Virus record (IMG/VR): IMGVR_UViG_3300046011_000090
Location: 1 to 30,015 of that record
Direction: 5' to 3' (one strand)
Length of the DNA stretch: 30,015 nt
Origin: a virus
A program made the position numbers and the translations under genes. Below, piece after piece: positions 1 through 30,015 of this stretch (its first letter is position 1; the number at the start of each line of letters is the position of its first letter). The notes under the pieces were generated by a model. It worked only from the letters and a program-made list of their open reading frames with translations, made no database searches and had not been told where the DNA came from.

Positions 1-2
1 CT

Positions 3-59
3 ACAAGATTGTTTGGTAAATCGTTTTCAGAAGATATTACAAATAATCAGTTTATTTGA
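3..59 (+). CDS. possible 3' end of an upstream gene (partial)
   Basis: The frame starting at base 3 reads 18 codons to a TGA at 57-59, ending in EDITNNQFI. It would be the hydrophilic C-terminus of a gene that starts before the window. A second frame (bases 1-75) is also open to a TGA, so the choice is uncertain. Too little is visible to name a product. Confidence 0.25.
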   Translation, partial: TRLFGKSFSEDITNNQFI

Positions 60-65
60 TACAAT
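37..65 (+). promoter_or_regulatory. candidate extended -10 promoter for the early block
   Basis: TGATACAAT at 57-65 matches the extended -10 consensus (TGnTATAAT) at all but one fixed position. A weak -35, TTACAA at 37-42, lies 17 bases upstream. Transcription would start near base 72, giving a leader of roughly 100 bases before the replication gene. Similar TGA-plus-hexamer sequences occur at 3644 and 13094. This is a by-eye match only. Confidence 0.45.
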
Positions 66-82
66 GTTTTGAAACACGGCTA

Positions 83-149
83 GGTACGAAGTCATGAGCG
101 TACCGAAAAGAGAAGTCTCCCCTCCTGCCGCAGTTTCTTTCTAGGGAGA
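83..149 (+). promoter_or_regulatory. structured leader with two potential hairpins
   Basis: GGTAC (83-87) can pair with GTACC (100-104). TCTCCC (116-121) can pair with GGGAGA (144-149), which contains the only strong Shine-Dalgarno-like sequence before the first gene. The second stem would therefore hide the ribosome-binding site. A 16-codon reading frame (94-144, starting MSVPKREV) lies across the structure, but it has no ribosome-binding site and may be chance. Apart from this and the promoter, bases 60-168 hold nothing recognisable. Confidence 0.35.
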
Positions 150-168
150 ATTGGAACATGAGACTACT

Positions 169-936
169 ATGCACTACTACAAGTTCAATATTGCCGACTA
201 TCGGAAAGACACAGGGCATCTTTCTACAATAGAACACGGCATCTACCGCCAGTTGATTGATTGGTATTACCTTGATGAACAACCCATCCCAGAGGAAACC
301 CAAGTGGTTATCAGGCGGTTACGTTTGGGTTCTGATGAGGTTAATTTTCTTAAAAATGTTCTGTCAGATTTCTTTGTTTTAGGCAAAACAGGGTACACAC
401 ATAAGCGCATTGAAGTAGAGATTAAAGACTACTCTGAACAAGCAGAGAAAAACAAGAACAATGGGAAGCTAGGTGGTAGGCCAAAGAAAACCCACTCGGT
501 TATTTCTGGGTTACCAGATGAAAGCCAAAATAACCCTAACCATAAACCATTAACCATTAACCATAAACCAATAGAGAAGAAGACACTCGGCAAACGCCTC
601 GCTTCTGATTTTAGTTTTCCAAAAGAATGGGAAGAATTCTGTCAAACAGAACGTCCAGAACTTAGCCCTGTTAAAACCTTTGACCAGTTTAAGGATTACT
701 GGATTGCCCAAGCAGGTCAGAAGGGTGTGAAGCTGGATTGGTTTGCTACTTGGCGTAATTGGGTCAGAAGCACTAACGCACCGAAACAAAACCCTGCCGA
801 CATTGTGAGGCTCACAGTTCCGAGCAGAAATGAGCCTGACCCTGCTTTAGAAAAGATTAAAGCAGACGCTTTGAAAGCTGCACCTATTCCGTTAGAAGTT
901 TTAGCAAAGATGGCTCAATTAAGGAAACAATCATGA
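169..936 (+). CDS. DUF1376 (YdaU-like) replication initiation protein
   Basis: The N-terminus (MHYYKFNIADYRKDTGHLS, then RQLIDWYYLDE) is the hallmark of the DUF1376/YdaU family, found in phage replication modules. A basic stretch (KLGGRPKK, about residues 99-106) follows, then a low-complexity linker, then a C-terminal domain with LDWFATWRNWVRS, typical of phage replication initiators or helicase loaders. I chose ATG 169 because family members begin at this MHYY sequence; TTG 151 would add six residues but has GGGAGA only one base away. The gene is 255 residues long and its end overlaps the next gene by 4 bases (ATGA). The linker DNA carries tandem heptamers that could be the origin. Family assignment is firm; the exact replication step is inferred. 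Confidence 0.85.
   Translation: MHYYKFNIADYRKDTGHLSTIEHGIYRQLIDWYYLDEQPIPEETQVVIRRLRLGSDEVNFLKNVLSDFFVLGKTGYTHKRIEVEIKDYSEQAEKNKNNGKLGGRPKKTHSVISGLPDESQNNPNHKPLTINHKPIEKKTLGKRLASDFSFPKEWEEFCQTERPELSPVKTFDQFKDYWIAQAGQKGVKLDWFATWRNWVRSTNAPKQNPADIVRLTVPSRNEPDPALEKIKADALKAAPIPLEVLAKMAQLRKQS
534..574 (+). repeat. iteron-like tandem heptamers (CCATWAA) inside the replication gene
   Basis: Four consecutive heptamers, CCATAAA (540-546), CCATTAA (547-553), CCATTAA (554-560) and CCATAAA (561-567), are flanked by degenerate copies at 534-539 (CCCTAA) and 568-574 (CCAATAG). They encode the NHKPLTINHKP linker between the two domains of the replication protein. Phage lambda has the same arrangement: the origin iterons lie within gene O and encode its linker. 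That these repeats are the phage origin is inference. Confidence 0.6.
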
Positions 937-1799
937 ACAACCCATTTGAAATTAAAAACAATACTTGCATTAGTTTTTCTGGTGGCAGAACATCTGCATT
1001 TATGCTTTACAAGGTCTTAGAGGCTCACCAGATGAGCCTACCAAGTAATTGTGTTGTGTGTTTTGCAAATACTGGAAAAGAAGACGAAGCAACACTTAGA
1101 TTTGTTCAAGACTGCTCTGAAAAATGGAATGTTGAAATCCATTGGCTTGAGTGGCGCAACAACAAGGCAGGTTATGAGCGTGTCACATTTGAAACCGCCA
1201 GCAGAAATGGTGAGCCTTTTAGAGATATGTGCATCAAACGTAAAGCCTTGCCAAATGGATTTATGCGGTTTTGTACTGGTGATTTAAAAATTGCAGTTGT
1301 TCACAACTACATCAAAGACCAAGAATTTGGCACAAACGAAGACCCTTGTGACCAAATGGTTGGCATCCGTTCTGATGAACAAAGACGAGTTGCAAAAATG
1401 AGAGGTCAAACTGGCGCAAATCATAAACGCCCTTGGATTGGAGATTATTTAACTCCTTTGGCTGATGCTGGTGTTGTCTCAACCCATGTTGGTGAATTCT
1501 GGGAAAAGCAGCCGTTTAACTTGCAAACACCAATGTATAACGGCAAAAGTTTCCATTCAAACTGTGATTTGTGTTTCCACAAGCCTGTTGCTCAAATTGT
1601 GTCTCTCATTCAAGAGAAGCCAGAAAGAGCAATTTGGTGGATAGAAATGGAGACTTATGCAAAAGATAACTTTGCCAAAAGTGTCATTCATTTCTCTAGA
1701 GACCATCCAACATATGAAACCATGGCTAAATATTCTTCTCAGCAAAGAGATATGTTTGATGCCAATGAAGAAGCTATTGCTTGTTTTTGTGGAGATTAA
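933..1799 (+). CDS. phosphoadenosine phosphosulfate reductase-family (PP-loop) protein
   Basis: The PP-loop SGGRTSA (residues 16-22) near the N-terminus is the ATP-binding signature of the adenine-nucleotide alpha-hydrolase/PAPS reductase superfamily. Phage members typically read SGGRTS rather than the SGGKDS of sulfur-transfer enzymes. Conserved-looking cysteines are C114 (RFCTGDLK), C211/C214 (CDLC) and C284/C286 at the extreme C-terminus, enough to hold an iron-sulfur cluster, as in DndC-type proteins. The start overlaps the replication gene by 4 bases, so translation is probably coupled. Its substrate in phages is not established: sulfate reduction, nucleic-acid sulfur modification and nucleotide metabolism are all possible. 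The sulfation genes at 24500-26103 make a sulfur role worth considering. Family assignment is confident; function is open. Confidence 0.8.
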   Translation: MNNPFEIKNNTCISFSGGRTSAFMLYKVLEAHQMSLPSNCVVCFANTGKEDEATLRFVQDCSEKWNVEIHWLEWRNNKAGYERVTFETASRNGEPFRDMCIKRKALPNGFMRFCTGDLKIAVVHNYIKDQEFGTNEDPCDQMVGIRSDEQRRVAKMRGQTGANHKRPWIGDYLTPLADAGVVSTHVGEFWEKQPFNLQTPMYNGKSFHSNCDLCFHKPVAQIVSLIQEKPERAIWWIEMETYAKDNFAKSVIHFSRDHPTYETMAKYSSQQRDMFDANEEAIACFCGD

Positions 1800-1801
1800 G
1801 A

Positions 1802-1909
1802 ATGAAAGAAATCTTACAAAAAGCATTGGAATTAGCAAAAGCAGGTTATTGGGATGCTGCAATAGATTTAATTCAAGAAGTTATTGACTCTATGGAGAAT
1901 CCTAAGTGA
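1802..1909 (+). CDS. small conserved-looking helical protein (35 residues)
   Basis: A 35-residue frame starts 2 bases after the preceding stop, begins MKEILQKALELAKAG and ends IDSMENPK. It is predicted to be largely amphipathic helix, with a KALELAKAGYWDAAIDL pattern resembling a single TPR-like helix pair. It fills the gap between its neighbours exactly, which supports its being a gene. Function unknown. Confidence 0.55.
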   Translation: MKEILQKALELAKAGYWDAAIDLIQEVIDSMENPK

Positions 1910-1930
1910 ATCACTTTGAATGGCCTACAA

Positions 1931-2146
1931 ATGACTCCAGCAGAATTAGAACACTTCAAGGACTGCGAAGCGAGAGAGTGGATACGCAGGTTCAACCAAA
2001 AGAAATTGACGATTGGCTCAAGCAAAGCGTTGCTCTGGTGGCAGGGTGTGTGCGTGGACTTGGAACGAATCAGAGGAAAGTCAGATACTTTGCTTTTGAG
2101 GGACAGAATGACGAGGCTACGAAATGAGGAGAGCAGCAAGAGTTGA
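1931..2146 (+). CDS. small phage hypothetical protein (CEAREWIRR type)
   Basis: This 71-residue protein begins MTPAELEHFKDCEAREWIRR and has a WWQGVCVDLERIRGK segment. The pattern (acidic N-terminus, CEAR, then RGK followed by a basic helix) recurs in small uncharacterised phage proteins of replication modules. ATG 1931 was preferred over TTG 1916, since the family start is around MTP. The overlapping frame from GTG 1906 encodes a less protein-like sequence. It overlaps the nuclease gene by 23 bases. No catalytic motif is visible and no function is assigned. Confidence 0.6.
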   Translation: MTPAELEHFKDCEAREWIRRFNQKKLTIGSSKALLWWQGVCVDLERIRGKSDTLLLRDRMTRLRNEESSKS

Positions 2147-2390
2147 TGCTAACCAAGACCAGATAGTTTCTGCCTTGCGTGGTGCAGGTGCATACGTCTG
2201 GATTATTGGCTTACCAGTTGACCTTTTGGTTGGCTACAAGGGTCATAGCTTTCTCATGGAAATAAAAACGGACTCAAGGAAGCGTTTAACGAAGCTACAA
2301 GCCGACTTTTTTGAGAATTGGTCAGGTAGCACCTTGTGCAGAGTAAATGACGCTGAGAGCGCATTACGAATGATTGGAGTAGTCAAGTGA
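2124..2390 (+). CDS. VRR-NUC-like PD-(D/E)XK nuclease
   Basis: This 88-residue protein starts MRRAARVDANQDQIVSALRG and has a compact restriction-endonuclease-like core: D33 in PVDLLVGYKG, then E46-I-K48 in FLMEIK. Together these form the PD-(D/E)XK metal-binding motif. Size and motif order match the small stand-alone VRR-NUC or Holliday-junction-resolvase-like nucleases of phages. It probably cuts branched or replication-intermediate DNA. The start overlaps the preceding gene and its end overlaps the next by 4 bases (GTGA), so it sits in a coupled early operon. Confidence 0.7.
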   Translation: MRRAARVDANQDQIVSALRGAGAYVWIIGLPVDLLVGYKGHSFLMEIKTDSRKRLTKLQADFFENWSGSTLCRVNDAESALRMIGVVK

Positions 2391-2719
2391 AAGCACCTTA
2401 TAAAGCCATTGAATACATCATTGAAAATTCATGCAAATATGCGGAAGCTAAAGCACAAAGAATCTACCTTGAGGAGTTTCGCAAGACTAAAAAGGCTCTA
2501 CTGATGAAGGATGCATTAGCCAGAGGGATAGATTCTGCTGTGGCCCAAGAGCGTGAAGCCTATGCCCACATTGAGTATGCTGACTTGCTAAAAGGATTGA
2601 TGATTGCCATTGAAAAAGAAGAAACCTTAAAGTGGATGCTGACTGCTGCCCAGATGAAAGCTGACATTTGGAGAAGTGAGCAAGCAAGTGAGCGTCTTGG
2701 CGTAAAAACCACAGAGTAG
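2387..2719 (+). CDS. conserved phage early protein, alpha-helical (110 residues)
   Basis: It starts with GTG overlapping the nuclease stop codon. The sequence is strongly helical and charged (IYLEEFRKTKKALLMKDAL, AQEREAYAHIEYADLLKGL), and AAQMKADIWRSEQASER near the C-terminus resembles a coiled-coil end. Proteins with this same order of motifs are common, uncharacterised members of phage replication and recombination regions next to VRR-NUC-type nucleases. The partnership with the nuclease is inferred from position only. Confidence 0.7.
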   Translation: MKAPYKAIEYIIENSCKYAEAKAQRIYLEEFRKTKKALLMKDALARGIDSAVAQEREAYAHIEYADLLKGLMIAIEKEETLKWMLTAAQMKADIWRSEQASERLGVKTTE

Positions 2720-2737
2720 GGAAAATACTTAGATATA

Positions 2738-2768
2738 TTTTTCAACAAAGCGTTGAGAAAACTATACA
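2738..2768 (+). promoter_or_regulatory. inverted repeat overlapping a weak promoter candidate
   Basis: TTTTTCAAC (2738-2746) and GTTGAGAAA (2752-2760) form a 9-base-pair inverted repeat with one G-T pair and a 5-base loop. A weak -10 (TATACA, 2763-2768) follows, with a poor -35 (TTCAAC, 2741-2746) lying in the left arm. The 97-base gap between genes is the largest in the early block. The repeat could be an operator or a transcript hairpin. There is no T-run, so it is not a standard terminator. Confidence 0.35.
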
Positions 2769-2816
2769 CTAACGTCAGCCCAAGCAATTCGCAAGGGTAC
2801 TTTTAAGGAATATAAA

Positions 2817-3062
2817 ATGAAATACGAATTTGACACAACAACTGGTGAAGGCTCTGTAATCGTTACTGTCGTAATGGAATACGAGCGTGACGAAGAAGGT
2901 ACTTACAACGAGAACATTGATGAAGTGTGGTTTGAGGGACGTAACGTAATGGGCATCTTTACTGACAAGCAGTTTAAAGAACTTGAGATGGAAGGCGCAA
3001 TGAAACTGTCTAGTTATTTGCTTGCAAAAGCAGAAGAAGCCAAAATAGCAGCTTATGAGTAA
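2817..3062 (+). CDS. small acidic hypothetical protein (81 residues)
   Basis: It has a good ribosome-binding site (AAGGA about 8 bases before ATG). The protein is acidic, starts MKYEFDTTTGEGSV, and shows alternating beta-strand patterns (VIVTVVMEYERDEEG) followed by a helical C-terminus (KLSSYLLAKAEEAKIAAYE). It follows the inverted repeat at 2738 and may head its own small transcript. Function unknown. Confidence 0.7.
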   Translation: MKYEFDTTTGEGSVIVTVVMEYERDEEGTYNENIDEVWFEGRNVMGIFTDKQFKELEMEGAMKLSSYLLAKAEEAKIAAYE

Positions 3063-3141
3063 GACTTGGAAGTTAATTGTTATTTCACTAGCGACTTTTT
3101 GGTCGCTGGTGGTTTACTTCATAAGGGTTTGGTATGAATAG
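3055..3141 (+). CDS. 28-residue single-pass membrane peptide
   Basis: ATG 3055 overlaps the preceding stop (ATGAGTAA) and the frame ends at TAG 3139-3141, overlapping the next start at 3134. The peptide starts MSKTWK, has one hydrophobic span (LIVISLATFWSLVVYFI) and ends RVWYE. Positive residues before the span and its exact fit between two genes argue for a real gene. The ribosome-binding site is weak, so translation probably depends on the upstream gene. Confidence 0.55.
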   Translation: MSKTWKLIVISLATFWSLVVYFIRVWYE

Positions 3142-3325
3142 AGAAGACGTTATTAAGTTGGCAATAGAAAACACCATAAGCGGTTTGAAGTTTGATGAGG
3201 ATGGGCTTTTACGCTTTGCTTATTTAGTTGCTCAACAAGAACGTGAGCGTATTGCCAAAAAAATAGAGCAATTACCTTTTGGTGATACTGCTGCCAGTTT
3301 TGGTGTTTATGTAAGAGAAGCATGA
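3134..3325 (+). CDS. small hypothetical protein (63 residues)
   Basis: ATG 3134 is preceded by AAGGG at a suitable distance. The protein is helical and charged (MNREDVIKLAIENTISGL, then AQQERERIAKKIEQL) and resembles short phage proteins of unknown role found before HNH-type genes. Its stop overlaps the next start by 4 bases (ATGA). Confidence 0.65.
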   Translation: MNREDVIKLAIENTISGLKFDEDGLLRFAYLVAQQERERIAKKIEQLPFGDTAASFGVYVREA

Positions 3326-3579
3326 ACAACAGACCCAATAACAGGGAACGACTCCACTTGGCAAAGATTAAAGAAATGCCTTGTGGGGTCTGCAATGCTT
3401 CACCGCCAAGCGATGCACACCATATTGTCCAACATAACCAATACTTATGTATTCCTTTATGCAAGGATTGCCATCAGGGTAACTTTAACGGCATACATGG
3501 ACAGGCTAGGATTTGGAAGGTTATGAAGCTAGATGAAATGGATGTTTTAAATTTAACGCTTGCAAATCTTTTCAGATAG
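3322..3579 (+). CDS. HNH/Ref-like Cys-His nuclease
   Basis: This 85-residue protein has CGVC (C21, C24), DAHHI (H33-H34), LCKDCHQG (C47, C50, H51) and GIHG (H59). The order is that of compact HNH-fold nucleases related to the RecA-dependent nuclease Ref and DUF968 proteins, with a structural zinc site and a His-based metal centre. It would cut DNA during recombination or genome processing. It is the last gene of the early block, shortly before a rho-independent terminator. Family-level confidence is good; the substrate is unknown. Confidence 0.75.
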   Translation: MNNRPNNRERLHLAKIKEMPCGVCNASPPSDAHHIVQHNQYLCIPLCKDCHQGNFNGIHGQARIWKVMKLDEMDVLNLTLANLFR

Positions 3580-3615
3580 CGCACAATGGACGCACTCAGT
3601 TGCCATTGAGACTTT

Positions 3616-3642
3616 AGAGGGACTTGTTCCCTCTTTTTTTTT
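3616..3642 (+). terminator. rho-independent terminator closing the early block
   Basis: AGAGGGA (3616-3622) pairs with TCCCTCT (3628-3634) around a 5-base loop (CTTGT), followed by an uninterrupted run of Ts to 3642. It lies 36 bases after the HNH-like gene. A weaker 6-bp inverted repeat (CAATGG 3584-3589, CCATTG 3603-3608) precedes it. Confidence 0.85.
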
Positions 3643-3652
3643 ATGAGATAAT
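3624..3652 (+). promoter_or_regulatory. candidate extended -10 promoter for the packaging genes
   Basis: TGAGATAAT (3644-3652) is an extended -10 (TGnTATAAT with one mismatch). TTGTTC (3624-3629) lies exactly 17 bases upstream as a partial -35. The -35 falls in the terminator loop and right arm, so terminator and promoter share DNA. Transcription would start near 3659, about 17 bases before the next gene. This is a by-eye call. Confidence 0.5.
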
Positions 3653-3675
3653 GAGACAAACTCCTAGGGACACCT

Positions 3676-4182
3676 ATGTCTGGATTATTAGAGCCATCCG
3701 TAAAAATTGAGATTGAGATACAAAGCCAAGAGAAAAAAGGCGAAGCGTGTCCAGTTGCCACAGGTGACGTAGAAGTCAATCTTGAGTGTCGTCAGAAAGC
3801 CATCGACAAGGCGAACTATGGCCCAATGAATCCCAATGAGCCAAGCATGGAATACTGGCGTGACATTTCTAAGGCTTGGAGAATCTCACCTGCACAGGCT
3901 AAAAAGTCTCGTTGCGGAAACTGCGCTGCTTTCATTCAAACCCCTAAGATGCTTGCTTGCATTGAATCTGGTCTTGAGATGAACGGCACAGAGATGGATG
4001 CTTGGGAAGTCATTGATGCTGGCGACTTAGGCTATTGCGAAGTGTTTGATTTTAAGTGTGCTTCCAAGAGGACTTGTGAGGCATGGATTAGTGGTGGGCC
4101 AATAACCGAGGATGAATATGATGGGAACGACAAATCAGCAAGCGTTGGAAATGATGCAGAAACTTATGCAGAAGAAGACTAA
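3676..4182 (+). CDS. cysteine-rich protein, HiPIP-like Cys/Trp pattern
   Basis: This 168-residue protein opens the packaging block. Its core has C80-GN-C83-AAF, C95, then GYCEVFDF (C121), C128 and TCEAW (C134, W137). The order CxxCxxF ... CxxF ... CxAW resembles high-potential iron-sulfur proteins, which hold a 4Fe-4S cluster with CxxC, a third Cys in CxLF and a fourth in WCxxW. Spacing differs and two extra cysteines are present. The last 25 residues are acidic. Related Cys-rich proteins occur upstream of terminase genes in uncultured phages, function unknown. Metal or iron-sulfur binding is inference. Confidence 0.7.
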   Translation: MSGLLEPSVKIEIEIQSQEKKGEACPVATGDVEVNLECRQKAIDKANYGPMNPNEPSMEYWRDISKAWRISPAQAKKSRCGNCAAFIQTPKMLACIESGLEMNGTEMDAWEVIDAGDLGYCEVFDFKCASKRTCEAWISGGPITEDEYDGNDKSASVGNDAETYAEED

Positions 4183-4243
4183 GCCCATGCCTGAGCGTGG
4201 TGAGCGTACTGCAAAGAACAAAGCAAAGAAGCCAAAAAAATGA
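4154..4243 (+). CDS. short basic peptide (29 residues)
   Basis: ATG 4154 lies 5 bases after TTGGAA; an in-frame ATG at 4166 gives 25 residues. The product is very basic (PERGERTAKNKAKKPKK at the end), overlaps the end of the Cys-rich gene, and its TGA overlaps the next ATG by 4 bases. Such basic tails can bind nucleic acid. It may be only a translational bridge. Low-complexity composition makes the call uncertain. Confidence 0.4.
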   Translation: MQKLMQKKTKPMPERGERTAKNKAKKPKK

Positions 4244-4404
4244 AAATGACAAAAGCTGGTCAGAAGAAAGTTGGCAAGGTCATGGGTGAGTACAAAGAAG
4301 GTACTCTGCACTCTGGCAAAGGTGGCAAGGTTGTAAAGAGCCGTGACCAAGCCATTGCTATTGCTATGGCAGAAGCTGCTAAGAAAATGGGTAGAATGAA
4401 ATAA
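4240..4404 (+). CDS. DUF6496-type small protein (54 residues)
   Basis: The protein begins MKMTKAGQKKVGKVMGEYK, continues GTLHSGKGGKVVKSRDQA and ends in a basic helix (MAEAAKKMGRMK). The VGKVMGEYK-GTL-S-GK-V-SR-QA-AIA pattern is characteristic of the short DUF6496 family found in phages and bacteria, whose role is unknown. ATG 4240 overlaps the previous stop; ATG 4246 is an alternative. Confidence 0.7.
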   Translation: MKMTKAGQKKVGKVMGEYKEGTLHSGKGGKVVKSRDQAIAIAMAEAAKKMGRMK

Positions 4405-4463
4405 CTAAGTCTGCTCGTTGTGAGTAGATACTAACTTGACCAACCCTAGAGGAGTCAAACAAA

Positions 4464-4730
4464 ATGATTGAAAAACAATCAAACATTTCATATCGTGGTG
4501 GCGCACGAGAAGGCGCAGGAAGACCAAAGGGAAGTCTTGATAAGGGCAATGCTGTTCTTAGAGAGATGATTCTGGAGGCACTAGAGGGCGCAGGTGGAGT
4601 TGCTTATCTCGTAGAGAAGGCAGAGACACACCCACAGGCTTTCATGGGACTAATCGGTAAGGTCTTACCACTCCAAGTAACTGGAGAAGAAGGTAAAGAC
4701 ATTCAGATAAGCGTCCAATGGCAGAAGTAA
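4464..4730 (+). CDS. terS: probable terminase small subunit
   Basis: It is preceded by a strong AGAGGAG ribosome-binding site. The N-terminus has YRGGAREGAGRPKGSLDKG, the GARxGAGRPKG motif common at the start of small terminase and related DNA-recognition proteins, followed by a helical region (AVLREMILEALEGAGGVAYL). It is 88 residues, shorter than most small subunits, and overlaps the large subunit gene by 13 bases. It would recognise phage DNA and regulate the large subunit. The assignment rests on position plus the N-terminal motif. Confidence 0.6.
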   Translation: MIEKQSNISYRGGAREGAGRPKGSLDKGNAVLREMILEALEGAGGVAYLVEKAETHPQAFMGLIGKVLPLQVTGEEGKDIQISVQWQK

Positions 4731-5980
4731 TTGAGATAGCCTACAAACCCAGAGAACAACAACTTGCTATCCATGAACTGATGGACAGTAAGCGTTTTGG
4801 CGTTGTCGTTGCTCATAGGCGCATGGGTAAGACAGTCTCTGCGATTAACCACTTAATCAAGGATGCTCTGCTCAACCAAAAGGAAGCCCCTAGATACGCC
4901 TACATAGCCCCTACCTACGGACAAGCTAAGAGGGTGGCATGGGACTACCTTGTTAAGTACGCAGAGCCTCTGGGTGGCACTAGCAATATCTCAGAGTTAA
5001 GGGTGGACTTCTGGGGTAGGCGCATCCAGTTGTTTGGCTCAGACAATCCAGAAACCCTCCGAGGACAATATTTCGATGGGGTCATTCTCGATGAAATTGG
5101 TGACCAGAATCCTAAGATATGGACAGACATTGTTAGACCTGCATTAGCTGATAGAAAGGGCTGGTGTCTCTTTATTGGTACGCCAAAGGGACACAACCAC
5201 TTCAAAGAACTGCGAGACAGGGCAGAGAAAGAGGATGGATGGGGATTGCTAGAGTTCAAAGCCTCAGAGACAGGTGTAGTGGATGACACAGAACTAAAGG
5301 CTGCTAAGAATGAGATGGGTGAGGATAAATACCGCCAAGAGTTTGAGTGTAGCTTTGACGCTGCTGTAGAAGGCTCTTACTATGGGCAAATCCTCAATGA
5401 ACTAGAAGAAAAGAAGCATATGCAAGAGATTCCCAGAGAGGAACTAAGCAGAACTTTTACTGCTTGGGACTTGGGAATGGGTGACTCTACGTCTATCTGG
5501 GTGGCTCAGTTAGTGGGTACTGAGGTCAGATTGTTGGACTACTACGAGAATCACGGAGTTGGCTTAGACCACTACGTTAAGTGGATTAAGGACAATGACT
5601 ATCTCAAAGCAGAGCATATTCTGCCCCATGACGTTAGGGTCAGGGAACTTGGGACAGGTAAGAGCCGACTAGAAATGCTTGAAGAAGCTGGTTTAGAAGT
5701 CAAGATTAGTCCCAGAATGGGACTAGACGATGGCATCCAAGCAGTAAGACGATTGCTGCCAAGGTGCTGGTTCAATGTTCCTAAAGTGCAAACAGGGCTG
5801 AACTGCCTGAGAAACTACCGCAGAGACTACGATGAGAAGCGTAAGATATTCTATGAAAGACCACTACACGATTGGTCTAGTCATGGCTCTGATTCGTTCC
5901 GTTACTTAGCCCTTGGATTGGATGAAGGACATTCAACATGGTCTAAGCCGATTAACCAAACTCCGAAATGGATTGTCTGA
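4718..5980 (+). CDS. terL: terminase large subunit
   Basis: The packaging motor ATPase-nuclease, 420 residues. The N-terminal ATPase domain has a Walker A (AHRRMGKT, residues 32-39) and a Walker B (VILDE, about 122-126). The C-terminal RNase H-like nuclease has D251 (AWDLGMGD), D305 (PHDVRVRE) and D392 (SHGSDSFRY), the expected three acidic metal ligands. GTPKGHNHF lies between the domains, where family members have the coupling region. It works at the portal vertex, translocating and cutting DNA. It overlaps the small-subunit gene, and its stop overlaps the next start (ATGTCTGATG region). Confidence 0.95.
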   Translation: MAEVIEIAYKPREQQLAIHELMDSKRFGVVVAHRRMGKTVSAINHLIKDALLNQKEAPRYAYIAPTYGQAKRVAWDYLVKYAEPLGGTSNISELRVDFWGRRIQLFGSDNPETLRGQYFDGVILDEIGDQNPKIWTDIVRPALADRKGWCLFIGTPKGHNHFKELRDRAEKEDGWGLLEFKASETGVVDDTELKAAKNEMGEDKYRQEFECSFDAAVEGSYYGQILNELEEKKHMQEIPREELSRTFTAWDLGMGDSTSIWVAQLVGTEVRLLDYYENHGVGLDHYVKWIKDNDYLKAEHILPHDVRVRELGTGKSRLEMLEEAGLEVKISPRMGLDDGIQAVRRLLPRCWFNVPKVQTGLNCLRNYRRDYDEKRKIFYERPLHDWSSHGSDSFRYLALGLDEGHSTWSKPINQTPKWIV

Positions 5981-6159
5981 TGTATGTAACTATGCAGGGG
6001 GTAAATCTAGGCCCTAAAGTAAAAGAACTTGAAAAACGTGTCGAAATGCTTGAAAATATGGTAAAAGAGTTACAATTGGATAAACCCCGAATGGGTCGCC
6101 CTCCAAAGGACAAGCATGGTACAGAACGAGTTAATGTCGATAATCCAATCAGAGATTGA
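5980..6159 (+). CDS. short coiled-coil protein between terminase and portal
   Basis: From ATG 5980 (TGATG overlap with the terminase stop) it encodes 59 residues; ATG 5968 is also in frame. A heptad coiled coil (VKELEKRVEMLENMVKEL) is followed by a basic segment (RMGRPPKDK). The end overlaps the portal gene by 44 bases if the portal starts at 6116. It could be an oligomeric DNA-binding or packaging accessory protein. Function is not known. Confidence 0.55.
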   Translation: MYVTMQGVNLGPKVKELEKRVEMLENMVKELQLDKPRMGRPPKDKHGTERVNVDNPIRD

Positions 6160-8248
6160 TGATGCAATTGGATTTATTGAAAGCGAAACTGTTGAACAGC
6201 GCAAACAGGCTCTGGAGGCTTATCTACGACAGCCATATGGTAATGAAGTTGAGGGTAAATCTCAAATCGTTACTGGAGAAGTGGCAGAAGCGATAGATGG
6301 TGCGCTGCCTAGCTTAGTTCGTATCTTTACAGGCTCAGACAATATCGTAGTCTTTGAGCCACAAGGCCCAAGGGATGAAGCCTCTGCAAAGCAAGCTACT
6401 GATTACTGCAATTGGGTTTTTAATCGTGATAACGCTGGTGTAGCTATTCTGCATGATTGGTTCAAAGATGCCTTGATGCAAAAGAACGGCATCGTTAAGG
6501 CTTATTGGGAAGATAAAGAAGACATTACTAAAGAGCGTTACTTTGACTTGTCTGATGACGAGTTAGCAATGCTGATGAGTGATGAGACTATGGAGATTGT
6601 CGAGCAAGATACGACAGAGTTTCCAATCATTGACCCAATGGGACAGCCAGTTGTTGACCCTATGGGTATGCCTGTGATGGCTTCTACACATAACGTAGTT
6701 GTCCAACAAAAGAAAAAATCAGGCAAAGTAACGATTGAGAATGTTCCTCCAGAGGAGTTCTTGATTAGCAAGAAGGCTAGAACTATTGCTGATTCGCCTT
6801 TCGTAGCACACAGACAGATGTTGACTCGTAGTGACTTGGTTGCTATGGGCTTCAACAAGAAGCAAGTTGAAGGCTTGCAGATGGGTGATGCTTTGGCGTA
6901 CACACCAGAGCGTGTGGCTCGTTACTCTGCTGGTGAGCAACCTTACCAAACTCAGACTGATGACCCATCAATGCAAGAGATTGAGGTCTTTGAGTGTTAT
7001 GTCAAAACTGATATGAATGGCAAGGGCATTGCTGCTCTGACTCAAGTCTTTTACGCTTCTAATGAGATTCTGCAAGATGAGGATGGTAAGGAAATGGTTG
7101 AGGAAGTGGACTATGTTCCTTTCCACTCAATCTGTCCTATTCCAATTCCGCACAAGTTCTTTGGTAACTCACTAGCTGACAGAACAGTTGACCTACAGTT
7201 AATCAAGACCACTATCACTCGTCAGATGTTGGATAACTTATATCTGACAAACAATGCACGAGTTGTTGCGGTAGAAGGTCAAGTAAACCTAGATGACTTG
7301 CTGACTTCTACTGCTGGTGGTGTTATTCGTGCCAAGTCACAAGGTGCTGTTCAACAGTTAGTTGTTCAGAACGTGGCTAATCAGGCTTTCCCAATGCTTC
7401 AGTATCTGGACACAGTACAGTCCAAGCGTACTGGTGTATCTGATGCTTCACAAGGTTTAGACCCTGCTATCTTGCAGAACGTGACTGCTGCTGCGGTTGC
7501 CTCGATGCAACAAGCTGGCGCAGGTAAGATTGAACTGATGGCTCGAATCTTTGCTGAGACAGGTGTTAAGTCTTTGTTTCAAGGCATCTTGCACTTGCTC
7601 TGTAAGTATCAGGACAAAGCACGAATGGTGCGTATGCGTGGCGAGTTCGTAGAGTTTGACCCTCGAACATGGGCTAACCAATATGATGTGTCTATCAATG
7701 TTGGTTTGGGTGCTGGTAACCGACAAGAGCAGATGGCTATGTTGTCTATGGTTCTTGCTAAACAAGAGCAATTGATTGCTCAGTATGGCCCTGCTAATCC
7801 TTACGTTTCACCTGCTCAGTATCGTGGCACATTAGGACGCATGGTAGAGATTGCTGGCTTTAAAGATAGTGCTGAGTTCTACAAGCCTATTACGCCAGAG
7901 CAAGACCAAGCGTTGAGCAATCCTCCTCCACAACAACAGCAGATGCCTCCAGAAGTGCAAGCAATCATGGCTCGAACACAGGCTGAGATACAGGCTAACC
8001 AAGCCAAAGCACAAGCTGACATTCAGTTGAAACAACAACAGATGCAGATTGATACAGAGATGGCGCAACAGAAGGCTGCTGTTGAAATGCAGATGATGCG
8101 TGAGAAAGAGGCTGCTAAGTTGCAATTAGAGCGTGAGAAACAACAGGCTTACTTTGCTATGAAGCAACAAGAGTTTGAAGCAGAAGCACAATTGAAAGCA
8201 ATGAAGATTGGTGCTGGCATTACATCTAACGTAGAGATTAGGGGTTAA
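6116..8248 (+). CDS. portal protein (P22-like, about 710 residues)
   Basis: Length, position after terminase, and motifs point to a P22-type portal: SLVRIFTGSDNIVVFEP near the N-terminus, YCNWVFNRDN, IENVPPEEFLISKKA, and PIPIPHKFFGNSLADR. P22 gp1 is of similar length (725 residues). The C-terminal 110 residues are Gln-rich coiled coil, consistent with an extended barrel or crown. Twelve copies would form the DNA channel and bind terminase, then the adaptor. ATG 6116 has AAAGGA five bases upstream; ATG 6134 is an alternative that would shrink the overlap with the preceding gene. Confidence 0.9.
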   Translation: MVQNELMSIIQSEIDDAIGFIESETVEQRKQALEAYLRQPYGNEVEGKSQIVTGEVAEAIDGALPSLVRIFTGSDNIVVFEPQGPRDEASAKQATDYCNWVFNRDNAGVAILHDWFKDALMQKNGIVKAYWEDKEDITKERYFDLSDDELAMLMSDETMEIVEQDTTEFPIIDPMGQPVVDPMGMPVMASTHNVVVQQKKKSGKVTIENVPPEEFLISKKARTIADSPFVAHRQMLTRSDLVAMGFNKKQVEGLQMGDALAYTPERVARYSAGEQPYQTQTDDPSMQEIEVFECYVKTDMNGKGIAALTQVFYASNEILQDEDGKEMVEEVDYVPFHSICPIPIPHKFFGNSLADRTVDLQLIKTTITRQMLDNLYLTNNARVVAVEGQVNLDDLLTSTAGGVIRAKSQGAVQQLVVQNVANQAFPMLQYLDTVQSKRTGVSDASQGLDPAILQNVTAAAVASMQQAGAGKIELMARIFAETGVKSLFQGILHLLCKYQDKARMVRMRGEFVEFDPRTWANQYDVSINVGLGAGNRQEQMAMLSMVLAKQEQLIAQYGPANPYVSPAQYRGTLGRMVEIAGFKDSAEFYKPITPEQDQALSNPPPQQQQMPPEVQAIMARTQAEIQANQAKAQADIQLKQQQMQIDTEMAQQKAAVEMQMMREKEAAKLQLEREKQQAYFAMKQQEFEAEAQLKAMKIGAGITSNVEIRG

Positions 8249-8250
8249 TC

Positions 8251-9735
8251 ATGGCTACAGCACCAGTATATTGGTCAGACAAGTTAGTTAAAGAGTACAT
8301 CGACAAAGAGTTTGCAGGTAAAACTGGAGTTGAATTGTGGAACGCTGTAGCTGATGAAGCTGCTAAACAAGGCGTTCCAGCAGAACAAATTGGGCGTGTG
8401 CTTGGGTTTGATACTGCTGCTGTTAATCAATACGCTACAGACATTGGTAAGCCACTTGTTGCAGAACAAAAAGCACTCACAGATGTAATTGATTACGCCT
8501 ATAACACTCAGTTTGGGCGTGATGCTACGGCTAAAGAAGTTGCAGATGCTACGACATATTTAACAACTGGCGGTAACTCTGTAGCTGGAACTGGTGCATT
8601 GAACTACACCACAGAAGGCTATAACTACGACACACAAAGCATTATCTCTGGCTATCGTAGTGCATTAGGGCGCAATCCTACGCAGACTGAGTATGTTTCT
8701 GCAATGGCTAACTTGGGCTACAACCCATACGATGCTTCTGTTCTTGGTGAGGCTGGTAAGTTATCGGCTAATGTTGCTGCGCTAGAGAGTGACCCATTTG
8801 CAGGGCGTATTGCAAACGTCAACCCTTATGGGACTTATGACATTAACACAATGACCACTAAGTTGGACTCTACATTGCCAAACATTTCTCAAAATGTTGC
8901 AGGTAATAGTGTTCAGTTTATTAGTCCAGTTACACAAAGACCAATTACCACTTCATTTGTAAATGGTAAGTTAGTAGTCAAAGATGGCGTAGATACATTA
9001 ACTGGTGAGCAAGCACAAGCTGCTATTAACTTAGCTTTGAATACTGGTGCGTTGACAGGTACTGAGTACAAAAACCTAACTGGTGCATTGGCTAGTGCTA
9101 AATCAATGGACGATGTTTATGCAGCATTTGGTACACCACAAGCAGTAGCAGCACTAGACCCTAACTATGGTTTCCAGTTAGGTGTAGGTAAGACACTAGC
9201 GCAAGCACAAGAAAACTCTGTGGGAGTTCAAGCATTAGTTGACGCTGCTGCTGCTGCCAATGGCGGTAGATTACCTGCTAACTTTTCTGTAGCTAACATG
9301 GCTAAGACTGCTGGAGTTCCATTCCAGTTTGGTCAAGATGTTTACAACAAGTCTTTTACAACTGATGCAGGTACGCCAATTACAACATTGGCTAAGTCTC
9401 CAACAGTTATGTATAACCCTGCGACTCCTAACGCACCATTTAACTTTAACCCTGCAAACATTTATCAAGCACCAATTACAGCAGGTCAAATGCGTGAGTT
9501 GTTTCCGTCATTTGGCGAATCTAAGCGTTTAGCACAGGGACTGATTAACGAGCGTCCATCTACACAAAGCATTGTGAACATGATTCAAGGCGCACCAATT
9601 AACGCACCAATGGGTAATGTTGCACAAACAGCAATGCCAACTGGAGTTAATACAGCTATGCCAACAGGCTTGCAAGCTGGTATGCCAATGGGCAATCAGT
9701 CATTGGCAAACATTCTTAGCATGATTTCTAAGTGA
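8251..9735 (+). CDS. putative virion protein with DUF4214-like motifs
   Basis: This 494-residue protein lies 2 bases after the portal, with AGGGG before its ATG. The N-terminal quarter contains two segments resembling DUF4214 repeats: YNTQFGRDATAKEVADA (about 89-105) and YRSALGRNPTQTEYVSAM (about 135-152). The middle is Ala/Asn/Thr-rich, and the last 60 residues repeat AMPTG/GMPMG. There is no signal peptide or membrane span. Position between portal and scaffold and low complexity suggest an internal or head-associated virion protein. The role is inferred. Confidence 0.6.
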   Translation: MATAPVYWSDKLVKEYIDKEFAGKTGVELWNAVADEAAKQGVPAEQIGRVLGFDTAAVNQYATDIGKPLVAEQKALTDVIDYAYNTQFGRDATAKEVADATTYLTTGGNSVAGTGALNYTTEGYNYDTQSIISGYRSALGRNPTQTEYVSAMANLGYNPYDASVLGEAGKLSANVAALESDPFAGRIANVNPYGTYDINTMTTKLDSTLPNISQNVAGNSVQFISPVTQRPITTSFVNGKLVVKDGVDTLTGEQAQAAINLALNTGALTGTEYKNLTGALASAKSMDDVYAAFGTPQAVAALDPNYGFQLGVGKTLAQAQENSVGVQALVDAAAAANGGRLPANFSVANMAKTAGVPFQFGQDVYNKSFTTDAGTPITTLAKSPTVMYNPATPNAPFNFNPANIYQAPITAGQMRELFPSFGESKRLAQGLINERPSTQSIVNMIQGAPINAPMGNVAQTAMPTGVNTAMPTGLQAGMPMGNQSLANILSMISK

Positions 9736-9742
9736 GACAAGA

Positions 9743-10846
9743 ATGAACTATCAAGAACTGGTTAGCTTAGTTAATGGGGATAATCCTCAAGCTGCAACAT
9801 ATCAGGACATTGTTTCTGGTATCCAGAGCCAGTATCGTCCACAGACTAGATTTGCACCTACCACTTCATTGTTAGACATGATTGGTAACCAGTTGCCAGA
9901 GCAACCAAGAATTGCTTATGGCTCGTTATTACAGGCTCAACCTAGAACATTGCCTCCATCTATCAACTTAGGTGCAACTAGCATTAAAAATCCTGATGCA
10001 GCAGCAAGCCTAGATTCTGGCGTAATAAATCTAGGAACAGAAACCGCAAACACAGGTTTGGGTGGTGGTAGAGACTTATCAGGTACGCTTGTTTATAACA
10101 ATGACTTTACCAATACTGGTACTACAGGCATAACCACAGACACAACGAATAGAGGCTTATTTGGGACTAATGTCACAGGAACAGACGTAGCTAATGTTGC
10201 AGGGACAATAGCACCGATAGCTGCTTTAGCAGGTGATTCAGACCTAGTTAAAACAGCTATTGCGCTAAACCTAATTGGTTCTGCTGCTGATATTCGTACA
10301 GAGCAAGATGTTATTAACTTGGGGTCAAGGATAGCAATGTTGGCAGCAGGGCCAGCAGGGAACGTCTTAGCAGCAGGTCTTGGTTTAGCTACAGACAATA
10401 CGCCAATGACAGTTAACGCTTTGCTAGGCTTAACAAACCCGACACTAAGTCTTATAAATTCAATATCTGGAAATATTACTGGTTACACACTAGGCGACAT
10501 TGTTAATGGCTTGCTAAACGCACCAGAAGGCTCTGTGTCTGAGTATGGCTTACTAGGTGCTGCTAATCTAGCTGGAACTGCTGACGCAAGCAGAAGAAGG
10601 GCTGGCATAGCCTACGACACTATGGACGCAAATACTTTAAGAGTATTAGCTGAACTTGGTGACCAAGAAGCTATTGCCACAATTAACTCTATGTCTGGTG
10701 GTACTTCTACCTATAATCCAATAAGTGATTTAGGTACTGCTAGGGGTAACAGTTACTTTAACTTGTTTACTCCAGTTGGCGGTAGTGGTGGCGGTGGTGG
10801 TAATCCTAACTTAAACTATTGGAACAGGGCTATCCTTGCAGAATAA
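9743..10846 (+). CDS. putative virion protein, hydrophobic centre, Gly-rich tail
   Basis: 367 residues. The N-terminus (MNYQELVSLVNGDNPQ) is polar. The centre, about residues 150-250, is unusually rich in Ala, Leu and Gly, with stretches such as IAMLAAGPAGNVLAAGLGLA that could be membrane-active. The C-terminus has GGSGGGGGNPN followed by LNYWNRAI. Together with the preceding gene it fills the space between portal and scaffold. A role in DNA ejection or an internal virion part is possible. No family was recognised. Confidence 0.6.
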   Translation: MNYQELVSLVNGDNPQAATYQDIVSGIQSQYRPQTRFAPTTSLLDMIGNQLPEQPRIAYGSLLQAQPRTLPPSINLGATSIKNPDAAASLDSGVINLGTETANTGLGGGRDLSGTLVYNNDFTNTGTTGITTDTTNRGLFGTNVTGTDVANVAGTIAPIAALAGDSDLVKTAIALNLIGSAADIRTEQDVINLGSRIAMLAAGPAGNVLAAGLGLATDNTPMTVNALLGLTNPTLSLINSISGNITGYTLGDIVNGLLNAPEGSVSEYGLLGAANLAGTADASRRRAGIAYDTMDANTLRVLAELGDQEAIATINSMSGGTSTYNPISDLGTARGNSYFNLFTPVGGSGGGGGNPNLNYWNRAILAE

Positions 10847-11084
10847 CGACAAACACATTTTGGCTCAATGGGCTAAAAACTTACTAAATGATGACTTTTT
10901 CAAAGAAGTATTAAATAACTTGAAAAACGAACAGATTAGTGTGATAATTAACACAAGTGCAGAAGAATGTGATAGGCGTGAAGACGCTTATCGGCACATT
11001 AAGACTTTAGAACTAATTACAGGACACCTAGAAGGTTTAGCCTCGGAAACTGTGATTAGAGAGAAGAAGTGGAAAATTCTGTAG
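10836..11084 (+). CDS. small phage protein upstream of the scaffold
   Basis: It starts at TTG 10836; no in-frame ATG lies near the start, and AGGG sits about 6 bases before the TTG. The 82-residue product is helical and charged: HILAQWAKNLLNDDFF, then RREDAYRHIKTLELI, ending with REKKWKIL. Small proteins of this pattern often lie between portal and scaffold in podoviruses and siphoviruses, role unknown. It overlaps the preceding gene by 11 bases. Confidence 0.65.
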   Translation: MQNNDKHILAQWAKNLLNDDFFKEVLNNLKNEQISVIINTSAEECDRREDAYRHIKTLELITGHLEGLASETVIREKKWKIL

Positions 11085-11118
11085 CCTAAAAGCTACCCTC
11101 CGTCCAGAAGGTTTCTGG
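11081..11118 (+). promoter_or_regulatory. tandem hairpins before the scaffold gene
   Basis: GTAGC (11081-11085) can pair with GCTAC (11092-11096), spanning the stop codon. CCAGAA (11104-11109) can pair with TTCTGG (11113-11118) around a 3-base loop. No T-run follows, so these are not ordinary terminators. They could be mRNA-processing or stability elements that tune scaffold and coat protein expression. Confidence 0.35.
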
Positions 11119-11136
11119 CGATTATTGAGATGACAA

Positions 11137-12060
11137 ATGGAAAACACCAACCCTCAAGGGAGTGAAAGCCTAGATGTAAACCAAGCTGCTTCAGCGTTTG
11201 AAGGCATGATGGGTGAATCTGAGGAAGCCGAACAAGGCCAAGCCGAAGGTCAACCAGAGTACCAACAAGAAACTGATGAAGTTGAGTATTCAGAGGAATC
11301 TGATGAGCCAAAGCCTAGATATAAAGTCAAGGCATCTGGTGAGGAAGTCGAAGTAGAACTAGACGAACTTATCAAGGGCTATCAACAAGGTACGGACTAC
11401 ACTAAAAAGTCTCAGGCTCTAGCTGAACAACGTAAGGCGATTGAAGCTGAACGTAGTCACTTAGAGTATGTTAAACAAGAGCGACAGGCATACGCCCAGA
11501 AGTTGCAAGCGTTGGATAGCTTCCTTACGCAGCAACATCAGGGTGTGGACTTAGAAGTTTTAAAGGAAACAGACCCTATCGGTTATGCGGTAGCGGTAGC
11601 TGAACAGAGCCAGCGTGAGAAGCAGTTAGCAGTAGTGAGGAATGAACAGCAACGCATTGCCCAACAGCAACAAGCAGAGCAACAATCCCAACTGCAAGCG
11701 CACTTACGAACAGAATCTGAAAAGCTAGTTAGTCTGATTCCTGAGTTAGCGACACCACAGGGTGATGCGGTACGGAAGCAAATCCGTGACTATGCGAAAT
11801 CTGTTGGATGGACTGACCAAGAACTTAGTTCCGTGTATGACAGTCGTGCTGTGCAGACCTTGTATAAGGCAATGAAGTATGAGCAACTTCAAAAGAGCAA
11901 ACCAGAGTTGAATAAAAAACTCCAGTCTGCCCCTAAGATGATGCGTTCTGGTACTTCTGCGCCTCAAGCTAGGTCTTCACAAGATAAACAGGTTATGCAG
12001 AGGTTGCGTGAGACAGGAAAAGTCGCAGACGCAGCTAAAGCATTTGAACGATTCTTTTAA
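11137..12060 (+). CDS. capsid scaffolding protein
   Basis: 307 residues, highly charged and Glu/Gln-rich with long coiled-coil stretches (AQKLQALDSFLTQQHQ, QRIAQQQQAEQQSQLQ). The segment RYKVKASGEEVEVELDELI followed by KGYQQGTDYTKKSQALAEQ (about residues 62-100) is a recurrent motif of phage scaffold proteins. The basic C-terminal helix (RLRETGKVADAAKAFERFF) is where scaffolds usually bind coat protein. It lies immediately before the coat gene. It directs procapsid assembly and leaves before DNA packaging. Confidence 0.8.
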   Translation: MENTNPQGSESLDVNQAASAFEGMMGESEEAEQGQAEGQPEYQQETDEVEYSEESDEPKPRYKVKASGEEVEVELDELIKGYQQGTDYTKKSQALAEQRKAIEAERSHLEYVKQERQAYAQKLQALDSFLTQQHQGVDLEVLKETDPIGYAVAVAEQSQREKQLAVVRNEQQRIAQQQQAEQQSQLQAHLRTESEKLVSLIPELATPQGDAVRKQIRDYAKSVGWTDQELSSVYDSRAVQTLYKAMKYEQLQKSKPELNKKLQSAPKMMRSGTSAPQARSSQDKQVMQRLRETGKVADAAKAFERFF

Positions 12061-12078
12061 ATTTTGGAGTATTAAATT

Positions 12079-13029
12079 ATGGCTACCTATCAAACATATA
12101 CCGCAATCGGTATGCGTGAAGACCTCTCAGATGTTATCTATTCGATTTCACCTACAGACACACCCTTTATGTCTTCCATTGGCAAGACTAAAGCTACTGC
12201 TGTTTTGCATGAGTGGCAGACTGACTCGTTGGCTGCTGCCAGCTTGTCAAACTTTGCAGTTGAGGGTGCAACAGCATCTGACGCTACTATGTCTCCTACC
12301 ACTCGTATTGGTAACCGCACTCAAATTGCACAGAAAACAATCAAGATTTCTGGCACTTTGCAATCAGTTGACAAAGCTGGTCGTAAGTCTGAAAAGGCTT
12401 ATCAGTTGGCTAAGGCTTCTAGCGAAATCAAGCGTGACATGGAAACTTCCCTGTTGAGCAACCAGATTGCTGCCAATGGTGATTCTTCTACTGCTCGTAA
12501 ATTGGGTGGTCTGCAAGCGTGGTTGAATTCCAACTACTCTGGCGGTACTGATGGCGTTGCTGGTAACTTGGGTACAACTGCTCGTGTTAACGGCACAAAC
12601 CGCACTTTCACAGAAGCCTTGTTGCAAACTGTTGTTAAGAGCGTTTACGCCTCTGGTGGCAATCCTAAAGTATTGATGGTTAACCCTGCTCACAAGCAAG
12701 TGGTTTCTGCTTTCACAGGTATTGCTGCACAGCGTTTCATGGCCCCTAGCAATACGCCTACAACTATCGTCAGCGCAGCAGACGTTTACCTGTCAGATTT
12801 CGGTGCAATCTCAATTGTTCCCAACAGGTTCATGACTTCCACTAACTCATGTGATGAGACAGCATTTGTGCTTGACCCTGACATGGCTGCTGTGGCTTAC
12901 CTGCGTCCTTTCCAGACCAATGAGTTGGCTGTAACTGGCGACAATGAATCTACACAGTTGTTGGCTGAGTACACCTTGGAAGTTCGCAACCAAGCTGCAC
13001 ACGGCATCATTGCTGACTTGACACCTTAA
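12079..13029 (+). CDS. major capsid protein, SU10/DUF5309 type
   Basis: 316 residues with a good GGAG ribosome-binding site. The N-terminus (TYTAIGMREDLSDVIYSISP, then TDTPFMSSIGKTKA) and the following WQTDSL...EG region match the DUF5309/SU10-type HK97-fold coat proteins. KVLMVNPAHKQVVSAF and the C-terminal NELAVTGDNESTQLLAEYTLEV also fit. It forms the icosahedral shell. A strong terminator directly follows, as often seen for highly expressed coat genes. Confidence 0.88.
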   Translation: MATYQTYTAIGMREDLSDVIYSISPTDTPFMSSIGKTKATAVLHEWQTDSLAAASLSNFAVEGATASDATMSPTTRIGNRTQIAQKTIKISGTLQSVDKAGRKSEKAYQLAKASSEIKRDMETSLLSNQIAANGDSSTARKLGGLQAWLNSNYSGGTDGVAGNLGTTARVNGTNRTFTEALLQTVVKSVYASGGNPKVLMVNPAHKQVVSAFTGIAAQRFMAPSNTPTTIVSAADVYLSDFGAISIVPNRFMTSTNSCDETAFVLDPDMAAVAYLRPFQTNELAVTGDNESTQLLAEYTLEVRNQAAHGIIADLTP

Positions 13030-13044
13030 TCTAAGGTAACCCAA

Positions 13045-13083
13045 AAAATGCCTCAGACTTAAACATCTGGGGCATTTTCTTTT
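13045..13083 (+). terminator. terminator after the coat protein gene
   Basis: AAAATGCCTCAGA (13045-13057) pairs with TCTGGGGCATTTT (13066-13078) in a 13-base-pair stem with one G-T pair and an 8-base loop, followed by CTTTT. It starts 16 bases after the coat stop codon. It could end or attenuate transcription into the tail genes. Confidence 0.85.
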
Positions 13084-13093
13084 CTACTCAAAC

Positions 13094-13102
13094 TGATAGA
13101 AT
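13094..13102 (+). promoter_or_regulatory. candidate extended -10 element after the coat terminator
   Basis: TGATAGAAT fits the extended -10 pattern with one mismatch; there is no acceptable -35. Transcription would begin at about the ATG at 13109, giving a nearly leaderless message. It resembles TGATACAAT at 57 and TGAGATAAT at 3644. Confidence 0.35.
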
Positions 13103-13108
13103 TAGGCT

Positions 13109-13423
13109 ATGCAAAACCCTAACAACTTTAGACAAACTGCTGTTCACGCTGATGGTGAGGGTGGTATCGTTATTCAGACTCGACAAGATGTGTCTGACAT
13201 TGTTGAGCAGAATAAAAAAGAATATAACTCGTATGACGAGAGAGCAAGATGGTCTGACCAATTGTTTGGTAACAAGGTTGCATCTATTCCAATGACAGTC
13301 ATTGATGACTTAAACAAAGTTGGAATCATGCGTGGCTTTGCTGTTCTTGATGAGAAGCGTTTTGCTGCTTGGTTAAATGACCCAATGAATCGTGCATGGC
13401 GCACTAGAACAGGAGTTGTATGA
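13109..13423 (+). CDS. small virion-region protein downstream of the coat gene
   Basis: 104 residues, starting MQNPNNFRQTAVHADGEGG. It ends with AAWLNDPMNRAWRTRTGVV, a Trp/Arg-rich end seen in short podovirus proteins between coat and adaptor. The ribosome-binding site is weak. Its stop overlaps the adaptor start by 4 bases. It may be a minor head or connector component. No catalytic motif is visible. Confidence 0.65.
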   Translation: MQNPNNFRQTAVHADGEGGIVIQTRQDVSDIVEQNKKEYNSYDERARWSDQLFGNKVASIPMTVIDDLNKVGIMRGFAVLDEKRFAAWLNDPMNRAWRTRTGVV

Positions 13424-14040
13424 GTTTTACTACCTATGCTGAACTACAGACAACTATTGCAGAATACTTGGCTCGTTCAGACCTAACGACTCAAATTCCA
13501 GACTTTATCCGTTTGGCAGAAGTACGCTTACGCAGAGACTTGCGTATTCGTCAGATGTTGACTTCTACATCTTTGACCTGCACATCTGGGACTGCTACAG
13601 TTAATATCCCATCTGACTTCTTGGAAGTAAAAGATTTTGTGGTTGCAGGTAATCCTGTATTTCCATTGAATTACGAATCTCCGTCTTTGTTTTCTCGTAA
13701 CTCACGAAGCATGGACGCAGGTAAGCCATTGGATTACACAGTCTTGGCAAGCACATTTAAGTTAGCACCTATTCCTGATTTTGCTTACACATTGAGTTTG
13801 GTTTATTCTGCTGCGCCTCCGTTTTTAAGTTCATCAAACGCAAGTAACACATTCTTGACTGTTTGTCCTGACTTGCTTTTGTATGCTGCTTTGATTGAAG
13901 CCGAGCCTTACTTGATGAACGATGCTCGAATCAATACATGGGGAACTATGTTTGACAGGGCTATGGGTTCATTGACTCGCTCTGATGAGAAGGGTCAATT
14001 CTCTGGCGTTCCTTTGGCAATGCAAACAACATACATTTGA
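13420..14040 (+). CDS. head-to-tail adaptor protein (SU10-adaptor-like)
   Basis: 206 residues. The N-terminus (TYAELQTTIAEYLARSDL, then IPDFIRLAEVRLRRDLRIRQM) is the helical bundle typical of phage adaptor proteins, and a beta-rich middle follows (VNIPSDFLEVKDFVV). The C-terminal helices (YAALIEAEPYLMND) and the length fit SU10 or P22 gp4-like adaptors, which form a ring under the portal. The gene order coat, small protein, adaptor, hub supports this. Confidence 0.75.
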   Translation: MSFTTYAELQTTIAEYLARSDLTTQIPDFIRLAEVRLRRDLRIRQMLTSTSLTCTSGTATVNIPSDFLEVKDFVVAGNPVFPLNYESPSLFSRNSRSMDAGKPLDYTVLASTFKLAPIPDFAYTLSLVYSAAPPFLSSSNASNTFLTVCPDLLLYAALIEAEPYLMNDARINTWGTMFDRAMGSLTRSDEKGQFSGVPLAMQTTYI

Positions 14041-14041
14041 T

Positions 14042-15475
14042 ATGCCTACACAAAGAATACAACTAGGTGAGTGGATGCCTGACCAATCAGGTATTACTGG
14101 CGCATTGACTAACGCTAAGAATGTGGTTTCTCAAGCCGTTGGCTACGGCCCATTCCCTACGGCTGTAGCACTTTCTGCTTCTGCTGCCGAAGACTTAGTT
14201 TCTTTATACGCTGCCAAGAATCCAGACTCTACGACTCAGTTGTTTACTTCTGGTGCTACCAAGATTTATACAGTAAGTGGTGTGGGTGCGTTGACTCAAG
14301 TTAAAACAGGCATGACCACAGGGATTGACGATAAGGTTCGCTTTACTCAGTTTGGTAAAACAGTTATTACGACTAACAATGCTGATGTATTGCAAGCATG
14401 GACGCTAGGAACATCTACGTCTTTTGCTAATTTATCTGCATCTGCACCGATAGCTAAGTACATTACTGTTGTGCGTGACTTTGTGGTTTGCGCTAATACG
14501 TTTGAGACAACGCAACAGCAGTATCGTGTTAGATGGTCAGCTATCAATAATGAAACTGATTGGGTAGAGGATGTAAACACTCAGTCTGACTACCAAGATA
14601 TTCCTGATGGTGGACAGATTGTAGGAATCCGTGGTGGTGAGTTTGGTTTGGTATTCTTAGAAAGAGCCATTAGCCGAATGACCTATGTAGGCACTCCGTT
14701 CATATTCCAGTTTGATAATATCTCTCGCAACAAAGGCTGCATGATTGCTGGCTCTATTGCTCAGTACCAAGGGATTACATTCTTCCTATCGGACGATGGT
14801 TTCTATATGTGCGATGGTCAGCAAGTCATTCCAATTGGTAGTGAGAAAGTTGACCGATTCTTTATTGATGACGCATCAGAATCTGACTACAACTCTATGT
14901 CTTCTGCTGTTGACCCAATTCGTAAGCTGGTGATTTGGAACTATGTAGCTACAGATGGGAATCGTAAACTAATCATTTACAACTTTGCCACAAAGAAGTG
15001 GACTTATGCAGATGCTGGAACAGATTACTTATCTGAAGCATCCTCAACTGCTGTAACGCTTGAGCAATTAGATAGTATTAACGCATCTATTGACGCATTA
15101 ACAACAAGTCTTGACTCTCGTCTTTATGTTGGCGGTAAATACTTCCTTGGCGGTACGCTAGGCGCAAAGGTTTACACCTACACAGGCTCTAGTGCAGTTG
15201 GGCAAATTGCTACTGGTGACATTGATTTAGGTGGTCAGTCTGTTGTTACTTTGGCTCGTCCACAAGTGGATAGCGGTTCAGCAACGATTGCTGTAGCTTC
15301 TAGGCAACTGTTAAGCCAAGATGTTACCTTTGGGACTCCAGTAGCTGCCGACTCAGAGAACAGGGTTTCTTTGCGTAGTTCTGGTAGATACCACAGGCTT
15401 CAGTTAACTCCTACTGGTAACTGGACTAATGCTGTGGCTATTGATGTGGATGTAACTGGTCAGGGTGTGCGCTGA
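14042..15475 (+). CDS. tail hub/nozzle protein (P22 gp10-like)
   Basis: 477 residues from ATG 14042, 1 base after the adaptor stop. The start MPTQRIQLGEWMPDQSG is characteristic; the in-frame extension to 13985 would overlap the adaptor by 56 bases and is not favoured. The protein is beta-rich, with repeated strands of propeller-like spacing (KYITVVRDFVVCANTF, IRGGEFGLVFLERAIS, GITFFLSDDGFYMCDG). This fits the packaged-DNA stabilisation or tail-hub proteins that plug the portal. The exact name varies between phage groups. Confidence 0.7.
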   Translation: MPTQRIQLGEWMPDQSGITGALTNAKNVVSQAVGYGPFPTAVALSASAAEDLVSLYAAKNPDSTTQLFTSGATKIYTVSGVGALTQVKTGMTTGIDDKVRFTQFGKTVITTNNADVLQAWTLGTSTSFANLSASAPIAKYITVVRDFVVCANTFETTQQQYRVRWSAINNETDWVEDVNTQSDYQDIPDGGQIVGIRGGEFGLVFLERAISRMTYVGTPFIFQFDNISRNKGCMIAGSIAQYQGITFFLSDDGFYMCDGQQVIPIGSEKVDRFFIDDASESDYNSMSSAVDPIRKLVIWNYVATDGNRKLIIYNFATKKWTYADAGTDYLSEASSTAVTLEQLDSINASIDALTTSLDSRLYVGGKYFLGGTLGAKVYTYTGSSAVGQIATGDIDLGGQSVVTLARPQVDSGSATIAVASRQLLSQDVTFGTPVAADSENRVSLRSSGRYHRLQLTPTGNWTNAVAIDVDVTGQGVR

Positions 15476-16260
15476 TGTTCAGAAGCCTACCTGCTTTTGG
15501 TGGTGACCAGAGGGCTGTGGCTGAAGTTGTCCGTGGCATCATGGACGGAAAGACCAATAACACAGGTACTTTGACTCTGGCAACTGGTGGTGCTTTAACT
15601 ACCACTTTGACAGACCGAAGGATAGGCCCAGACAGCGTTATCATTTTTGTCCCTGCCTCTGCTGCTGCTTTTGCTGATTCTGCGCCTTATGGGGCTTTTC
15701 AAGACGGAACAGACCAGACTGCTGCTAGTACGACTGTTGCTTATCCTATTACCTTTGATACAACCGACTTCTCTAATGGAATTACGTTATCAAATAGTTC
15801 AAGATTAAACGTAAAAAACGCAGGACTCTACAATTTACAGTTTTCCATTCAACTAAAAAACACCACAAACGATGGTCAAGATGTGGATATTTGGTTTCGC
15901 AAGAATGGCACAAACATTGCAAACTCAAACAGCAGATTTCACTTGGTAGCAAGAAAAGGCTCTGGTGACCCTAGCCATATCATTGCTGCATTGAATTTTT
16001 TTGTTGACATGGCTGCTAATGATTACGTTGAGATTGTGTGGAGAACTGAAAATACTGGTGTAAGTATTGAGCATTTTGGGACAAGCACAAGCCCGACAAG
16101 ACCTGCTGTGCCATCAGTCATAGCTACTATGAATTTAGTAGGCGGTGGTGCTACTTTTAATGGTATTTACGCTAGTTCCCAAGGACAGGGTACTGCTACG
16201 ATTACCCACTTTGCCAATTCAACTGCAAATAAGACATATCGGTATGCAATTATTGGTTGA
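15475..16260 (+). CDS. virion appendage protein with inserted C1q/TNF-like jelly roll
   Basis: 261 residues. Residues 1-68 (GGDQRAVAEVVRGIMDGKTN, TLTDRRIGPDSVIIFVP) and 226-261 (GTATITHFANSTANKTYRYA) look like the two ends of a phage protein that normally runs about 95-100 residues without interruption. Between them, about 69-223, is a beta-rich domain with NAGLYNLQFSIQLKN, VDIWFRKNGTNIANS and NDYVEIVWR, resembling C1q/TNF-type trimeric jelly rolls. The start overlaps the hub stop by 1 base. It may be a decoration or appendage that binds the host surface. Domain assignment is by pattern. Confidence 0.6.
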   Translation: MFRSLPAFGGDQRAVAEVVRGIMDGKTNNTGTLTLATGGALTTTLTDRRIGPDSVIIFVPASAAAFADSAPYGAFQDGTDQTAASTTVAYPITFDTTDFSNGITLSNSSRLNVKNAGLYNLQFSIQLKNTTNDGQDVDIWFRKNGTNIANSNSRFHLVARKGSGDPSHIIAALNFFVDMAANDYVEIVWRTENTGVSIEHFGTSTSPTRPAVPSVIATMNLVGGGATFNGIYASSQGQGTATITHFANSTANKTYRYAIIG

Positions 16261-16311
16261 TTTTAATAATTTATGTATAATGGATTCCGTGGATGACCCA
16301 TCTTGGAATCC
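16253..16311 (+). promoter_or_regulatory. candidate promoter and bipartite inverted repeat
   Basis: TATAAT (16276-16281) is a perfect -10, with TTGGTT (16253-16258) exactly 17 bases upstream as a partial -35. Immediately after it, GGATTCC (16282-16288) pairs with GGAATCC (16305-16311), with an inner GATG (16292-16295)/CATC (16299-16302) stem. Since transcription would begin near 16288, the palindrome fits better as a DNA operator, or as a hairpin in read-through transcripts. The leader then carries CTAGGAG before ATG 16331. Confidence 0.5.
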
Positions 16312-16330
16312 GAAACTCTAGGAGTAAAAG

Positions 16331-17218
16331 ATGGCTACTACTACCACTCAAACTGTTGACCCTGCAATTCTTCCATATTTAACGTATGGTTTGCAACAGG
16401 GTGCTGGTCTATATCAGGGCGGTGGCCCACAATACTACACAGGCGAAACCTTTGTAGCACCATCCCAAACCACACAAGCTGGTCTTCAAGCAATGGAGAC
16501 TCGTGCTTTGGCAGGTAGTCCTTTAACTGGACTTGCTCAACAACAGGTGCAGGGAACTTTGGGTGGTGCTTATCTAGGTGGAAACCCTTTCTTTCAAGGT
16601 GCATTTGCGCCAGCAGCACAAGCTGCTAAGACTCAGTTTGATACAAGCCTATCTGATATTGCATCTAAGTCTAGCCTAGCAGGGCGTTATGGCTCTGGTG
16701 CTATGGGTAACCTACAGAATCGTGCTACAGGTCAGTATGCTCAAGCATTGACTAACACAGCAGGTCAACTGGCTTACCAGAACTACGAGGCAGAGCGTCA
16801 GCGTCAGCAACAAGCTATTGGGGCTGCGCCTCAGTTAGCTATGGCTGACTACCAAGATATTAACCAGTTGCTACAAGCTGGTCAGTTGCGTGAAGGTTAC
16901 CAAGGTCAACAGTTGGGTGCTGACATTCAGCGTTTCAACTTCTTGCAAAACCAGCCACAACAGAACTTGCAAAACTATATGTCATTGGTATATGGCAACC
17001 CATTAGGACGAGTAGGTTCGACTACCGCATCTGGTGCTGCTGATACTTCTGCGTTCCAGAAGGTATTGGGTACTGCTGCCGTTGGTGCTGGTGTTTATAA
17101 GAATCTAGGTTCTCCTAACTTAAGTTGGTTAAACCCATTTGGTTCTTCACCAACAAACACAAACATGGGAACTATTGATACTAATTACCCTGCTCTTGGC
17201 ACTAACTGGTGGGATTGA
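16331..17218 (+). CDS. ejection-type internal virion protein (295 residues)
   Basis: The N-terminus (PAILPYLTYGLQQGAGLYQ, then PQYYTGETFVAPSQTTQAGL) is a widespread signature of an uncharacterised family located with internal virion proteins of podo- and siphoviruses. The middle is Ala/Gln-rich helix (GQLAYQNYEAERQRQQQAIG) and the tail is Gly/Asn/Ser-rich. It is the first of three such genes behind the candidate promoter at 16253. A role in DNA delivery is inferred from position. Confidence 0.7.
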   Translation: MATTTTQTVDPAILPYLTYGLQQGAGLYQGGGPQYYTGETFVAPSQTTQAGLQAMETRALAGSPLTGLAQQQVQGTLGGAYLGGNPFFQGAFAPAAQAAKTQFDTSLSDIASKSSLAGRYGSGAMGNLQNRATGQYAQALTNTAGQLAYQNYEAERQRQQQAIGAAPQLAMADYQDINQLLQAGQLREGYQGQQLGADIQRFNFLQNQPQQNLQNYMSLVYGNPLGRVGSTTASGAADTSAFQKVLGTAAVGAGVYKNLGSPNLSWLNPFGSSPTNTNMGTIDTNYPALGTNWWD

Positions 17219-17220
17219 AC

Positions 17221-18486
17221 ATGGCTGGACTATTAGACATTTTTGGGACTAGCGGTGCAGACACAATGGGTCTGTTGGGTATGTCACCTGCTGACATTGC
17301 TCGTAATCGTGAAGACGCACAAGCACAAGCCCTCTACGCATTAGCTGGCAGACTATTCCAAGGTGGAAACACAGGTCAGTCTATTGTTGAAGGATTACAA
17401 CGTGGTCAGCAAGCCTACAAAGGCGGTATGCAAGACACATTGCAAAGCCAGTTACAGAATGTCCAATTGGCTGACATGATTCGGAAGCGTAAGTTAGAAC
17501 AACAACAACTAGCTGAACAACAACGAATTCAAGGTGTTATTCAAGGTGCTGTAACCAAGCCTCAAGAAATTTATGGCGAAGACATAATGGGTCAGCAAGT
17601 AGGCGAAGGCATGACTGCTGGTGGCTTTGATTTGCAAAAAGCAATACCTCAGTTAATGGGTTCTGCTGAAGGACGCAAAGCACTAGGCGAGTTAGTTGCA
17701 TCTCAGAAAGCAATGCAACCAGAGTACAAAGAAGTTAATGGTGCGCTTTATGAGATTTCTGCTGGTATGCCTCCTAAATTGGTTGCTGGTTCAAAGAAGC
17801 GTGATACTGTAACAGTTGGAAATGTTGTTCTTGATAAAGACGATATGCGTGTTCTTTATACCGCACCTGATGCACCTGCTGGCTCAATTAAAGAGTTCCA
17901 AGATTTTATGAAGTTGCCTAAAGACCAACAGGCAGCATATATTCAGTTACAAGAACAAAAACGCCCAAGCACAACAATCAATATGCCATCGGAAGGTGAG
18001 CGTAAATCAGCCGTTCTTGCAAGCAGATTGAATTTCAGCGTTGGACAAATGAATGAGGCTATCGGTGCTGACCCTAAAGCGGCTTTACCAAATACTGCGG
18101 CTGAAGTTGCTCGTTTTGTTTCACGAACAGACTTCTTGCCAAACAAGATTAACACAGAACAGCGTCAAATTGTTGAGGCAGCACAAGAGGATATTCTTGA
18201 TGCGGCTTTGACATTGGGAACTGGTGCAGCATATAGCCGTGAGCAGTTGGCTGGTTACAAAAAATCTTTCTTTCCACAAATGGGTGATAGTGCGGCAACA
18301 GTTAAAACAAAGCAAGAGCGTCTTACAAACTTGCTTAAATCTGCTGAGGTTGCATCTGGTCGTGCTGCAAAAGACATTACTGCACCAATACCTAAATTGC
18401 CAACTGCCCCTGCTACAAGTGGTGGATTGCCAAGTCAAGATGCTATTCAAGCAGAAATTGAAAGACGCAAAAAAGGCGGTGGATAA
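17221..18486 (+). CDS. putative ejection protein (421 residues)
   Basis: ATG 17221 lies 2 bases after the previous stop, with GGTGGG upstream; the TTG 17209 extension is disfavoured. Residues about 70-110 are Gln-rich helix (IRKRKLEQQQLAEQQRIQ). In the C-terminal half the segment AYSREQLAGYKKSFFPQMGDS (about 342-362) followed by basic helices resembles a motif of phage DNA-ejection and internal virion proteins. It ends KKGGG and its stop overlaps the next ATG (TAATG). Confidence 0.65.
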   Translation: MAGLLDIFGTSGADTMGLLGMSPADIARNREDAQAQALYALAGRLFQGGNTGQSIVEGLQRGQQAYKGGMQDTLQSQLQNVQLADMIRKRKLEQQQLAEQQRIQGVIQGAVTKPQEIYGEDIMGQQVGEGMTAGGFDLQKAIPQLMGSAEGRKALGELVASQKAMQPEYKEVNGALYEISAGMPPKLVAGSKKRDTVTVGNVVLDKDDMRVLYTAPDAPAGSIKEFQDFMKLPKDQQAAYIQLQEQKRPSTTINMPSEGERKSAVLASRLNFSVGQMNEAIGADPKAALPNTAAEVARFVSRTDFLPNKINTEQRQIVEAAQEDILDAALTLGTGAAYSREQLAGYKKSFFPQMGDSAATVKTKQERLTNLLKSAEVASGRAAKDITAPIPKLPTAPATSGGLPSQDAIQAEIERRKKGGG

Positions 18487-20048
18487 TGGACTTAACTCAA
18501 TTATCTGATAGTGACCTGTTGGCTTTGCAATCAGGAGACTTAACTAAAGTTTCCGATGCTGGTTTAGCTGTTCTTAATCAAGGTCAGCCTAAGTCTCCAA
18601 CACTTAGAGAATCATTTGAGCGTGGTGCTGGCTTAACTTATCGTTCTGTTGCGCCTACATTGGCTGGCGCACAGATTGGCTCGTATGGAGGCCCATTGGG
18701 TGCGCTTGTTGGCTCAATGGCTGTTCCTGCTGCTGATGCAGTCAATGCTCTATTAAATGTAATTGCTTCTCCATTTACTGAAAAGCGATTGATGCCAGCA
18801 TCTCAAGCTATTCAAAACTTGATGACTCGTTCTGGTGTACCTGCTGCGCCAGAAACACAAACACCAACTGAGCGAGTTGTTGGTGGTGGATTAGAGGCAA
18901 TGACAGGAGTAGCTAGGACTATTCCTGCATTGATTAAAGCATCTACAACTGCTGCATCTCCTGTGACTCGTGGAGTTACAGAACAACTTGCTGTAGCCCC
19001 TAAGACACAAGCGATTGTGACTCCTACGGCTGTTATGTCTGGTCAAACAGTTACAGAAGCTACTGGTAATCCTTTGTATGGCGCAGCTACTACATTGGCT
19101 ACAGGTACTGCTGGTAGTGTTAAGCGTCCTCAAAAACAAGAAGCATTATCTACTCAAGCACTAGACAGAATTGCAACAGACAGATATGACCAACTTCAAA
19201 GGTCTGGTGTTCAGTTAAAAACTGATGAGTTTGTTAATGCAATGGATGATATTGCCAAGGGTTTGAGGCAAGAAGGATATACGCCTAAAGCATTTCCAAA
19301 AGTTGCTGGTGCTATTGAAGAACTTACTTCTACTGCTCAACCTAAAGATTGGACTGAACTTCAAGCATTACGCAAGATGATTCGTTCTGGTCAAAAAAGT
19401 ATTGAGCCAGAAGAAAGACGGATGGCATCTATTCTTTTGGATGACTACGATAACTATCTGATGACTGTCCCTAAAGAATCAATTGCTTCTGGGGATATGA
19501 AAAACGCAGGTCAATTATGGTCAGAGGCTCGTAACGCTTATTCAAAAATGAAGAAGTCTGAAGTCTTTGAGGATATGCTTAACGAGGCAAAACTAGACAG
19601 AAGTAAATTTACTCAGTCTGGTGAAGAAAACTCACTTGCTAAACAATTGCGCCAACTTGCTAAGAATGACAAGAAAATGCGATTGTTTACTAAGACTGAA
19701 CAGGAAGCTATTGAGCAAGCTGCTAAAGGTGGTAGTGTTCAAAATATGTTGAAGTTCTTTGGACGCTTTGCACCTACTGGTGTTGTGCCAGTTGGTCTTA
19801 GTGTTGGAACTACAGCATTAGCACCTATGATTGGAATTCCTTTAACTATTGGTGCTGCTGGCTCTCGTGGATTAGCTACAAATATGCGTAGAGGTAGCGT
19901 GGAGGACTTGACTAACATGATGCGTACTGGTGGAGTTCCACAAACAATTGGTAGTCCATTTAGGGCTGTGACACCAACAACAGCTAGAGGTCTATTGTCT
20001 ATGGAAGACTTAGACGAAGAACAGCGTAATCTTTTGGGTATCCAATAA
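18486..20048 (+). CDS. putative ejection/internal virion protein (520 residues)
   Basis: It starts MDLTQLSDSDLLALQSGDLT, a short N-terminal module (LSDxDLxAL-GDL-KVSDxGL) found at the head of many phage ejection and cell-entry proteins. Two Gly/Ala-rich amphipathic regions (about 45-85 and 430-470) could insert in membranes. The central charged helical region (about 220-400) looks structural. There is a 1-base overlap with the preceding gene. It would be packaged in the head and delivered with the DNA. Confidence 0.65.
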   Translation: MDLTQLSDSDLLALQSGDLTKVSDAGLAVLNQGQPKSPTLRESFERGAGLTYRSVAPTLAGAQIGSYGGPLGALVGSMAVPAADAVNALLNVIASPFTEKRLMPASQAIQNLMTRSGVPAAPETQTPTERVVGGGLEAMTGVARTIPALIKASTTAASPVTRGVTEQLAVAPKTQAIVTPTAVMSGQTVTEATGNPLYGAATTLATGTAGSVKRPQKQEALSTQALDRIATDRYDQLQRSGVQLKTDEFVNAMDDIAKGLRQEGYTPKAFPKVAGAIEELTSTAQPKDWTELQALRKMIRSGQKSIEPEERRMASILLDDYDNYLMTVPKESIASGDMKNAGQLWSEARNAYSKMKKSEVFEDMLNEAKLDRSKFTQSGEENSLAKQLRQLAKNDKKMRLFTKTEQEAIEQAAKGGSVQNMLKFFGRFAPTGVVPVGLSVGTTALAPMIGIPLTIGAAGSRGLATNMRRGSVEDLTNMMRTGGVPQTIGSPFRAVTPTTARGLLSMEDLDEEQRNLLGIQ

Positions 20049-20056
20049 GGACTAAC

Positions 20057-21790
20057 ATGGCAAAGACCAAGATTTCAGAATACAGCAGTACCGCTAATAA
20101 CAATACTGACATTAACAGTATTAACTTAGCGGAGGGTATGGCCCCATCTTTGGTCAACAATGCTATTCGTACATTGATGGCTCAGTTAAAGAACTTTCAA
20201 GATGGTTCTGCTGGTGACAATGTAACTGTAGGCGGTAACTTATCTGTTACTGGCACATCCACTCTGACAGGCACTTTAACGGCTACGGCTGGCGTGTCAG
20301 GCCCACTCACATCGTCTTCAGTTTCGATTACTGGTGGAACAATCAATGGTGCTGTAATCGGTGGCTCATCTGCCCAAGCAATCACAGGAACTAACGTAAC
20401 GGCTACTGTAGGCTTTACAGGCCCATTGACAGGCGCAGTTACTGGTAACACCACAGGAACACACACAGGTGCTGTAACAGGTAATGTCACAGGTAACCTG
20501 ACAGGCAATGTCACAGGTAACGTAACTGCTGCATCTGGAACTTCTACATTCAACAACGTAACCATCTCTGGTTCGTTGGATATGGATAGTGGTACATCTG
20601 CAACCATTACAGGCTTGGCTAACCCTGTAAACGATTCTGACGCTGCCAACAAGGGTTATGTAGATGCACTAGCCCAAGGTATTGATGCCAAAGCCTCTGT
20701 GATTGCAGCTACTACTGCAAACATTACGTTGTCTGGCGCACAAACCATTGATGGCATTTCGATTGTTGCTGGTAACCGAGTATTGGTTAAAGACCAGACG
20801 CTACCTGCTAACAATGGTATCTACTTGTGTGCCTCTGGTTCATGGACTAGAACAACAGATGCAGATACTTATGCTGAACTGGTAGCTGCTTTTACTTTTG
20901 TAGAGCAAGGCACACAAGCTAACAACGGATACATCTCAACGATTACTGCTGGCGGTACTTTAGGAACTACGCCAATTACCTTTGCTCAATTCTCTGGCGC
21001 AGGTCAGATTACAGCAGGTGATGGTCTTACAAAGACAGGTAACACACTCAATGTAGGAACAGCATCCTCTGGGCGTATTGTTGTTAACTCAGACAATATC
21101 GACTTGGCGACTTCTGGTGTAACTGCTGGAACTTATAAGTCTGTAACTGCTGACGCTTATGGACGCATTACAGCAGGTACGAATCCTACTACCTTGAGTG
21201 GTTTTGGTATTGCAGACGCTTACACAATTGCCCAGATTGATACCCTGTTTGGTTCTACAACTTCTGCTGCTACAAGTGCTGCTGCTGCTGCTACTTCTGC
21301 CTCAAACGCTTCTACGAGTGCATCAAATGCCTCTACAAGCGCAGGTAATGCCTCTACGAGTGCTACGGCTGCTGCTGCTAGTGCTACCAGCGCATCTAAC
21401 ACTTATGACCAGTTTGATGACAGATATTTAGGTTCTAAGTCTAGCGCACCATCTGTTGATAATGATGGTAACGCTTTGCTAACAGGTGCTTTGTACTGGA
21501 ACACATCCACTAATAACTTGTTTATTTGGACAGGTTCAACATGGACTAGCGCAGCTTTTACTGCTAGTGGTTTTGCTACTTTGACAGGCACAGAAACCCT
21601 GACAAACAAGACCCTGACAGCACCAGTATTGACGACACCAAATATCACTACTGGATTATTGGTGGCAGGGTCTGCTGGCACAGCAGGTCAAGCACTTCTT
21701 TCTGGTGGTTCTGGTGCAGCACCTACTTGGGGTACTGCTGGTGTTTCAACAGGTAAATCTATTGCATTAGCAATGCTCTTTGGCTATTAA
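20057..21790 (+). CDS. tail fibre protein
   Basis: 577 residues. The N-terminus (MAKTKISEYSSTANNNTDIN, then INLAEGMAPSLVNNAIRTLM) is the conserved virion-attachment segment of many podovirus and uncultured-phage fibres. A glycine/threonine repeat region (VTGNVTGNLTGNVTGNV, about 126-157) and an Ala/Ser/Thr repeat region (about 402-449) form the shaft. A C-terminal TLTGTETLTNKTLTAPVLTT tip motif is followed by GKSIALAMLFGY. It binds the host surface as a trimer. The ribosome-binding site is AAGGA. Confidence 0.88.
   Translation: MAKTKISEYSSTANNNTDINSINLAEGMAPSLVNNAIRTLMAQLKNFQDGSAGDNVTVGGNLSVTGTSTLTGTLTATAGVSGPLTSSSVSITGGTINGAVIGGSSAQAITGTNVTATVGFTGPLTGAVTGNTTGTHTGAVTGNVTGNLTGNVTGNVTAASGTSTFNNVTISGSLDMDSGTSATITGLANPVNDSDAANKGYVDALAQGIDAKASVIAATTANITLSGAQTIDGISIVAGNRVLVKDQTLPANNGIYLCASGSWTRTTDADTYAELVAAFTFVEQGTQANNGYISTITAGGTLGTTPITFAQFSGAGQITAGDGLTKTGNTLNVGTASSGRIVVNSDNIDLATSGVTAGTYKSVTADAYGRITAGTNPTTLSGFGIADAYTIAQIDTLFGSTTSAATSAAAAATSASNASTSASNASTSAGNASTSATAAAASATSASNTYDQFDDRYLGSKSSAPSVDNDGNALLTGALYWNTSTNNLFIWTGSTWTSAAFTASGFATLTGTETLTNKTLTAPVLTTPNITTGLLVAGSAGTAGQALLSGGSGAAPTWGTAGVSTGKSIALAMLFGY
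20432..20526 (+). repeat. degenerate VTGN-coding tandem repeat in the fibre shaft
   Basis: Repeats of ACAGGTAAYGTC-like 12-mers encode TGN followed by V, L or T about six times. They give a regular beta or triple-stranded shaft segment and are a likely site of length variation by slippage. Confidence 0.7.
21260..21402 (+). repeat. Ala/Ser/Thr-coding repeats in the fibre
   Basis: Repeats of GCCTCTACGAGTGCA-like sequence encode SNASTSA units (five or more). They give a flexible or coiled linker before the C-terminal fibre domain. The region is rich in GCT/TCT codons and may vary in copy number among relatives. Confidence 0.65.
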
Positions 21791-21798
21791 GGAAATAT

Positions 21799-22170
21799 AT
21801 GGCAAATCCAAATATCGTAAATGTCACAAGTATTATCGGTAATACTTTATCGGTTGCTGTTGGCACAAGTGCTACACAACTAGCATCAAACGCTGCATCA
21901 AGCAATAAAGTATTTAAGATTAACTCAATCTTGATTGCAAACATTGATGGAACATCAGCAGCCGATATAACAGTCAATATTTATTCGGCAGCTTCTTTAG
22001 GCGGTACAGCTTCTGCTATCGCCTCTACTATCTCTGTGCCATCAGATGCATCATTGGTTGTAAGTGATAAATCAACAGCATTTTATTTGCTAGAGAATCA
22101 ATCAATCGGTGCAATTGCTAGTGCTGCTGGCGACTTGGTTGCTACGATTAGTTTTGAAGAAATCACATAA
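21799..22170 (+). CDS. small tail-region structural protein (123 residues)
   Basis: It begins MANPNIVNVTSIIGNTLSVA, and the middle is beta-rich (KVFKINSILIANIDGTSAAD, ITVNIYSAASLGG), ending TISFEEIT. This short all-beta pattern is common for proteins encoded directly after phage tail fibres. It could be a fibre-associated cap or decoration. The ribosome-binding site AAGGA is present. Family known only as hypothetical. Confidence 0.65.
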   Translation: MANPNIVNVTSIIGNTLSVAVGTSATQLASNAASSNKVFKINSILIANIDGTSAADITVNIYSAASLGGTASAIASTISVPSDASLVVSDKSTAFYLLENQSIGAIASAAGDLVATISFEEIT

Positions 22171-22179
22171 GGACTTCTT

Positions 22180-23100
22180 ATGTCAAATCGTTATTTAGGT
22201 GGATTCATCTCAGCGACTTATAACCCGCTATTAGTTCCTAATGCGCCTACCATTGGTACGGCAAGCCCTGTCTCTGCTACATCCTTGTCAATTGCTTTTA
22301 CAGCCCCAAGTAATGTGGGTGGTAGTGCAATCACGAGTTATACCGCTATAGCCAAAAGAACATCTGATGGTGTTTTGTTCACCGCTTCTGGTGCGTCTTC
22401 ACCAATTACTGTTACAGGTCTGACTGCGGTTGCGTTTACTGTGACTGTAGTTGCGGTAAATGCGTATGGGCCAAGCACACCAAGTGCGGCTAGTAATTCT
22501 GTAACACCTGCTTTGCCTATTGGTTCTGCTTATGAAGGTGGCTTCTATGCAGGACAAATCTCAACTGCTGGTAACGGGATTGCAGATTACAACCTAGTTG
22601 TTGGGCCCGTGGCTTCTGCGCAAAACACTTCAGTACAATGGAAAACTACACAAACCGATACAGCAGGAACTTCATCAGTTATTGATGGCCCCACCAATAG
22701 CGCAAACATGAATAACGCTAGCCATCCAGCGGCGCAGTTCTGTGAAGGCTTAACTATTGGCGGCTTTAGCGATTGGTATATGCCAGCAAAAAATGAACTT
22801 GAAGTTTGTTATTTTAACCTAAAGCCATCGACTAACAATAACGATACATCATCTGGAACAAATACTAACGCTGTGCCTAGTAGAGGTAGTAATTACACAA
22901 CAGGTAATCCAGCACAAACTACCGCTTCGGCATTTATTTTTTCTACTGGCGCAGAAGCGTTCATAGCAAATCTTTATTGGTCTAGTACTGGAGTGCCTAT
23001 AAAATACGCATGGTCGCAGGCTTTTAATATCGGAAGTCAAGGCTATGGCTATAAGAACAGCTCTTACCGAGTTCGTGCCATCCGCCGTGTAGCAGTCTAA
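22180..23100 (+). CDS. FN3 plus DUF1566/C-type-lectin-like receptor-binding protein, copy 1
   Basis: 306 residues. About 18-110 form a fibronectin type III domain (APTIGTASPVSATSLSIAFT, then ITVTGLTAVAFTVTVVAVNA). About 113-306 resemble DUF1566/C-type-lectin-fold domains: GGFSDWYMPAKNELEV, YWSST, and a C-terminal VRAIRRVAV. This fold presents variable loops in phage and bacterial receptor-binding proteins. The next gene is a paralogue. In the last 42 residues the two copies align without gaps and differ in an alternating pattern. The ribosome-binding site is AAGGA. It probably sits on the tail and binds the host. Confidence 0.75.
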   Translation: MSNRYLGGFISATYNPLLVPNAPTIGTASPVSATSLSIAFTAPSNVGGSAITSYTAIAKRTSDGVLFTASGASSPITVTGLTAVAFTVTVVAVNAYGPSTPSAASNSVTPALPIGSAYEGGFYAGQISTAGNGIADYNLVVGPVASAQNTSVQWKTTQTDTAGTSSVIDGPTNSANMNNASHPAAQFCEGLTIGGFSDWYMPAKNELEVCYFNLKPSTNNNDTSSGTNTNAVPSRGSNYTTGNPAQTTASAFIFSTGAEAFIANLYWSSTGVPIKYAWSQAFNIGSQGYGYKNSSYRVRAIRRVAV

Positions 23101-23108
23101 GGAAACAT

Positions 23109-24038
23109 ATGCCTAATTATTCTGGAGTTTGGACACTCTCTCAACAAGCACAAGCTAAAGCGGCTAATAACTGGCCTGCGCCTCCTGATGCGCCCACGAT
23201 TGGGACTGCTACGGCTACAAGCTCAACTACGGCTACAGTTGCTTTTACAGCACCTGCAAATCTTGGGAATCCCGCAATAGTAACTTATACAGCCACATCA
23301 AGCCCTAGTGGTTTAACAGGTACTGGGACATCCCCAATCACAGTAAGTGGGTTAACTGCGGCAACTTCTTATACATTTACAGTAACAGCTACAAATGCTT
23401 CTGGCACAGGGCCAGCAAGTGCGGCTAGTAATAGCATTACAACTTTATATACCATTGGTCAGGCTTTGGGCGGTGGTTACTATGCGGGTCAGATTGGCGT
23501 TAGCGGTGTAGCTACCCACAATTTAGTTGTTGGCCCTGTATCTTCCGCACAAAACACTAGCATAGCATATAAAAACGCAAGTACAGCAACCTCTGGCGCA
23601 GATAGCGTAATTGATGGCCCTCAAAATACTGCCGACATGGTAGCTGATGGTAGTTCTACTGTTTACCCAGCGGCTCACTTTTGCAATGACTTGGTAATTG
23701 GTGGTTATAGTGATTGGTATATGCCAGCCAAAAACGAGTTGGAAGTTTGCTACTACAACTTAAAACCCACAACAACAAACAACCAAGAGTCTTCAGGAGT
23801 AAATGCTAACGCTATCCCCCCAAGAGCAAGCCCCTATACATTAAGCACCCCTGCACAAACTTCTGCTACAAATTTTAGAGACACTGGGGCAGAAGATTTT
23901 ATTGCTACTCCGTATTGGACTAGTACAGAATCCAACGCATTGGGCGCATGGAGACAACGATTTAATACAGGACTTCAAGACTACGACTATAAGAGTTCTA
24001 GTACGTATGTCCGAGCCATTCGCAGAGTAGCAGTTTAA
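23109..24038 (+). CDS. FN3 plus DUF1566/C-type-lectin-like receptor-binding protein, copy 2
   Basis: 309 residues, same architecture as its neighbour: an FN3 domain (about 27-115) and a lectin-like domain (about 118-309). The domain has GGYSDWYMPAKNELEV, YWTSTESN, and the identical ending VRAIRRVAV. More than half of the residues of the second domain match copy 1 by eye, and the DNA shares short identical runs with synonymous differences between them. It is therefore an old tandem duplication rather than a recent one. The N-terminus (MPNYSGVWTLSQQAQAKA) differs from copy 1, suggesting different attachment. Confidence 0.75.
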   Translation: MPNYSGVWTLSQQAQAKAANNWPAPPDAPTIGTATATSSTTATVAFTAPANLGNPAIVTYTATSSPSGLTGTGTSPITVSGLTAATSYTFTVTATNASGTGPASAASNSITTLYTIGQALGGGYYAGQIGVSGVATHNLVVGPVSSAQNTSIAYKNASTATSGADSVIDGPQNTADMVADGSSTVYPAAHFCNDLVIGGYSDWYMPAKNELEVCYYNLKPTTTNNQESSGVNANAIPPRASPYTLSTPAQTSATNFRDTGAEDFIATPYWTSTESNALGAWRQRFNTGLQDYDYKSSSTYVRAIRRVAV

Positions 24039-24056
24039 TTTATAAGGAGTATCACA

Positions 24057-24503
24057 ATGTACATTTGCATAACAGAAGTAGACGCAGTAACTAAAATAGT
24101 CTGCACAGCCGAGCCACAACGCACAGGCCCATCAATGCCAGCTATTAAAGGCTGGACTCATATTTGGCACGACAGTTCAACTTGGCCTGTTAGCACAGCA
24201 CCTGATGGCACATATCTTCGTGCGCCCAAGTATTACGGCACTTGCGATGCAGACGCTGACTTAAACATTGCGGGTGTTCTGCAAGTCTTAACAGAAGCAG
24301 AATTTAATGCCGCCAAAGTTGCCGAGCATGAGGCTCGTAAGCCTTACCCATCATGGATTGGCTACTTGGACACAATGACTTGGGCTGCACCAGTAGCAAG
24401 ACCTGCTGATGCCGTAATCAATGGCGGTAATGTACGCTATCAATGGGATGAAGCTACAGTTAGCTGGATTGCACAGCCCTCTCTATCACAAGAATCCGAA
24501 TGA
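24057..24503 (+). CDS. tail-associated protein with KPYPSW motif
   Basis: 148 residues with a good AAGGAG site. The N-terminus (MYICITEVDAVTKIVC) is followed by HIWHDSSTWPV and YYGTCDADAD. Near the end, KPYPSWIGYLDTMTWAAPV and YQWDEATVSWIAQP form a Trp-rich pair common in small proteins of the tail regions of aquatic phages. The family role is unknown; fibre assembly or a minor tail component is likely from position. It overlaps the sulfotransferase start by 4 bases. Confidence 0.65.
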   Translation: MYICITEVDAVTKIVCTAEPQRTGPSMPAIKGWTHIWHDSSTWPVSTAPDGTYLRAPKYYGTCDADADLNIAGVLQVLTEAEFNAAKVAEHEARKPYPSWIGYLDTMTWAAPVARPADAVINGGNVRYQWDEATVSWIAQPSLSQESE

Positions 24504-25321
24504 AAGAGTTTTTCTTTATCTCTGGTTTGCCAAGGTCAGGGTCTACCCTGCTCTCGGCTATCTTGCGTCAGAACCCTGAGTTCTATGCAGATATTTCCTC
24601 GCCAGTATTGGGATTGGTGGCATCTACCATCAATGTTATTACTGGAAGTGAAAGCAATCACCTGATAGATGAAGACAGACGCAAGCAAATACTGAAAGAC
24701 ATATTTGAGGCTTACTACAAAGCAGTCACCCCCAAAGTAGTGTTTGACACTAGCAGGGGATGGACTGCTAAAACATCTTTGCTGAAAGACCTATACCCAC
24801 AGACTAAGATTATCTGCTGTGTACGTGATTTGCCTTGGATACTAGACAGTTTTGAGCGTATTGCTGCCAAGAACTCTTTGTATGGTGCAAGCCTAACAGA
24901 CGATGAGTCACGGCAGACAGTCACCACAAGGTGTGATGCTTTGATGGATGTGAAGAAAGAAGGCCAAGTGGTCAAGCCTTATTACTTCTTAGAAGAAGGC
25001 TTACTGTTAAACCCCGACATGATTATGTTGGTGGAATATGAATCTTTATGTAAACAGCCTGAGAGCGTAATGCGTGAGATTTATGGGTTTATTGGCAAAC
25101 CTTATTACGAACACGATTACAAGAATGTCGAGTATGACAACGAGGTGTATGACAAAGCCTTAAACATGAAAAGTCTGCATACAGTTAGAAAAGAAGTGAC
25201 ATGGCAAGAGCGTCCATCTATACTTCCAAAATCCGTATGGGAAAAGTATAATGGCAAGGAGTTCTGGCGTACACCTGCACCAGAGTTTTCAATCAAACAA
25301 CTTTATAAGGTTAAAGGATGA
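24500..25321 (+). CDS. sulfotransferase family protein
   Basis: 273 residues. GLPRSGSTLL (9-18) is the 5'-phosphosulfate-binding loop of PAPS-dependent sulfotransferases. R109 and S117 in CVRDLPWILDSFER lie exactly 8 residues apart, the spacing of the 3'-phosphate-binding Arg and Ser of this fold. The rest (LVEYESLCKQPESVMREIYGF) follows the usual Sulfotransferase_3 pattern. It would transfer sulfate from PAPS to an unknown acceptor, perhaps a carbohydrate or protein. It overlaps the genes on both sides by 4 bases, so it is probably co-translated with the next, PAPS-making-like gene. Confidence 0.85.
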   Translation: MKEFFFISGLPRSGSTLLSAILRQNPEFYADISSPVLGLVASTINVITGSESNHLIDEDRRKQILKDIFEAYYKAVTPKVVFDTSRGWTAKTSLLKDLYPQTKIICCVRDLPWILDSFERIAAKNSLYGASLTDDESRQTVTTRCDALMDVKKEGQVVKPYYFLEEGLLLNPDMIMLVEYESLCKQPESVMREIYGFIGKPYYEHDYKNVEYDNEVYDKALNMKSLHTVRKEVTWQERPSILPKSVWEKYNGKEFWRTPAPEFSIKQLYKVKG

Positions 25322-26103
25322 AACGCATATTAGTTATGGGTTTACCTAATGCTGGTAAAACTTATCTTGCACAGCATATTCTTGACCACTTGCAAAGCAA
25401 CCATAAAACAGTCATGTGGCTAAACGCTGATGACGTTCGTAAACAATTTAATGATTGGGACTTTTCCCATGAAGGACGTATTCGCCAGAGTTTGCGGATG
25501 CGTGACCTAGCCGACAGTTACGATGTAGATTATGTTATTTGTGACTTTGTAGCCCCTCTAGTTGAGATGCGTAACAACTTTAAGGCAGATTGGACTGTCT
25601 GGGTTGATACCATTGACAAGGGTAGGTTTGAGGACACAAATAAGATATTTGTTGCACCAGAGCAGTATGACTTTAGGATTACTGAGCAAAAGGCTGAGAA
25701 GTGGGGTGAGTTCATTGCTGCTCACATCCTAGATGACAGAAAGCGTCCTGTCTTTGATTGGCAGAAAGAAACTGTCCAGATGCTTGGCAGATGGCAACCT
25801 TGGCACGAAGGCCATCGTAAGTTGTTTGAAAGAGCCTTGGCTAAAACTGGTCAGGTAGTCATTCAGATTAGAGATTGTCAGGGTTGGAACGGCTCAAACC
25901 CATTTGCTGCCACTCAAGTTACAAACTTTATCAAGCGTGATTTAGACCCTTTATATCAAGGTCAGTACGAGATACAACTTGTACCTAATGTGGTCAACAT
26001 CACATATGGCAGGGATGTAGGTTACAAGATTGAGCAAGAATCTTTTGACGATGCTACTCACGCTATCTCAGCAACCAAGATACGAAAACAAATGGGTGTC
26101 TAA
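25318..26103 (+). CDS. APS-kinase-like and HxGH nucleotidylyltransferase fusion
   Basis: 261 residues, two domains. The N-terminal domain (1-145) is like adenylylsulfate kinase: Walker A GLPNAGKT (8-15), LNADDVRKQFND (35-46), then DWDFSHEGRIRQSLRMRDLA, matching the DNVR...GFS..DR..N.R pattern, and WVDTIDKGRFEDTN. The C-terminal domain (about 153-261) has GRWQPWHEGH (HxGH at 163-166), GRDVGYKIEQ and the closing ISATKIR (250-256), the two signatures of nucleotidylyltransferases such as NMN adenylyltransferase and ATP sulfurylase. At about 110 residues it is smaller than usual ATP sulfurylase domains. Together they could make APS and then PAPS for the adjacent sulfotransferase; an NAD-related role is the main alternative. 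Confidence 0.8.
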   Translation: MKRILVMGLPNAGKTYLAQHILDHLQSNHKTVMWLNADDVRKQFNDWDFSHEGRIRQSLRMRDLADSYDVDYVICDFVAPLVEMRNNFKADWTVWVDTIDKGRFEDTNKIFVAPEQYDFRITEQKAEKWGEFIAAHILDDRKRPVFDWQKETVQMLGRWQPWHEGHRKLFERALAKTGQVVIQIRDCQGWNGSNPFAATQVTNFIKRDLDPLYQGQYEIQLVPNVVNITYGRDVGYKIEQESFDDATHAISATKIRKQMGV

Positions 26104-26328
26104 ATGACTGATGTAAGCCATGAGCAAATCTATGAACGTCTACTAGCTGTTGAAGCAAAGGTAGATGAGATAGATAAGAACACTAAAGACCTTGTGGAAG
26201 CTATTGACGCTGCCAAGGGTGCTGTAAAGGTTCTTAACTGGATAGCATCTATTGCTCAACCAGTTTTGTGGATTGGTGGTTTAGTCATTGCTGCTGGTGC
26301 TATCTGGCAAACATGGATTAAAAAATGA
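26104..26328 (+). CDS. small membrane protein, holin/XhlA-like
   Basis: 74 residues. A charged N-terminal coiled coil (EQIYERLLAVEAKVDEIDKN) is followed by one transmembrane span (VLWIGGLVIAAGAIWQTWI) and a KK end. This layout matches XhlA/BhlA-type phage lysis membrane proteins. It starts directly after the preceding stop codon and opens the lysis block. It may be a holin or an accessory. Its stop overlaps the next start by 4 bases. Confidence 0.65.
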   Translation: MTDVSHEQIYERLLAVEAKVDEIDKNTKDLVEAIDAAKGAVKVLNWIASIAQPVLWIGGLVIAAGAIWQTWIKK

Positions 26329-26417
26329 ACGATTGGGCTGTGGCTTTTACTACCGCAGTCCTTTTTTGCATTACTGTTATCTGGTGTGTCTACATTATTG
26401 TGTGGGCATGGTACTAG
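26325..26417 (+). CDS. 30-residue single-pass membrane peptide
   Basis: ATG 26325 overlaps the previous stop (ATGA). The product MNDWAVAFTTAVLFCITVIW followed by CVYIIVWAWY is almost entirely one hydrophobic helix rich in Trp and aromatic residues, with no charged tail. It overlaps the next small gene by 10 bases. A small holin-like or lysis-timing peptide is possible from context. It has no independent ribosome-binding site. Confidence 0.5.
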   Translation: MNDWAVAFTTAVLFCITVIWCVYIIVWAWY

Positions 26418-26530
26418 CGTTTTTGTTGGCTGTAACTATTGAGTACAGATGTGTTAAGTGGGTTTGGGTTGGCGATGTGTACAACCGAAAAGTCTACTGT
26501 ATTGAATGGAAAAAGGTAGATAAGAAATGA
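26408..26530 (+). CDS. 40-residue membrane-anchored peptide
   Basis: From ATG 26408 the peptide begins MVLAFLLAVTIEYRCVKWVW and ends YCIEWKKVDKK: a short hydrophobic N-terminus and a basic C-terminal half. The longer frame back to TTG 26288 would run through two other genes and is rejected. Both ends overlap neighbours (10 bases and 4 bases). Function unknown. Confidence 0.5.
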   Translation: MVLAFLLAVTIEYRCVKWVWVGDVYNRKVYCIEWKKVDKK

Positions 26531-27024
26531 TAGACCCAATCACGGCACTAGCTGGCATACAGTCAGCAATCAGCATGGTCAAGAAGGCAGCTAATGTTGC
26601 CAATGACTTAGGCTCACTTGCGCCCATGATTGGTAAGCTATTTGACGCTAAGTCTGTAGCTACAAAAGCCATGCTTCAAGCCAAGCAGTCTGGCAAAGGC
26701 TCAAACATGGGTACGGCTCTCCAGATTGAGATGGCACTAGAGCAAGCCAGAGAGTTTGAGGAAAGCCTAAAAATGCTTTTCATGCAATCTGGAAAAATTG
26801 ACGTTTGGAACAAGATTAAGGCTCGTCAAGCAGAGATGGACTTGGCAGACGCTAAAGAAATAAGTGCTTTAAAGAAAGCAGAGAAAGCAGCCAAAGAGAA
26901 AGAGCAAGAACAACTAGAGATTGGCTTGGCAATAGGTGGAATCTGCTTTGTTTTGTTTCTCGTCTTTGTTGGCGTGTATGAGTTGATGGAATTCTGTGCA
27001 ACTACTCGTAGATGTGGCAGATGA
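26527..27024 (+). CDS. lysis-region membrane protein (165 residues)
   Basis: It begins MIDPITALAGIQSAISMVKK, has a long charged helical region (AKEISALKKAEKAAKEKEQEQ), then one transmembrane span (IGLAIGGICFVLFLVFVGVYEL, about 132-153) and a short CATTRRCGR tail. It belongs to a common, uncharacterised podovirus family of the lysis region. ATGA overlaps join it to the genes on both sides. A role in the inner membrane or in virion maturation is possible. Confidence 0.65.
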   Translation: MIDPITALAGIQSAISMVKKAANVANDLGSLAPMIGKLFDAKSVATKAMLQAKQSGKGSNMGTALQIEMALEQAREFEESLKMLFMQSGKIDVWNKIKARQAEMDLADAKEISALKKAEKAAKEKEQEQLEIGLAIGGICFVLFLVFVGVYELMEFCATTRRCGR

Positions 27025-27176
27025 ATGAGTACCAAAAGACCTTTGACCTATGCTTAAAAATATTTGTCTATGGACTTGTGGCTTTGTATTTTTTAGGCTT
27101 TTTAAAGTTTCTTCCTGACGATTTGTCGGACAAAATTGTTAATCTCCTACTTAATCGTATTGGACTTGGTAAATGA
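27021..27176 (+). CDS. 51-residue single-pass membrane protein
   Basis: ATG 27021 overlaps the previous stop and the end (TGA 27174-27176) overlaps the next ATG. The product starts MNEYQKTFDLC, has a span FVYGLVALYFLGFLKFL and a polar C-terminal helix (DDLSDKIVNLLLNRIGLGK). The four-base couplings on both sides support it. Function unknown. Confidence 0.6.
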   Translation: MNEYQKTFDLCLKIFVYGLVALYFLGFLKFLPDDLSDKIVNLLLNRIGLGK

Positions 27177-27376
27177 GATATTTATTGCTTCTTTTACTGC
27201 TAACTGGTTGCGATGAGAAATATCGGTATTTCTGCCAAAACCCAGACAACTTCCATGCTGAAACTTGTCAGAAACCTAGATGCCAATTCACTCAGACTTG
27301 CCCTGAGTATTTGGTTGCCCCAATCTTGGAGAAAAAAATCAATGACGTACAACCAGAAACAAAAGCTAACAACTGA
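27173..27376 (+). CDS. small Cys-rich lipoprotein with inner-membrane retention signal
   Basis: 67 residues. Seven leucines followed by TGC form a classic lipobox (LTGC, Cys13), and Asp follows at +2, the E. coli signal for staying in the inner membrane. Four further cysteines (21, 32, 37, 43) in CQNPDNF...CQKPRC...TCPEY could form disulfides in the periplasm. Similar CQ.P..C..P.C...TCP lipoproteins are conserved in phage lysis regions. It is not the outer spanin, since a better Rz1 is embedded downstream. Confidence 0.7.
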   Translation: MRYLLLLLLLTGCDEKYRYFCQNPDNFHAETCQKPRCQFTQTCPEYLVAPILEKKINDVQPETKANN

Positions 27377-27842
27377 AGAAATTGAGGTTAGGGTCTGGAG
27401 TATTGTGGTGCTTGCTGTCACCCTGATTCTTTTCTTTATCGTGATTTCTCTTTTGTACTCTGTGACGTTTGTCACTCAGCCAATTAAGAGCATGGCCCCG
27501 ATTGACCAAGCCTACACCAAGATGCTCAATGATATTGTTCTGCTAATCGTGGGTGGTATTGGTGGTGTTATTGGCAAACGAGCAATGACTTCTAGGCAGC
27601 AGCCTCCACAACAGCCAATGTGTCAACCAATGGGCTATGGTCAACAATATGGCTCATCCTATGCGCCTCCGCAATCTGCGTATGGTTTGCCTAGTCAGCC
27701 ATTCGGGGCTATGCCTGTTTGGAAAAATCCAGAACTAGATGAATCATGGACTCCTCCTCCTCCTCCTGATACGCCTCCAGACCACTTGGAAGACGATTAT
27801 GTTAGAGAAGAAATAGCTAACGCAAGAAAAGAGGCTGAGTAA
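27342..27842 (+). CDS. two-span membrane protein with proline-rich tail, holin candidate
   Basis: 166 residues from ATG 27342 (GGAG about 10 bases upstream); the extension to 27213 lies inside the lipoprotein gene and is not favoured. Two hydrophobic spans: VWSIVVLAVTLILFFIVISL (about 19-38) and DIVLLIVGGIGGVIGKR (about 65-81). The tail (about 90-166) is Pro/Gln/Tyr-rich (TPPPPPDTPPDHLEDD). This is a common phage lysis-block family without an assigned role. A holin is a reasonable guess because it lies next to the spanins and endolysin. Confidence 0.7.
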   Translation: MTYNQKQKLTTEEIEVRVWSIVVLAVTLILFFIVISLLYSVTFVTQPIKSMAPIDQAYTKMLNDIVLLIVGGIGGVIGKRAMTSRQQPPQQPMCQPMGYGQQYGSSYAPPQSAYGLPSQPFGAMPVWKNPELDESWTPPPPPDTPPDHLEDDYVREEIANARKEAE

Positions 27843-28339
27843 TGTTACCTATTCCTTTGCCTTGGTTAATCATTGGCGTTATGGTATCTCTCTTTGGTAC
27901 ATACCAAGTTGGACACCACTACGGATGGCTAGAGCGTGATGAAGACATGAAGATAGCCATTGCCCAAAAGAATGATGAGGCTCGTTTAATCGAGCAAAAC
28001 ATGAGTGAGAAACTTAACAAACAATCTGCCAAACTACAGGAAGCCAATGATGCTATCAACAAAAAAACTACTGCTCTTGCTGTTGCCAATCGTGCTGGCA
28101 AGTTGCGCCTCTGCCCCTCCAGTAACGTACAAGCCTCCACAAGTGCCTCCATTGCCTCCGCAGATACAAAAGCAACCAGTGAACCTGACAGACCGACTGA
28201 CACAGCTTCTGATGCCGAAAGAGCAACCATTAACGCAATCGCAGAAATAGTTGCACAGGGTGATAGAAATACTATTGCACTAAATGCGTGTGTGGACTCA
28301 TATAACGAAGTAAGGAATCTCTTAAATGGTAAGCCCTGA
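27842..28339 (+). CDS. Rz: inner-membrane spanin (Rz-like)
   Basis: 165 residues. An N-terminal membrane anchor (PWLIIGVMVSLFGTYQVGHH) is followed by a long periplasmic coiled coil (NMSEKLNKQSAKLQEANDAI), a Ser/Ala/Thr-rich middle and a C-terminal helix (LNACVDSYNEVRNLLNG). This is the Rz i-spanin plan. It contains a complete Rz1-like lipoprotein gene in the +1 frame. It bridges to the outer lipoprotein to fuse the two membranes at lysis. The end overlaps the endolysin start. Confidence 0.8.
   Translation: MLPIPLPWLIIGVMVSLFGTYQVGHHYGWLERDEDMKIAIAQKNDEARLIEQNMSEKLNKQSAKLQEANDAINKKTTALAVANRAGKLRLCPSSNVQASTSASIASADTKATSEPDRPTDTASDAERATINAIAEIVAQGDRNTIALNACVDSYNEVRNLLNGKP
28047..28250 (+). CDS. 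Rz1: outer-membrane spanin (Rz1-like), embedded
   Basis: 67 residues wholly inside the i-spanin gene in another frame. ATG 28047 has AGGAAG at good spacing, better than ATG 28005. The signal peptide (KKLLLLLLPIVLASC) ends with a lipobox (LASC, Cys20) and Ala at +2, the outer-membrane-directed form. The mature part is proline-rich (APPVTYKPPQVPPLPP), as in Rz1. The embedded arrangement matches lambda Rz/Rz1 and implies a Gram-negative host. Confidence 0.85.
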   Translation: MMLSTKKLLLLLLPIVLASCASAPPVTYKPPQVPPLPPQIQKQPVNLTDRLTQLLMPKEQPLTQSQK

Positions 28340-28925
28340 CCAACTTAAAAAGATGCACATTGACCCTGTGTGGGCTGACGCACTTAACGAGACTTTTGAG
28401 CGTTTCGATATATCTACACCTGCTAGACAAGCTGCTTTTATTGGGCAATGTGGGCATGAGTGTGCTAACTTTAGAATCCTTGAAGAAAACCTAAACTATC
28501 GTGCTGAAACCCTGATGAAGCTGTGGAAGTCTAGGTTTCCAACAATTGAGATAGCTAACGAGTACGCTAGGAATCCCAAGAAGATTGCTAACAAAGTCTA
28601 TTCTTCTCGTATGGGAAACAGGGATGAGGCTTCTGGTGATGGGTATCGTTTCCGAGGCAGAGGGTGTATCCAGTTGACAGGCCATGCAAACTATTTTCAT
28701 GCAGGTCAAGCCTGTGGTGAAGACTTTGTGATGAATCCTGACCTTGTAGCTACGCCTAGATACGCTGCTATGACAGCAGGATGGTTTTGGAACACCCATA
28801 AGCTAAACCAATATGCTGATTCCCAAGATTACAAAACTTTAACAAAGAAGATAAATGGTGGGTTTATTGGTCTTGAAGACCGAGTTAAACACATAAATGA
28901 AGCCTTACAGGTTTTAACAAGTTAA
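28326..28925 (+). CDS. endolysin, glycoside hydrolase family 19-like
   Basis: 199 residues, no signal peptide. FIGQCGHECANF (39-49) with H44-E45, E53/E54 in LEENLNY, and YRFRGRGCIQLTGHANY (107-123) are the GH19 chitinase/lysozyme-type signatures used by phage endolysins to cut peptidoglycan. TAGWFWNTHKLN and the C-terminal INGG motif are also typical. It depends on a holin for release. It overlaps the spanin gene by 14 bases and has AAGGA about 9 bases upstream. Confidence 0.9.
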   Translation: MVSPDQLKKMHIDPVWADALNETFERFDISTPARQAAFIGQCGHECANFRILEENLNYRAETLMKLWKSRFPTIEIANEYARNPKKIANKVYSSRMGNRDEASGDGYRFRGRGCIQLTGHANYFHAGQACGEDFVMNPDLVATPRYAAMTAGWFWNTHKLNQYADSQDYKTLTKKINGGFIGLEDRVKHINEALQVLTS

Positions 28926-28960
28926 ATATAATTGTCATAAATACTGTATAAGGTGTTGAA

Positions 28961-29335
28961 ATGCCTAACATTCCTACACCAGAACACGCAGAACTGTTCG
29001 CACAAAGTGTCAAAAAGTGGCAGCAAGTGCTAAGTCTTGGTGATTGGAGAATCGAGAAAGGCATGAAGCCAGCCAAGGCAGCTATGGCTTCTGTTGAGTT
29101 TACACCTGCTGCAAGACTTGCTGTTTATCGTTTGGGTGACTTTGGTGCGGAAAAGATAACACCTGATTCACTAGATAGAACTGCTTTACATGAGTTGCTT
29201 CACATCTTTTTGCATGACTTGATGTGTGTAGCTACAGACCCTAAATCTTCAGATGAGGAAATAGAGATGCAAGAGCATAGAGTTATCAATCTGCTAGAAA
29301 ACTTACTCTCTAAGGATTCCAATGGGCGCACATAA
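28961..29335 (+). CDS. HExxH metalloprotease-like protein
   Basis: 124 residues. DRTALHELLHIFLHDL holds H77-E78-L-L-H81, the zinc-binding and catalytic motif of metallopeptidases, with H85 and E105-H106 as possible further ligands. Length and pattern fit small phage putative metallopeptidases of the SprT/minigluzincin kind. The target is unknown: virion processing, host proteins or lysis control are options. AAGGTG precedes ATG; a TATAAG at 28947 is present without a -35. It overlaps the next gene by 14 bases. Confidence 0.7.
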   Translation: MPNIPTPEHAELFAQSVKKWQQVLSLGDWRIEKGMKPAKAAMASVEFTPAARLAVYRLGDFGAEKITPDSLDRTALHELLHIFLHDLMCVATDPKSSDEEIEMQEHRVINLLENLLSKDSNGRT

Positions 29336-30015
29336 CGAAACGTGTACCGACATGGAGTTTATCCAGTTATGGGGTCAACTTCAGTCTGCACAAAGAATGG
29401 CAGAACACCTTGGTATAAATAACAGGGCAGTCCATTTGCGTAGAAGGTGGATTGAAAAAGAATACAACATGACCCTCAATGCGAAAGACCATAGAGGTGA
29501 TTTGTATAACAAAAACAGACCCAAGTCTTTCTCTCCTCTAAAGCAAGTAGAACTTGGCATACTGGACGGAACAGTTATTGTGTTCTCAGATGCTCACTTC
29601 ATTCCTAGTCAGCGTACAACAGCCTTTAAAGGGCTTCTATGGGCTATCCAAGAGTTCAAGCCCAAGGCTATCATCTGTAACGGAGATGCGTTTGATGGTG
29701 CGTCTATATCAAGGCATGACGTAACTGAACAACCAGCGACTACTGTTATCCAAGAATTAAAAGCCTGTCAGGGTGCGCTAGGTGAGATAGAAGAAGTTGC
29801 TAAAGCAGCAAGGCACAATGTAAAGCTACTGTGGACATGGGGTAATCATGACGTACGCTTTGGCAATCGTTTAGCGCAACATGCGCCACAGTACAAAGAA
29901 GTATTAGGGTTTAAGCTGACAGACCACTTCTTAGATTGGGAGTTCTGTTGGGCGGTATGGCCTACCGAGGATGTGATTATTAAGCACCGATATAAAGGTG
30001 GTGTTCATGCTACTC
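29322..30015 (+). CDS. calcineurin-like metallophosphoesterase (3' end missing)
   Basis: From ATG 29322 (AAGGA five bases upstream) the frame stays open to the window end, 231 codons. The N-terminal 45 residues look like a helix-turn-helix (AQRMAEHLGINNRAVHLRRR). Then FSDAHF (D90, H92), CNGDAFDG (D122), WGNHD (174-177) and KHRYKGGVHAT give the metal-binding motifs of calcineurin-like phosphoesterases. Substrate is unknown; phage members have been linked to DNA or nucleotide processing. The combination with an HTH suggests nucleic acid. Confidence 0.85.
   Translation, partial: MGAHNETCTDMEFIQLWGQLQSAQRMAEHLGINNRAVHLRRRWIEKEYNMTLNAKDHRGDLYNKNRPKSFSPLKQVELGILDGTVIVFSDAHFIPSQRTTAFKGLLWAIQEFKPKAIICNGDAFDGASISRHDVTEQPATTVIQELKACQGALGEIEEVAKAARHNVKLLWTWGNHDVRFGNRLAQHAPQYKEVLGFKLTDHFLDWEFCWAVWPTEDVIIKHRYKGGVHAT

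Follow-up and report, generated by a model that had tools for sequence, protein, structure and literature searches.

Among the described enzymes of sulfate activation, the animal PAPS synthases (PAPSS1/2) and the fungal and bacterial Sat-APS kinase fusions combine an APS-kinase fold with an adenylyltransferase of the HxGH superfamily, and in PAPSS the kinase comes first. In viruses, cysC genes have been reported as assimilatory and not tied to a sulfotransferase (PMC9529941), and sulfotransferases have been described in cyanophages and OM43 phages, where their function was called unclear (PMC10580990). The window analysed here, which is the whole 30,015-base record of a virus with an SU10-type portal according to profile search, holds a sulfotransferase gene (ST) overlapping the gene for a kinase-nucleotidyltransferase fusion (KN). 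KN resembles PAPSS in joining an APS-kinase fold to an HxGH-superfamily domain in the same order, and its proposed product is PAPS as well.

The gene pair and its protein domains

The following features were delimited in the window:

24500..25321, + strand: ST, predicted PAPS-type sulfotransferase, 273 aa (PF13469 and PF00685 over cut-off; phrog_27463, 1e-49)
24524..24547, + strand: GLPRSGST, 5'-phosphosulfate loop of ST, residues 9-16
24824..24850, + strand: R109...S117, 3'-phosphate-binding motif of ST, spacing eight
25318..26103, + strand: KN, kinase-nucleotidyltransferase fusion, 261 aa (open frame, profile matches, AlphaFold2 pLDDT 92.3)
25318..25737, + strand: APS-kinase-like domain, KN residues 1-140 (PF01583 over cut-off; structural matches)
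25339..25362, + strand: P-loop GLPNAGKT, KN residues 8-15 (from sequence)
25762..26100, + strand: NT, small HxGH-superfamily nucleotidyltransferase, KN residues 149-261 (NadM-like by sequence)
25786..25815, + strand: GRWQPWHEGH, nucleotide-binding motif, KN residues 157-166 (G, R, Q, P, H, G and H invariant in 28 members)
26005..26025, + strand: YGRDVGY, family motif (G, R, V and final Y invariant in 28 members)
26065..26085, + strand: ISATKIR, KN residues 250-256 (I, S, A and final R invariant in 28 members)

Both frames are open on the + strand and overlap by 4 bases, and the start of ST is in turn overlapped by the last 4 bases of an upstream gene (24057-24503), which is preceded by genes for adhesin-like proteins that show fn3 and Lcl_C domains in profile search. 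Lysis genes follow slightly beyond the cassette. The first-pass annotation had described the pair with its 4-base overlap and the motifs GLPRSGST, R109/S117, GLPNAGKT, HxGH and ISATKIR, all of which were confirmed together with their coordinates. Relatives in viruses number over 599 for KN and 174 for ST, and the gene pair is thus not a product of chance. The adhesin-like genes before the cassette are two paralogues (22180-24038, with fn3 plus Lcl_C in 23109-24038) that differ in number and type among close relatives, some of which have repeat-rich proteins instead. The same annotation had also listed a third sulfur-linked gene at position 933. This gene (933-1799) encodes a PAPS-reductase-like PP-loop protein next to a DUF1376 replication-type gene, and matches phrog_424 (4e-45), but its Pfam score of 18.9 bits is below the cut-off of 22.5, it lies more than 22 kb from ST and KN, and nothing indicates that it is part of the cassette.

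ST exceeds the cut-offs of both Sulfotransfer_3 (PF13469; E 7e-18, 66.1 bits, cut-off 27) and Sulfotransfer_1 (PF00685; 5e-11). The GLPRSGST loop is kept in 9 diverse phage STs, with GLPRSGTT as the SAR86 version, and the R...S pattern for the 3'-phosphate is present in 7 of the 10 divergent STs checked. With profile and both PAPS motifs in place, ST is a predicted PAPS-dependent sulfotransferase, and, as its 3'-phosphate-binding motif is intact, a 3'-phosphorylated donor would be needed. Its closest solved relatives, the protein-tyrosine sulfotransferases, match only at E about 0.001, so the target of ST cannot be read from them.

The first half of KN scores 34.7 bits against Pfam APS_kinase (PF01583, cut-off 21.1) and misses the equivalog level of TIGR00455 in NCBIfam (22.7 vs 138.7 bits). 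An AlphaFold2 model of KN was built from 35 relatives, and each of the 30 best structural matches to its kinase part is an APS kinase or includes one (Z 15.8-18.6). The first-pass assignment of an APS-kinase-like domain is borne out by this fold, the best match reaching Z 18.6 (rmsd 2.2, 142 residues) against Z 14.9 for gluconate kinase as the next family, and by the key residues D38, R41, F/Y49 and R54 of the motifs D38/R41 and DFS..GR (48-54). In an alignment with canonical CysC-like kinases of SAR11, D38, R41 and R54 do not vary and position 49 is F or Y; we take these four to be the catalytic Asp plus the Arg, aromatic and Arg residues of the APS site. Sequence matches to APS kinases run from KN residue 4 to around residue 90, where they end because the lid region of KN is shorter and different, and the family carries its own signature, GRF(E/D)DTN.

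The second half, NT, belongs to a family with the motifs PN(I/V), YGRxVGY and ISATxIR, the first Y and the second G of YGRDVGY being nearly invariant across its 28 members. It weakly matches archaeal NMN adenylyltransferases, reaching 29.9 bits against NadM where the NCBIfam equivalog cut-off is 181.2; NadM structures are its best profile matches (3e-10), and the NadM motifs GRxQPxHxGH and ISxTxxR are present. When NT was modelled alone (pLDDT 87.3), PPAT (Z 10.2) tied with NadM (Z 9.8), and the fold is for this reason uninformative on the substrate. An ATP sulfurylase is first met at rank 41 of the Foldseek matches of NT (E 0.07), so its absence from the VIA list proves nothing. Compared with NadM, NT is shorter overall (110 vs 137 residues) and has about 25 residues fewer between aligned conserved blocks (18 vs 43 in MJ0541), in a stretch that is presumably the part binding NMN in NadM. 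The refuting case named by the first-pass annotation, in which this domain would model clearly as an adenylyltransferase for NMN or another nucleotide, is only half realised: PPAT and NadM tie in the model, and the part holding NMN is missing. A Sat domain (PF01747) was not found in NT by Pfam search, and its sequence lacks the QxRN/TRN sulfate motif, having GRWQPWHEGH where Sat has TRNxPHxxH; in profile comparison with six SAR11 Sat proteins the HxGH region alone aligned, with a probability of 21%.

Gene neighbourhoods in phages and bacteria

Further phages had been proposed as the place to look for the same pair, and among 112 ST relatives with at least 75% identity and at least 450 bases downstream, ST is directly followed by KN in 92, by a separate gene for an APS-kinase-like protein of about 145 residues in 19, and by neither in 1, which means that the same ST pairs with two different kinase genes. 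ST and KN are nevertheless separable in phages. KN copies without this ST adjoin other sulfotransferases (L064, L071, L080 and others), sugar-nucleotide genes (L042) or genes that look by eye like QueD/QueE (L072). For KN clusters lacking the adjacent ST, our own ST profile detected an ST in the flanking DNA retrieved (at most about 5 kb) in 20 of 47; for want of a background rate, this count does not serve as proof. Five phages of Stenotrophomonas, Xanthomonas and Clavibacter carry KN and gave no ST in tblastn, and no ST was detected in the Sanovirus and Salvovirus phages with KN.

Several further arrangements were seen in the phage loci. In phage Bhz60 (L003:5559-6735), an annotated NADAR gene lies directly upstream of KN and overlaps it, and ST was not detected there. 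A 589-residue phage protein (L062:2846-4612) has a sulfotransferase front and a long rear that appears glycosyltransferase-like by eye, and relatives of about 590 residues with such a front occur in L042, L046-L048, L051, L052, L054 and L055; in addition, L042 encodes a cytidylyltransferase, a PfkB kinase and an epimerase, a set that recalls ADP-heptose synthesis. In several phages KN is closely preceded by a further kinase copy that is degenerate, with a damaged P-loop (L200:572-1015, L213:4490-4996 and L223:2046-2492).

KN also occurs in bacterial genomes. It is fused in Rhodospirillaceae and Bradyrhizobium, where it adjoins genes of PF13469 (Sulfotransfer_3) and PF14269 (arylsulfotransferase) (L240, L242) or two TPR-sulfotransferases (L244); Bradyrhizobium and other alphaproteobacteria with KN carry CysD as well. 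In SAR11 and SAR86, kinase and NT are mostly two genes, usually abutting or overlapping: across 80 loci they are split in 60, fused in 14, represented by the kinase only in 3, and unresolved in 3.

Among 91 SAR86-order genomes, kinase and NT are both present in 47 and PF13469 in 48, with the pair and ST together in 44, the pair only in 3, ST only in 4 and neither in 40 (Fisher 1.3e-17, uncorrected for kinship, within one order whose genomes are not phylogenetically independent). An ST-kinase-NT operon was found in 20 of the 47 pair-positive genomes, the distance from ST to kinase being mostly 15-30 bases and the overlap between kinase and NT 8 bases in most regions read. ATP sulfurylase (PF01747) occurs in only one of the 91 genomes and CysD exceeded its cut-off in none of them; nearly all ST-bearing SAR86 are therefore without a recognised route to APS. 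No other clear APS-kinase-like gene was found in SAR86, the remaining matches being at 1e-6 or weaker and one a duplicate fragment. The phage ST and the SAR86 STs are only remotely alike, and consequently the association is not simply one mobile cassette. One SAR86-order genome (G041) encodes a 717-residue protein (L343:451-2601) composed of a pyruvate-kinase barrel, PUA_2 and ATP sulfurylase.

SAR11 has been described as having aprBA and as lacking cysDNCHIJ and sat (PMC5069961). In our set of 78 SAR11 genomes, NT was found in 60 and the kinase in 52. CysD is present in 0 of the 60 NT-positive genomes vs 6 of the 18 NT-negative ones (p 7e-5); a strong ST accompanies CysD in five of these six, and their APS kinase lies inside a frame of 613-639 residues, as expected for CysNC. 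Sat occurs in 6 genomes, five of them NT-positive, and several of these genes adjoin sulfotransferase or polysaccharide-type genes; at three loci (L334, L335, L336) a pyruvate-kinase-like gene directly follows Sat. NT together with a strong ST, in the absence of Sat and CysD, was found in 29 genomes. A correlation between NT and ST was not found in SAR11, where ST is present in 32 of 60 NT-positive vs 12 of 18 NT-negative genomes (p 0.42), and 7 ST-positive genomes have neither NT, Sat nor CysD. Eight genomes have NT and no matching kinase (G160, G164, G173, G179, G180, G184, G196, G203); G164 and G173 have another APS-kinase-like gene elsewhere. At two SAR11 loci the genes downstream of the kinase-NT pair are, in order, one of the TenA family, a single short ORF and aprB-aprA, the latter over the cut-offs of TIGR02060 and TIGR02061.

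A possible route to PAPS and its alternatives

According to the explanation we prefer, ST and KN would form a translationally coupled sulfation cassette, in which NT would make APS from ATP and sulfate, the kinase would turn APS into PAPS by phosphorylating its 3'-OH, and ST would transfer the sulfate from PAPS to a target. The likeliest target, at a guess, would be a host-surface glycan or a virion adhesin, as the cassette stands directly behind tail-adhesin genes. That the cassette serves sulfation, as the first-pass annotation proposed, is very probable, an association of ST with an APS-kinase-like enzyme being seen in phages and bacteria alike. The kinase probably acts on APS; its distance from TIGR00455 and its different lid region speak against this assignment, and the 111 of 112 close STs that precede KN or a lone kinase speak for the APS/PAPS reading.

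The role of NT is more finely balanced. It could act as an ATP sulfurylase, a proposal we see as standing about midway between acceptance and rejection, and the same even weight is given to the broader reading in which KN makes PAPS, NT is a non-canonical ATP sulfurylase and KN corresponds to PAPS synthase in function. Support comes from SAR86, where the pair tracks ST and Sat and CysD are near absent, and from SAR11, where NT and CysD exclude each other; two SAR11 pairs adjoin aprBA, whose product is APS, and NT is shortened in the stretch that carries NMN in NadM. On the other side stand the lack of a Sat domain and of QxRN, and the position of NadM as the nearest relative in sequence. The proposed route as a whole is also opposed by the uncorrelated NT and ST of SAR11, with its kinase-free NT genomes and its ST genomes that lack NT, Sat and CysD, by the Sanovirus and Salvovirus KN with no detectable ST, and by the NADAR gene of Bhz60. 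If NT were an ATP sulfurylase, it would serve both STs and AprBA in SAR11. A still wider proposal falls just short of an even call: NT would be a third class of ATP sulfurylase, of about 120 residues, serving sulfation in SAR86, SAR11 and alphaproteobacteria and carried by phages in fusion with its APS kinase beside a sulfotransferase, and it may release sulfate and ATP from AprBA-made APS in SAR11.

The 19 phage loci with a lone kinase beside the same ST indicate that the kinase alone can suffice, and they fit an alternative in which host-supplied APS is converted to PAPS by the kinase and NT does another job, for example adenylating or cytidylating a phosphate compound of glycan synthesis. 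The CysD of KN-bearing Bradyrhizobium and other alphaproteobacteria agrees with a host supply, as do the NadM-like sequence of NT and the sugar-nucleotide genes beside some phage KN genes with another job. We nevertheless regard this alternative as rather unlikely, since ST-bearing SAR86 have no recognised source of APS except the pair, and kinase and NT stay together in phages, SAR11, SAR86 and alphaproteobacteria, whether as neighbouring, overlapping or fused genes. It is improbable that KN belongs to NAD salvage, as a nicotinamide riboside kinase plus NMN adenylyltransferase (NadR with swapped domains) next to an incidental ST: NMN adenylyltransferases are indeed the best relatives of NT, and NADAR overlaps KN in Bhz60, but the kinase resembles APS kinases and not NR kinases, NT is without the about 25 residues found in NadM, and the linkage to ST is tight in phages and SAR86.

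In the synthesis of O-methyl phosphoramidate in Campylobacter, an APS-kinase homologue phosphorylates CDP-phosphoramidate. A donor other than PAPS could similarly arise if NT joined a nucleotide to a small group, the kinase added a 3'-phosphate and the "sulfotransferase" moved the group, which would account for an NT unlike any ATP sulfurylase beside APS-kinase and sulfotransferase folds. However, the aprBA link and the CysD exclusion in SAR11 point to APS itself, and we find such a donor hard to credit. The usual description of viral cysC, an auxiliary gene for assimilatory sulfate reduction, is the one given for viral CysC with 109-135 modelled residues (PMC9529941), and the PAPS-reductase-like gene at 933 would suit it. 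It was rejected as the main reading of KN and appears very improbable, because the kinase is coupled to ST and the pair typically occurs in bacteria that have no known sulfate activation.

Comparison with known systems

In the open papers searched, no report was found of the ST-kinase pair, of the NT family or a NadM-like ATP sulfurylase, of a link between NT and sulfation in SAR86, or of biochemistry on KN. A PAPS-making and sulfation module with an adenylyltransferase outside the known ATP sulfurylase families would be new; confirmed activity of NT would establish an enzyme class of its own. SAR11 and SAR86 rank among the most numerous bacteria of the sea. A small ATP sulfurylase that has so far escaped notice, if real, would explain the PAPS supply of their many sulfotransferases and perhaps the fate of the APS produced by AprBA.

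Three cyanophage sulfotransferases examined are 29-32% identical to ST, and no kinase gene was found beside them. The canonical ST-CysC-Sat clusters of SAR11 (L331, L336) resemble the cassette in keeping a transferase near an APS kinase and an ATP sulfurylase, but they contain true Sat and CysC-like kinases. With NadM, the archaeal NMN adenylyltransferase, NT shares its fold and both GRxQPxHxGH and ISxTxxR, and differs in the shortened NMN stretch and in the motif YGRxVGY. The likeness to animal PAPS synthase noted by the first-pass annotation does not extend to homology: unlike PAPSS and the Sat fusions, KN has neither PF01747 nor PUA_2, its adenylyltransferase part is NadM-like and has about 113 residues, and, given also the missing QxRN and the poor alignment with Sat, KN as a true PAPSS homologue was rejected. 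The halves being separate genes in most SAR11 and SAR86, the fusion apparently arose independently of PAPSS. Finally, the KN kinase has the fold, the P-loop and D38/R41/F49/R54 in common with CysC (PF01583), including viral cysC (PMC9529941), and differs in its shortened lid, its GRF(E/D)DTN signature and scores far below the equivalog cut-offs. For phages, a gene usually filed under sulfate assimilation would become part of a sulfation module.
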